Source: an uncultured Bacteroides sp.
GTDB lineage: Bacteria > Bacteroidota > Bacteroidia > Bacteroidales > Bacteroidaceae
Length of the DNA: 50,283 bases
Reading direction: 5' to 3'
Assembly: GCA_945607605.1 (NCBI GenBank)
Contig: CALYZE010000011.1
Coordinates: 1 to 50,283 of the forward strand
The position numbers were made by a program, and so were the translations under genes. Below, one piece after another: positions 1 through 50,283 of the stretch (its first letter is position 1; each line of letters starts with the position of its first letter). The notes under the pieces are model-generated. The model was not told the DNA's origin, searched no databases, and worked only from the letters and a program-made list of their open reading frames with translations.

Positions 1-201
1 TTACTTAATGCTTGCGAAAAGTATATGCTCACCCGGGAAACTGCTGAAACGATTGTTTCAGAGGTCGCTGTCGTTGTGCAAAGCTGGCAAAAATTAGCAA
101 TACGTTTGGGCATTTCTAAAAGAGAGATGGATATGTTTGCCGGAGTATTGGATGAACGCTTTAAGGTGAGTATCTTTACCGTTCCCCCAACAGCGTCTTA
201 A
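1..201 (+). CDS. HipA-like kinase, C-terminal fragment (5' end outside window)
   Basis: An open frame enters from the left edge and stops at the TAA ending at 201, giving 66 residues. The stretch around LTRETAETIVSEVA, a Trp in VQSWQKLA, then LGISKREMDMF resembles the helical C-terminal end of HipA-type Ser/Thr kinases, the toxin half of HipBA modules. No kinase motif is visible because the catalytic part lies outside the window, so the assignment rests on this short tail. The last 26 bases overlap the 3' end of the convergent lipB gene. It could be another helical-bundle protein, but HipA is the best fit. Confidence 0.6.
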   Translation, partial: LLNACEKYMLTRETAETIVSEVAVVVQSWQKLAIRLGISKREMDMFAGVLDERFKVSIFTVPPTAS

Positions 202-841
202 TCTCCTCGCAGAGCCGTTCCTTCACCTCTTCCATCTCCACTTCGCGCCCCAATTCTTTTTGTAGCGAAGTGACTCCCTTGTCGATGAATCCGCAAGGAT
301 GAATATAACTGAAATAGCGCAAATCTGTATTGACATTCAGCGCCAGTCCGTGCATGGTGACGTAATGACTGCTACGCACGCCCATGGCACAAATTTTACG
401 GGCACGGGGAGTATCTCCTTCAAGCCATACGCCGGTAGCTTTCGCCAAACGTCCGGCCGCAATGCCGTAGGAGGCACAAACCCGGATTACGGCCTCTTCG
501 AGCAGACGCACATACTCCTTCAGTCCCAAAGAAAACTCTTCGAGGTTGAGAATGGGATAACTCACGAGCTGTCCCGGACCGTGATAGGTGATGTCTCCTC
601 CCCGATCAATGTGGTAAAGCGTTGCTCCGATCTTCTGAAGCTGTTCGTCACTCAGCAACATGTTGCCTTCTTTTCCACTTCGTCCTAAGGTGTAGACAGG
701 GGGATGTTCGCAAAGCACAATATGATTGACATACTCCGCTCCGGTTTGTTTGGCGAGCACAATGGCATCAAACCATTCCGTCTGCCGGGTCCATGCCTCG
801 GCATAGGATATTTTCTTCCAATCTGATATTTCTAATTTCAT
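176..841 (-). CDS. lipB: Octanoyltransferase LipB
   Basis: Lipoyl(octanoyl) transferase, which moves the octanoyl group from octanoyl-ACP to lipoyl domains of enzymes such as GcvH and 2-oxoacid dehydrogenases in the cytoplasm. At 221 residues it is of normal family length. Visible family motifs are HPPVYTLGRSG near residues 46-56, RGGDITYHGPGQL near 80-92, the catalytic Lys149 in ARKICAMGV and the catalytic Cys183 in HPCGF. The start ATG at 841 is only a few bases after a TATATTTG box (847-854, minus strand), so the leader is very short. It is divergent from the AraC-type gene and overlaps the hipA-like gene tail to tail by 26 bases. The glycine cleavage P-protein gene gcvP, whose partner GcvH needs lipoate, lies about 6.4 kb away. 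Confidence 0.95.
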   Translation of the reverse strand: MKLEISDWKKISYAEAWTRQTEWFDAIVLAKQTGAEYVNHIVLCEHPPVYTLGRSGKEGNMLLSDEQLQKIGATLYHIDRGGDITYHGPGQLVSYPILNLEEFSLGLKEYVRLLEEAVIRVCASYGIAAGRLAKATGVWLEGDTPRARKICAMGVRSSHYVTMHGLALNVNTDLRYFSYIHPCGFIDKGVTSLQKELGREVEMEEVKERLCEEIKTLLGER

Positions 842-846
842 GAGAG

Positions 847-854
847 CAAATATA
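847..854 (-). promoter_or_regulatory. Bacteroides -7 promoter box for lipB
   Basis: Reads TATATTTG on the minus strand, a perfect match to the Bacteroidetes primary sigma factor -7 consensus TAnnTTTG. It ends six bases upstream of the lipB ATG, implying an almost leaderless transcript. Confidence 0.55.
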
Positions 855-874
855 GTGTTTTTCCGAAAAAAAAG

Positions 875-882
875 TACCTTTG
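875..882 (+). promoter_or_regulatory. Bacteroides -7 promoter box for the AraC-type gene
   Basis: Reads TACCTTTG, matching TAnnTTTG. It lies downstream of the first possible ATG (840), which therefore cannot be the start if this box is used. The next in-frame ATGs are 894 and 906. Confidence 0.55.
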
Positions 883-893
883 TAAAAATCTTA

Positions 894-1739
894 ATGAATG
901 AACCTATGAATTTTCCTCAAGTTGACTTGCCAATAGATATGATTGCCTGGACGGAAGTGACCGAAGATGTCTTGAATATCTATAAGCAATCGTGTCGTTT
1001 GAAAGCTTGTATCTTCGCACTCTGTCTGGAAGGTTCCATCACGGTATCGATCAATCTGATGAAAACAGAAATCAAGCAAGGCGATTTCATCACTCTGCTG
1101 CCGGGCACCATTATCCAGTTTAACGAACAAAAGGAAAAGGTGTGTCTAGGGTTTGTAGGGTTCTCTTCACATTGTGTGAACGGCGTGAACGTCATTCAGT
1201 CCACGCTGGCTTCTTTCTCTACCATTCTGGGAAATCCGGTGATACCACTCCCTCCTATCATTGTTTCGTACTTTAAGGACTACTTTTCTTTGTGGGCACG
1301 AATCACAACAGGGCCGTATCCACTCGACACCCGGATGGCGCAAAGCACACTCAACATGTTGCTCTATGGAGTAGATAATCTTTACAATACCCAATCGCTG
1401 CCACAAAAAAAGCTCAAAAGCCGGAAAGAGGAGATTTGTCGCGAACTGATTCAGCTTGTCATTGAGAATTATGTTCAAGAGAAGCGTGCACAGTTTTATG
1501 CAGATCGGTTGGGCATTTCGCTGCAACACCTCAGCACTACCGTAAAGCAAGTAACCGGGAAGAATGTGCTCGACATCATTGCCAATGTAGTGATGGTGGA
1601 TGTAAAGGCCAAATTGAAATCTTCCAATATGACCATTCAAGAAATTGCGTATTCGCTGAACTTTCCCAGTCCTTCTTTCTTTGGAAAATACTTCAAGAGA
1701 CACATGGGAATGAGTCCGCTGGAATACAGAAACAGTTAA
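894..1739 (+). CDS. AraC-family transcriptional regulator
   Basis: A 281-residue protein with an N-terminal cupin-like sensor half (about residues 20-110, including GDFITLLPGTIIQF) and a C-terminal pair of helix-turn-helix motifs typical of AraC/XylS. The second HTH region contains MTIQEIAYSLNFPSPSFFGKYF followed by the family signature MGMSPLEYR. The frame is open back to an ATG at 840, but a TACCTTTG promoter box lies between the two, so 894 (or 906) is the likelier start. The stop codon overlaps that of the convergent HMA-domain gene within a shared TTAA. Ligand and targets are unknown; the adjacent metal-handling genes are possible but unproven targets. Confidence 0.88.
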   Translation: MNEPMNFPQVDLPIDMIAWTEVTEDVLNIYKQSCRLKACIFALCLEGSITVSINLMKTEIKQGDFITLLPGTIIQFNEQKEKVCLGFVGFSSHCVNGVNVIQSTLASFSTILGNPVIPLPPIIVSYFKDYFSLWARITTGPYPLDTRMAQSTLNMLLYGVDNLYNTQSLPQKKLKSRKEEICRELIQLVIENYVQEKRAQFYADRLGISLQHLSTTVKQVTGKNVLDIIANVVMVDVKAKLKSSNMTIQEIAYSLNFPSPSFFGKYFKRHMGMSPLEYRNS

Positions 1740-2083
1740 GGAGCTTTCTTCACGACCTGAGCTTCATAATGAAACTTCCTGAAGCCTTCTTTCAACTTTT
1801 CGATGTTGGTTTTCTCAGCATCATACGTGATCGTCACCGTTTTGGTTTTCAAATCGGTTTGGTAGGACTTGAGTCCTTTCTCAAAACGAATGTTGTTGCT
1901 GATCTTCTTCACGCAGTTCTCGCACTCCATCTGTTCGACTTTGAACACGACGGTACGAAGATCCTTTCCCAAAACCGGAGTGGCAGTTAGCAACAAAGCA
2001 AGCAGGGCAATCCAGAGCCCCTTACCTCCTCTCCCTATGAAGGGAGAGGAATTGGCTGTTTTAAAAAAATGAGTTGTTTTCAT
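1736..2083 (-). CDS. Exported heavy-metal-associated (HMA) domain protein
   Basis: Small periplasmic metal-binding protein. After a hydrophobic signal segment (GLWIALLALLLTATPVLG) comes one HMA/CopZ-like domain with the metal-binding motif QMECENCVKKI. HMA domains bind Cu+ or similar soft metals through the CxxC pair. The frame can be extended to an ATG at 2119, but the extra residues are a near-repeat of the start (two copies of KTTH), so 2083 or an upstream ATG are both possible. The signal region carries a perfect 10-bp palindrome at 2027-2050 that is translated as SSPFIGRGGKG. It is last in a minus-strand cluster after a TonB receptor and a Cys-rich protein, suggesting a shared role in metal capture. 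Confidence 0.8.
   Translation of the reverse strand: MKTTHFFKTANSSPFIGRGGKGLWIALLALLLTATPVLGKDLRTVVFKVEQMECENCVKKISNNIRFEKGLKSYQTDLKTKTVTITYDAEKTNIEKLKEGFRKFHYEAQVVKKAP
2027..2050. repeat. REP-like palindrome inside the HMA gene
   Basis: A perfect inverted repeat with two 10-base arms (2027-2036 and 2041-2050) separated by ATGA. The arm sequence TCCTCTCCCT resembles the C/T-rich stem-loops found dispersed between genes in Bacteroidetes genomes. Here it lies in frame within the N-terminal signal region of the HMA-domain gene. Confidence 0.65.
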
Positions 2084-2132
2084 TGAGTGAGTTGTTTTTA
2101 CTGAATAAACGGTTTTCATTTGATTTTAGTTT

Positions 2133-4352
2133 TTAAAGATTAAACCTCATTCCTACATATCCCTTGGCTCCATGCATCGGGCCCCAAACCATCGTTGCAT
2201 CAAAGTGGTTGCCCCACGGATGGGAAGCATCGATGATGGGATTCTTCTGCTTGAAGTTGGTGAGGTTCTCGCCTCCTACATAAATAGACCAATGGCGGAA
2301 GTAGCGGGTGACCTGTGCACTCAGTTGTTCGAAGCCGCCGTAGCGTTTCTCCCACGACCAGTCGCCGTTTTCCAATTGATAAGGATCGGGCATCCGACCG
2401 CCTCCATTCAGTTGGATAGTCGCATCAAACTGCCACAAGCCCAGAGGGGTTTGGTAAGAAGCAGTCAGCAAACCTTTGTATTTACTGGTCAACGGTTTCT
2501 CACGAAGCATTCCGTCGTAGGTCGTTTTGACATCGGTCCAGCGATAGGCTGCCGTCAACGTGAAACCGGTGAAGAACGGATAGCTGGCTTCTACCTGAAC
2601 AACTTGTGAATAGGATCGCCCGTCGAGGTTATAGAACTTGACGGCATGCGGATCACTATCCATATCGGTCACCACCTGCTTGCGAAAATCGGTATAGAAA
2701 TACTCGGCATTCAGGTTCAGAGTCTTGCCAAATACCGGAAGATAAGTAGAGGTACTGAAACCGTAGTTCCACGCTTCATCCTGATTCAGACGGTCAACGA
2801 TGTCTATTCGGCGACTGCTTGCCAACAGGTAGTTGTTCTCTGCCAACACCTGATTGGTGCGGTATCCTTTTCCGGCAGAGAGACGGAAGTGGATGTATTC
2901 GTTAGGGTTGTACTTCAGATGAAAACGAGGAGTGACGAAGGAACCGTACGTGCTGCTATGATCCCCCCGAAGACCACCCATCAGAATCACCTTATCTTCC
3001 CAATTGTAAGTGTATTGCACATACACACCGGGCACGGCTTCTTTCACAAACTTCTTCACCGGCAGTTGTTCGGCATCATTATTCAGTCGGTATTGCTGAT
3101 CGTAGGAGTCGTAATTGAAACTGAGTCCCGTGGAAAGACTGTGCTGCTTGCTCCATTCAGTTTCGAACAACAAGGAAGCGTAGGCATTCTGCTGATCTAC
3201 CTCATAGAGCTTGCGTCCATACGTGGCATCTTGTTGGTGCAAAGAACCGGAAAGAATCAAGGCCAGATTCGTATTCTTCTCTTTGTTGAAGATGTAAGCA
3301 TTTTTGGTGAAGGCCTCGTAACGATCGGTCTCAATGCCTATCTTGTAAGGATGATCCAGATGCATACTGCCGTGGCTCACCTGACCACTGTTCCGTCTTT
3401 CGGACAATGCCTTGATGCCTGCCTGAAACACATAACGGTCACCCATATACGCCCAACGGTTCCAGAGGTTGTATTGTTCCACCCGGGGAATATCGGCAAA
3501 GCCATCGTCATTGCTGTCGTGTGCTTTGGTTTCATTTTCGTAATGCGCCAAAAGGGAGGTACTCCAGCGTTTGGAAAGCTTCACGGTGGCATCGGCATTG
3601 GCTTCATAACGGTTGGTGGTGCTGGCAAAGAAGTTGGCCGACAGACGGTCGGCTTCGGGAAGCTGAGGTTTCTTAAACTCCACATTGATTTGCCCCGTAA
3701 TGGCTTCGTAGCCATTCTTTACAGACGAGCTCCCCTTGCTCACTTGTATGCTTTGCATCCACGGTCCGGGTACATACCCCAAGCCGTAGGGAGCCGCAGC
3801 GCCGCGATAATTGGGAATATTTTCCGTCATCATCTGTACATAAGTGCCCGAAAGCCCCAACAGTTTGATTTGTTTGGCACCCGTAGCCGCATCCGAATAG
3901 GTGACATCCACCGACGGATTGGTAGTGAAACTCTCACCGAGGTTGCAGCAGGCGGCACGACTCAGTTCGGCACTGCTGATCATGTCTTCATTGAGCACAC
4001 TGTTGCGCAGTTTCATGGTACCGAGCTTGCGGCTCACCACGTTCACTTCGCTCAGTTCCACTCCTTCCCGAAGGGTGAGTTCGAGTGTTTCATCGGACTT
4101 CTCCACATGAACGGTATCATTTTCAAAGCCTATGAAGCTGACTACCAACATGTGTTTGTTGCGCGGTTTCGACAAGGTGAAGCTGCCGTCGGCAGAAGTG
4201 GTAGTGCCTTGCGTGGTGCCTTGCCAGAAGAGGTTGGCACCTGCCACAGGCTCACCCAGAGAGTCTTGAACGGTTCCCCGTACTTGCGCCTGCAAGCCAA
4301 GGAAGGGAAAGGATAGAAATCCTATCAGAATAAGGATATGTTTACTTCTCAT
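2133..4352 (-). CDS. TonB-dependent receptor, putative metal uptake
   Basis: Outer-membrane receptor of 739 residues that uses the TonB/ExbBD energy system for ligand import. Order: signal peptide (1-22), CarboxypepD_reg-like domain (about 23-98), plug domain (about 105-225, with SVDVTYSDAATGAKQIKLLGL and VKNGYEAITGQINVEF), then a beta-barrel ending in the typical terminal aromatic/hydrophobic strand GMRFNL. A vicinal Cys135-Cys136 pair sits at the start of the plug, unusual for an outer-membrane protein. No SusD partner is present, arguing against glycan import. Flanking genes encode an HMA-domain protein and a Cys-rich protein, so copper or another soft metal is a reasonable but unproven substrate. 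Confidence 0.88.
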   Translation of the reverse strand: MRSKHILILIGFLSFPFLGLQAQVRGTVQDSLGEPVAGANLFWQGTTQGTTTSADGSFTLSKPRNKHMLVVSFIGFENDTVHVEKSDETLELTLREGVELSEVNVVSRKLGTMKLRNSVLNEDMISSAELSRAACCNLGESFTTNPSVDVTYSDAATGAKQIKLLGLSGTYVQMMTENIPNYRGAAAPYGLGYVPGPWMQSIQVSKGSSSVKNGYEAITGQINVEFKKPQLPEADRLSANFFASTTNRYEANADATVKLSKRWSTSLLAHYENETKAHDSNDDGFADIPRVEQYNLWNRWAYMGDRYVFQAGIKALSERRNSGQVSHGSMHLDHPYKIGIETDRYEAFTKNAYIFNKEKNTNLALILSGSLHQQDATYGRKLYEVDQQNAYASLLFETEWSKQHSLSTGLSFNYDSYDQQYRLNNDAEQLPVKKFVKEAVPGVYVQYTYNWEDKVILMGGLRGDHSSTYGSFVTPRFHLKYNPNEYIHFRLSAGKGYRTNQVLAENNYLLASSRRIDIVDRLNQDEAWNYGFSTSTYLPVFGKTLNLNAEYFYTDFRKQVVTDMDSDPHAVKFYNLDGRSYSQVVQVEASYPFFTGFTLTAAYRWTDVKTTYDGMLREKPLTSKYKGLLTASYQTPLGLWQFDATIQLNGGGRMPDPYQLENGDWSWEKRYGGFEQLSAQVTRYFRHWSIYVGGENLTNFKQKNPIIDASHPWGNHFDATMVWGPMHGAKGYVGMRFNL

Positions 4353-4447
4353 TTTTTCAGTTTGTTGGTTTAAATCCTAAGAATGAAGAATAGGGATGCA
4401 CTCTGAATGAGCACTTACGTGCATTCACAGGTACATAGTCCAAAGAG

Positions 4448-4467
4448 ATAAACTCGTAAGAGTTTAT
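4448..4467. other. Short hairpin after the Cys-rich protein gene
   Basis: An 8-bp inverted repeat (4448-4455 and 4460-4467) with a four-base loop GTAA lies just downstream of the minus-strand stop at 4479, in the 126-bp gap before the TonB receptor gene. It lacks a clear U-tract, so it may be an mRNA processing or stabilising hairpin rather than a terminator. Confidence 0.35.
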
Positions 4468-4478
4468 AGACTTCTTTC

Positions 4479-4877
4479 CTAAATGAGAAGGATGGAATAG
4501 AGTGCCAAGTAGTGCCGCGAACTGACAAAAAGGGGCGGTGCTGACGAGGGAACAATCTTCTCGTCAAAGTAGGCCAGCAACGAGCTGCATAGTTGTGGAA
4601 GTTCGGCACAAACCAAGGTAACTCCGGGAGTGACAGACACTCCGTCGGGGGCATACTTCACCAGATCTACTTTGTAATGAACGGTAGTACATCCGGTATC
4701 CTGACAGCTGTGTTTCGAGGCGTCCTGAGTGTCTTGACAGTGGGCGCAACCGGTGGTGCAGCAACTTTGTTCCGTTGCGCATCCGGCACAGCAATAATGG
4801 GCAATAGAAACTCCTGCCCCACTTACTATAATAAGTAGAGAAAAAAGAATGGGCAGTATCAAACGGAGTTTCTTCAT
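4479..4877 (-). CDS. Cys-rich exported protein, HYC_CC_PP family-like
   Basis: A 132-residue protein with an N-terminal hydrophobic signal or anchor (about residues 5-25) followed at once by the HYCC motif (28-30). It is very Cys-rich between residues 29 and 63 (Cys29, 30, 33, 39, 40, 44, 47, 58, 63), with two further Cys at 90 and 97 and a PP pair in SSAPPLF near 113-117. This order (HYC, CC, PP) matches a small Bacteroidetes family named HYC_CC_PP, known by sequence only. The clustered Cys/His residues suggest soft-metal binding outside the cytoplasm. It is first in the cluster with the TonB receptor and HMA protein, and has its own TATCTTTG box eight bases upstream of the ATG. Confidence 0.72.
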   Translation of the reverse strand: MKKLRLILPILFSLLIIVSGAGVSIAHYCCAGCATEQSCCTTGCAHCQDTQDASKHSCQDTGCTTVHYKVDLVKYAPDGVSVTPGVTLVCAELPQLCSSLLAYFDEKIVPSSAPPLFVSSRHYLALYSILLI

Positions 4878-4885
4878 ACGTGGGG

Positions 4886-4893
4886 CAAAGATA
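4886..4893 (-). promoter_or_regulatory. -7 promoter box for the metal-handling cluster
   Basis: Reads TATCTTTG on the minus strand, matching TAnnTTTG. It is eight bases upstream of the ATG at 4877, giving a very short leader. Confidence 0.55.
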
Positions 4894-4958
4894 GAGAGTT
4901 TTAACCGTCGTCTGAATTAATTTTTCTTTTTTTATGTGTGGAGTTCGTTAATAAGTTC

Positions 4959-4966
4959 TATATTTG
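4959..4966 (+). promoter_or_regulatory. -7 promoter box for the DUF3298-rsmG-MBL-gcvP cluster
   Basis: Reads TATATTTG, a perfect TAnnTTTG match, 48 bases upstream of the lipoprotein ATG at 5015. Confidence 0.55.
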
Positions 4967-5014
4967 TCGTTAAAGATTTTCGAATAAAATGTTGTTTTAT
5001 AAACAAAACTCAAT

Positions 5015-5869
5015 ATGAAAAAACAAACTGTCAGCCTACTTGTCCTTCTGCTTGCGACAAGCGGCTTTTTCTTTTCTTGTGATAACATCATGAATAAGGG
5101 CACCGGTGCGTTGAAGTTCGACAGCCTGCAAGTAAACGAAACGGCCCACCTCTTCGGAGATACGGCTAGACCGGCCTGCAACCTGACTCTCAACTTTACC
5201 TATGCTACCCAATCGACCGACGCTAAACTGAAAGATAGCCTGAACACCTTCTTCCTCTCTGCCTGCTTTGGCGAGAAATTCCTAACGTTATCACCCGAAG
5301 AGGCGGTGAAGACCTATGCCGAAAAGTATGTGAGTGATTATCGCAAGGATCTGGAACCCATGCTCCTCGAAGACGAGAAGAACAAGGAGGAAAGTGCCAG
5401 CATCGGAGCTTGGTATTCCTATTTTAAAGGGATTGAAAGTAAAGTACAGTTGTACAAGAAACATCTGTTGGTTTACCGCATTGACTACAATGAATATACG
5501 GGCGGTGCACACGGCATCTATCTGTCTACTTTCCTCAATATGGACCTGCGCCGACTGAGCCCGGTTCGTCTGGACGACTTGTTTGTGAATGATTACAAGG
5601 AACCGCTGACCGACTTGCTGTGGAATCAATTGATGGCTGACAACAACGTAGCCACCCGCCAGGAACTGGAAGATTTGGGTTACGGATCGACCGGCGAATT
5701 GGAACCGACCGAGAATTTTTACCTCACCCCAGAGGGCATCACTTTCTACTATAATGTATATGAAATGACTCCCTATGTAATGGGACCCACAGAGATTGCT
5801 ATGCCCTATGAAGCCGTACAACACCTACTGAGTGATGTCAACGGTATCCTTAGTTCAGTAAAAGAATAA
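5015..5869 (+). CDS. DUF3298/DUF4163-type lipoprotein
   Basis: A 284-residue predicted lipoprotein: the N-terminus has a hydrophobic stretch ending in FFFSC, a lipobox-like site with Cys near residue 22. The rest resembles the RsiV/PdaC-like fold of DUF4163 plus DUF3298, including YTGGAHGIYLSTFLNMDL and a C-terminal stretch with YNVYEMTPYVMGPTEIAMPYEAV. Related domains occur in anti-sigma factor RsiV (lysozyme binding) and in a peptidoglycan deacetylase; no specific function can be assigned here. It starts a plus-strand cluster, with rsmG 21 bases downstream. Confidence 0.8.
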   Translation: MKKQTVSLLVLLLATSGFFFSCDNIMNKGTGALKFDSLQVNETAHLFGDTARPACNLTLNFTYATQSTDAKLKDSLNTFFLSACFGEKFLTLSPEEAVKTYAEKYVSDYRKDLEPMLLEDEKNKEESASIGAWYSYFKGIESKVQLYKKHLLVYRIDYNEYTGGAHGIYLSTFLNMDLRRLSPVRLDDLFVNDYKEPLTDLLWNQLMADNNVATRQELEDLGYGSTGELEPTENFYLTPEGITFYYNVYEMTPYVMGPTEIAMPYEAVQHLLSDVNGILSSVKE

Positions 5870-5890
5870 AAAAACAGTTTTAAGTCGCTC

Positions 5891-6520
5891 ATGGAACTTA
5901 TCCTCAAGTACTTTCCGGACCTGACGGAGGAACAGAAAAGGCAGTTTGCTGCGCTGTATGCCCTCTATCTGGACTGGAACTCTAAAATCAATGTGATCTC
6001 ACGTAAAGACATCGAGAATCTTTACGAGCATCACGTTCTCCACTCGCTGGGGATTGCTAAAGTCATTCATTTCCGTCGGGGAACCCAAATTATGGACCTC
6101 GGCACCGGTGGTGGATTTCCAGGCATTCCGCTGGCTATTCTCTTTCCGGAAGTTCAATTTCATCTGATGGACAGCATCGGCAAGAAGATTAAGGTAGCTT
6201 CGGAAGTGGCCAACAGCATCGGGCTGAAGAATGTTACGTTCCGTCATGCCCGGGCGGAAGAAGAAAAACAGAAGTTTGACTTCGTGGTAAGCCGTGCCGT
6301 GATGCCCTTGGCCGACTTACTGAAAATCATCCGCAAAAACATCTCTTCTCACCCCCAAAATGCATTGCCCAATGGACTGATTTGTCTGAAGGGAGGCGAA
6401 CTGGAAAACGAGGCCCTGCCTTTCAAAAACCAGGTATCGATGTGGAACTTGAAGGAGTTCTTTGAGGAGGAGTTTTTTGAAACGAAAAAGGTGGTGTTTG
6501 CAGCAGTCAATGGAAAGTGA
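5891..6520 (+). CDS. rsmG: 16S rRNA (guanine-527-N7)-methyltransferase RsmG
   Basis: SAM-dependent enzyme that methylates G527 of 16S rRNA; loss of RsmG in other bacteria causes low-level streptomycin resistance. At 209 residues it is of normal length. Family hallmarks are LYLDWNSKINVISRKD near residues 19-34, the SAM-binding motif MDLGTGGGFPGIPLAILFP near 69-87, and FDFVVSRAV near 125-133. It is co-directional with the preceding lipoprotein gene (21-base gap) and the following hydrolase gene (65-base gap), so probably co-transcribed. Confidence 0.95.
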   Translation: MELILKYFPDLTEEQKRQFAALYALYLDWNSKINVISRKDIENLYEHHVLHSLGIAKVIHFRRGTQIMDLGTGGGFPGIPLAILFPEVQFHLMDSIGKKIKVASEVANSIGLKNVTFRHARAEEEKQKFDFVVSRAVMPLADLLKIIRKNISSHPQNALPNGLICLKGGELENEALPFKNQVSMWNLKEFFEEEFFETKKVVFAAVNGK

Positions 6521-6585
6521 ATAAGAATCAGTTGAGAGTGAGAACAAACTACTGAAAGTAATAAACTAAAAGTTGAAGACAAAAA

Positions 6586-7224
6586 ATGAAGATAAAGAGA
6601 TTTGGATTTAATATGTTCCCCGTAAACTGTTATGTGATTTGGGACGAGACGAATGAGGCAGTTGTGATTGACCCCGGGTGCTTCTACGAAGAGGAGAAGC
6701 AGACTTTGAAGAATTTTATCATCAGCAACAGACTGAATGTGAAGCATCTGCTAAATACCCATCTACATTTAGATCACATCTTCGGTAATCCTTTTATGTG
6801 GAAGGAATTTGGATTGAAAGCGCAAGCCAGTCAGGCAGATGAGTTCTGGATGGAGGAAGCGCCGAAGCAAAGCCGGATGTTCGGGTTTGAGTTGCAGGAA
6901 GAACCTGTACCCCTAGGCAACTATCTGCACGACGGTGACATCATCACTTTTGGAAACACCCAACTGGAAGCCATTCATGTGCCGGGACATTCACCGGGCA
7001 GTTTGGTTTTTTATTGTGCAGCCGACCACTGTATGTTTTCAGGGGACGTACTGTTTCAGGGAAGCATTGGACGTGCCGACTTATCCGGAGGCAACTTTGA
7101 CGAATTGATCGATCATATTTGCAGCCGCCTGTTTGTTTTGCCAAATGAAACGATAGTGTATCCGGGACACGGAGCTTCGACTACCATCGGCATTGAAAAG
7201 GTAGAGAATCCCTTCTTTAGATAG
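6586..7224 (+). CDS. MBL-fold metallo-hydrolase (glyoxalase II-like)
   Basis: A 212-residue cytoplasmic metallo-beta-lactamase-fold hydrolase. The metal-binding HxHxDH motif is seen as THLHLDH (about residues 59-65), followed by the downstream ligands in VPGHSPGSL, FSGDVLFQGSIGR and VYPGHG. The layout is that of YcbL/GloB-like thioesterases, which in the glyoxalase II branch hydrolyse S-D-lactoylglutathione. Bacteroides generally lacks glutathione, so another thioester is more likely; the substrate is unknown. It lies between rsmG and gcvP. Confidence 0.9.
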   Translation: MKIKRFGFNMFPVNCYVIWDETNEAVVIDPGCFYEEEKQTLKNFIISNRLNVKHLLNTHLHLDHIFGNPFMWKEFGLKAQASQADEFWMEEAPKQSRMFGFELQEEPVPLGNYLHDGDIITFGNTQLEAIHVPGHSPGSLVFYCAADHCMFSGDVLFQGSIGRADLSGGNFDELIDHICSRLFVLPNETIVYPGHGASTTIGIEKVENPFFR

Positions 7225-7254
7225 AAACTACAAACAAACTAATAATCATACATC

Positions 7255-10101
7255 ATGAGAAACAACAGTCTGGCTAATCGCCACATTGGCATCAGTGAAC
7301 AAGAGGAGGTTCAGATGCTTCGCAAAATCGGAGTGGAAAGTCTGGATGAATTGGTTGACAAAACCCTTCCTGCCAACATTCGCCTCAAAGAACCGCTGAT
7401 CTTACCCGAAGCGATGTCGGAATATGAATTTGGACAGCATATGGCTAAGTTAGCTGCCAAAAACAAGCTCTATACCACCTACATTGGTATGGGTTGGTAC
7501 GACACCATTACTCCTGCCGTTATCCAACGAAATGTATTTGAAAACCCCGTGTGGTATACTTCGTATACACCTTATCAGACGGAAGTATCGCAAGGACGCT
7601 TGGAAGCATTGATGAACTACCAGACGGCTATCAGCGACCTCACCGGTATGCCTCTTGCCAACAGTTCGCTATTGGATGAAGCCACTGCCGCTGCCGAAGC
7701 CGTGACGATGATGCACGGGTTGCGTCCTCGTGACCTGCAAAAATCGGGTGCCAACGTGGTCTTAGTAGATGCAGAAATCTTCCCACAAACACTGGCTGTG
7801 ATGACCACACGCGCCATACCTCAGGGCATCGAACTACGTACCGGTAAGTTCTCTGAAATGGAATTTACGCCGGAGGTATTTGCCTGTGTATTGCAGTATC
7901 CCAACGCCAGCGGCAAGGTAGAAGACTACCGCGCTTTTGTGGAGAAGGCACATGCAGCCAACTGTAAAGTGGCGGTGGCAGCAGATATCTTAAGTTTGGC
8001 CCTACTCACTCCTCCGGGAGAATGGGGAGCGGACATCGTGTTTGGAAGTTCTCAACGACTGGGTACTCCTATCTTCTACGGCGGCCCATCGGCAGCCTAC
8101 TTTGCCACCCGTGATGAGTTTAAGCGAAACATGCCGGGACGCATCATCGGATGGTCGCAGGACAAGTACGGAAAGTCTTGTTACCGCATGGCACTGCAAA
8201 CCCGTGAGCAACACATCAAGCGTGAAAAAGCCACGTCCAACATCTGTACCGCACAAGCTTTGCTGGCTACCATGGCAGGTTTCTATACCGTTTATCACGG
8301 ACCGACAGGTATTCGAGCCATTGCCGAACGTATCCATAGCATTGCGGTGTATTTGGATAAGAATATCCGGAAACTGGGTTACGGTCAGGCGAATGAGCAT
8401 TACTTCGGTACGCTCCGTTTTACACTGCCCGACACCATATCGGCGCAACAAATACGCACCATCGCCTTAAGTAAGCAAGTAAACCTGCGTTACTTCAAAA
8501 ACGGAGATGTGGGCATGAGTATTGACGAAACCACCGACCTGACTGCTACGAATGTATTGCTTTCTATCTTTGCCATTGCTGCCGGAAAGGATTATGTGAA
8601 AGCCAACGAAATTGCAGAGAGCTGCAACCTACCCAAAGCGCTGAAACGCGAAAGTGCTTATCTGACCCACGAGGTGTTTAATAAGTATCACACGGAAACG
8701 GAGATGATGCGTTACATCAAGCGTTTGGATCGCAAGGATATCTCACTGGCTCACTCCATGATTTCTCTGGGTTCGTGCACCATGAAGCTGAATGCCGCTG
8801 CTGAAATGCTGCCACTCAGCCGTCCCGAACTGAACGGTATGCATCCGTTGGTTCCGGAAGATCAGGCGGAGGGTTATCGTGAACTGATTGACAACCTGAG
8901 TGAAGCGCTGAAAGTGATCACGGGCTTTGCCGGTGTGAGCCTGCAACCCAACTCCGGTGCTGCCGGTGAGTATGCCGGTTTGCGGGTCATTGGCAGTTAT
9001 CTGGAAAGTATCGGTCAAGGCCATCGCAACAAGGTATTGATTCCTGCTTCGGCACACGGAACCAACCCGGCTTCGGCTGTTCAGGCCGGTTATACTGCCG
9101 TGATCTGTGCTTGCGACGAGCAAGGCAATGTGGATATGGACGACCTTCGCGCCAAAGCGGAAGAGAACAAAGACGAGTTGGCTGCTCTGATGATTACCTA
9201 TCCTTCGACGCACGGCATCTTTGAAACGTCTATCGTGGAGATTTGCCAGATTATTCATGCGTGTGGCGCACAAGTCTATATGGACGGTGCCAACATGAAC
9301 GCACAGGTGGGCTTAACAAACCCCGGATTTATCGGAGCGGACGTTTGTCACCTCAATCTGCATAAAACCTTTGCCATTCCTCATGGAGGTGGCGGTCCGG
9401 GCGTAGGTCCGATCTGCGTGGCAGAGCATCTGGTTCCGTTCCTTCCGGGACATCAAATCTTTGGTTTTGTAACCAATCAGGTTTCCTCAGCTCCCTTTGG
9501 TAGTGCAGGAGTGCTGCCCGTTACTTATGGTTACATCCGTATGATGGGAATCGAGGGACTGACGCGTGCCACCAAGATTGCTTTGCTGAATGCCAATTAC
9601 CTGGCTTCGCATTTCAATGACACGTATGGTATTGTTTACCGTGGTGCCAATGGCTTTGTAGGCCATGAGATGATTCTGGAATGCCGCAAGCTGAACGAAG
9701 AAACCGGTATCACCGAAAATGACATTGCCAAACGTTTGATGGACTATGGCTATCATGCTCCTACCCTTTCCTTCCCGGTGCACGGTACATTGATGATTGA
9801 ACCCACAGAAAGTGAAAGTCTGGCTGAGCTGGACAACTTCGTTCACGTCATGCTGAGCATCTGGCAAGAGATTCAGGAAATTAAGGAGGGCAAAGCCGAC
9901 AAGGAGGATAATGTGCTGATTAATGCACCGCATCCCGAATATGAAGTAGTGGCCAATGAATGGAAGCATGGTTACTCACGCGAGAAAGCAGCTTATCCCA
10001 TAGAAAGTGTTCGCGAAAACAAGTTCTGGATTAACGTGGCACGCGTAGATAATACGCTGGGAGACCGCAAGCTGATGCCGACGTGTTACGGATGTTTTTG
10101 A
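7255..10101 (+). CDS. gcvP: Glycine dehydrogenase (decarboxylating), P-protein
   Basis: PLP-dependent P-protein of the glycine cleavage system, which decarboxylates glycine and passes the aminomethyl group to lipoylated GcvH. The 948 residues correspond to the full-length fused form with two PLP-transferase-like halves. The N-terminus has the typical RHIG start (ANRHIGISEQE), and the PLP lysine is Lys704 in LNLHKTFAIPHGGGGPG, preceding the glycine-rich loop. SAHGTNPASA and DGANMNAQVG are other recognisable family segments. The genes for GcvT and GcvH are not in the window. It is last in the plus-strand cluster, followed by a strong bidirectional terminator. Confidence 0.97.
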   Translation: MRNNSLANRHIGISEQEEVQMLRKIGVESLDELVDKTLPANIRLKEPLILPEAMSEYEFGQHMAKLAAKNKLYTTYIGMGWYDTITPAVIQRNVFENPVWYTSYTPYQTEVSQGRLEALMNYQTAISDLTGMPLANSSLLDEATAAAEAVTMMHGLRPRDLQKSGANVVLVDAEIFPQTLAVMTTRAIPQGIELRTGKFSEMEFTPEVFACVLQYPNASGKVEDYRAFVEKAHAANCKVAVAADILSLALLTPPGEWGADIVFGSSQRLGTPIFYGGPSAAYFATRDEFKRNMPGRIIGWSQDKYGKSCYRMALQTREQHIKREKATSNICTAQALLATMAGFYTVYHGPTGIRAIAERIHSIAVYLDKNIRKLGYGQANEHYFGTLRFTLPDTISAQQIRTIALSKQVNLRYFKNGDVGMSIDETTDLTATNVLLSIFAIAAGKDYVKANEIAESCNLPKALKRESAYLTHEVFNKYHTETEMMRYIKRLDRKDISLAHSMISLGSCTMKLNAAAEMLPLSRPELNGMHPLVPEDQAEGYRELIDNLSEALKVITGFAGVSLQPNSGAAGEYAGLRVIGSYLESIGQGHRNKVLIPASAHGTNPASAVQAGYTAVICACDEQGNVDMDDLRAKAEENKDELAALMITYPSTHGIFETSIVEICQIIHACGAQVYMDGANMNAQVGLTNPGFIGADVCHLNLHKTFAIPHGGGGPGVGPICVAEHLVPFLPGHQIFGFVTNQVSSAPFGSAGVLPVTYGYIRMMGIEGLTRATKIALLNANYLASHFNDTYGIVYRGANGFVGHEMILECRKLNEETGITENDIAKRLMDYGYHAPTLSFPVHGTLMIEPTESESLAELDNFVHVMLSIWQEIQEIKEGKADKEDNVLINAPHPEYEVVANEWKHGYSREKAAYPIESVRENKFWINVARVDNTLGDRKLMPTCYGCF

Positions 10102-10171
10102 GCATATAGCTATGAGATTGAAATTGAAGGAAAGGCTATTGACAGAATCCTGAGATTTCAATGAGGCCTAA

Positions 10172-10212
10172 AAAAGAGGATGTGTACAATATTTTTTTAC
10201 ACATCCTCTTTT
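10172..10212. terminator. Bidirectional terminator between gcvP and the HpaII-like gene
   Basis: Perfect inverted repeat with 15-base arms (10172-10186 and 10198-10212) and an 11-base loop. The arms end in A and T runs, so it can act as an intrinsic terminator on both strands, fitting the convergent genes on each side. Confidence 0.85.
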
Positions 10213-10241
10213 CGTTCGTTTTCTTTTCCCAATTCTCCACT

Positions 10242-11366
10242 TTATCTTTTTACCAATCCGATTTTTACGTTCAATTTGAAATACCAGACTCCGTTTTCAC
10301 GTTCGAGAAAACCGTACTTATCTTTATCCACAGAGCTTTTTTCAAGGCGGGTATTCTGATAAAGGAAGTCAGCAAAGGTTTGACGGTTGGACTTATGATA
10401 ACAAAGCACTTCACCGTTGCCATTGGTCAAAAGCATACCTTCTACGGCAGAATCCGTACCGTTATAGATCTTAGCAGGACGCATACCCAAGGCAAGTGCC
10501 AAGAGGAACTGCTTCATCTTGAATTCGTAAAATCCATGTTTCTTGATCAGCTCATCTTTAATCTTCAAAGGGTTCATCTCCTTGATACGGTCGGTGAGTT
10601 CGCTGATACGGGTAACTCCCTCTATATGCATGATGCGCACCATTTCGGCCAGCACACGAGGAAAATGAAGATCAATCATCTGCAAATTACAACGGAACAC
10701 ACGGTCGGCCACATCGGAATATTTCAGTACACCGCCTAAACGTTCAATCATTAACATTCGCTCGGCCACTTCTTCAGAAGATTCCGGCAAGGCATTGACT
10801 TTGTTGACCGTGGGCACGGCAAACTTAACTCCGCTCTGTTCCAATTTCAGATTGGCTGTACGTCCTCCGTCGAGTAAAGGATTCATGGGACTCAGTCGGC
10901 AACGGACACAGAAACCGGTCAAAGGAGCTTCTGCATGCCAAAAGGCGACGGAAAAATCGGTACGGTCCTCAGTCTTTGCCTCCAAGTCATAGATATGGAT
11001 AGCATCCAGAAAAGCTTCCAACCCTTCGGTCACTTCCACTTCCTCACCGGGAACATTCTTCAGCAAGTGCAACATCAGTTCGGCTGCGTCATTGAAATCC
11101 GCACGAGGAATGGAGAGTGCTTCCTGATCGGAGGGTGTAAAACTACCGTCCTTCTCCAACACACCGCCGACCATGCGTATTTCTTCTTTTTCAATGTAAT
11201 AACGGCGGGTTCCGTCATGTTCTTCTCTTTGTATCAGCGCAACGGGCCAATATTGGTTTTCTTCCTTTTGAGCCTTTGAGGTACCCATAGATACCTTTCC
11301 TTCTGCCAGTAAATGAAAGAATGTATAGAGTTCGCCTAACTCGCGTTTGGTAGCTTTAAATGCCAT
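10242..11366 (-). CDS. HpaII-family restriction endonuclease homologue (orphan)
   Basis: A 374-residue protein resembling the HpaII restriction endonuclease family (HpaII cuts CCGG). The N-terminal stretch (LGELYTFFHLLAEGKV, later YWPVALIQREE) matches the family's opening block. The central block TDFSVAFWHAEAP followed by TGFCVRCRLSPMNPLLDGG (Asp137 to about 169) fits the family's GFSIKS...TLLN block around the nuclease core. The Lys usually found in SIKS appears to be Arg155 here, so cleavage activity is uncertain. No DNA methyltransferase gene is nearby, unusual for an active type II enzyme. Starts upstream to 11399 are possible, but a TATCTTTG promoter box overlaps that point, so the ATG at 11366 is preferred. 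Assignment is from memory of family motifs. Confidence 0.58.
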   Translation of the reverse strand: MAFKATKRELGELYTFFHLLAEGKVSMGTSKAQKEENQYWPVALIQREEHDGTRRYYIEKEEIRMVGGVLEKDGSFTPSDQEALSIPRADFNDAAELMLHLLKNVPGEEVEVTEGLEAFLDAIHIYDLEAKTEDRTDFSVAFWHAEAPLTGFCVRCRLSPMNPLLDGGRTANLKLEQSGVKFAVPTVNKVNALPESSEEVAERMLMIERLGGVLKYSDVADRVFRCNLQMIDLHFPRVLAEMVRIMHIEGVTRISELTDRIKEMNPLKIKDELIKKHGFYEFKMKQFLLALALGMRPAKIYNGTDSAVEGMLLTNGNGEVLCYHKSNRQTFADFLYQNTRLEKSSVDKDKYGFLERENGVWYFKLNVKIGLVKR

Positions 11367-11396
11367 ATTCTCTTGATTTTTTATTAAAAAAGTGCA

Positions 11397-11404
11397 CAAA
11401 GATA
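11397..11404 (-). promoter_or_regulatory. -7 promoter box for the HpaII-like gene
   Basis: Reads TATCTTTG on the minus strand, matching TAnnTTTG, 30 bases upstream of the ATG at 11366. This indicates separate transcription from the upstream YigZ-family gene. Confidence 0.55.
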
Positions 11405-11413
11405 CGCAAAATA

Positions 11414-12016
11414 TTACGCTTCATCAAAGCGTAAGGTCTCTACTTTTTCCAACCGTGCCAGCAGTTTAGGCATCATCGACTGCCGAATGCGAAGTGTCAT
11501 ACGGCAATCCATATCGTACGACTGTTCCAACATCTCCGGTTCTTCTTCTTTTACGATGCGCATGACATCATTCATAAAGGGGTATTCAAAAAAAATGGTC
11601 ACGGTTTCATCCACCGTCTTTTCAATCAGTTCGGCAGCAGCAATGGCTTCGGCAGCTGCTGCTTTATAAGCAACAATCAGTCCGCTTGTACCCAGCTTGA
11701 TGCCTCCGAAATAACGGACTACGATAATCAGAATATCAGTCAGTTCGTTGGAATTGATTTGTCCCAGAATGGGTTTGCCAGCCGTTCCAGACGGTTCACC
11801 GTTGTCGTTGGCACGAAAATCTTTTCGCTCGTGCCCCAACATATAGGCATAGCATACGTGGCGGGCATCATAATATTTCTTCTGATAGGTGTCCAGATGC
11901 GCCTTTACTTCTTCTACTGTCTGCACCGGCAAAGCAATCGCAATAAATTTACTACGTTTCTCCGTATAAATGCTCTCGGATGCTGCAACAATGGTTTTAT
12001 AGGTATCTTCGCTCAT
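11414..12016 (-). CDS. YigZ/IMPACT family protein
   Basis: A 200-residue protein with the conserved N-terminal UPF0029/IMPACT block: KRSKFIAIALPV (about 20-31), then DARHVCYAYMLG, a DNGEPSGTAGKPIL signature near 72-85 and VVRYFGGIKLGTSGLIVAY near 99-117. The C-terminal third (about 135-200) fits the DUF1949 domain. The eukaryotic relative IMPACT regulates GCN2; the bacterial role is unsettled, though a ribosome- or translation-linked function has been suggested. It has its own promoter box upstream. Confidence 0.93.
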   Translation of the reverse strand: MSEDTYKTIVAASESIYTEKRSKFIAIALPVQTVEEVKAHLDTYQKKYYDARHVCYAYMLGHERKDFRANDNGEPSGTAGKPILGQINSNELTDILIIVVRYFGGIKLGTSGLIVAYKAAAAEAIAAAELIEKTVDETVTIFFEYPFMNDVMRIVKEEEPEMLEQSYDMDCRMTLRIRQSMMPKLLARLEKVETLRFDEA

Positions 12017-12039
12017 GGTACGTTTCTCTTTGCGTGAAG

Positions 12040-12047
12040 CAAAGATA
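12040..12047 (-). promoter_or_regulatory. -7 promoter box for the YigZ-family gene
   Basis: Reads TATCTTTG on the minus strand, matching TAnnTTTG, 23 bases upstream of the ATG at 12016. It overlaps the region just past the 3' end of the decayed MATE gene. Confidence 0.55.
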
Positions 12048-12050
12048 CGA

Positions 12051-12760
12051 TTATTTTTTTAGGCGACGCATACTCTTTGTACGGAAGTGGAAGGAATCAT
12101 AACAGATCCCTACTACATCGGCAACGAGCCAACCGATGGGAATTGACCACCAAATACCCTTTATTCCAATGCTCGGTACAGACGCAAGCCCATACGAGAG
12201 GATGACGCGCGTACCCAACGATAGCAACGTCAGTACGAGCGACATGCCCGGCTTGCGAATAGCTCTGTAATAGCCGTACAGCAAAAACAGTATGCCGATG
12301 CCGCAATAGAAAGCACCCTCAATGCGCAGGTATTCTACACCGATAGCCAGAATCTCTGTTTCAGACGGACGAATAAATATCAGCATAAGTGGTTCGGCAA
12401 AAACAAAGACAAGAGCAGAAACATCAGAATACCCAAGTTCATGACCGACTGTTGGATGCAGGTAAGTGTAGAGAAGGAGGCAATTTCTTTCAGACAAGAG
12501 CGGTCAAAGTGTCTATCTTCCCGGTGCCATCGAAGCTCCGGCCGTTTCTTATAAGTAAACAGCATAATACCCAAGCCGGCAACTCCCTGTGCAATGACAG
12601 TGGCAGCAGCTGCTCCTTCAACTCCCCACCCTAATGAAAGGATAAAATAGACATCGAGTGCCACATTCAGCACAACGGACACAGCCAGAAACCGGAGGGG
12701 AGTGAAGCGTAATAGAGTGCTTGTTATACCTCCTTGAGTAAGATCTCCCGTTCGTAGCAT
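12051..12760 (-). pseudogene. MATE-family efflux transporter remnant (deleted and frameshifted)
   Basis: Two overlapping minus-strand frames carry pieces of one MATE drug/sodium antiporter. The upstream frame (12760-12380) begins with a normal N-terminal segment, LRTGDLTQGGITSTLLRF, then jumps directly to what is usually the middle of the protein (VVLNVALDVYFILSLGWGVEGAA). The downstream frame (about 12420-12051) gives the C-terminal helices (VEYLRIEGAFYCGIGILFLLYGYYRAIRKPGMS, ending KSMRRLKK). Intact MATE genes are about 1.3 kb; here only about 0.7 kb remains. At least one early in-frame deletion, a second deletion and a frameshift near 12380-12420 explain this. It is almost certainly non-functional. 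Confidence 0.85.
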
Positions 12761-12784
12761 TTGACTCTCAATTCAAACTATTTT

Positions 12785-13186
12785 TCAGGCAATACTTAAC
12801 AATTTTACTTCGAAAATCAAGGTGGAGCAAGCAGGTATCGGTCCGCTGGGACGTGTACCATATCCCATTGCCTGAGGAATGTAAACAATCCAGTGATCGC
12901 CTGTATGCATGCGTTGCAAAGCAATCTGCCAACCACTAATGACTTCATTCAATCGAAAAGCTTCCGGACAATTCCGTTTCCAGGAATTATCAAACTCACG
13001 CCCATTGATGAGCGTACCTTTGTAATGAACAGACACAACACTGTTGAGACGAGGGGTAGGTCCGCCTGTTCCCTCTTCAACTACCCGATAAAGAATGCCA
13101 CACGGTAATTCCTGAATGCCTTCTTCTGCGCGCAATTGCTCCAAAAACTGTTCGTTTTGCAGCTTGTATTCTTCTTTTTTCCCCAT
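12785..13186 (-). CDS. FKBP-type peptidyl-prolyl cis-trans isomerase
   Basis: A 133-residue protein with a single C-terminal FKBP domain (about residues 40-133): VVSVHYKGTLINGREFDNSW, then VISGWQIALQRMHTGDHWIVYIPQAMGYG, then IPACSTLIFEVKLL. The N-terminal 35 residues are a charged helix rather than a signal peptide, so it is probably cytoplasmic. FKBPs accelerate proline isomerisation during folding. The start is the ATG at 13186; an in-frame TTG 15 bases upstream is less likely. It follows the DUF1015 gene by 72 bases, with a hairpin between them, and may belong to the serC-serA-DUF1015 transcript. Confidence 0.93.
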   Translation of the reverse strand: MGKKEEYKLQNEQFLEQLRAEEGIQELPCGILYRVVEEGTGGPTPRLNSVVSVHYKGTLINGREFDNSWKRNCPEAFRLNEVISGWQIALQRMHTGDHWIVYIPQAMGYGTRPSGPIPACSTLIFEVKLLSIA

Positions 13187-13200
13187 GTATATATATTTCA

Positions 13201-13235
13201 AACGAGGATGCCTTTTTTACAAAGAGATCCTCGTT
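13201..13235. other. Hairpin between DUF1015 and FKBP genes
   Basis: Perfect 9-base arms (13201-13209 and 13227-13235) with a 17-base loop lie 15 bases upstream of the FKBP start. No U-tract follows on the minus strand, so attenuation, processing or translational control is as plausible as termination. Confidence 0.4.
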
Positions 13236-13258
13236 CTACCATTTTATGAATAATTTGT

Positions 13259-14506
13259 TTAATCAAGTTTATGAATAACCAACCCCGAACGAAGCTTCGG
13301 TTCAAACCAAGTTGTCTTGGGAGGCATGATGTTACCTGTATCGGCAATGTCCATCAATTGCTTCATGCTAACCGGATAAAGAGCTAAAGCTACTTTCATT
13401 TCACCGCTATCCACACGTTTCTTCAATTCACCCAAACCGCGGATGCCGCCTACAAAGTCAATACGTTTATCAGAACGGAGGTCTTTCAGGCCCAACACTT
13501 CATCCAGAATAAGATTGGAAGAAATGGTAACATCCAGCACACCGATGGGATCATTGTCATTGTAAGTACCCGGCTTGGCAGTAAGGCTATACCACATACC
13601 ATCCAGATAAAGAGCGAAATTGTGCAAACCTGTCGGTTTGTAAATAGCAGCTCCCTTTTCTTCAACGGCGAAATTCTTGCTTACTGCAGTCAAGAATTGT
13701 TCGGAAGTAAGGCCGTTCAAATCTTTCACCACACGATTGTAGTCGATGATGGTCAACTGATTGGCGGGGAAACAAACTGCCATGAAGTAGTTGTATTCTT
13801 CATCACCTCGGTGATTTGGATTCTGCTTGGCTTTCTCTGCACCTACCAAAGCGGCGGCGGCACTACGATGATGACCGTCAGCTATATAAAGAGCAGGCAT
13901 TTTGGCAAACTCTTGAGTAATGACCTCCAAGTCTGCTTGCTTGTCAACGATCCAAAACGTATGACCAAAGCCATCACCCGGAGCGATAAAGTCATATACA
14001 GGCTTTTGCGCCGTATAGCGAGCGATGATGTTATCAAGAGTCGCATTGTCGGGATAAGCAAAAAAGACAGGCTCAATGTTAGCATTGTTCACACGAACAT
14101 GCTTCATGCGGTCTTCTTCTTTGTCACGACGGGTAAGTTCGTGCTTCTTGATGATGCCGTTCATGTAATCGGGAACGTATGCACCTACCACCAAACCATA
14201 CTGCGTTTTGCCGTTCATGGTTTGGGCATAGACGTAATAGTTTTCTTGCTCGTCTTGCGTCAGCCAGCCTTTCTCCTGGAACATCCGGAAGTTTTCAGCA
14301 GCTTTCTGATAAACCCGTTCATCATGTTCGTCGGTGCCGACAGGAAAATCAATCTCAGGTTTGATGATGTGGTATAACGATTTCTCATTACCTGCTGCTT
14401 CTTCACGTGCTTCTGCAGAGTTTAATACATCATAAGGACGAGATGCGACTTTTTCTACTAAGTCCTGTGGAGGACGAACGCCTTTAAAAGGTTTAATTAT
14501 AGCCAT
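13259..14506 (-). CDS. DUF1015 family protein
   Basis: A 415-residue cytoplasmic protein that begins with the recognisable DUF1015 start AIIKPFKGVRPP and contains ASRPYDVL near residues 21-28, TRRDKEEDR near 124-132 and the signature ALYIADGHHRSAAAALV near 204-220. The function of DUF1015 is not established. The gene sits 42 bases after the serA-like gene, in the same direction, an arrangement consistent with a link to serine metabolism. The gap is AT-rich with imperfect repeats of ATGATTTATGAAT. Confidence 0.93.
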   Translation of the reverse strand: MAIIKPFKGVRPPQDLVEKVASRPYDVLNSAEAREEAAGNEKSLYHIIKPEIDFPVGTDEHDERVYQKAAENFRMFQEKGWLTQDEQENYYVYAQTMNGKTQYGLVVGAYVPDYMNGIIKKHELTRRDKEEDRMKHVRVNNANIEPVFFAYPDNATLDNIIARYTAQKPVYDFIAPGDGFGHTFWIVDKQADLEVITQEFAKMPALYIADGHHRSAAAALVGAEKAKQNPNHRGDEEYNYFMAVCFPANQLTIIDYNRVVKDLNGLTSEQFLTAVSKNFAVEEKGAAIYKPTGLHNFALYLDGMWYSLTAKPGTYNDNDPIGVLDVTISSNLILDEVLGLKDLRSDKRIDFVGGIRGLGELKKRVDSGEMKVALALYPVSMKQLMDIADTGNIMPPKTTWFEPKLRSGLVIHKLD

Positions 14507-14548
14507 GATAAAAATATATGATTTATGAATTATGAATCATAATTCCTG

Positions 14549-15469
14549 TTACTTATTCACGCGGAACTTTTCGCAACCCTCTTTCAAAAAGCCCACAATC
14601 TGTTGCGCTGCTGCAATACCTGCATTGATATTCGCTTCGGCAGTTTGTGCACCCATCTTCTTCGGGGTAGAGAAATAGCGTCCTACAAACTTAGCGGCAA
14701 AGGCTTCATCCGCTGCAGGCATAATGTCTGTCAGATATTTCAAGTCGGGGCGTTCATCCATCAGCTGAATCAACTCGGTTTCATTGATAACTTCTTTACG
14801 AGCCGTATTGACCAACACACCACCTTTCGGCATCTTATTTACCAAAGCGTAATTGATTGAGTTCTTTGTTTCGGCAGTTGCCGGAATGTGCAAAGAAACC
14901 ACGTTGCAAGTAGCATAAAGCTCGTCGGCCGAAGCAACCGCTTTTACTCCGTCTTTCTCGATGACTTCTTTCGGACAGAAAGCATCGAATGCGTAAATGT
15001 CCATGCCAAAGCCTTTAGCAATGCGGGCTACATTACGTCCTACGTTACCATAGGCATGAATACCCAGCTTCTTGCCCAGCAATTCTGTGCCGGAAGTACC
15101 GTTATACATATTACGAACAGCCATCACCATCAGACCAAAAGCCAGTTCGGCTACGGCATTGGAGTTCTGTCCCGGCGTATTCATGACGCATACGTTGTGA
15201 GCAGTAGCAGCCTCCAAATCTACATTGTCAAAACCGGCTCCTGCACGTACTACAATCTTCAGTTCCTTCGCAGCTTCCAATACTTCGGCATCAATGAGGT
15301 CGCTACGAATGATAATGGCATGAGCCTCTTTCACAGCTTCCAACAGCATTGCCTTCTCGCTATACTTTTCCAATAGCGCAAGTTCAAAACCTGCTGCTTC
15401 AATTTCTTTACGAATACCGTCAACTGCCACTTTTGCAAACGGCTTGTCTGTTGCAATTAATACTTTCAT
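14549..15469 (-). CDS. serA: D-3-phosphoglycerate dehydrogenase-like, short form
   Basis: NAD-dependent 2-hydroxyacid dehydrogenase of 306 residues, probably oxidising 3-phosphoglycerate as the first step of serine synthesis. It has the nucleotide-binding glycine motif GIHAYGNVGRNVARIA near 138-153 and the substrate Arg in NTARKEVINE near 222-231. There is no C-terminal ACT domain, so serine feedback through that domain is absent. Where most family members have TPH, this protein has TPKKMGAQT (Lys270/Lys271), as reported for an Entamoeba-like type of the enzyme. The ATG at 15469 is preferred over 15499, which would run into serC. It is next to serC, supporting the pathway assignment. Confidence 0.88.
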   Translation of the reverse strand: MKVLIATDKPFAKVAVDGIRKEIEAAGFELALLEKYSEKAMLLEAVKEAHAIIIRSDLIDAEVLEAAKELKIVVRAGAGFDNVDLEAATAHNVCVMNTPGQNSNAVAELAFGLMVMAVRNMYNGTSGTELLGKKLGIHAYGNVGRNVARIAKGFGMDIYAFDAFCPKEVIEKDGVKAVASADELYATCNVVSLHIPATAETKNSINYALVNKMPKGGVLVNTARKEVINETELIQLMDERPDLKYLTDIMPAADEAFAAKFVGRYFSTPKKMGAQTAEANINAGIAAAQQIVGFLKEGCEKFRVNK

Positions 15470-15482
15470 GATCCAAATGGTA

Positions 15483-16550
15483 TTAATGAAGTTTCTCAAA
15501 TTCTTGCATACAGTCTATCAAAGCCTGTACACTTTCTTTTGGCATCGCATTATAGCAGGATGCGCGGAATCCACCTACTGAACGGTGTCCCTTGATACCT
15601 ACCATACCTTTTTCGGTAGCAAACTTCAGGAAGTCAGCTTCCAGCTCTGCAAACTCAGGAGCCATCACGAAGCAGATGTTCATGCGTGAACGGTCTTCCT
15701 TCACAGCAGTACCTACAAATAGTTTATTGCGATCTATCTCAGCATACAGCATGTCTGATTTCTCAATGGCACGACGCTCCATTTCCTTCACTCCACCTTG
15801 TGCCTTGAGCCAACGCAAGGTTTGCAAAGCAGCATAAATAGGAACTACCGGAGGAGTATTGAACATGGAAGCTCCGTCAATGTGTGTCTGATAGCTCAAC
15901 ATGGACGGTATGTAGCGTGAAACCTTCCCAACTGCATCGTCTTTCACGATAACGAAAGTTACACCGGAAGGAGCCAGATTCTTCTGTGCACCTCCATAAA
16001 TACAAATATATTTAGACACGTCAATAGGACGGGAGAAAATATCGGAAGACATATCGGCAACCATCGGAACATGGACATCGAGGTCTTCTTTAAGCTCCGT
16101 ACCGTAGATTGTATTGTTAGAAGTAATGTGGAAATAATCGGCATCGGCCGGCACTGTATAGTCTTTCGGGATGTACGTATAGTTGGCTTCAGCAGAAGAA
16201 GCGACTTCTACTACTTCGCCAAAACCTTTGGCTTCTTTCATTGCTTTTTTAGCCCATACTCCACTGTTTAGATAGGCAGCTTTCTTTTCAAGAAAGTTGA
16301 AAGGAACCATACAGAATTCCAAGCTGGCACCCCCACCTAAGAATAGTACCGAATAACCTTCGGGTATCTGAAGTAATTCTTTGAATAGGGCTACGGCTTC
16401 ATCAACCACAGGTTGGAAGTTCTTAGCGCGGTGACTGATTTCCATTAAGGAAAGACCGGAATCTTCAAAGTCAAGAATGGCTTTTGCTGTATTCTCAATT
16501 ACCTCACGTGGAAGAATGGAAGGTCCTGCATTGAAATTATGCTTTTTCAT
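15483..16550 (-). CDS. serC: Phosphoserine aminotransferase
   Basis: PLP-dependent class V aminotransferase making phosphoserine from 3-phosphohydroxypyruvate and glutamate, the second step of serine synthesis. The 355-residue protein begins with the family signature [13 protein letters not shown], has [17 protein letters not shown] near 67-83 and the PLP lysine in [14 protein letters not shown] near 188-201, and ends with [17 protein letters not shown]. The ATG at 16550 gives the canonical N-terminus. It is the first gene of a minus-strand serC-serA-DUF1015-FKBP cluster. A weak promoter-like TAATTTCG lies about 50 bases upstream. Confidence 0.97.
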
Positions 16551-16825
16551 TTGAAGTGTGTTTTTGTTATACAATTTCATTCATTAGCGTCTTTAGACAT
16601 GGCGAAATTACAGATTTATTTCCGTAAAACAAATCTTTCTCTGTGAAAATCCTCTGTTTAGCTGTATTTACCTTACTTTTTATTGGTATATACAAGAAAT
16701 ATGCACCATTCTGTTATGTTAGGTTGCCAAGAAAATTATTTTAAGGTGAACTGAAAGTTAGAAGTTTTCATAGGTTTTTAATTAAAAGAGAAAGTGAAAA
16801 TAATATGCATAATTATTATATTAGC

Positions 16826-18154
16826 TTATTTTGCCTCCTCTATAATGGTCTTCATCCCCTTGATTTTTTCTCCACGAATCAATGTAAGCAGTTGCTTCAC
16901 TTTACTGCCTCGAATGGCAACAAAAGCATAGTGTTCTTTCACATCTACCTGCCCTACGTCTTCTTTGGTCAATCCACCTTTCTTATATAGGAAGCCTACG
17001 ATGTCTATCTTGTTCAGCTTGTCTTTTTTCCCTTTCCCTATATATAAGGTAGCCCAGCGAGATTTGGTAGGTTTCGGCGTTTGTTCGGGCAGCTCAAAGA
17101 AAGGAGTATCTTCGGGGAGATAACCGGGTAGCAATTCTTCGGAATGAAGAATCAGGAACGAAGAACCGGATGCTTCCCAACGTGCCGTTCGTCCATTTCG
17201 ATGGGTAAAGGCTTCTTCATTGACAGGAAGATGATAATGAACTACATTGTCGATGCCGGGAATATCCAGACCACGTGCGGCGAGATCGGTAGAGATGAGT
17301 ACCGGGCAACTGCCGTTACGGAATTTATAAAGGGCACGTTCACGATCAGCCTGCTCCATTCCACCATGGAAGGCATCGCAAGGAAACTTCTTGGATTGCA
17401 GGTAACTCACTACCCGATCAACACTTTCGCGATAGTTGACGAAAACCAACGTGGAATGATCTCCCAGCGTGCATAACAAACGGTAAAGTGTATCCAACTT
17501 GTCCTTTTCGGGCGAGAGTACACGTTGTAAATTCAGACGTTCGGAGACCGGTTCGGTAGCCAGGAAGTTTAGTTTGCAAAGGGAAGCATTTTCTGCACTT
17601 CCTACTCCGGCAAACTGTGGAATCTCTTCAGCATCAGTGGCAGAAAGTAATACGCGCTTTTTCAATGATGGGAGTTGTCCGATGACTTCCGACATTTCAT
17701 CTTGGAAGCCAAATTCGAGGCATTTATCAAATTCGTCGATGACCAACGTCGTGACTGTTTGAGCCTCAAAGTTCTCTTTTCGCAAATGATCATTCATTCG
17801 TCCCGGCGTACCGATGATGACATCAGGTTGAAGTCCGCGCATGGTACGATGTTCTTCCATGGCCGGACGTCCTCCGTAGCAACTCATGGCTTTGAAGGGA
17901 GTATTCATAGTCTTGAATACGTTTTCAATCTGCAAAGCCAACTCACGCGAAGGGACCAGCACCACGGCTTGTACACCCGACACATCCGTTTTCAAGGCGT
18001 GTATCAGTGGAAGCAGGAAGGCAAGAGTTTTGCCGGAACCTGTGGGCGAAAGTAACACCAAATCCTTATCTGAACGATAAGCTTCGTATGTAGCCTCCTG
18101 CATCGGAGTCAGTTGTTCTATCTTTAAATTAAGGAGGATATCCGAAAGTTTCAT
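16826..18154 (-). CDS. DEAD-box RNA helicase, DbpA-like, with DEFD motif II
   Basis: ATP-dependent RNA helicase of 442 residues. In order: Q-motif region (LTPMQEATY), Walker A SPTGSGKT (36-43), motif Ia PSRELALQ, motif Ib TPGR, motif II DEFD at 140-143 where DEAD is usual, motif III SAT, then STDLAARGLDIPG and motif VI HRNGRTAR. The last 80 or so residues (from RWATLYIGKGKKDK to the end) fit the DbpA RNA-binding domain, which in Escherichia coli targets hairpin 92 of 23S rRNA, so a role in 50S assembly is likely. It stands alone with its own promoter box. The 275-bp gap to serC is AT-rich, and nothing else was found in it. Confidence 0.9.
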   Translation of the reverse strand: MKLSDILLNLKIEQLTPMQEATYEAYRSDKDLVLLSPTGSGKTLAFLLPLIHALKTDVSGVQAVVLVPSRELALQIENVFKTMNTPFKAMSCYGGRPAMEEHRTMRGLQPDVIIGTPGRMNDHLRKENFEAQTVTTLVIDEFDKCLEFGFQDEMSEVIGQLPSLKKRVLLSATDAEEIPQFAGVGSAENASLCKLNFLATEPVSERLNLQRVLSPEKDKLDTLYRLLCTLGDHSTLVFVNYRESVDRVVSYLQSKKFPCDAFHGGMEQADRERALYKFRNGSCPVLISTDLAARGLDIPGIDNVVHYHLPVNEEAFTHRNGRTARWEASGSSFLILHSEELLPGYLPEDTPFFELPEQTPKPTKSRWATLYIGKGKKDKLNKIDIVGFLYKKGGLTKEDVGQVDVKEHYAFVAIRGSKVKQLLTLIRGEKIKGMKTIIEEAK

Positions 18155-18178
18155 GAAAGTCGTTTTTAATTAAGGGTA

Positions 18179-18186
18179 CAAAGATA
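18179..18186 (-). promoter_or_regulatory. -7 promoter box for the DEAD-box helicase gene
   Basis: Reads TATCTTTG on the minus strand, a TAnnTTTG match, 24 bases upstream of the ATG at 18154. Confidence 0.55.
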
Positions 18187-18235
18187 CGCATTAGACCTCT
18201 ATTTGCAGCATGAGGCAAGATAAATCATGAAACAA

Positions 18236-18278
18236 GATGAAAAAAGAAGCGGCAAATGATTTTCACCACTTACCGCTT
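18236..18278 (-). terminator. Intrinsic terminator of the nqr operon
   Basis: On the minus strand an 11-base imperfect stem (arms 18268-18278 and 18249-18259, with G-U pairs) is followed by a run rich in T (18247 down to about 18236). It lies just after the nqrF stop codon. Confidence 0.75.
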
Positions 18279-18314
18279 TCTCCTTATTAGAAGGACAGAA
18301 TCCTCTTGTCTTTA

Positions 18315-19583
18315 TTAGCCAAAGTCATCGAACATCAAGTTCTGAGTAGGAACGCCGAGATCGTCGAGCATTTTCTCAACAGCTTTCGACATCGGACCAG
18401 GACCACACATGTAGTATTCGATATCTTCGGGAGCTTCGTGATCTTTCAAGTAAGTTTCATAAATTACGTTGTGTACGAAGCCCGGAGTATATTTCACGCC
18501 TGCTGCATCGGCTGCAGGATCAGGACGGTCTAATGCAAGGTGGAACTTAAAGTTCGGGAAGTCTTTTTCAATCTGAAGGAAGTCTTCCATATAGAATACT
18601 TCGTTCAATGCACGTGCACCGTAGAAGTAGTTCATGACACGGTCTGAAGTGTGCAATGTCTTCGTCAAGTGCATGATTTGTGCACGCAACGGAGCCATAC
18701 CGGCACCACCACCAATCCACATCATTTCCCTCTTCGAATCGAAGAGAGGATGGAAGTCACCATAAGGTCCACTCATGATTACCTTGTCACCCGGTTTCAA
18801 CGTGAAGATATAAGAAGAAGCAATACCCGGCATCGCATCGATGAAGCCCGGACCCTGATTCTTAGGTTTAGATGGAGGCGTAGCGATACGTACCGTCAAC
18901 ATGATACGGTCTCCCTCAGCAGGATAGTTAGCCATAGAATAAGCACGAACGGTTTCTTCGTCACTCGTACACTTCAAGCCCAACAAACCAAATTTTTCCC
19001 AAGCAGGCAGATATTCGTCACCGATCAAACTCTTGTCGATGTCCTTATTATAATCTATAGAGAACTTAGGAACCTTAATCTGAGCATAAGAACCCGGGAT
19101 GAAGTCCATGTGTTCACCTGCAGGCAACGCAACAATAAATTCCTTGATAAAGGTAGCCACGTTCTTGTTGGAGATCACTTCGCACTCCCACTCTTTTACA
19201 CCCAATACAGCTTCATCAACCTTGATTGCCATATCACCTTTTACTTTCACCTGACAACCTAAACGCCAGTGATCTTGTATCTGTTTACGGCTGAAATGAG
19301 GAGTTTCAGAAGGCAAAATTTCACCACCACCTTCTAATACCTGACATTTACACTGTGCACAGGAACCCTTACCACCGCAAGCAGAGGAAAGGAAAACACC
19401 GTTGACAGACAAGGTATTAAGTAACGTCGAGCCAGATTCTACCTCCATAGTCTCGTCGTTGATCGTGAGTTTTACATTGCCTGAAGGCACCAAGAAGTTT
19501 TTGGCAACCAACAGGATGACAACAAGCAAGATGACAACCACCAGGAATACACCAATGCTTGCTAATATCATATTCATATCCAT
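18315..19583 (-). CDS. nqrF: Na+-translocating NADH:quinone reductase subunit F
   Basis: NADH-oxidising subunit of the sodium-pumping NADH:quinone reductase in the inner membrane. The 422-residue protein has one N-terminal membrane helix (about 6-28), a 2Fe-2S ferredoxin domain with ligands Cys69, Cys75, Cys78 and Cys110, then an FAD domain with RAYSMANYP and an NADH domain with WIGGGAGMAPLRAQ and YYMCGPGPM. Electrons enter from NADH through FAD and the iron-sulfur centre. It is the last gene of the nqrABCDEF operon and is followed by an intrinsic terminator. Confidence 0.98.
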   Translation of the reverse strand: MDMNMILASIGVFLVVVILLVVILLVAKNFLVPSGNVKLTINDETMEVESGSTLLNTLSVNGVFLSSACGGKGSCAQCKCQVLEGGGEILPSETPHFSRKQIQDHWRLGCQVKVKGDMAIKVDEAVLGVKEWECEVISNKNVATFIKEFIVALPAGEHMDFIPGSYAQIKVPKFSIDYNKDIDKSLIGDEYLPAWEKFGLLGLKCTSDEETVRAYSMANYPAEGDRIMLTVRIATPPSKPKNQGPGFIDAMPGIASSYIFTLKPGDKVIMSGPYGDFHPLFDSKREMMWIGGGAGMAPLRAQIMHLTKTLHTSDRVMNYFYGARALNEVFYMEDFLQIEKDFPNFKFHLALDRPDPAADAAGVKYTPGFVHNVIYETYLKDHEAPEDIEYYMCGPGPMSKAVEKMLDDLGVPTQNLMFDDFG

Positions 19584-19601
19584 TGTTTTTATTCCTTTCT
19601 T

Positions 19602-20228
19602 TTAGATGTTCAAACCAGAGAAACACATAAATGCCATTGCCATCAGACCTACTGTGATAAACGTAATGCCCAGACCTCTCAGCGGTGCAGGTACATCAGA
19701 GTAAGCCATCTTTTCACGGATAGCAGCCAAACCAACGATGGCCAATAACCAACCCACACCTGAACCCAATGCATAAGCAAGGGCATCCCAGATGTCGTTG
19801 ATGGACTTCGGATCACTTTCGCCCAACGTGATACGTTGTTGCATAAAGAGAGAAGCACCCATAATGGCACAGTTCACAGCAATCAACGGGAGGAAGATAC
19901 CCAGTGAAGCGTACAGCGAAGGGCTGAAGCGTTCCACCACCATTTCTACCAATTGAACGATGGCCGCGATGACCGCGATAAAAAGAATAAAACTCAAGAA
20001 GCTAAGGTCAACGCCTTCAATAATTGCGTTGGCAGCCAGTACCTTGGTTTGCAATAAATAGTTGACCGGAAGGGTAACCAACAATACAAAAGTAACGGCA
20101 ATACCCAATCCTACGGCAGTTTTCACATTCTTCGATACGGCAAGGTAAGAACACATACCGAGGAAGAAAGCGAATATCATGTTGTCCACAAATATGGAGC
20201 GGACGAATAAACTTAATAAATGTTCCAT
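19602..20228 (-). CDS. nqrE: Na+-translocating NADH:quinone reductase subunit E
   Basis: Integral membrane subunit of 208 residues with about six transmembrane helices, homologous to NqrD and RnfA. The N-terminal part has [25 protein letters not shown] and the second half has [10 protein letters not shown], matching the family's inverted internal symmetry. NqrD and NqrE together coordinate an intramembrane iron-sulfur centre through conserved Cys residues; Cys46-type (GMCSYL) and NCAIMG Cys are present. It lies between nqrD (22-base gap) and nqrF (18-base gap). Confidence 0.97.
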
Positions 20229-20250
20229 ACTATTCTATTATCCATTTAAA

Positions 20251-20892
20251 TTATGATTGCTTTTCTTGCAATTCTTTGTGACGTGAACGTTGGTACCAGA
20301 TAATGCAAGCACAGAGAATCAATGCCATAGGAGGCATCAACATCAAACCGTTGTTTACATAACCCAACTTTTGTAAAGGCTCGTAGTTCAAGATATTGAA
20401 TCCAAGCAAAGAACCCGAACCGAAAAGTTCGCGGAAAAAAGCTACGATGATCAAAATCTTGGCATATCCCAAACCGTTGCCCACACCGTCAAGGAAGGAC
20501 TCCCAGGGAGCGTTTTGCATGGCAAATGCCTCCAAGCGTCCCATTAGGATACAGTTAGTAATAATCAAACCTACATACACAGAAAGCTGCACGCTTACAT
20601 CATAAGCAAAGGCTTTCAAAATCTCACTCACAACTGTTACTAAGGCAGCAACCACTACCAACTGCACAATGATACGGATTCGGTTAGGGATGGTCTTGCG
20701 CAACAACGAAATCACCACATTGGAAAAGGCTGTAATCACAGTTACCGAAAGTCCCATCACGATGGCAGGTTCCAGTTTGGCAGTAACGGCCAGAGCAGAA
20801 CAAATACCCAATACCTGAACGGTAACGGGATTATCTATACCTAACGGAGCGGAGAATATTTCTTTATTTTTCTTAGAAAACAATGATCCCAT
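20251..20892 (-). CDS. nqrD: Na+-translocating NADH:quinone reductase subunit D
   Basis: Membrane subunit of 213 residues, paralogous to NqrE and related to RnfE. Visible family features are PLGIDNPVTVQVLGICSALAVT near 16-37, LIITNCILMGRLEAFAM near 108-124 and six hydrophobic helices. The conserved Cys in GICSAL and TNCILMG are the expected iron-sulfur ligands shared with NqrE. The gene begins four bases after the nqrC stop, so translation is probably coupled. Confidence 0.97.
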   Translation of the reverse strand: MGSLFSKKNKEIFSAPLGIDNPVTVQVLGICSALAVTAKLEPAIVMGLSVTVITAFSNVVISLLRKTIPNRIRIIVQLVVVAALVTVVSEILKAFAYDVSVQLSVYVGLIITNCILMGRLEAFAMQNAPWESFLDGVGNGLGYAKILIIVAFFRELFGSGSLLGFNILNYEPLQKLGYVNNGLMLMPPMALILCACIIWYQRSRHKELQEKQS

Positions 20893-20896
20893 ATTC

Positions 20897-21586
20897 TTAT
20901 TCCTCCTTCTTATTATTAGTTAAAAAAAGCTTGTAGTTGCTCAAACAGTTCTTCAACATGTCGTCTACCCCTACAGAAGTAATTGTTCCACCGGAAATAC
21001 CGTCTACTTGATATTCAGGTCTGTTTATCTTCCCATTCTTCACTACACTCAAGGCTACTTCACCATTGTCCAATGTCTTCTTGCCTGTAAATTCTCCTTG
21101 GAACTGTGCACCTGCAATTTCAGCACCCAATCCCGGAGTTTCACTGGCATGAGAGAAGTACACACCGAAAACGGTGTCCTTGTCGCTATCCAACGCAATA
21201 TATCCCCAGATAGCCCCCCAAAGGCCGGCACCGTAAACAGGGAATACATATTTAGTCTCTCCGTTCACTTCGGCCACAAATACGTGCAACCGTTGGAGTT
21301 CTTTTGCTTCTTTTTCATAAGCGGTAGCAAATGCATTGGTATTCTCAGTCAAAGTACCGTCAGCATTCATCAGCATATCGCCCTTTACATATTTATTATA
21401 TTCCGCTTCGGCATCCTTCACATTCTTTACATTCAAAGTAGCAAGGATCTGCTTCTTTGTATCGAGTTCCACATTCTTGTTTTGTGTTTCACGCAAGGAA
21501 GAACTTACGAATGCCAGCAGGAATGCAACGATAACAACCATTACCGAAGCATAAATGATAGTATAACTATTACTATTGGTATTCAT
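20897..21586 (-). CDS. nqrC: Na+-translocating NADH:quinone reductase subunit C
   Basis: Flavoprotein subunit of 229 residues: one N-terminal membrane helix (about 9-28) and a periplasmic domain carrying covalent FMN. The flavin attachment site is Thr201 in DGISGGTITSVGV, matching the SGxT consensus recognised by the flavin transferase ApbE. GLWGAIWGYIAL near 121-132 is another conserved block. It follows nqrB by 14 bases. No apbE gene is in the window. Confidence 0.97.
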   Translation of the reverse strand: MNTNSNSYTIIYASVMVVIVAFLLAFVSSSLRETQNKNVELDTKKQILATLNVKNVKDAEAEYNKYVKGDMLMNADGTLTENTNAFATAYEKEAKELQRLHVFVAEVNGETKYVFPVYGAGLWGAIWGYIALDSDKDTVFGVYFSHASETPGLGAEIAGAQFQGEFTGKKTLDNGEVALSVVKNGKINRPEYQVDGISGGTITSVGVDDMLKNCLSNYKLFLTNNKKEE

Positions 21587-21600
21587 TTCTTTTCGGTATT

Positions 21601-22785
21601 TTAATGATTAGACTTAATTGCACGTTTTTCGCGACGACCGATATTACCCTGCACTACATAGTAGTCAATCAGCGGAGCGAAGATGTTCATCAGCAAAATG
21701 GCGAGCATCATACCTTCAGGATAACCGGGGTTAAGCACACGGATAATGATAGCCATGACACCGATTAAGAATCCGAAAATGTATTTACCAGTTTCCGTAC
21801 GTGCTGAAGTAACCGGGTCGGTAGCCATAAATACAGCACCGAAACAGAAGCCACCTAACACGAGGTGTTCATACCAAGGCATTTGAGCCATAGCTGTATC
21901 AGGACCGATCGCATTGAATACCCATCCCATGAATGCACCTCCTACAAATACGGAGAACATGGTCTTCCAGTTTGCGATGCCGGTTGCCAATAACAAGATG
22001 GCACCCAAAGCAATGGCAATCACACTGGTTTCACCGATAGAACCCGGAATCAAACCAGTCACCATATCCCAGGAGAAAGGTATATAGCCATTCGGATCAA
22101 CTGCGGTAGAAGCGACTCCTAAAGCTGTAGCTCCGGAGAACCCATCAACAAAAGTATCACCCCCCAAACCGAAAATAGAGTTGCCTGAAACCCAAACAGA
22201 GTCACCGGACATTTTAGTAGGATATCCAAAGAACAGGAATGCGCGAGTAACCAAAGCAACGTTGAACACATTCATACCTGTACCTCCAAACACTTCTTTC
22301 ACAAAGATAACGGCAAATGCAGTAGCAACAGCCAAAATCCACAGCGGACAGTCAACCGGTACAATCATTGGAATCAAGATACCGGAAACCAGGAAACCTT
22401 CCTGAATTTCTTCTTTCTTCCACTGAGCAATAACGAACTCAATGCCGAGACCAACTACATAGGATACAATTAGTTTAGGCAATACAGCCAGGAAGCCATA
22501 GGCAAACATTTCGATAAAACCACCGGCAGCACCGGTAGCGTGGAAATGCTGGTAACCTACATTATACATACCGAACAACAAGGCCGGTACCAATGCAATA
22601 ACCACCATTGACATAATGCGTTTGCTATCAATGGAGTCATGAATATGCGTTCCCGATTTCGAAGTGGTGTTAGGTACGAACATAAATGTTTCGAAACCAT
22701 CGAACACCGAATGAAATGCCTGGAATTTGCCGCCCTCTTCAAAGTTCGGCTTTATCTTGTCGAGATAATTTCTTAACGCTTTCAT
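21601..22785 (-). CDS. nqrB: Na+-translocating NADH:quinone reductase subunit B
   Basis: Large membrane subunit of 394 residues with about ten helices, carrying covalent FMN and riboflavin and forming much of the sodium path. The FMN-bearing threonine is Thr220 in DGFSGATALGV. The N-terminal amphipathic part (FEEGGKFQAFHSVFDGFETFMFVP) and the segment with EVFGGTGMNVFNVALVTRAF are typical. It lies 37 bases after nqrA, in a gap containing two copies of a 12-base AT-rich repeat. Confidence 0.98.
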   Translation of the reverse strand: MKALRNYLDKIKPNFEEGGKFQAFHSVFDGFETFMFVPNTTSKSGTHIHDSIDSKRIMSMVVIALVPALLFGMYNVGYQHFHATGAAGGFIEMFAYGFLAVLPKLIVSYVVGLGIEFVIAQWKKEEIQEGFLVSGILIPMIVPVDCPLWILAVATAFAVIFVKEVFGGTGMNVFNVALVTRAFLFFGYPTKMSGDSVWVSGNSIFGLGGDTFVDGFSGATALGVASTAVDPNGYIPFSWDMVTGLIPGSIGETSVIAIALGAILLLATGIANWKTMFSVFVGGAFMGWVFNAIGPDTAMAQMPWYEHLVLGGFCFGAVFMATDPVTSARTETGKYIFGFLIGVMAIIIRVLNPGYPEGMMLAILLMNIFAPLIDYYVVQGNIGRREKRAIKSNH

Positions 22786-22791
22786 CTATTA

Positions 22792-22825
22792 ATTTACAAT
22801 TTAACTATTTACGATTTACAATTTA
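22792..22825. repeat. Two copies of a 12-base AT repeat between nqrA and nqrB
   Basis: ATTTACAATTTA occurs at 22792-22803 and again at 22814-22825, 22 bases apart. The second copy includes the nqrA stop codon. Confidence 0.6.
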
Positions 22826-24172
22826 TGCCATTTCAGCACGGAGCATGTCAAGTCCCGCGCGCACGATACGCTGTATTTCCTGTTTGGAAGAACAAACGAA
22901 TTCGCAGAGCGCAAAATCTTCGGGAGCTACTTCGTAGATGCCCAGAGCTTCCATGCGGTCAATGTCTCCTGCAATGATGGCTTTTAGCAGGTATTCGGGG
23001 AAAATGTCCATTGGGAACACACGGTCGTATTCATTCGACATAATCATGTGGCGTTCACCTCCCTTGATGCGAGCATCAAGCACATATTCCTTCTTGCCCA
23101 TCAACCAACTGAAGTATGAACGGTTCACACTGAATTGATTGAAGCGTGGCATAATCCAACCAAACATTTCGTGGATCTCCTCTCCTTCGGGAATCACGGT
23201 CAACTGATTGTTGAAAGCTCCCAAGAAACCATTCGGAGAAACCTTTTTACCAGTCAAGACGTTCCCGCTGATATAACGGAGTTCTTTATCGGTAGCGACG
23301 TTGCCTTTGAAAACATGAGTCAACAAAGCGCCGACTTGCAATTTGCAGTAAGCAGGTTTCAAAACCTCAGAACCTGTGACTGCCACCGTACGAGTAAGGT
23401 TTACACGGCCGGTATTCATCAGTCGCCCGATGAAGAGAACGGCTTCCGCACCGATGGTCCATACGATGTCTCCCTTCACTATCGGAGAGATATGGTTGAT
23501 TTGCACTCCTACGTTACCTGCCGGATTAGGTCCGTCGAAAGCAGTGATAGTCACGTTTTTAGCCTGCGTCAGAGCAGTGGCTTTCTGATTTACGTTGATG
23601 TTGAGATAGGTTTTGGCCATTTTAGATAAGGCGTCAAGCCCTGTCTGGAAGTTTGCCTCTTCCCCTTTCAAAGCAAATTCGAAATTGGGAGCCAACGGAT
23701 TACTGTCGAAAGCAGAAATAAAGATTGCCTTTGGAGTCACTGTAGGATCAGCAATTACATCGTAGGGACGTTGACGGATAAAAGCGAACATACCAGCGTG
23801 CAAAAGAGCTTCTTTCACTTGCTGACCGTCCATCCGGGATGGGTCCATCTTACCGAACTCTTCATAATCTTGTTCAGCCGCAGCCTCTACAATGATATTC
23901 AGAACCTTACGACGTGCACCACGCTCTACGCTTGTCACAACACCACTAACGGGCGAAATAAATTTCAATTCAGGGTGATACTTGTCGACAAACAAGGGCC
24001 CCCCAGCCATCACATATTCCTGCTCTTTAACTACTACTTTGGGAGTAATACCCGTAAAATCATCGGGAACCAATGAATAAAATCCCGGTTCTTTTACAGA
24101 CATGAGCTCTTCAGCAGCGTTGCCTTTCAGGTTAATGTCAAGGCCTTTTCGTAACTTAATTACATTTGCCAT
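22823..24172 (-). CDS. nqrA: Na+-translocating NADH:quinone reductase subunit A
   Basis: Peripheral cytoplasmic subunit of 449 residues, the first gene of nqrABCDEF. It starts with IKLRKGLDINLKG, the usual NqrA opening, followed by a biotinyl-lipoyl-like barrel region (SPVSGVVTSVERGARRKVL near 74-92) and an SLBB-like region with GPNPAGNVGVQINHI. NqrA lacks cofactors of its own in known enzymes and is implicated in quinone interaction. A TACTTTTG promoter box lies 39 bases upstream and a terminator from the preceding gene lies between. Confidence 0.97.
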   Translation of the reverse strand: MANVIKLRKGLDINLKGNAAEELMSVKEPGFYSLVPDDFTGITPKVVVKEQEYVMAGGPLFVDKYHPELKFISPVSGVVTSVERGARRKVLNIIVEAAAEQDYEEFGKMDPSRMDGQQVKEALLHAGMFAFIRQRPYDVIADPTVTPKAIFISAFDSNPLAPNFEFALKGEEANFQTGLDALSKMAKTYLNINVNQKATALTQAKNVTITAFDGPNPAGNVGVQINHISPIVKGDIVWTIGAEAVLFIGRLMNTGRVNLTRTVAVTGSEVLKPAYCKLQVGALLTHVFKGNVATDKELRYISGNVLTGKKVSPNGFLGAFNNQLTVIPEGEEIHEMFGWIMPRFNQFSVNRSYFSWLMGKKEYVLDARIKGGERHMIMSNEYDRVFPMDIFPEYLLKAIIAGDIDRMEALGIYEVAPEDFALCEFVCSSKQEIQRIVRAGLDMLRAEMA

Positions 24173-24210
24173 GCGCTTATTTAAAATAATTGGTTTTATT
24201 AATTTGCTCG

Positions 24211-24218
24211 CAAAAGTA
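24211..24218 (-). promoter_or_regulatory. -7 promoter box for the nqr operon
   Basis: Reads TACTTTTG on the minus strand, matching TAnnTTTG, 39 bases upstream of the nqrA start. Confidence 0.55.
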
Positions 24219-24242
24219 ATAAATTATAATGTGAATCAAGAG

Positions 24243-24284
24243 GAAAAAAGAAAGGAATTACGGATAAATTTCCGCAATTCCTTT
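24243..24284 (-). terminator. Intrinsic terminator after the PepC-like gene
   Basis: A 14-base stem with one mismatch (arms 24271-24284 and 24251-24264), followed on the minus strand by a T-run at 24250-24243. It separates the peptidase gene from the nqr promoter. Confidence 0.85.
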
Positions 24285-24347
24285 CGTTAACGAGCACGGA
24301 ATGTAATTCTGAGCTACTTTTAATGAACTATAACGGAGTACTTCCGC

Positions 24348-25748
24348 TTATTCTTCTTCTGCAAACATAGGGTCCCAAGCCGGCAAACGGATGGGCTTTT
24401 GTTTAAATAGTTCCATCACTTTGGCAGGAACGTACTTCGTTTCTACTACAAGGCGGAACATATATTCATTGAACCACTCGTCGGTCAGGATGAGATGTCC
24501 TTGATGACCGGTTCCCGCTCCCCAACTATTTTCAACCATCCACTTGACTGGTTTTCCTTCTGTATTGACATCAACAGCCATGAGTGTCATGGCGTGGGAA
24601 GAGCCACTGGAAAAGGTTTCAATACGCTGTTTCTTATCCATTCCGAAAGTAGTACCCATCAATGATTCATAGTCATAGTTTTTAACATCAAGCAATCCAC
24701 GTTCGGAATTCAGAAACTTACCCACATCGCAAGAAAAATACATCATGGTACTATCCTTTAAGGAAGTAATAGCCATCTCTTTGATTGCTTCAATCGGTAG
24801 GTTGACATAAGTCCAGTTCTTTCCGTCGTAACGATGACGGTCGTAGTCTATTTCATAACATTTGTAGTACTCGCGACTGGGATCGTTCATCAACATAACA
24901 TAGTTGGTAAGCAGCTCTTTGTCACCATACTTTTCAAGAAAAGACATCGGAGTGTGATGTTCAGTCTCCAAAGGGTTTCCTTTGGCATCTTTACGCACAT
25001 AATCAAACTCTGTGGGAGGTACACCAAGATTCAACACCAACATACGGTAGATGTTGCCCAGCATGGCCGTTTTTTCTTTCTCCAACGCAGCAGGTTTGAC
25101 ACCTTCAGCTACACTGTTACGGAGTTGCAAGCCATATTCCTTTAACTTCAGAGAAATGAGGTTGGCCATGCGTGAGGTATTTTCGCTGCTGTTCGTCTCC
25201 GGCATCACTTCTTTAGGAACCAAACCGTATTTGGAAATAAGGTCTGCAACGCCGGTAAAAGTACCCCCATCGCTCAGTGAATGCTGGAAAAGCCATTGTA
25301 CCGTCTTGTCGCCAATAGCGCTTTTGCCGGTATCAATCATGCTTTGCAAGAATAAGTTGGCTTTCTCTAACTGATCCCAGAAGAACGGATAAACCTGAGA
25401 AAATTCAAAAGACTGGAAGTTGTGTTGGGCAAGGGTTTTAGCACGCATCACGTTCAGCCCTGTAAACAACCAACAACGTCCGGATGATTTTTGATCAGTG
25501 ACACCCTTGGAATTTACCTTAATAGAGAAATGGGTATCCATGCCCGTTTGATTCTCTTGATTGAGAGATAATTTACGAATATCATTGTTACTGATAGCAT
25601 TGCGAAGCGCTTTGTCGGAAGCCGTTCCTTCATAACTTTGCTTGATCTGCTCAAGCATATCGGAGCCAATGCCCCCTTTCTTCTCTTGTGCTTGCAAAGA
25701 AAACAAGGTGGCACTTAAAACAAAGACAGATAAAAAACGTTTTTTCAT
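24348..25748 (-). CDS. Secreted C1 family peptidase (aminopeptidase C/bleomycin hydrolase-like)
   Basis: Papain-fold cysteine peptidase of 466 residues. Catalytic residues are visible: Cys92 in SSGRCWLFTG with the oxyanion Gln just before (DQKSSGRC), His in SSHAMTLMAVD, and Asn in VENSWG. These motifs match PepC/bleomycin hydrolase, which are cytoplasmic hexamers that trim peptides from the N-terminus. Here the first 21 residues (MKKRFLSVFVLSATLFSLQA) form a signal peptide, so it works in the periplasm or outside. The frame is open 51 codons further upstream, but a promoter box at 25803-25810 and the signal peptide fix the start at 25748. It is divergent from a BamA-family gene. Confidence 0.92.
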   Translation of the reverse strand: MKKRFLSVFVLSATLFSLQAQEKKGGIGSDMLEQIKQSYEGTASDKALRNAISNNDIRKLSLNQENQTGMDTHFSIKVNSKGVTDQKSSGRCWLFTGLNVMRAKTLAQHNFQSFEFSQVYPFFWDQLEKANLFLQSMIDTGKSAIGDKTVQWLFQHSLSDGGTFTGVADLISKYGLVPKEVMPETNSSENTSRMANLISLKLKEYGLQLRNSVAEGVKPAALEKEKTAMLGNIYRMLVLNLGVPPTEFDYVRKDAKGNPLETEHHTPMSFLEKYGDKELLTNYVMLMNDPSREYYKCYEIDYDRHRYDGKNWTYVNLPIEAIKEMAITSLKDSTMMYFSCDVGKFLNSERGLLDVKNYDYESLMGTTFGMDKKQRIETFSSGSSHAMTLMAVDVNTEGKPVKWMVENSWGAGTGHQGHLILTDEWFNEYMFRLVVETKYVPAKVMELFKQKPIRLPAWDPMFAEEE

Positions 25749-25802
25749 TAAATCAGTATATTTAGTGAGTAAAATAGTTCCTAATTTAAGGGTTCTTTCG
25801 GA

Positions 25803-25810
25803 CAAAAGTA
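25803..25810 (-). promoter_or_regulatory. -7 promoter box for the PepC-like gene
   Basis: Reads TACTTTTG on the minus strand (TAnnTTTG), 54 bases upstream of the ATG at 25748 and inside the longer open frame, which rules out the upstream start if it is used. Confidence 0.5.
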
Positions 25811-25886
25811 ACCTTTTTTTGATAATTTTAGTGACTTCTTTAGATTTATTATCTATTACACTAAAAACTCTTTGGAATATAATAGT

Positions 25887-25894
25887 TTCCTTTG
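25887..25894 (+). promoter_or_regulatory. Weak -7 box for the BamA-family gene
   Basis: Reads TTCCTTTG, one mismatch from TAnnTTTG, with a TTTGG at 25871 suitable as the upstream element. It is 19 bases before the ATG at 25914. Confidence 0.35.
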
Positions 25895-25913
25895 TACTCA
25901 CATTTCGTAAGAT

Positions 25914-27116
25914 ATGAAGAAATACCTATTTAGTATAATTGTATGGCTGCTGATGGCAGTTCCCCTATCAGCGCAAGAACAAGAGAGTGCTGTGATGACC
26001 GACAGCATCCCTGCATTGACGCAAAAAGAATTACGCAAACAGAGGGTTGCACGCAGAAACTTCCACTACAACATTTTAGGAGGTCCCAGTTATACGCCCG
26101 ATTTTGGCGTTTTAGTCGGTGGAAGCGCATTGATGACTTTTCGCATGAACCCCAGTGATAGCACGCAATTGCGTTCGGTGGTACCTATGGCTATTGCTTT
26201 CATGTTTAACGGCGGCATCAATCTATTCTCTAAACCGCAACTTTTCTTCAAAGGAGACCGGTTCCGAATCTTCGGTAAGTTCAGTTACAAGAATACTGAA
26301 GAAAACTTCTATGGCATCGGCTATAAAACCAACAAAGATTATGAACGTAGCGACAGTACCAGTCAATATCGCTACAGTGGGGTGCAAATCAATCCTTGGT
26401 TTCTGTTCCGTCTCGGAAACAGTAACTTCTTTGCCGGCCCGCAAATTGACATCAGTTACGACCGCCTGTCCAAACCTGCCAAGTATCTGGTAGAGGAGCC
26501 CTCGTACAAAGCTGCAGGAGGAACCTCCGAAGGCTATAAAAATTTCAATTCCGGCGTGGGCTTCCTTATGACTTATGACAGTCGCGATGTGCCTGCCAAT
26601 GCTTACAAAGGACTCTACCTTGACTTTCGAGGCATGATGTATACTAAATTTCTGGGCAGTGACGAGTCATTCTACCGTATGGAAATAGATTACCGCCAAT
26701 ATAAGTCGCTTGGAAAGCGAAAAGTGCTTGCCTGGACTGCCCAATCAAAGAATGTGTTCGGAGATCCTCCGTTGACACAATATTCCCTGACCGGTACTCC
26801 TTTTGATTTGCGTGGCTACTATATGGGACAATATCGCGACAAATCATCACACGTGGTCATGGCAGAATATCGGCAGATGATTAATACAGACCGTGGCAAC
26901 TGGTTGAAACGAATGCTCAATCACGTTGGTTTCGTAGCATGGAGCGGCTGTGGTTTTATGGGACCTACTCCCGGAAAGATTGAAGGAGTATTGCCCAACT
27001 ATGGTGTAGGGCTTCGCATTGAAGTACAGCCCCGTATGAATGTTCGCCTGGATTTAGGTAAGAACACTGTCAACAATCAAACTTTATTTTATTTCAACAT
27101 GACTGAAGCTTTTTAG
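25914..27116 (+). CDS. BamA/TamA-family outer-membrane beta-barrel protein
   Basis: A 400-residue exported protein: signal peptide (1-20, ending PLSAQ), a short acidic/basic linker, then an Omp85-type barrel. The C-terminal barrel block with FDLRGYYMGQYRDKS resembles the conserved RGY element of the BamA lid loop, and the protein ends in Phe (NMTEAF). No POTRA domains precede the barrel, so it is not the essential BamA but one of the short surface-antigen-like members common in Bacteroidetes. Function is unknown. It is preceded divergently by the secreted peptidase. Confidence 0.85.
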   Translation: MKKYLFSIIVWLLMAVPLSAQEQESAVMTDSIPALTQKELRKQRVARRNFHYNILGGPSYTPDFGVLVGGSALMTFRMNPSDSTQLRSVVPMAIAFMFNGGINLFSKPQLFFKGDRFRIFGKFSYKNTEENFYGIGYKTNKDYERSDSTSQYRYSGVQINPWFLFRLGNSNFFAGPQIDISYDRLSKPAKYLVEEPSYKAAGGTSEGYKNFNSGVGFLMTYDSRDVPANAYKGLYLDFRGMMYTKFLGSDESFYRMEIDYRQYKSLGKRKVLAWTAQSKNVFGDPPLTQYSLTGTPFDLRGYYMGQYRDKSSHVVMAEYRQMINTDRGNWLKRMLNHVGFVAWSGCGFMGPTPGKIEGVLPNYGVGLRIEVQPRMNVRLDLGKNTVNNQTLFYFNMTEAF

Positions 27117-27187
27117 CGAGAGGTTTCTGATTCCAACGTTTAAATTATTTTTTCTATCATATCCTTGCAGCACTAAAAGATTATCTA

Positions 27188-27195
27188 TACTTTTG
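27188..27195 (+). promoter_or_regulatory. -7 promoter box for the glycosyltransferase gene
   Basis: Reads TACTTTTG, matching TAnnTTTG, 44 bases upstream of the ATG at 27240. Confidence 0.5.
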
Positions 27196-27239
27196 GCAGA
27201 TTTTCACTCAATTTAAACAAACAAAACACATCTGCTGCA

Positions 27240-28430
27240 ATGAAATTCTGCGAGATACTATTCTGGTTAAGTATCTTTATTGTATTCTATACCTATATAG
27301 GATATGGTATATTGTTATACGTGCTTGTCAAAATCAAAGAATGTTTTTACCCCCTTATCCAACACACCATACCCACTGATATTGATTTACCAAAACTGAC
27401 ATTATTCATTGCAGCTTACAACGAAGAAGAGGTGGTTCATAAGAAAATGCGAAACTGTCTGGAGTTGGATTACCCTGCCGACAAACTTCAGATATTATGG
27501 GTAACCGACGGCAGTAACGATCGTACCAACGAACTCCTCTCTCACTGGCCTCAAGCTACTGTCCTCCATCAACCTCAACGACAAGGGAAAACCGCTGCAC
27601 TCAATCGGGGAATGCGATTCGTTCAAACTCCTTTTGTAGTGTTTACTGACGCTAACACCAGCCTCAACCGTGAGGCTCTGCGTAAGATGATGGATGCATT
27701 TACCAATCCCAACGTAGGTTGTGTGGCAGGAGAAAAGCGCATGAATGTACGTCCGCAAGATCGTGCCGCGTCAAGTGGAGAAGGAATGTACTGGAAATAT
27801 GAATCAACACTCAAAGCACTTGATGCACGCCTATACTCAGCAGTAGGTGCGGCAGGCGAGTTATTTGCCATTCGCCGGGAACTGTTTGAAGAGATGGAAA
27901 CAGATACACTACTCGATGACTTTATCCTCTCCCTGCGTATCGTCATGCGTGGATATACCCTTGCTTATTGCGCCGATGCTTACGCCATGGAAAGCGGTTC
28001 GGCTAATATGCATGAAGAAGCAAAACGCAAAGTACGAATTGCCGCCGGGGGATTGCAATCCATCTGGCGTCTGCGTCCTTTACTGAATCCTTTCCGCTAC
28101 GGAGTTTTCAGTTTTCAATATGTTTCGCATCGTGTCTTGCGCTGGTCGCTTACTCCTGTGTTGTGGTTTCTATTGCTTCCACTCAATACTTTCCTTCTCT
28201 TTACGACAAACGCACCTCTATTATATGCCGTCATCTGGCTGCTTCAAGCTTTGTTCTACCTCATGGGTAGCTGGGGTTATTATCTCTCAACGAAACAAAT
28301 TAAAAACAAGATACTCTTTATTCCTTATTATTTTCTCTTTATGAACGTCAACGTGATAAGAGGATTCAACTACCTATGCAAGCGAAAAAACAAAGGAAGC
28401 GGCGCATGGGAAAAGGCTAAAAGAGCATAA
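27240..28430 (+). CDS. Membrane-bound family 2 glycosyltransferase
   Basis: A 396-residue processive-type GT2 enzyme. One N-terminal membrane helix (about 6-32) precedes the GT-A domain, with TLFIAAYNEEEVV near 53-65, the nucleotide-binding WVTDGSNDRTNELL, the DxD-like FTDANTS and an EKRMNV element. The substrate block ends with DDFILSLRIV and a QxxRW-like region. At least three C-terminal helices (about 300-390) follow. Related enzymes make exported polysaccharides such as poly-GlcNAc or hyaluronan, but the product here is unknown. The hybrid kinase gene starts 21 bases later and is probably co-transcribed. Confidence 0.9.
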   Translation: MKFCEILFWLSIFIVFYTYIGYGILLYVLVKIKECFYPLIQHTIPTDIDLPKLTLFIAAYNEEEVVHKKMRNCLELDYPADKLQILWVTDGSNDRTNELLSHWPQATVLHQPQRQGKTAALNRGMRFVQTPFVVFTDANTSLNREALRKMMDAFTNPNVGCVAGEKRMNVRPQDRAASSGEGMYWKYESTLKALDARLYSAVGAAGELFAIRRELFEEMETDTLLDDFILSLRIVMRGYTLAYCADAYAMESGSANMHEEAKRKVRIAAGGLQSIWRLRPLLNPFRYGVFSFQYVSHRVLRWSLTPVLWFLLLPLNTFLLFTTNAPLLYAVIWLLQALFYLMGSWGYYLSTKQIKNKILFIPYYFLFMNVNVIRGFNYLCKRKNKGSGAWEKAKRA

Positions 28431-28451
28431 ACCTAAATACTGAAAAAGAAG

Positions 28452-31124
28452 ATGAAAAACATTCTGAAAAATGCTGAAAACGCCGAAAGATTGTTAAAGC
28501 TGACCTCAGATACCATGATTATCTTGGATAAAGACGGAGTATGCGTCGATATTGCGGTAAATGGTGAAAGCCTTTGGTTTTTGAAAGAAGAAATGTTACT
28601 GGGTAGGAACTTACTACAGCTGATGCCCAATACTACTTATCAAGAGTTTTATCCGGAATTCCAGAAAGTACTGACACAACAAGTCCGCTCGGTACGGAAT
28701 TTTGAAATAACACTGAAAAAGACAACTTACTTCTTTAAATGCATCCTGCACCCGTATGATGATATGGTACTTTGCCAATACCGTGACATTACGGAACGTA
28801 GCCAACAAAAGTTGGAATTGAAAAGAAGTAATGACGAACTGAATGAGATACAAAAAGCGGCCTTGATAGGAAGATGGCGGTATCAATCCTACCCTCAACT
28901 ATTTAGTTATCAAGGACACACCGAGGTCATGTGCCGTGTGGAAGAGCAGAGCATCTCCCTTGAGAATTATCTGCAATGTATTTTGTGTGAGGATTTGGAA
29001 AACTTCAAAAATTGGCTCAATCGGAATTTAAGAGGAGATACAGACGAAACGGTCGATTATCGCATTCATCATAACAACCAAATCTTCTATATCCGTCTAA
29101 AAACCTTTTCTTACAAGCTGCACAAAAACGGGAATATTTCTTTAGAGGGCTATATTCAAAACATCACCGACATTCAACAAAAACGCAACGACATCACTCT
29201 GTTGACACATGCCATCAACAACTCTACCGAAGACATCTTTGCCGCACGCGAAGACGGAACCTTGGTCTTTGCCAACCGTCGCTTCAAAGAGCATCAAAAC
29301 ATAGGAAATACGGAAGATATCACCCGAATAAAATTATCCGACTTTACCTCTTCTTCCAACGACGGTCAAACATGGCAGAATATGATGTCGGTTATCCAAA
29401 AAGATACCGACGACAATACCTTTATTATTTACCAGCCGTTTAAGAGTCATCCCGAGATACTGGCCTATGAAGGAAATGCCTATTGGGTGACCAGTGACGA
29501 AGGGGTAGAAACCATGTGGGCTTTCGGAAGAGATATATCGCAACGTCTCCAGCACGAACAACAAATCAAACGTTTCAATCAGATTTTGGATAAAATCATA
29601 GAACATCTTCCGGCCGGTATCGTCGTAAAAGATATTAATAACGCCTTTAAATACCTCTATCGGAATGGAGAACCGTACAGCCACAGTCATCCTACATCCG
29701 AGGCTATAGGAAAGGATGATTTCGACTTTTATCCTTTGGACACAGCAAAGATCAAAAGAGAGCAAGACACAGAGATAGCCAAGACCGGTAAAGAAATGCA
29801 TTGGATAGCTGAAGAACGGGATGAAAACGGATATTCAATCTATCTCGACAAGCGAAAGTTAAAGATTGAAAGCAGTGACTTCTCTCCCATCCTACTAAGC
29901 ATTGAATGGGACATTACCGAGATGGAACTGATGAAACGAGAGTTGCTTGTAGCCAAAGAAAAGGCTGAAACTTCCGATCAACTCAAATCAGCCTTTCTGG
30001 CCAACATGAGTCATGAGATACGAACACCACTCAATGCCATTGTTGGTTTCTCGCGCATCATTGCAGAGACTGCAGAAGCTCACGAGCGCATGAGCTATTA
30101 CGAAATCATAGAGGCAAACAACGAACGATTGTTGCAATTGATCAATGAAATTCTTGACTTGTCGAAGATTGAGTCGGGTATTGTAGAATTCGCGATTACC
30201 CCTGTTCGCCTGCATCCCCTCTGTAAGGAGATATACGATGCCCTTCTTTTCCGTTGTCCCGAAGGTGTGGAACTGGTTTACGAACCTTCCGACGAAGATA
30301 TCGTGATTGACGGAGATAAAAACCGTATCTTTCAGGTAGCCTCCAACCTCATAGGAAATGCGTTTAAGTTTACGACCCACGGAAAAGTAAGCTACGGCTA
30401 CCACTGCGAAGAAGATTACGTTGTCTTCCACGTTGCTGATACAGGTATTGGCATTACACCTGACAAGCTAAGTAAGATATTTGAACGATTCGTCAAGGTA
30501 AACAATTTTGCACAAGGCACCGGATTAGGATTATCCATCTGCAAAACCATTATCGAACGATTGGGAGGAGAAATATCCGTAAGTTCCGAAATAAAAAAAG
30601 GAACCCGGTTTACTTTCACCCTTCCCTTGGCAGCTGTTTATCAACATGAAGAGCATCAAGAAGGAAGACCTGCTGATACTAAAAATCGCAGGATACCTAC
30701 ACTTGGAGGTGTGACCAGACAAAAAAGAAAAAAAGCCTCACTCCAAATGCAAGAAACGTCTTCTTTGTCAGTTCCCATTCTGTTGGTAGCCGAAGACAAT
30801 GAGAGTAGCTACGCATTGATAAAGGCCATATTAAAGGATCGCTACCACTTGGAACATGCCAAAGACGGTATGGAAGCCGTTACCATGTTTGAGGAGCTAC
30901 ATCCTGATTTGATTCTGATGAACTTGAAAATGCCGAACCTTGATGGGCTGGATGCTACACGCATCATACGTGAGCTCTCTCCCGACATTCCTATCATTGT
31001 TCTCACAGCCTCTGCCTATGAACACGACAAGCAAGCTGCATTGGAAGCAGGATGTAACGATTTTCTGACCAAGCCTTTTACACAAGAAGTATTGAGAGAG
31101 ATGGTTGGGAAATGGTTGAAGTAA
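28452..31124 (+). CDS. PAS-containing hybrid histidine kinase with Asn-substituted receiver
   Basis: Cytoplasmic hybrid sensor kinase of 890 residues with no obvious membrane helices. PAS-like domains occupy about residues 10-120, 130-240, 245-370 and 380-500. The HisKA box follows, with His521 in SHEIRTPLNAIVGFSR, then an HATPase domain with NLIGNAFKFT, DTGIGITP and GTGLGLSI. The C-terminal receiver (about 775-890) keeps the acidic pair (AEDNESS), the Thr in VLTAS and Lys in LTKPF, but the usual phosphoacceptor Asp (LMDxKMP) is Asn824 in LMNLKMP, read from codon AAC at 30921. Classical phosphotransfer to this receiver is therefore not expected. It probably forms an operon with the GT2 gene. 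Confidence 0.92.
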   Translation: MKNILKNAENAERLLKLTSDTMIILDKDGVCVDIAVNGESLWFLKEEMLLGRNLLQLMPNTTYQEFYPEFQKVLTQQVRSVRNFEITLKKTTYFFKCILHPYDDMVLCQYRDITERSQQKLELKRSNDELNEIQKAALIGRWRYQSYPQLFSYQGHTEVMCRVEEQSISLENYLQCILCEDLENFKNWLNRNLRGDTDETVDYRIHHNNQIFYIRLKTFSYKLHKNGNISLEGYIQNITDIQQKRNDITLLTHAINNSTEDIFAAREDGTLVFANRRFKEHQNIGNTEDITRIKLSDFTSSSNDGQTWQNMMSVIQKDTDDNTFIIYQPFKSHPEILAYEGNAYWVTSDEGVETMWAFGRDISQRLQHEQQIKRFNQILDKIIEHLPAGIVVKDINNAFKYLYRNGEPYSHSHPTSEAIGKDDFDFYPLDTAKIKREQDTEIAKTGKEMHWIAEERDENGYSIYLDKRKLKIESSDFSPILLSIEWDITEMELMKRELLVAKEKAETSDQLKSAFLANMSHEIRTPLNAIVGFSRIIAETAEAHERMSYYEIIEANNERLLQLINEILDLSKIESGIVEFAITPVRLHPLCKEIYDALLFRCPEGVELVYEPSDEDIVIDGDKNRIFQVASNLIGNAFKFTTHGKVSYGYHCEEDYVVFHVADTGIGITPDKLSKIFERFVKVNNFAQGTGLGLSICKTIIERLGGEISVSSEIKKGTRFTFTLPLAAVYQHEEHQEGRPADTKNRRIPTLGGVTRQKRKKASLQMQETSSLSVPILLVAEDNESSYALIKAILKDRYHLEHAKDGMEAVTMFEELHPDLILMNLKMPNLDGLDATRIIRELSPDIPIIVLTASAYEHDKQAALEAGCNDFLTKPFTQEVLREMVGKWLK

Positions 31125-31156
31125 ACATCAAGAGCTTGTTCTTTTTACACAAAGAG

Positions 31157-31199
31157 AAGGCTGAATTCCAGATTTGTTCTCAAAGAATTCAGCCTTTTT
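31157..31199. terminator. Bidirectional terminator after the hybrid kinase gene
   Basis: Perfect 12-base arms (31157-31168 and 31185-31196) with a 16-base loop, followed by TTT on the plus strand. It separates the convergent kinase and carboxyltransferase-like genes. Confidence 0.8.
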
Positions 31200-31224
31200 G
31201 ATTCTATACAATTATTAACGAGAA

Positions 31225-33003
31225 TCAAGCAAAAACATCGCTTCGTTGGATATAGGCAATCACATCTCCCTTAAGAACTTTGGAGCCTTGTGATGCAGCA
31301 ATTTCCACTACACGTCCGGTAAATCCGGTCATTATCTTTTCATATTCTCCCCACGTAGTAGAAAGATAACAGAATATTTCGTCGTGTTGATACTTCCGTC
31401 CGATGAAAGGTGCAGACGATGGTCCTTCCACAGAAACTTCCCAAAGCACTTGTCCATTGGCAGGAGCGATGACCGGATCAGCCTTGGCACGCTTCAGTTT
31501 CTTAATTTCATCTTCCGAATAACCATTCTTCACCAGAAGCATATCTTTGGCACGTTGCAACTCTTCATGGAAACGTTTTTTAGCAACACCCGACTTAAAA
31601 TCACGATACTGACGGTCGTGCATAGCCAATTCAAAGAGTTCTTCCTCATCTTCTCCATACTCCCAACCGTTCTCATCCATTTCTTTGCGGAATTCATCCA
31701 GCGCATCCGGATAATTCAATTGCGGATCGGTATCAACAAACTCATATCCCTTGGATTGGGCAAGCTCTATGATTTCCGGTGCCAATTCACCCGGCAGACG
31801 TCCGCTTTTACCCAAAATCATATCCCAAGTGTGGTTGTCAATCATCGTCCAACGCTCTTCTCCTTTCACCAGCTGCATGACATTCATCAACGCCACGTTC
31901 TTTACATACTGACTAAACGGAGTCACCAAAGGAGGATAACCGAGTTTAGGCCATACATATTCTACTTCGTCGAACAGCATGACCAACAGATCATCAATGC
32001 TGAGTTCCGGTTCATTCTTACCTCTCAATATCATATTGATGCCGGCATGCACACCTTTTAAATCAGCCATCATGGAGCCCATCATACCTCCTGGCAGACC
32101 GCATTTCAACAGAAGCGAAGACATGTGTTTATTGGTTGGATCCATGAAGTAGCCCAGGAAGTCATCAATAAACTCCTGTGTCATGGCGCGGGCCTTCATA
32201 TAAGCCTTCATATTGATATCGGGAACTTGGAAGCCCTTATCTCGCAACATCGCTTGCACAGAGATTACATCCGGATGAACCTTGCCCCAAGACATAGGCT
32301 CCATCGCTACATCAATAATGTCTGCCCCATTCTCACAAACCTCGAGGATGGATGCCATGGATAATCCCGGTCCGCTATGGCCGTGATACTGTATCAACAC
32401 TTCAGGATGCTTCTCTTTGATAGACTTCACCAGTTCTCCCAACATACCCGGACGGCCGATACCTGCCATATCTTTCAGACAGATTTCGGGCGCTCCTGCT
32501 TCAATCAGTTGGTCGGCAATCTTGGCATAATATTCTACGGTGTGCACCGGAGAATAAGTAATGCAAAGCGTTGCTTGTGGTATCATACCCGCTTCCAAAG
32601 CATATTTTATGGAAGGGATGATATTTCTCGTTTCATTCAAACCGCAGAAAATACGGGTAATATCCACTCCTTGTGCGTGCTTCACTTTATACATCAGTCG
32701 GCGCACATCTGCAGGAACAGGATACATGCGCAATGCATTCAATCCACGATCGAGCATATGTGTCTGAATACCTGCTTCTTGGAAAGGTTTGGTAAAAGCA
32801 CGGACCGCATTGTTGGGGTTTTCTCCGTATAAAAGATTCACCTGTTCGAAGGCTCCTCCATTGGTTTCAACTCGCGCAAAACAGCCCATTTCAATAATGA
32901 TCGGAGCTATACGTACCAACTGATCTACTCGAGGTTGGTATTTACCGGAAGACTGCCACATGTCCCGATAAACAAGACTGAATTTGATTTCTTTTTTCAT
33001 CAT
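31225..33003 (-). CDS. Pyruvate carboxylase/oxaloacetate decarboxylase alpha-like protein without biotin site
   Basis: A 592-residue protein with the HMGL/DRE-TIM-like barrel and PYC_OADA domain order of oxaloacetate decarboxylase alpha or pyruvate carboxylase subunit B, plus a C-terminal biotinyl-like domain (about 520-592). It keeps the Lys in EICLKDMAG and two His in YHGHSGPG. It differs at positions normally conserved: RDMWQS replaces RDAHQS, ETNGG replaces ETWGG, and the expected TSQP catalytic block reads KVHP (SWGKVHP). In the C-terminal domain the biotin-accepting MKM is absent, and the Lys position aligns with about Gly552 in TTWGEYEKIM. Carboxyl transfer by the usual mechanism is doubtful. 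Automatic annotation would call it oxaloacetate decarboxylase. Confidence 0.8.
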   Translation of the reverse strand: MMKKEIKFSLVYRDMWQSSGKYQPRVDQLVRIAPIIIEMGCFARVETNGGAFEQVNLLYGENPNNAVRAFTKPFQEAGIQTHMLDRGLNALRMYPVPADVRRLMYKVKHAQGVDITRIFCGLNETRNIIPSIKYALEAGMIPQATLCITYSPVHTVEYYAKIADQLIEAGAPEICLKDMAGIGRPGMLGELVKSIKEKHPEVLIQYHGHSGPGLSMASILEVCENGADIIDVAMEPMSWGKVHPDVISVQAMLRDKGFQVPDINMKAYMKARAMTQEFIDDFLGYFMDPTNKHMSSLLLKCGLPGGMMGSMMADLKGVHAGINMILRGKNEPELSIDDLLVMLFDEVEYVWPKLGYPPLVTPFSQYVKNVALMNVMQLVKGEERWTMIDNHTWDMILGKSGRLPGELAPEIIELAQSKGYEFVDTDPQLNYPDALDEFRKEMDENGWEYGEDEEELFELAMHDRQYRDFKSGVAKKRFHEELQRAKDMLLVKNGYSEDEIKKLKRAKADPVIAPANGQVLWEVSVEGPSSAPFIGRKYQHDEIFCYLSTTWGEYEKIMTGFTGRVVEIAASQGSKVLKGDVIAYIQRSDVFA

Positions 33004-33049
33004 AGCCAGTAATAAATGATTGGTTCTTCATTGGTTAATTTAACATATA

Positions 33050-33057
33050 CAAATATA
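33050..33057 (-). promoter_or_regulatory. -7 promoter box for the carboxyltransferase-like gene
   Basis: Reads TATATTTG on the minus strand, matching TAnnTTTG, 47 bases upstream of the ATG at 33003. Confidence 0.55.
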
Positions 33058-33191
33058 GAGGTTTATTCTGACATAAAGTCAATAAAACCCCTTAAATATT
33101 CCATGAAAAAGATATGTTTTATATCATATTGCAACCGAATAAACATTTCTTTGCAATCTCAAGATGGCAATTTCATGAAAGTTTCAATCAT

Positions 33192-33818
33192 TTATTTTTT
33201 TTCTTCCTCCGCTCCCGAAAGAATAGGCAAACAAATATTGTATTTCACAGCCAAGATGCGCGTAATGAATACGGAGATTCCTCCCACAATCTGACAGATA
33301 AAAGACTCTAATCCTAAAAGATGACACAACCAATAGAAGGTTCCTCCCACCACACAGGCAATGGCGTAAATCTCCTTTCGGAAGATCAACGGGATTTCGT
33401 TAATGAACACATCCCGAATCACACCGCCTGCAGCACCGGTAATACTCCCCATAATAATGGCTACCCAAAAAGGATAACCCAAGGCAAGACTCTTACCTAC
33501 ACCCACCACTGTAAATAGGGCCAAACCGATACTGTCGAAATAAAAGAAGGTGTTATGCAGATGGATAAGAAATTTTCCGAAAAAGATAACCCACAATAAA
33601 GCCAGTCCCGTACAGATAAGGTAAATAGGATCAGTCATCCAGCCGGGAGTGACATCGAGCAATAAGTCGCGTATGGTACCACCGCCAATGGCCGTTACAA
33701 AGCCTACCACATACGCTCCGAACCAATCGAACCGTTTGGCTGATGCCAAACGAATGCCACTAATGGCAAAAGCAAATGTACCTATAAAATCGAGTATCTG
33801 AACAAATGTTGGCATCAT
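33192..33818 (-). CDS. TRIC/UPF0126 family cation channel-like membrane protein
   Basis: A 208-residue inner-membrane protein with about seven helices and two repeats of the UPF0126 motif: FAISGIRLASAKRFDWFGAY then GGGTIRDLLLD, and later GAAGGVIRDVFINEIP. Bacterial members of this family are structural homologues of the animal TRIC channels, and at least some conduct K+. ATGs occur at 33818 and 33815; the GTG at 33821 is less likely. The minus-strand box TTACTTTG (33880-33887) may be its promoter. Confidence 0.92.
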   Translation of the reverse strand: MMPTFVQILDFIGTFAFAISGIRLASAKRFDWFGAYVVGFVTAIGGGTIRDLLLDVTPGWMTDPIYLICTGLALLWVIFFGKFLIHLHNTFFYFDSIGLALFTVVGVGKSLALGYPFWVAIIMGSITGAAGGVIRDVFINEIPLIFRKEIYAIACVVGGTFYWLCHLLGLESFICQIVGGISVFITRILAVKYNICLPILSGAEEEKK

Positions 33819-33879
33819 CACGTTTGAAGTTTAGCATTAAAAAATAAAGAATTGAAGCAACTCTACAATTTTATTGGGC

Positions 33880-33887
33880 AAAGTAAC
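33880..33887 (-). promoter_or_regulatory. Weak -7 box for the UPF0126 gene
   Basis: Reads TTACTTTG on the minus strand, one mismatch from TAnnTTTG, 62 bases upstream of the ATG at 33818. Confidence 0.35.
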
Positions 33888-33909
33888 AAATAATTTCCCT
33901 AAGAAACCG

Positions 33910-33917
33910 TATTTTTG
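33910..33917 (+). promoter_or_regulatory. -7 promoter box for the WecB-like gene
   Basis: Reads TATTTTTG, matching TAnnTTTG, 24 bases upstream of the ATG at 33942. It covers the alternative start at 33915, which is therefore disfavoured. Confidence 0.5.
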
Positions 33918-33941
33918 TCTCAATCATTTAAACCTTCTGAA

Positions 33942-35027
33942 ATGAAAATTACCATCGTATCGGGCGCACGCCCCAACTTCATGAAAATAGCGCCGATCTG
34001 CCGTGCCATTGATGCGGCAAGAGAAAAAGGAAAAAACATATCCTATCGTCTGATTTATACGGGTCCTCAAGATGATACCAGTTTAGATGCTTCTCTTTTC
34101 TCTGACTTGGCCCTGAAAAGGCCGGATGCTTACCTCGGTGTGAGCGGACACGATCATTCACAAGTAGCGGCAGACATCATGCTTGCTTTTGAGAAGGAAT
34201 TGAATAGCCATCCTGCCCAAGTGGTTTTGGTGGTTGATGACATGACAGCTACCATGAGCTGCGCCATCGTTGCCAAGAAGAGAGGATTGAAAGTGGCGCA
34301 TGTCATTGCCGGAACCCGTTCCTTTGATATGAACATGCCTCGTGAGGTGAACCGCACCATTGTAGATGCCATTTCCGACTATCTCTTCACCGCCGGTATG
34401 GTAGCCAACCGCAACCTCAATCAGGAAGGAATGATACCGGAGTACATCCATTATGTAGGAAATATACTGATAGACACAATTCGTTATAACCGCCACCGGT
34501 TGATTCAACCCATGTGGTTTACCACGCTTGGCTTGCGCAAGGGTAATTATCTATTGCTCACCCTCAACCGGCGAGATCTGTTGGGAAAGAGAGCCGTTCT
34601 GCATTCCTTGTTGCAAACCCTGATTGAGAAAGCCAACGGTATGCCCATTGTAGCCCCCCTGCATCCTTATGTAGCGAAGGCAGTTAAATCGCTGGAGCTG
34701 GAACTTCCCAATCTGCACATACTACCCCCGCAAAGCTACCTTCACTTTGGTTTCCTCATCAATCAAGCCAAAGGTATCGTTACTGATTCGGGCAACATTG
34801 CCGAAGAGGCTACCTTCCTCGACGTGCCCTGCATCACCCTCAATACGTATGCCGAACATCCTGAAACGTGGCGTATCGGAACCAATGAATTGGTAGGTGA
34901 GAATTCCTTCGCGCTTTCCGCATCTCTTGACAAGCTGATGTTTGGAGAATGGAAGCACACCACCCTGCCTGACCGATGGGACGGACGGACAGCGGAACGG
35001 ATTGTGCAAACACTTATAAACAGTTAG
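33942..35027 (+). CDS. UDP-GlcNAc 2-epimerase (WecB-like) homologue with altered active site
   Basis: A 361-residue member of the non-hydrolysing UDP-N-acetylglucosamine 2-epimerase family (GT-B fold). It keeps the opening VSGARPNFMKIAP, the PREVNR region with its Glu, and the nucleotide block VTDSGNIAEEATFL. Two residues central to the known mechanism are changed: the HVEAG Glu is Ile122 (HVIAG), and the TxHRxEN His is Asn209 (TLNRRD). The GDT motif near 99-101 reads DDM, retaining one Asp. Activity on UDP-GlcNAc is therefore uncertain; it may bind a different nucleotide sugar. The start is the ATG at 33942, downstream of a good promoter box. Confidence 0.85.
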   Translation: MKITIVSGARPNFMKIAPICRAIDAAREKGKNISYRLIYTGPQDDTSLDASLFSDLALKRPDAYLGVSGHDHSQVAADIMLAFEKELNSHPAQVVLVVDDMTATMSCAIVAKKRGLKVAHVIAGTRSFDMNMPREVNRTIVDAISDYLFTAGMVANRNLNQEGMIPEYIHYVGNILIDTIRYNRHRLIQPMWFTTLGLRKGNYLLLTLNRRDLLGKRAVLHSLLQTLIEKANGMPIVAPLHPYVAKAVKSLELELPNLHILPPQSYLHFGFLINQAKGIVTDSGNIAEEATFLDVPCITLNTYAEHPETWRIGTNELVGENSFALSASLDKLMFGEWKHTTLPDRWDGRTAERIVQTLINS

Positions 35028-35104
35028 GCAGTCATTATTAGGGATGAATGATAGTCGTTAATCACTAATAACTTCTTTTTGCTTCTCAATTAACAGTAAA
35101 TTGT

Positions 35105-35112
35105 TAACTTTG
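35105..35112 (+). promoter_or_regulatory. -7 promoter box for the DUF5686-rarA cluster
   Basis: Reads TAACTTTG, matching TAnnTTTG, 22 bases upstream of the ATG at 35135. Confidence 0.55.
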
Positions 35113-35134
35113 CAGCCTTATTTATGTATATTTT

Positions 35135-37720
35135 ATGAAGCAATTACATAGTACTTTCGCTCTTTTCCTCCTATTCCTATTCGCCTCCATCGGCGCATCG
35201 GCACAGATTAAAGGAATCATTACAGATTCTCTTACCAACGAACCATTGATGTACATCACTGTACAATATGAAGGAAAAGGTGTAGGTGGAATCTCCAATG
35301 GTAAAGGAGAATATCAAGTGGAAACCCGCAAGGACTGGAACGAGCTGACTTTTTCAGCCGTAGGTTACGTCACCAAGAAGATCAAGTTTGCCCCCGGCAC
35401 CAAAACACTGAATGTCAAATTAGTTTCAGACGACATTATGCTTTCCGAGGTTGTGATTAAACCGACCAAAGAGAAATACTCTCGTAAGAACAATCCTGCC
35501 GTGGACTTTATGAGAAAGGTGATCGAGAACAAAAAGTCATTGAAGCTGGAAGAGAACGACTACTACCAGTATCAGAAGTACGAGAAGATGAAAATGTCCA
35601 TCAACGACGTCACGCCGGAAAAGATGGAGAAAGGAATCTACAAGAAATTCTCCTTCCTCAAAGATCAGGTAGAAGTCTCACCGAACACGAATAAGATGAT
35701 TCTTCCCATCTCCATCAAGGAGACGGCCTCTAAAACGATCTACCGTAAAAGTCCCAAGAGCGAGAAAACCCTGATTGAAGGTATGAATTCAAGCGGTATC
35801 GAAGAGTTCTTCAGTACCGGCGACATGTTGGGAACCATTCTGACAGATGTATTTTCGGACATCAACATCTATGATGACGACATTCGCCTGCTGCAACGTC
35901 GTTTCGTCAGTCCCATCGGACGTGGGGCCATCAGCTTCTACAAATACTACCTCATGGATACGTTGATGGTGGACAAACAAGAGTGTGTACACCTCACCTT
36001 TGTGCCCCAGAATCCGCAGGACTTCGGTTTCACCGGTCATTTGTATGTGGTGAAGGATTCTACGTATGCCGTGAAGAAAGCAACCATGAAACTGCCTAAA
36101 AAAACAGGAGTAAACTTTGTAGAGAATCTCGACATTGTGCAGCAGTTCGAACAGATGCCCGACCACAACTGGGTATTGACCGACGATGATATGACGGTGG
36201 AACTGGCTTTCGTCAAAGGCATTCAAGGGTTGGAGGTGCAGCGTACCAGCAAATACACCGACTACACTTTTGAAGAAATAGAGCCTCGACTCTTCCGCCT
36301 GAAAGGAAACATCATCAAAGAAGCGAACATGTTAGGTAAGAGTGACGAATACTGGGCAAAAGTGCGCCAGGTGCCACTCACCAAGAAAGAAAGTTCCATG
36401 GATGTATTCATGAATCGCATCGAACAGATACCGGGCTTTAAATACGTCATCTTCGGAGCCAAAGCCTTGATTGAAAACTTTGTGGAGACAGGCAGTAAGA
36501 AGCATCCGAGCAAATTTGACTTCGGTCCTATCAATACAATGATCACCAGCAACTACGTCAACGGCACTCGTTTCCGTTTGAGTGGTATGACTACCGGTAA
36601 CCTCGATCCACACTGGAGCATGAGCGGCTACGGTGCTTACGGTACACGAGACAAGAAATGGTTTTATTCGGGACAACTCGCCTATTCATTCAATAAGCGC
36701 GAATATGTATTGTGGGAATTCCCGAAGCATTACATCGCTTTCAACTATACCTATGACGTCATGTCACCTATGGATAAATACCTGGCCACGGACAAAGACA
36801 ACTTGTTTGTAGGCTGGAAGTGGACAAAGGTAGATCAGATGTCGTATATGCGCGATGCCACCCTCTCTTATGAACTGGAAACCAATGCCGGATTCTCCAT
36901 TCATGCCATGGCTCGCCATCGTAACGATCAGCCTGCAGGTGTTCTGCAATACTGGAAAAACAATGGAGAGAAACCCGGAGTCTGGGATCAGAGCAATACT
37001 TTGGTCAAGGATATCACCACTACCGAGTTGGGAGTCACCTTGCGTTACGCTCCCGGTGAAACGTTTGTCAACACTAAGCAGCGACGGGTACCTGTGTCTT
37101 TGGACGCACCGACCTTCTTACTTTCTCACACAGCCGGCTTTAAAGGCTTATTGGGAGGTGACTACAACTTCAACCTAACGGAAGCCAGCATACGCAAACG
37201 TTTCTGGTTTGGCTCTTGGGGTAAACTGGATGTTACGGCCCGTGCCGGTGCACAGTGGAACACCGTGCCGTTCCCCTTGTTGAACCTGCCCATGGCAAAC
37301 CTTTCATACATCACGCAGAACAATGAGTCTTTCAACCTGATTGATAATATGGAATTCCTCAACGACCGTTATGCCTCCCTCAACCTGAGTTACGACATGA
37401 ACGGAAAGTTATTCAACCGCATTCCTCTTATCAAGAAATTGAAATGGCGTGAAATGTTCCGTATCCGTGGTCTGTGGGGTACATTGACCGACAAGAACAA
37501 TCCATACAAGAGTCAGAACTCGGATTTGTTCCTCTTCCCCACCCGTGATGGTATACCTACCAGTCACGTCATGGGTCACACTCCGTACGTTGAAGCGAGC
37601 GTAGGTATCTACAACATCTTCAAGCTATTACATATTGAGTATGTACGCCGTCTGACTTACACCGACATTCCGGGAGCCAAGAAAGGAGGCGTACGCTTCA
37701 TGATCTTAATGATCTTTTAA
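35135..37720 (+). CDS. DUF5686 outer-membrane protein with CarboxypepD_reg-like domain
   Basis: An 861-residue exported protein: signal peptide (1-23, ending GASAQ), a CarboxypepD_reg-like beta-sandwich (about 24-107, GIITDSLTNEPLMYITVQYEGKG reads as its first strands), then the long DUF5686 region with a likely C-terminal barrel. Although the N-terminal domain is shared with SusC-type receptors, no TonB plug is visible, so it is not a standard TonB receptor. Function is unknown. RarA is encoded nine bases after its stop, suggesting co-transcription. Confidence 0.85.
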   Translation: MKQLHSTFALFLLFLFASIGASAQIKGIITDSLTNEPLMYITVQYEGKGVGGISNGKGEYQVETRKDWNELTFSAVGYVTKKIKFAPGTKTLNVKLVSDDIMLSEVVIKPTKEKYSRKNNPAVDFMRKVIENKKSLKLEENDYYQYQKYEKMKMSINDVTPEKMEKGIYKKFSFLKDQVEVSPNTNKMILPISIKETASKTIYRKSPKSEKTLIEGMNSSGIEEFFSTGDMLGTILTDVFSDINIYDDDIRLLQRRFVSPIGRGAISFYKYYLMDTLMVDKQECVHLTFVPQNPQDFGFTGHLYVVKDSTYAVKKATMKLPKKTGVNFVENLDIVQQFEQMPDHNWVLTDDDMTVELAFVKGIQGLEVQRTSKYTDYTFEEIEPRLFRLKGNIIKEANMLGKSDEYWAKVRQVPLTKKESSMDVFMNRIEQIPGFKYVIFGAKALIENFVETGSKKHPSKFDFGPINTMITSNYVNGTRFRLSGMTTGNLDPHWSMSGYGAYGTRDKKWFYSGQLAYSFNKREYVLWEFPKHYIAFNYTYDVMSPMDKYLATDKDNLFVGWKWTKVDQMSYMRDATLSYELETNAGFSIHAMARHRNDQPAGVLQYWKNNGEKPGVWDQSNTLVKDITTTELGVTLRYAPGETFVNTKQRRVPVSLDAPTFLLSHTAGFKGLLGGDYNFNLTEASIRKRFWFGSWGKLDVTARAGAQWNTVPFPLLNLPMANLSYITQNNESFNLIDNMEFLNDRYASLNLSYDMNGKLFNRIPLIKKLKWREMFRIRGLWGTLTDKNNPYKSQNSDLFLFPTRDGIPTSHVMGHTPYVEASVGIYNIFKLLHIEYVRRLTYTDIPGAKKGGVRFMILMIF

Positions 37721-37729
37721 TCACCAAAT

Positions 37730-39025
37730 ATGCCTCCATTAGCAGAACGGCTTCGGCCGAAGACATTAGACGATTATATCGGTCAGCAACACTTGGTAGG
37801 ACCGGGAGCTGTCTTGCGCAAAATGATTGATGCGGGACGTATCTCTTCCTTCATTTTGTGGGGACCTCCGGGAGTAGGCAAAACAACCTTGGCACAAATC
37901 ATCGCCAACAAGCTCGACACTCCTTTTTATACCCTCAGTGCCGTGACAAGTGGAGTAAAAGATGTGCGGGATGTGATAGAGCGTGCCAAGAGTAACCGTT
38001 TTTTTTCACAGTCAAGCCCGATTCTCTTCATTGACGAAATCCACCGTTTCAGCAAGTCACAGCAAGATTCGTTGTTGGGAGCAGTCGAACAGGGCACCGT
38101 AACGCTGATAGGCGCCACCACCGAAAACCCTTCGTTCGAAGTGATACGTCCGTTACTGTCACGTTGCCAACTCTACGTACTGAAATCACTGGAGAAGGAA
38201 GATCTATCAGACCTACTTCAACGTGCCATTGTGACCGATCTTATCCTGAAGGAAAGAAAAATTGAACTGAAGGAAACCACTGCCATGCTCCGTTACAGTG
38301 GCGGAGATGCCCGTAAGCTCCTGAATATACTTGAACTGGTAGTAGAGTCGGAAATAACCGACCCGGTGGTCATTACTGACGAGGTGGTGACCGAACGTCT
38401 GCAACAAAATCCTCTCGCCTACGATAAAGATGGAGAGATGCATTACGACATCATCTCTGCTTTCATCAAATCCATACGTGGCAGTGATCCGGACGGTGCC
38501 ATCTATTGGTTGGCACGAATGGTAGAAGGAGGGGAAGATCCTGCTTTCATCGCTCGCCGACTGGTCATATCCGCTTCGGAAGACATTGGACTCGCCAACC
38601 CTAACGCATTGTTGCTTGCCAATGCCTGCTTTGACACCATCATGAAGGTAGGATGGCCCGAAGGACGCATCCCTTTGGCGGAAGCTACAATCTATCTTGC
38701 CACCAGTCCTAAGAGCAATTCAGCCTACCTCGCCATCGATCAGGCATTGGAGTTGGTACGGGAAACCGGCAACCTGCCTATTCCGCTGCATTTGCGCAAT
38801 GCGCCTACCAAACTGATGAAGCAGTTGGGATATGGAGAAAAATATAAATATTCCCATGACTATCCGGGCAACTTCGTTAAGCAGCAATTCCTGCCTGATG
38901 AATTGAAGAATCATCGCATCTGGAAACCTCAAGCCAATGCCGCCGAGCAGAAGCATAAAGAGAGGATGCAGCAATTGTGGGGCGATCCTCCGGACTCTCT
39001 GAAGGGAGAAGGGAATACGCATTGA
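37730..39025 (+). CDS. rarA: Replication-associated recombination protein A (AAA+ ATPase)
   Basis: RarA/MgsA-family clamp-loader-like ATPase of 431 residues that acts at stalled replication forks. It starts PLAERLRPKTLDDYIGQQHLVG, has Walker A GPPGVGKTT near 45-53, Walker B LFIDEIHRF near 99-107 and the sensor region GATTENPSFEV. The C-terminal helical domain includes RRLVISASEDIGLANPNAL and ends in a charged tail. It follows the DUF5686 gene by nine bases. Confidence 0.96.
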   Translation: MPPLAERLRPKTLDDYIGQQHLVGPGAVLRKMIDAGRISSFILWGPPGVGKTTLAQIIANKLDTPFYTLSAVTSGVKDVRDVIERAKSNRFFSQSSPILFIDEIHRFSKSQQDSLLGAVEQGTVTLIGATTENPSFEVIRPLLSRCQLYVLKSLEKEDLSDLLQRAIVTDLILKERKIELKETTAMLRYSGGDARKLLNILELVVESEITDPVVITDEVVTERLQQNPLAYDKDGEMHYDIISAFIKSIRGSDPDGAIYWLARMVEGGEDPAFIARRLVISASEDIGLANPNALLLANACFDTIMKVGWPEGRIPLAEATIYLATSPKSNSAYLAIDQALELVRETGNLPIPLHLRNAPTKLMKQLGYGEKYKYSHDYPGNFVKQQFLPDELKNHRIWKPQANAAEQKHKERMQQLWGDPPDSLKGEGNTH

Positions 39026-39127
39026 GCCATCTACCCAACTCATGTTTAGCAAATTCGTTCTTAAAATAATAAACCCAAACAATCCTCTGTCACTCTTAAG
39101 AGCAGCAGAGAATATAAATTTCACATC

Positions 39128-40084
39128 ATGAAAACAGTAGTATTAGACGGTTATGCCGCTAATCCCGGTGATCTCCGCTGGGATGAACTGCAAATGTTGG
39201 GCGAATGTGTCATCTATGACCGCACCCTCCCCGAAGAAGTATTGGAACGTGCTGCAGGTGCAGAAATCCTGCTGACCAATAAAACCAGCCTCACAGCCGA
39301 ACACATGGCTGCTCTGCCTGAACTGAAATACATTGGTGTATTGGCTACCGGTTACAACATTGTGGATGTGAATGCTGCGAAAGAACATGGCATCCTCGTC
39401 ACCAACATTCCGGCATACAGCACCGATTCAGTAGCCCAAATGGTATTTGCACACATCCTCAACATCACCCAACAAGTGAAACACCACTCCGATGAAGTGC
39501 ACAAAGGACGTTGGGCTGAGAGCAAAGACTTCTGCTTCTGGGACACTCCCCTTATTGAGCTGCGTGGAAAGAAACTGGGTATTGTCGGACTGGGACACAC
39601 CGGCTACACCACTGCCCGTATTGCCATTGGCTTCGGAATGCAAGTCAGTGCTTTCACCTCGAAGACCAACTTCCAGCTTCCTCCCGAAATTCGCAAGATG
39701 GAACTGGATGAACTCTTCCGTGAGTGCGACATCATCAGCCTTCACTGCCCTCTCAACGACTCGACTCGTGAACTGGTCAATGCGGAACGTCTCAAAACGA
39801 TGAAGCCCACCGCCATCCTGATCAATACCGGTCGTGGACCGCTTATCAACGAACAAGACTTGGCCGATGCTTTGAACAACAACACGATTTATGCTGCCGG
39901 ACTGGATGTTCTCTCTCAAGAACCTCCCCACAAAGACAATCCCTTGCTCACTGCCAAGGATTGCTACATCACTCCTCACATTGCTTGGGCAAGTACGGCT
40001 GCTCGTGAACGTCTCATGCAGATTATGCTGGAGAATATCAAAGCCTACCAAGCAGGGAAGCCGATTAATTCAGTGATCAAATAA
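39128..40084 (+). CDS. D-2-hydroxyacid dehydrogenase (glycerate dehydrogenase-like)
   Basis: NAD(P)-dependent 2-hydroxyacid dehydrogenase of 318 residues. The nucleotide-binding motif GIVGLGHTGYTTARIA lies near 151-166, and the catalytic triad is intact: Arg in NTGRGPLINE near 235-244, Glu in SQEPP, and His in TPHIAWAS. By overall pattern it is closest to hydroxypyruvate reductases/glycerate dehydrogenases, but substrate cannot be fixed from sequence alone. It differs from the serA-like enzyme in the same window, which lacks the His. Confidence 0.92.
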   Translation: MKTVVLDGYAANPGDLRWDELQMLGECVIYDRTLPEEVLERAAGAEILLTNKTSLTAEHMAALPELKYIGVLATGYNIVDVNAAKEHGILVTNIPAYSTDSVAQMVFAHILNITQQVKHHSDEVHKGRWAESKDFCFWDTPLIELRGKKLGIVGLGHTGYTTARIAIGFGMQVSAFTSKTNFQLPPEIRKMELDELFRECDIISLHCPLNDSTRELVNAERLKTMKPTAILINTGRGPLINEQDLADALNNNTIYAAGLDVLSQEPPHKDNPLLTAKDCYITPHIAWASTAARERLMQIMLENIKAYQAGKPINSVIK

Positions 40085-40109
40085 TCACTTCACACACCTC
40101 CATTCATTG

Positions 40110-41198
40110 ATGGGAAAGTCTGCCGTCAAAGGGCTCTTCTATAACTTTCTGATAGCTGCCACCTTTCTTCTGGCAGCTATCACGATAATAGCGGGTTTCT
40201 CTGGCAACGTATCGCCTTTGGATTCTGCCCTCCTCCCACTATTGGGCTTGGCAGTACCCGTATGGCTGGTCTGCAACCTGATGGTTGCTCTCTGTTGGGC
40301 ATTGGCTCGCAAAGCGTGGACTCTCATCCCACTGATAGCTCTCTTCTGCAACGGATCCTATCTGACCTCCGTCATTCAGCTTCACCCTTTTCAAGAGACA
40401 CCACCCTCCGCCCGGTTGTTGAAGATAGCCACCTACAATGTCCGTAACTTCGGTTATGAATTCACGGGCTACTCCTGCAAGGAGATAGCTCTGTATATGC
40501 AACAAGAACAGGTAGATATCCTCTGTTTTCAAGAGTTTGGAGACAATGCCTACTTTCCGATGGACAGCATCCGCCAAGCACTTTCGCATTGGAGTTATGC
40601 GTTGATACCGAAAGAAGATGCTGCCTATGGAGCCCTTCCCATTGCCGTATTCAGCCGTTATCCGTTGATAAACGAACGATGGATCACCTATCCTCAAAGT
40701 AGTAATTGCAGCCTGATGTGTGAGGTCGTGATAGGCAGCGATACCCTTCGCCTGCTCAACAATCACTTGCAAACCACCAATATTAACCAGAAGCGCAGCC
40801 AGTGGCAACGCGAACGAACCCTGAAAGATCCTCGTAGGGAAGCACGGATAGCTCAAGAGGTAAAAGAAACTTTACAGGAGAACTTCGTGAAACGCACACA
40901 TCAAACCCATATCATAGGCTACTATGCCAAAACCAGTCCTTATCCCGTCATTGTTTGCGGTGACCTCAACTCACTGCCTTCCTCCTACACCTATCGGTAT
41001 CTGAACGGATTTCTCAAAGACGGATTCAGAACGGCCGGCAACGGCTATATGTACACCTATCGCTATGGAAAGAAGATGCTGCGCATCGATTATCTTTTTC
41101 ACTCCAACGACTTAAAAGGAGTCAGCTACTACTCTCCCACACGGGAGTTTTGCAGCGATCACAATCCGGTTATCTTGGAAGTGAATCTTACTCCTTAA
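40110..41198 (+). CDS. Membrane-anchored endonuclease/exonuclease/phosphatase family protein
   Basis: A 362-residue protein with about three N-terminal membrane helices (about residues 8-90) and a C-terminal EEP (DNase I/sphingomyelinase-like) domain. The catalytic elements are in order: TYNVRNFGYEF, CFQEFGD, an HLQTTN element, GDLNSLPSS, RIDYLFHSND and SDHNPVIL. The domain would face the periplasm. Family members cleave phosphodiesters in DNA, lipids or sugar phosphates; the substrate here is unknown. The ATG at 40110 is preferred over the overlapping TTG at 40107. A strong terminator follows. Confidence 0.9.
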   Translation: MGKSAVKGLFYNFLIAATFLLAAITIIAGFSGNVSPLDSALLPLLGLAVPVWLVCNLMVALCWALARKAWTLIPLIALFCNGSYLTSVIQLHPFQETPPSARLLKIATYNVRNFGYEFTGYSCKEIALYMQQEQVDILCFQEFGDNAYFPMDSIRQALSHWSYALIPKEDAAYGALPIAVFSRYPLINERWITYPQSSNCSLMCEVVIGSDTLRLLNNHLQTTNINQKRSQWQRERTLKDPRREARIAQEVKETLQENFVKRTHQTHIIGYYAKTSPYPVIVCGDLNSLPSSYTYRYLNGFLKDGFRTAGNGYMYTYRYGKKMLRIDYLFHSNDLKGVSYYSPTREFCSDHNPVILEVNLTP

Positions 41199-41203
41199 AC
41201 CAA

Positions 41204-41245
41204 CGAGGGCTGTTCCAGATCTATTGGAACAGCCCTCGCTTCTTT
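41204..41245. terminator. Bidirectional terminator between the EEP and Oar-like genes
   Basis: Perfect 14-base arms (41204-41217 and 41225-41238) with a seven-base loop, followed on the plus strand by CTTCTTTTAT. It serves the convergent genes on both sides. Confidence 0.88.
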
Positions 41246-41274
41246 TATACTGTATTTCTACAAACTACGATTCA

Positions 41275-44200
41275 TTAATTGAAGATGTAGCGGATACCCA
41301 CCTGCAACTTCCAGCATTCACTGTAGTTCTGGTAAGTTTCATACGTCTTGGTAGGATATTCACCGTTCACCTTGTACATAGAGAACACCGGAGTCAAATC
41401 AGTTGCACTGGTTACTCCTTCGTACTTCAAGACTCTACTGTTGTTTGAAACAGCGTTTGTCTTTGAGATACCCCACTTGGAGTTAATCAAGTTACCGATA
41501 TTCATGATGTCAAAGCTCAACTGGAAATTATGTTTGGTCTTCCCTACTTTGAATTCAAAGTCTTCCAACAGACGGAAGTCAAAACGGTGTACCCACGGAG
41601 TGCGGGCAGAGTAAGCTTCTGCATACTGTCCCTTGTGATTCTTCAAGTAAGAATCTTGTTCAACGAACTTCCAGAAAGCCACACGGTCTTCTTCGCTTTT
41701 GAACTTAATTTCACTGTCGTTCTTCGGAATATACATCAAGTCATTGTTGATACCGTCACCGTTCATGTCATTGGTATAGCAGAAGCTGTAACCACCGGTA
41801 GAATAGCCGGCATAGAATAAGTTCAGGTGCGTGCCGCGAAGCAAACCTTTGTGTCTGAAAGGAATGTAGTAGCTTACAGAAGCAATCACCTTATCGGGCA
41901 CTACATATTGAGAGCGTTGTACGGTTGAGAAGTTAGAGCCATCAATGGTATTCAAACCTTGCCAAGTAGAGATAGGGTCATTGCCCGGCAAACCGGAAAG
42001 TTCATTCGACTCTGTATGCGTATAAGCAAACATCATTCCCAAGTTATCTACAGGCTGTGCATTCACTGTAATGTTGGCTGTATAACCATAACCTTTGGAA
42101 GTATTGTCCAATACAACCGCATTCTTTCCATTGTAACGAACGAAGTCGCCTGCATATTTTACATTCTTATCCGGGTTGTTGTAAAGAGAATAAGAATAGA
42201 TCATACGGTTGTCTGCACCGTTGAAACGTTGCAGACCTGTGTGTAGTACTTCTGTGGTGGTTACATCTTTTCCATCAGGTCCTTTGGTGGTAGTCAGCTT
42301 GTTGTATTTCCACTCCTCCGTATTTTTCACATTGATGTTATTCATGGTCACCGCATTTACGTTCTTCGTGAACATAAACTCACCCGTTACGGTCAAAGGG
42401 AAAGATACCGGAACTTGGTAATCGACTGCAATAGAAGACTTCCACACCTGCGGCATCTTGAAGTCCTTGGCCACACCTGAAATCTTGCTGCCGGCCACAT
42501 GCTTATCAATCGTAGTAGGAAGATTGAACTTCTCAATGATTTGGTTCATGTCTGTAATCATTCCTCCCGCCAGTTGATCCAAACGTGAATCATGGCTGGT
42601 GGCAATACCATTTTCATAGTTGGTACCAAACACCTGAGAGTTCTGTACCATCGAAGCATTGGTAGGCATGTTGGTGAAGAATACCAGAGGCAAACGTCCG
42701 GTAAACACACCTGTACCTCCACGTACCTTCAACGATTTATCATTGAATACATCCCAAACAAAACCTACACGGGGAGAAATCTGCCATTTTGATTTCGGCC
42801 ATTTGCCTGTATCAATGTGTTGACCATCAAAGTCGAGTTCGTAAATAGCATCGTTTCTCTGCAAGTCATCATTGTCAAACATCAGGTTATCAAAACGAAC
42901 ACCATACGTCAGCTTAAAGTTGTTGCGCAAGTTCCACTCATCTTGTGCATACAAGCCCAACTGATTGAAGGTGACCTGTGCGTTCGGATTGGTCACTCCA
43001 TTGAAACCATAGGTCAAAGAGAATGTTTCGGGAGCCGCACCGTTCAAGAAGTCATCTACGCTGCTGTAGCGATAATAACCGGTACCGTTACGCATATACG
43101 CATTGTTGGCAAACTGGTGCTCGTAGCTGAAACCGGCTGTCAATTTATGGTTGCCTGTAAAGAAAGTGAAGTTATCGGTGATGTTTGTCACTTTATTCTT
43201 TACACCGTTGTTGTAAGTAAACAATTCATAACCGGCACTCATATAAGGTTCCAGAATCTGATTGCCCTCCTCATCCTTGCCATACATGATATCAATAAAG
43301 GGGAACGGAGAAGAATTCGTTCCACGCATATCTTCAATGTTGGTAAAGGTGAAAAGCAACTGATTAGACAGTTTGTCGGTGAAGCGGCTGTTCAAATCGG
43401 CAGCCCATGACTGCACCTTATTATCCATGGAGTACATACTATTGGAGAAAGACATAGATTGCGTACCTACACGGTATGTATTATTCAGACGCGCGTTTTT
43501 ACCTCCATCCATTGAGTTGCCGTTAGGAGCATTCCATGCAGTGTTCTTCGTATTGTTATAGCGCAAGCTCAAACGATGACGGTCGGTAATGTTCCAGTCA
43601 AGGCGAGCCAGAATTTTAGAATTTTCTTCATCGGCAGGGAAGCTGTTGTAAGAACCCGCATCATAACCGTATTTATCTTTCAAATGGTTATATACCTTGT
43701 CCATATCCGATTTCAAGGTACGAGATACCATTCCTTTCACCTCTTGACCTGCATCGCGTGCACGATATTTAATTACCTCTCCCGGTGTTTTTTCTTTTTC
43801 ATAATTCACAAAGAAGAACAATTTGTTCTTGATGATGGGACCTCCCAACGTAAAGCCGTAGGTAGTCTTTGACTCATCCGCACGAGCACCTAAATCTTCA
43901 CCGTTAATGCGGTTACCACGCATATCTTGGTTCCGATAAAAAGCATAAGCAGTACCTTTGAATGTGTTTGTACCCGATTTGGTGATGGCATTGATACCTC
44001 CACCGATGAAATTGGTCTGTCGAACATCAAACGGAGCAATCACCACCTGTACCTCTTCAATGGCATCCATTGAAATAGGGCTACCTCCACCGGGCAGAGC
44101 CGATGACAAGCCGAAGTTGTTATTGAAGTTGGCACCGTCAATCGTAAAATTGGTAGAACGTCCGTCGCCGCCGGCAAAGCTCATTCCATTAGCATATGGA

Positions 44201-44682
44201 GAAAGGCGGGCGATATCACTGATGCTACGGTTTACCGTAGGAATCTGCGACATTTGTGCAGAGTTGATATTGGTCGTAGCTCCGGTCTTTTCAGCAGTAA
44301 ACTTCGTCTTCAGACCCGTAACCACTACTTCGCTCAGCAGTTCTGAAGACTCTTTCATCTCTATATTGAGATTGTAAATCTCACCAAGTTGGAGGGTGAT
44401 GTCTTTATAAATCACTGTTTGGTAGCCTATGTACGAAACAGTAACCTTGTAAGGACCTCCGGTACGCATTCCTTGAATAGAATAACGTCCGTCAACATTG
44501 GTCACAGCACCATAACGAGACCCGGAAGGTTCGTGTAGCACTTGAATGGTAGCACCAATAATGGGTTCATGGCCTGCATCGGTAATCTTACCTCCCATCG
44601 AAGAAGTAGTGACCTGTGCATTGATGCCCACAGCCGCCAACAGCAGCATAATCGTGAATACAACTCTTACTCTTTTTAACAT
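41275..44682 (-). CDS. Large Oar-like TonB-dependent receptor
   Basis: An 1135-residue outer-membrane receptor: signal peptide (1-22), CarboxypepD_reg-like domain (about 26-112, GGKITDAGHEPIIGATIQV), plug domain (about 118-240, with SELLSEVVVTG and INSAQMSQIPTVNRSISD) and a long barrel ending LQVGIRYIFN. The plug contains the Oar-type block FTIDGANFNNNFGLSSALPGG. There is no SusD gene beside it, so it is not a classical glycan-importing SusCD pair; Oar proteins elsewhere have roles in cell-surface function and protein or peptide transport. It is transcribed from its own promoter box and is divergent from the HTCS regulator. Confidence 0.92.
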   Translation of the reverse strand: MLKRVRVVFTIMLLLAAVGINAQVTTSSMGGKITDAGHEPIIGATIQVLHEPSGSRYGAVTNVDGRYSIQGMRTGGPYKVTVSYIGYQTVIYKDITLQLGEIYNLNIEMKESSELLSEVVVTGLKTKFTAEKTGATTNINSAQMSQIPTVNRSISDIARLSPYANGMSFAGGDGRSTNFTIDGANFNNNFGLSSALPGGGSPISMDAIEEVQVVIAPFDVRQTNFIGGGINAITKSGTNTFKGTAYAFYRNQDMRGNRINGEDLGARADESKTTYGFTLGGPIIKNKLFFFVNYEKEKTPGEVIKYRARDAGQEVKGMVSRTLKSDMDKVYNHLKDKYGYDAGSYNSFPADEENSKILARLDWNITDRHRLSLRYNNTKNTAWNAPNGNSMDGGKNARLNNTYRVGTQSMSFSNSMYSMDNKVQSWAADLNSRFTDKLSNQLLFTFTNIEDMRGTNSSPFPFIDIMYGKDEEGNQILEPYMSAGYELFTYNNGVKNKVTNITDNFTFFTGNHKLTAGFSYEHQFANNAYMRNGTGYYRYSSVDDFLNGAAPETFSLTYGFNGVTNPNAQVTFNQLGLYAQDEWNLRNNFKLTYGVRFDNLMFDNDDLQRNDAIYELDFDGQHIDTGKWPKSKWQISPRVGFVWDVFNDKSLKVRGGTGVFTGRLPLVFFTNMPTNASMVQNSQVFGTNYENGIATSHDSRLDQLAGGMITDMNQIIEKFNLPTTIDKHVAGSKISGVAKDFKMPQVWKSSIAVDYQVPVSFPLTVTGEFMFTKNVNAVTMNNINVKNTEEWKYNKLTTTKGPDGKDVTTTEVLHTGLQRFNGADNRMIYSYSLYNNPDKNVKYAGDFVRYNGKNAVVLDNTSKGYGYTANITVNAQPVDNLGMMFAYTHTESNELSGLPGNDPISTWQGLNTIDGSNFSTVQRSQYVVPDKVIASVSYYIPFRHKGLLRGTHLNLFYAGYSTGGYSFCYTNDMNGDGINNDLMYIPKNDSEIKFKSEEDRVAFWKFVEQDSYLKNHKGQYAEAYSARTPWVHRFDFRLLEDFEFKVGKTKHNFQLSFDIMNIGNLINSKWGISKTNAVSNNSRVLKYEGVTSATDLTPVFSMYKVNGEYPTKTYETYQNYSECWKLQVGIRYIFN

Positions 44683-44731
44683 AATTCCTTTTAATTAGTT
44701 CTTTATAATGTTATATTTATCAAAGCATGGG

Positions 44732-44739
44732 CAAAGATA
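44732..44739 (-). promoter_or_regulatory. -7 promoter box for the Oar-like receptor gene
   Basis: Reads TATCTTTG on the minus strand (TAnnTTTG), with TTG 17 bases upstream as a fitting -33 element. It lies 49 bases before the ATG at 44682. Confidence 0.65.
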
Positions 44740-45002
44740 AACAAAAAACCATAATACAACGTTACATTCCGGTTACATTTTTTAAGGATTAACCTAAATT
44801 TATTCTGAAAAGGAATGGAATAGGAAGGAGAAGGGTTGAGAAGTCATTCGCTTCTCTTTTTTTGAGAAAGAAACGGCAGGTTTGAAATAGAAAGAGTCCT
44901 AATTACGGAAGAGAGGACAGCCACTTTACAAGAGCAGAAAGATTTGATAAGACAAGCATAGAAACGTTTACTAAGACCAGACTAAAACCTGTTTCTTATA
45001 AG

Positions 45003-45102
45003 AAGAAAGTCTGTTCGCAGCCTGAGAATATCTATCCGCAAGTTGGGAACAGACATTCCCACTGTGCGAACAAGTATTCCAAAGCTGCGAACAGACTTTC
45101 TT
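45003..45102. repeat. 19-bp inverted repeat enclosing a 4 x 21 bp array
   Basis: Perfect 19-base arms at 45003-45021 and 45084-45102, separated by 62 bases. Between and partly within the arms, four degenerate 21-bp units occupy 45010-45093. The minus-strand translation shows the units as CSQLWNT, CSHSGNV, CSQLADR and YSQAANR. The unit consensus contains TGCGAACA. The transcript could fold into a long hairpin. Confidence 0.8.
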
Positions 45103-45121
45103 TAACTTCCGGAAGAGATTA

Positions 45122-45181
45122 TTTGTTAACCTTGGATTAAACCTTAATATCCTCAATGTATTTTATACCAAGGTTAACAAA
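45122..45181. repeat. 14-bp perfect inverted repeat upstream of the HTCS gene
   Basis: Arms at 45122-45135 and 45168-45181 with a 32-base AT-rich spacer; each arm contains GTTAACCTTGG or its complement. Centre-to-centre spacing is 46 bases, consistent with either a regulator binding site or a hairpin. No U-tract adjoins it. Confidence 0.75.
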
Positions 45182-45721
45182 GCCTCTAACAGTCAGTATT
45201 AAGAACTAAGTAAATACTAGGAGTAGACATTGTTCATATAAGTACAGATAATGACCTTTAGTGTCAGGGGATGATAAGGGCAACTTCCTGCTAATTTATA
45301 AGATTTCTTGAAGCTGTCCAAGTTGAGAGTGTTAACAACGACGTTGACAATCCGGAGAGAGTAACTCTTCGAAATATTTACATTAATCTTTTAAGAAAAA
45401 AGAACTGTTTGATTGGGAATATAGGAATGACGATAGAGCTTTATTATAATTTATCAACTTATGTCTCAAGTCATAAAAACGTTGGGCAATAACAAACCCC
45501 AGGCTGGAAAGTCGGGAGGTTTAAAAAGAAGATATGCCAGTTTTACATATCCCTTTTGTAACAAGGACGCCTCACCAACCTCATGTATATATTCCAGAAA
45601 CATCTTTCTATGTTATAATATAAAGATGCTATTATGCCCTTTTTGTAATTTTCACCTGGTTTTATTAGGAGAATTCTTTTGTTTTGAATTCCTTTGTAAA
45701 AAGAAAACCAACGAACGAAAC

Positions 45722-48700
45722 ATGAAAAGCACATTACTCACTTTATTCTTTTTTCTAAGCATTGTTAGTTATGGCCAATCCTATAAGCTATATACAACCG
45801 ACAAAGAGCTATCCAGTAGCTTAATCAATAAAATATATCAGGATCGAAACGGTATGATATGGGTAGCCACTGAAGATGGATTGAACCGTTACGATGGAGT
45901 AAAATTCACCATCTATAAACACGAAGAAGGAAACAAGCACTCTTTATGTCATAACTATGTTCGTACTTTATTTGAAGACAGCAAAGGAAATATGATTATA
46001 GGTACATACAACGGGCTTCAGTTATATGACCCGGCGACCGATAGCTTCAGTTTGCAAGCCAAGTGGAATGATGGAACAACCTTTGACAGTAGCATAGTCA
46101 GCATCCTGGAACGAAAAAATGGCGAGATATGGATTTCTGGAAGCGATTTGTGTAAAGTACAGATTAAAGAGGATAAACTCACCGTTCATAAACTTAACCT
46201 ACCTATCCCAACAACCCTGACAGACTGCATGATTGAAGACAGCCACCAAAATATCTGGATGAGTAAAGGAGAGGGAGGTATTTACCGTCTTACCCCAAAC
46301 AATAAAGCCATACACTATCTGGAACAGGAAAAAGAGATCACTGTCATCAGTTTTTGCGAAGATAATAATGGTACTATTTATGCAGGTACTATAAGTAACG
46401 GATTGTATGTATATGACAGAAATAAAGACCGCTTTATCCCAATAAATCATAAAGAAAAATCCAACTTATCTATTAAAGTACTCTACACAGACAATCAAAA
46501 CAAACTTTTCATCGGTACAGACGGAAATGGTTTGAAGACTTACCATAACAAACTTGGTCAATTGACCGACTACTCTTTTGAAAACAACTATTTTGATTTC
46601 AGAAGTTCCAAAGTACATTCCATTTTACTGGATAATGTCGGTAATTTATGGTTAGCCATCTACCAAAAAGGGGTCATGATGATCCCGGTTCAGTCCAATA
46701 ATTTTAAATACATCGGCTACAAATCTATCAACAACAATATTATTGGTTCTAGTTGCATTACTTCACTCCATCGTGATCATAAAGGCATCTTATGGGTGGG
46801 GACTGACAATGATGGAATATACGGCATCACTATAGATGGTGAAAAAAGAGTGCATTACTCTCCCTCCGATAATCAAGATTCCGCTCCTTCTACGGTATTC
46901 GGACTATATGAAGACTCTGACAATAATCTGTGGTTCGGTTCGTTTACCAATGGATTGGGCAGACTAAACAAAGAGACAGGCCGATGCAACTACCTAAATA
47001 ACGTACTGGATATAAGAGGAAAACCAGCACAGCGGGTATATGATTTTGCAGAAGACAACAGCAAAAGGCTTTGGATTGCAACAATGGGAACAGGGCTCTT
47101 CTATTATGATCTGAAAGCAAACCACCCAACCTACAACGAAAAATTAAATAAGCAACTTAATGAATGGATTAGTTGTCTACTCTATGCTCATAATAACAAA
47201 CTCTATGCTGGAACCTATGATGGTGTATACTGCATAGAACTGGATAGTCAGGATTTTAAAGTAAATAAATTACTGTCACGGCATATCATCCTCTCTTTTC
47301 ATGAAGACAAAAAAGGTATCATCTGGATAGGTAGTGCCGAAGGGTTGCTTAGTTGGAATCCTCAGACAAAAGTTCTTTCAACATATACTACCAAAGATGG
47401 TTTACCCAGCAATACCATATATGCCATCCAAGGAGACGAACAGGGTAATCTCTGGATAAGTACCAACGCCGGGATGTCTTACTTTCATCCCGAAGAACAT
47501 AAGTTCGTAAACTATTATGTAGGCGACGGGTTACAAGGAAATGAATTCAGCAAAAATGCTTCGTTCAAAGATGCTAACGGCACAATTTGGTTTGGAGGCA
47601 TGCATGGCATAACTTACTTCAACCCACATGATATCACCAATCCTGCTCAGAAATGGAATGTACGTATCACTGATTTCTATCTACATAACAAACCAGTGAG
47701 GAAAGATGAACGGGGTATTATCGACTGTGCAGTGTTCAATGCAGAAAAATTCCACCTGTCATACAAAGATAATGCTTTCAGTATTGAGTTCTCCACTGTC
47801 AAACTGAATAGTCCGGAGCGCATAACTTATCTTTATGCAATGGACAATGATTCCTGGATCAGTCTGCCCGAAGGAAGCAACCGCGTATCTTTCAGTAATA
47901 TGACACCGGGAACTCACCGGTTCCGGATCAAGGCGATGGATTACATGATAGAGTCTGAAATAAAAGAGATAACTATCATCATCAGTCCACCTTGGTGGAG
48001 TACATGGTGGGCAAAATCAGGTTATTTCCTATTGATATTGTTAGCCGTTTGGGCAGTCATCATACAAATACGCCACCGCTATCGCAGCCGTCAGGAAATG
48101 ATGCAACACATCCATGCAGAAGAAATCAATGAAGCCAAATTACAATTCTTCATCAATGTCTCTCACGAGATTCGCACCCCAATGACACTCATCATCAGCC
48201 CATTACAAAAACTAATGGCCAATGAAACTGATGCTTTTCGGCAAAAGACCTACCGAACCATCTATAGAAATGCGGAACGCATTCTGCAATTGATTAATCA
48301 ATTAATGGATATCCGCAAAATAGACAAAGGACAAATGTCTCTATTATTCCGTCAAACGGATATGGTAGGTTATCTGAATGAGTTGTGTGATACATTCTCA
48401 CAGCAAGTTACCCAGAAAAAGTTTGATCTGCAATTCCACCATGAAGCATTGCCCGAACTGAGTGTATGGATAGACACTACTAATTTCGACAAGATTATAT
48501 TAAATATTCTCTCCAATGCTATCAAATTCACTCCTGAAGAAGGGACTATAAGCATTTGCCTCAATACTGGCACAGATAACAGTATCTCCACTCCACTCCA
48601 CCATTATGTCGAAATAATCATCACTGACAATGGAATAGGTATTGATCCCAAAGAAACAGAACGTATCTTTGAACGTTTCTATCAAATACGTAATAATCAG

Positions 48701-49732
48701 AACAATTCGAATGTAGGTACAGGCATCGGCCTGCACCTCACACGCTCTTTAGTAGAACTGCATTATGGGAATATCCATGCTGAAAGTAATCCAAACGGTA
48801 TAGGCAGTCGCTTCATCATACGCTTGCCAATGGGGTGTGAGCATCTTCGTCCAAAAGAAATAGATTCAAACAATTTGTCCATGCCCATCTATACACAAGC
48901 AATGCCTGTCCCACTACTCTCAAAAATCGAAAATGAGGAAACTACAAAAATGCGAAGTAAGACTAAATATCGCGTACTCATTGTAGAGGATGATGAGGAA
49001 ATACGAAATTATATCAGCCAGGAGCTATCTGCCGATTATCACATACTGGAAAGTTGTAACGGAAAAGAAGCTATGGATATCATATTTAAACGTACACCGG
49101 ACTTGGTGATTAGCGATGTAATGATGCCTGAAATGGATGGATTGACCTTATGCCGGAAAATCAAACAAAATGTACACTTGAATCATCTCCCCATCATCCT
49201 GCTTACAGCAAAAACTCGTGAGGAGGATAATATAGAAGGATTGGAAACAGGGGCAGACGCATACCTTACTAAGCCATTCAATATAGAAATTCTTCGGAAG
49301 ATTACTGCTAATCTTATCCGCAACCGTGAAAGATTGCGTAATACCTTCAGCGGACAACAGATACAGGAGGAGAAGCTGCATAAGATAGAAGCACAGTCAC
49401 CTGACGACAAGCTAATGGAACGTATTATGCGGGTAATAAACACCAATTTGAGCAACTCGAAATTGACCGTTGAAATGATTTCAGCAGAAGTAGGCATTAG
49501 TCGTGTACATCTACATCGGAAACTAAAAGAACTGACCAATCAAACAACCCGGGACTTTATTCGTAATGCAAGATTAAAACAAGCCGCTGCCCTCCTGTCC
49601 AAAAAGCGATATACAGTGGCAGAAGTTGCAGAGCTGACTGGTTTCAGTAATCCGAATAATTTTTCAACTGCATTTAAAGAGCTGTATGGCATACCGCCTA
49701 CTGCGTATATGGAGGAACATCTGAAGAAATGA
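45722..49732 (+). CDS. Hybrid two-component system regulator (HTCS)
   Basis: One-protein sensor-kinase-response regulator of 1336 residues, the typical controller of polysaccharide utilisation loci in Bacteroides. Order: signal peptide (1-18); periplasmic beta-propeller repeats (about 20-690), seen as recurrent segments such as DRNGMIWVATEDGLNRYD, GILWVGTDNDGIYG and GNLWISTNAGMSYF; a Y_Y_Y domain (about 690-755); one membrane helix (about 765-785); HisKA with His815 in SHEIRTPM; HATPase with NILSNAIKFTPEEG and GTGIGLHL; a receiver with intact Asp1132 in VISDVMMPEMDG; and an AraC-type HTH ending YGIPPTAYMEEHLKK. The frame is open for 87 codons upstream, but the signal peptide fixes the ATG at 45722. 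The adjacent GH43-like gene suggests a xylan- or arabinan-type ligand. Confidence 0.95.
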   Translation: MKSTLLTLFFFLSIVSYGQSYKLYTTDKELSSSLINKIYQDRNGMIWVATEDGLNRYDGVKFTIYKHEEGNKHSLCHNYVRTLFEDSKGNMIIGTYNGLQLYDPATDSFSLQAKWNDGTTFDSSIVSILERKNGEIWISGSDLCKVQIKEDKLTVHKLNLPIPTTLTDCMIEDSHQNIWMSKGEGGIYRLTPNNKAIHYLEQEKEITVISFCEDNNGTIYAGTISNGLYVYDRNKDRFIPINHKEKSNLSIKVLYTDNQNKLFIGTDGNGLKTYHNKLGQLTDYSFENNYFDFRSSKVHSILLDNVGNLWLAIYQKGVMMIPVQSNNFKYIGYKSINNNIIGSSCITSLHRDHKGILWVGTDNDGIYGITIDGEKRVHYSPSDNQDSAPSTVFGLYEDSDNNLWFGSFTNGLGRLNKETGRCNYLNNVLDIRGKPAQRVYDFAEDNSKRLWIATMGTGLFYYDLKANHPTYNEKLNKQLNEWISCLLYAHNNKLYAGTYDGVYCIELDSQDFKVNKLLSRHIILSFHEDKKGIIWIGSAEGLLSWNPQTKVLSTYTTKDGLPSNTIYAIQGDEQGNLWISTNAGMSYFHPEEHKFVNYYVGDGLQGNEFSKNASFKDANGTIWFGGMHGITYFNPHDITNPAQKWNVRITDFYLHNKPVRKDERGIIDCAVFNAEKFHLSYKDNAFSIEFSTVKLNSPERITYLYAMDNDSWISLPEGSNRVSFSNMTPGTHRFRIKAMDYMIESEIKEITIIISPPWWSTWWAKSGYFLLILLAVWAVIIQIRHRYRSRQEMMQHIHAEEINEAKLQFFINVSHEIRTPMTLIISPLQKLMANETDAFRQKTYRTIYRNAERILQLINQLMDIRKIDKGQMSLLFRQTDMVGYLNELCDTFSQQVTQKKFDLQFHHEALPELSVWIDTTNFDKIILNILSNAIKFTPEEGTISICLNTGTDNSISTPLHHYVEIIITDNGIGIDPKETERIFERFYQIRNNQNNSNVGTGIGLHLTRSLVELHYGNIHAESNPNGIGSRFIIRLPMGCEHLRPKEIDSNNLSMPIYTQAMPVPLLSKIENEETTKMRSKTKYRVLIVEDDEEIRNYISQELSADYHILESCNGKEAMDIIFKRTPDLVISDVMMPEMDGLTLCRKIKQNVHLNHLPIILLTAKTREEDNIEGLETGADAYLTKPFNIEILRKITANLIRNRERLRNTFSGQQIQEEKLHKIEAQSPDDKLMERIMRVINTNLSNSKLTVEMISAEVGISRVHLHRKLKELTNQTTRDFIRNARLKQAAALLSKKRYTVAEVAELTGFSNPNNFSTAFKELYGIPPTAYMEEHLKK

Positions 49733-49890
49733 AAACAAAGATATCTTTCAGCCTGTGTTAACCTCAATGGTATCAGCTTACCTATCAACTTGTTATATAA
49801 TACAAAAGAGGATGATATTTATATCGGTACTATAGAAAAAAGAGGAAGCTGATAATTTCGACTGGTTTGAGTATAAGACAACTAATAAAA
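49733..49890. other. Short stretch between the HTCS stop and the terminator
   Basis: In frame with the HTCS stop, the sequence stays open for about 38 further codons, including segments that read GISLPINLLYNTKEDD, before another stop. It has no start codon or ribosome-binding site of its own. It may be a chance open frame or a decayed gene fragment. Confidence 0.3.
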
Positions 49891-49928
49891 ATGTGGTAGA
49901 TGTACCTTTTTGAGTGCATCTACCACAT
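49885..49928. terminator. Bidirectional terminator between the HTCS and GH43-like genes
   Basis: Perfect 12-base arms (49891-49902 and 49917-49928) with a 14-base loop. On the minus strand the stem is followed by a T-run (49890-49886), which fits termination of the GH43-like gene. Confidence 0.82.
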
Positions 49929-49951
49929 AATCTTTTCACCTTGACTAAAAC

Positions 49952-50283
49952 CTACCTTTTATACTCAAAAGAGTCTACGTCTATATATCCTCCAATATAC
50001 TTCGTAGCATAATTAAAGATTGCGAACTTTGTACCCATAAATAATTTACGGTAGTCGAATATCATCTTGAAATCTGTGCCTATCTTCTTCCAGTCCTTCC
50101 TATCGAAGCTATAGTAGAAAGAAGCCATATCTCTATTCAACCGAAAGTCACAGTCTATACGCAAATATACCATATTCCGGTTTAGTTCCACTCTCTCTTT
50201 TTCCTCTGTCTCCACATTCAGGATTGCCTTATCCGAATTACGTAAATCAACCACATTAGTCGACATGGTAAGGTATTTTTTAT
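49952..50283 (-). CDS. GH43-type glycosidase, C-terminal part (5' end outside window)
   Basis: The frame is open to the right edge (codons KKYLT precede the first visible Met), so only the last 110 or so residues are seen. Segments VYLRIDCDF, ASFYYSFDRKDWKKIG, FMGTKFAIFNYAT and GGYIDVDSFEYKR match the C-terminal beta-sandwich that follows the five-bladed propeller in GH43 beta-xylosidases and arabinofuranosidases. The catalytic domain lies outside the window. The neighbouring HTCS regulator supports a polysaccharide utilisation locus. Specificity, xylan or arabinan side chains, cannot be judged from this part. Confidence 0.75.
   Translation of the reverse strand, partial: KKYLTMSTNVVDLRNSDKAILNVETEEKERVELNRNMVYLRIDCDFRLNRDMASFYYSFDRKDWKKIGTDFKMIFDYRKLFMGTKFAIFNYATKYIGGYIDVDSFEYKR

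Follow-up and report, generated by a model that had tools for sequence, protein, structure and literature searches.

A solitary HpaII-family gene of Bacteroides is likely to encode a domesticated restriction enzyme: a protein of HpaII fold that no longer cleaves, occurs in most sampled species of the genus and probably binds nucleic acid; for nucleic-acid binding taken alone, we put the chances at about even. The gene lies in a 50,283-nucleotide stretch of DNA from an uncultured Bacteroides sp. (contig CALYZE010000011.1), here called the window, and the case is computational: membership of the family, absence of a methylase, fixed loss of the lysine at residue 155, purifying selection, shared descent with neighbouring genes and the gain of new basic residues.

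In the history that we favour, the methylase partner of a former CCGG-type endonuclease of the HpaII family would have been lost in an ancestral member of the Bacteroidales, and the orphaned enzyme would have become a domesticated, chromosomal and vertically inherited gene. CCGG cutting would have gone with replacement of the catalytic lysine of a PD-(D/E)XK-like site (Arg155 here), and the protein would still bind nucleic acid, most probably recognizing particular DNA sites or structures without cutting them, its specificity presumably changed because N166, Q368 and T163, invariant among methylase-linked relatives, have also been replaced.

The gene is currently annotated as encoding a working restriction enzyme (the Bacteroides finegoldii record has ‘HpaII family restriction endonuclease’, PADLOC has REase_II). 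Were the proposed history true, a gene so annotated in most sampled species of the genus would not be a defence enzyme, and it would be a clearly bounded natural example of how a restriction enzyme can turn into a different kind of chromosomal gene, for which methylase-linked relatives, two sister branches bearing different active-site losses and four genomes holding both kinds provide material. It would also suggest an answer to a question open since 2012, namely why these solitary enzymes spare their hosts.

The gene, its neighbours and its relatives

The open reading frame (Table 1) is intact; translation from the ATG at 11366 gives 374 amino acids, and a TTG in frame at 11399 is the alternative start. 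Its product matched the Pfam profile RE_HpaII (PF09561) at 449 bits, against a curated cut-off of 25, over positions 1–359 of 359, which bears out the family identity proposed in a sequence-only reading of the same DNA. That reading had also seen no methyltransferase among the neighbours yigZ, a MATE remnant and gcvP, and indeed no methylase gene was found adjoining the HpaII-family gene.

Table 1. Positions of the gene, its key codons, flanking signals and nearest neighbours in the window
Feature	Position	Strand	Evidence or remark
HpaII-family protein, 374 aa, clade A (no methylase, Lys155 lost)	10242..11366	-	Pfam RE_HpaII 449 bits; predicted model mean pLDDT 92.8, pTM 0.90
Arg155 codon; column is Lys in 37/37 methylase-linked relatives	10902..10904	-	alignment
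Asp137 codon; invariant acidic residue of putative PD-(D/E)XK site, kept	10956..10958	-	alignment: 37/37 RM, 87/89 clade A
Glu12 codon; N-terminal helix; kept here, lost in clade B 7/7	11331..11333	-	alignment; helix 7-22 in model
TTTG-N20-TATCTTTG, promoter-like -33/-7 box	11397..11428	-	pattern match, 1 in window
Terminator-like hairpin, 16-bp stem, between HpaII-family gene and converging gcvP	10171..10213	-	folding -21.1 kcal/mol, z -7.2
yigZ	11414-12016	-	upstream neighbour of HpaII-family gene
gcvP	7255-10101	+	converges on HpaII-family gene
Broken MATE gene, two overlapping pieces	12051-12760	-	Pfam MatE 33.8 bits in one piece, none in other

Along its strand the gene is preceded, in order, by serC, serA, a DUF1015 gene, a putative FKBP-like gene (our own naming), the broken MATE gene and yigZ; on the opposite strand, rsmG, an MBL hydrolase gene and gcvP converge on it. 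Neighbours were named after the annotation of the B. finegoldii record, in which the gene order is the same except that the FKBP-like and MATE genes are lacking and that C39 peptidase and nitroreductase genes adjoin the HpaII-family gene. Longer open MATE copies (up to 457 aa) occur near the same locus in some relatives. The serC-gcvP-rsmG neighbourhood is also carried by B. finegoldii ‘plasmid 67’ (NZ_OY725969.1, locus L127), which appears to be chromosomal sequence deposited under a plasmid label.

Relatives were drawn from a scan of genome contigs (44 loci), from plasmids (7 records, 3 of them fetched) and from viral contigs (13 loci), with 100 stretches fetched for chosen hits rather than for every hit. 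In the genome samples, which overlap, matches were present in 116/149 genomes of the genus, 74/201 of the family, 21/295 of the order and 11/395 of the phylum. Once pieces under 300 aa and exact duplicates had been removed, 134 distinct proteins were kept. For 37 of them (the RM group), a gene lying within 800 bp resembles two annotated cytosine methylases; the other 97 have no such neighbour, although two of these (L035 and L157) start too near a contig end to exclude an upstream methylase. One protein, L154, cut by a contig end and carrying RM-group residues at the columns it covers, was set aside, and the unlinked proteins used therefore numbered 89 in clade A and seven in clade B. All 89 clade A proteins, the window's included, come from the window's family, Bacteroidaceae. 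Viral contigs, searched with the window protein, held no phage-borne clade A relatives among the matches found; they yielded 13 methylase-type loci, and the nine distinct full-length proteins among these were methylase-linked (9/9).

The two kinds were fully separated by profiles built from clade A and from the RM group, each profile having been built from the same sequences on which it was scored: the margin of the clade A over the RM profile ran from +267 to +442 bits in 89/89 clade A proteins and from -291 to -230 bits in 37/37 RM-group proteins, with no overlap, while the seven clade B proteins lay at +34 to +90 bits (7/7).

The sequence-only reading credited the gene with its own promoter box and terminator. 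Both a box and a strong hairpin, the latter sitting past the stop codon, are present, but the pattern TTTG-N20-TATCTTTG, which resembles a -33/-7 promoter of Bacteroides type, has a chance expectation of 0.90 matches (mean) against the one in the window, and only its position, 30 bp ahead of the ATG, speaks for it. Among 87 clade A genes, the -7 box by itself lay upstream of 35, compared with 8.1 in shuffles, and the full -33/-7 box upstream of three, compared with 0.2. The gene is presumably expressed.

Active-site columns and the two unlinked clades

Residue 155 of the window protein is Arg, within GFCVRCRL, at the place where the sequence-only reading had expected the Lys of a GFSIKS-like block. 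All 37 RM-group proteins have Lys in this column, in the block GFSIKS (29), GYSIKS (6), GFSVKS (1) or EFSIKS (1), compared with none of the 89 clade A proteins, which have Arg (70), Tyr (9), Gln (5), Phe (2), Cys, His or Leu (1 each). The six kinds of variant other than Arg argue against Arg simply replacing Lys functionally. Asp137 (37/37 RM, 87/89 clade A) and Glu12 (37/37 and 86/89) have been retained, indicating that the scaffold is kept. Further residues invariant in the RM group have changed in clade A, namely N6 to T (81/89), K135 to R (86/89), N166 to D (87/89), Q368 to K (87/89) and also T163; at the likewise invariant S153, clade A has N in 35 proteins, R in 16, S still in 11 and other residues in 27.

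In the predicted model, Asp137 directly precedes strand 138–142, residue 155 ends the next strand (150–156), and Glu12 lies within a helix spanning residues 7–22. The layout of Asp137 and residue 155 is thus, in the model, as expected of a PD-(D/E)XK site, in agreement with the placement that the sequence-only reading gave to residue 155. Judging from this arrangement and from invariance in the RM group, residue 155, Asp137 and Glu12 would be catalytic in the family.

Comparison of models gave resemblance to MspI (1sa3) and HinP1I (2fkc, 1ynm), at modest Z and about 10% identity; MspI was the best PDB match for models of both the methylase-linked and the unlinked kind, whereas HinP1I was listed among the matches for a methylase-linked homologue and not for the window protein. 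At 374 aa the window protein is longer (the chain compared has 262 residues), and it has Arg in the Lys column. It had no sequence-related solved structure beyond chance-level matches. The Foldseek list of PDB matches for its model, dominated by sliding clamps (lowest E 0.086, rmsd above 9), was judged meaningless.

The seven proteins of clade B (L152, L155–L160), likewise unlinked, come from other Bacteroidales families, and the losses in this clade fall elsewhere in the site: Lys155 and Asp137 are each present in 6/7, and Glu12 has been lost in 7/7 (K in three, R in two, H and Q in one each). A quick-method tree of 98 rows (all RM-group and clade B proteins, L154, all clade A proteins not adjacent to yigZ and, of those adjacent to it, the ones from later loci plus one in four of the remainder) placed clades A and B on one side of a branch with SH-aLRT support of 100, with clade A itself supported at 100 and clade B at 99. 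In an earlier quick tree, also of 98 rows but different ones and lacking clade B, 18 RM-group proteins were split from 80 clade A proteins with support of 100. Methylases adjacent to the gene in relatives, which the sequence-only reading had counted as evidence against it, do occur, but in the other branch, the one that keeps Lys155 (37/37; branch support 100), and so support that reading. As the trees are unrooted and have long branches, a single domestication would be the simplest reading, not a proof.

Clade A has much in common with methylase-linked members of RE_HpaII, sharing the full-length profile, Asp137, Glu12, N191, N227, D232 and G294, but differs from them in lacking a methylase gene, in the replacement of Lys155, N166, T163 and Q368, in newly charged positions and, in Bacteroides, in descending together with its chromosomal neighbours. 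The newly charged positions, each shared by 95% or more of clade A and by fewer than half of the RM group, number 20 basic and 12 acidic, of which 12 basic (169, 174, 181, 215, 222, 237, 244, 268, 270, 276, 296 and 356) and five acidic are also found in at least 6/7 of clade B. K268, for example, is present in 89/89 clade A and 7/7 clade B proteins compared with 5/37 of the RM group, and R169 in 89/89 and 7/7, the RM group having Arg in 2/37 and Lys in 16; R54 and K174 are likewise found in 89/89 of clade A. These newly fixed basic residues would be the main support for nucleic-acid binding, against which counts a net charge slightly more negative in clade A (median -5) than in the RM group (median -2). 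Only tentatively, and at somewhat less than even chances, do we go further and propose that one ancient domestication in the Bacteroidales gave rise to a novel class of chromosomal protein, regulatory or architectural, that binds DNA sequence-specifically but does not cleave it, and whose two sister branches broke the site differently (at Lys155 and at Glu12) and share new basic residues.

Methylases, constraint and inheritance

A methylase elsewhere in the genome, one of the options raised by the sequence-only reading, proved very unlikely. The window's own genome (G000; 2.65 Mb, 98.5% complete) had no match to PF00145, the C5-cytosine methylase family, a search that was positive in 10/14 control genomes. 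PF01555 includes N4-cytosine methylases, and its single match in G000 (23.1 bits, below the cut-off of 26.7; contig C93, 1975–2091, locus L128) was rejected as a cytosine methylase, the best Pfam match of that TRAM-domain protein being tRNA (Uracil-5-)-methyltransferase at 72.7 bits, an RNA methyltransferase. An adenine methylase could not protect CCGG, because the site holds only C and G. After these two family searches, a partner might yet lie in the 1.5% of the genome that is missing from the assembly, or belong to a methylase family that has not been described. An HpaII-type Type II restriction–modification system requires a C5 (or N4) methylase, adjacent or elsewhere in the genome, and Lys in the GFSIKS block; G000 has no such methylase, and the window protein has Arg155.

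CCGG was found at 216 sites in the window, compared with 121 expected from base composition. With so many sites and no cytosine methylase, it is implausible that this cell contains an enzyme actively cutting CCGG, and the sequence thus speaks against CCGG cleavage by the window protein. GGCC, by comparison with the over-represented CCGG, occurs only 74 times in the window. In the 80 other genomes with a PF09561 match, 55 had at least one match to PF00145 and 25 had none, 16 of the latter being among the 64 of good quality.

The two remaining options of the sequence-only reading, lost cleavage and another role, are favoured by the absence of Lys155 throughout clade A together with constraint and shared descent with neighbouring genes; DNA binding as that role is suggested rather than demonstrated. 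Among unlinked proteins without Lys155, median dN/dS was 0.064 (range 0.025–0.156) over 31 close pairs (0.05<dS<1); methylase-linked copies offered no pair in this range, so the estimate covers unlinked proteins only. A copy at least 54% identical to the window protein was found, by a search with that protein, in 116/149 genomes of the genus and in 79/89 good genomes, the other 10/89 having no match, and 111/116 copies were full length without a stop (partial in G616, G639, G693 and G695; stops in G694). The gene is therefore maintained, as its intact frame had been taken to indicate.

Over 33 distinct loci, protein distances tracked those of both neighbours, with r 0.73 for gcvP and r 0.75 for yigZ, much as gcvP and yigZ tracked each other (0.72), and in each case 0/2000 permutations reached as high a value: the HpaII-family gene shares descent with its chromosomal neighbours. 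Forty-eight copies were labelled core, having a yigZ gene within 2 kb; other neighbours, which had no part in that label, also recurred, with gcvP near 30 of them, rsmG near 27, DUF1015 near 27 and serC near 23, many loci ending before those genes. When 743 flanking genes of 80 clade A copies were clustered, yigZ upstream and a nitroreductase downstream were common in Bacteroides, but no constant partner that might serve as a functional clue was found among them, and copies outside Bacteroides have other neighbours.

Beyond the family, PF09561 was sporadic (7 further genomes in the phylum sample, 17 in the order sample), with no clade A protein among those fetched. Most clade A-bearing genomes of the genus have no second, RM-like match. 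Four genomes (G007, G126, G712 and G653) hold a full-length clade A and a full-length methylase-linked copy each; in four others (G135, G177, G041 and G652) the RM-type second copy is fragmentary and the clade A copy whole. Loci L083, L117, L082 (12091–12819) and L168 hold fragmentary methylase-type copies, the clade A copy of the respective genome being whole. RM-like second copies in the genus have 24–34% identity to the window protein, the exception being G693, whose second and third pieces have 51–59%. In that genome the HpaII-family gene is present only as pieces on two contigs (C2 and C38; 75% and 51–59% identity), perhaps from two decayed copies.

Described solitary enzymes and alternative readings

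The accessible part of Ershova et al. 2012 (PMC3488263) reports eleven orthologous HpaII-like restriction endonucleases from Bacteroides: for six there is no candidate methylase, and for five a candidate is encoded separately. One of the eleven, BthVORF1149P, is cited there from REBASE as having no restriction activity, and a change of function is suggested. These eleven are very probably clade A proteins. The window protein fits this class of solitary HpaII-like enzymes without cognate methylase that are orthologous across Bacteroides species, and it resembles orthologous groups 6, 7 and 37 of that paper in being solitary and orthologous across the genus; the groups include the inactive BthVORF1149P. 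The solitary state and one inactive case have thus been known since 2012, as far as the accessible text goes; what is added here is the loss of the lysine, the division into two branches and the extent of the distribution (89 distinct proteins compared with 11). In that text active-site mutation is named only as a general possibility for solitary enzymes, and for the Bacteroides proteins it mentions neither a lost lysine nor constraint, and neither a second unlinked clade nor a division from methylase-linked HpaII. Nor were the lost lysine, the HpaII split, clade B or a function found described in a literature search whose scope left out most subscription papers and REBASE and which found PMC3488263 as the one paper dealing with these proteins; in the accessible parts of two papers it returned, HpaII serves only as a reagent (PMC13114119) and restriction is mentioned for cloning only (PMC11535334).

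The alternative that survives best, though we consider it fairly unlikely, is an active nuclease with another substrate, its site working with Arg155 (or with Tyr or Gln), for example on modified DNA in the manner of Type IV enzymes, in nicking or in repair. Such an enzyme would account for the retention of Asp137 and Glu12 and for purifying selection on the whole protein, and Glu, Gln or Asn stands in for Lys in some active restriction endonucleases, MspI included (accessible text of PMC4081073). Yet residue 155 ranges over R, Y, Q, F, C, H and L, unlike a catalytic residue; S153, N166, T163 and Q368 are mostly altered as well; sister clade B breaks a different part of the same site; and the inactive Bacteroides relative reported in the accessible part of PMC3488263 points the same way. 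The absence of a methylase would suit a Type IV (modification-dependent) nuclease, but the putative catalytic site appears altered.

Distinctly improbable is a protective decoy, in which the dead enzyme would occupy CCGG, or pair with invading HpaII-type enzymes, and so block incoming restriction. The replaced RM-invariant residues include those that may read CCGG, and pairing is disfavoured by the nearest fold, MspI, being called monomeric in the title of a reference cited in PMC4081073, as seen in its accessible text. Although the four genomes with full-length copies of both kinds and the four with fragmentary RM-type copies are in keeping with a decoy, most clade A-bearing genomes of the genus have no second RM-like match.

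We regard as more improbable still a separated restriction–modification system, that is, an active enzyme whose CCGG sites are protected by a solitary methylase encoded elsewhere, as proposed for 5/11 Bacteroides copies in the accessible part of PMC3488263, which lists such pairs. The 55/80 family-positive genomes with at least one PF00145 match would allow it, but the window's genome has no methylase and 25/80 lack PF00145, Lys155 has been lost in 89/89 clade A proteins, and CCGG is not avoided in the window.

Least probable of all, a decaying relic without function, retained by chance, could explain the joint loss of active site and methylase, the 10/89 good genomes without a match and the few broken copies (G639, G693 and G694), but is already contradicted by constraint, seen in the low dN/dS, in the full-length copies and in residues fixed in 89/89 proteins, such as R54, R169, K174 and K268.
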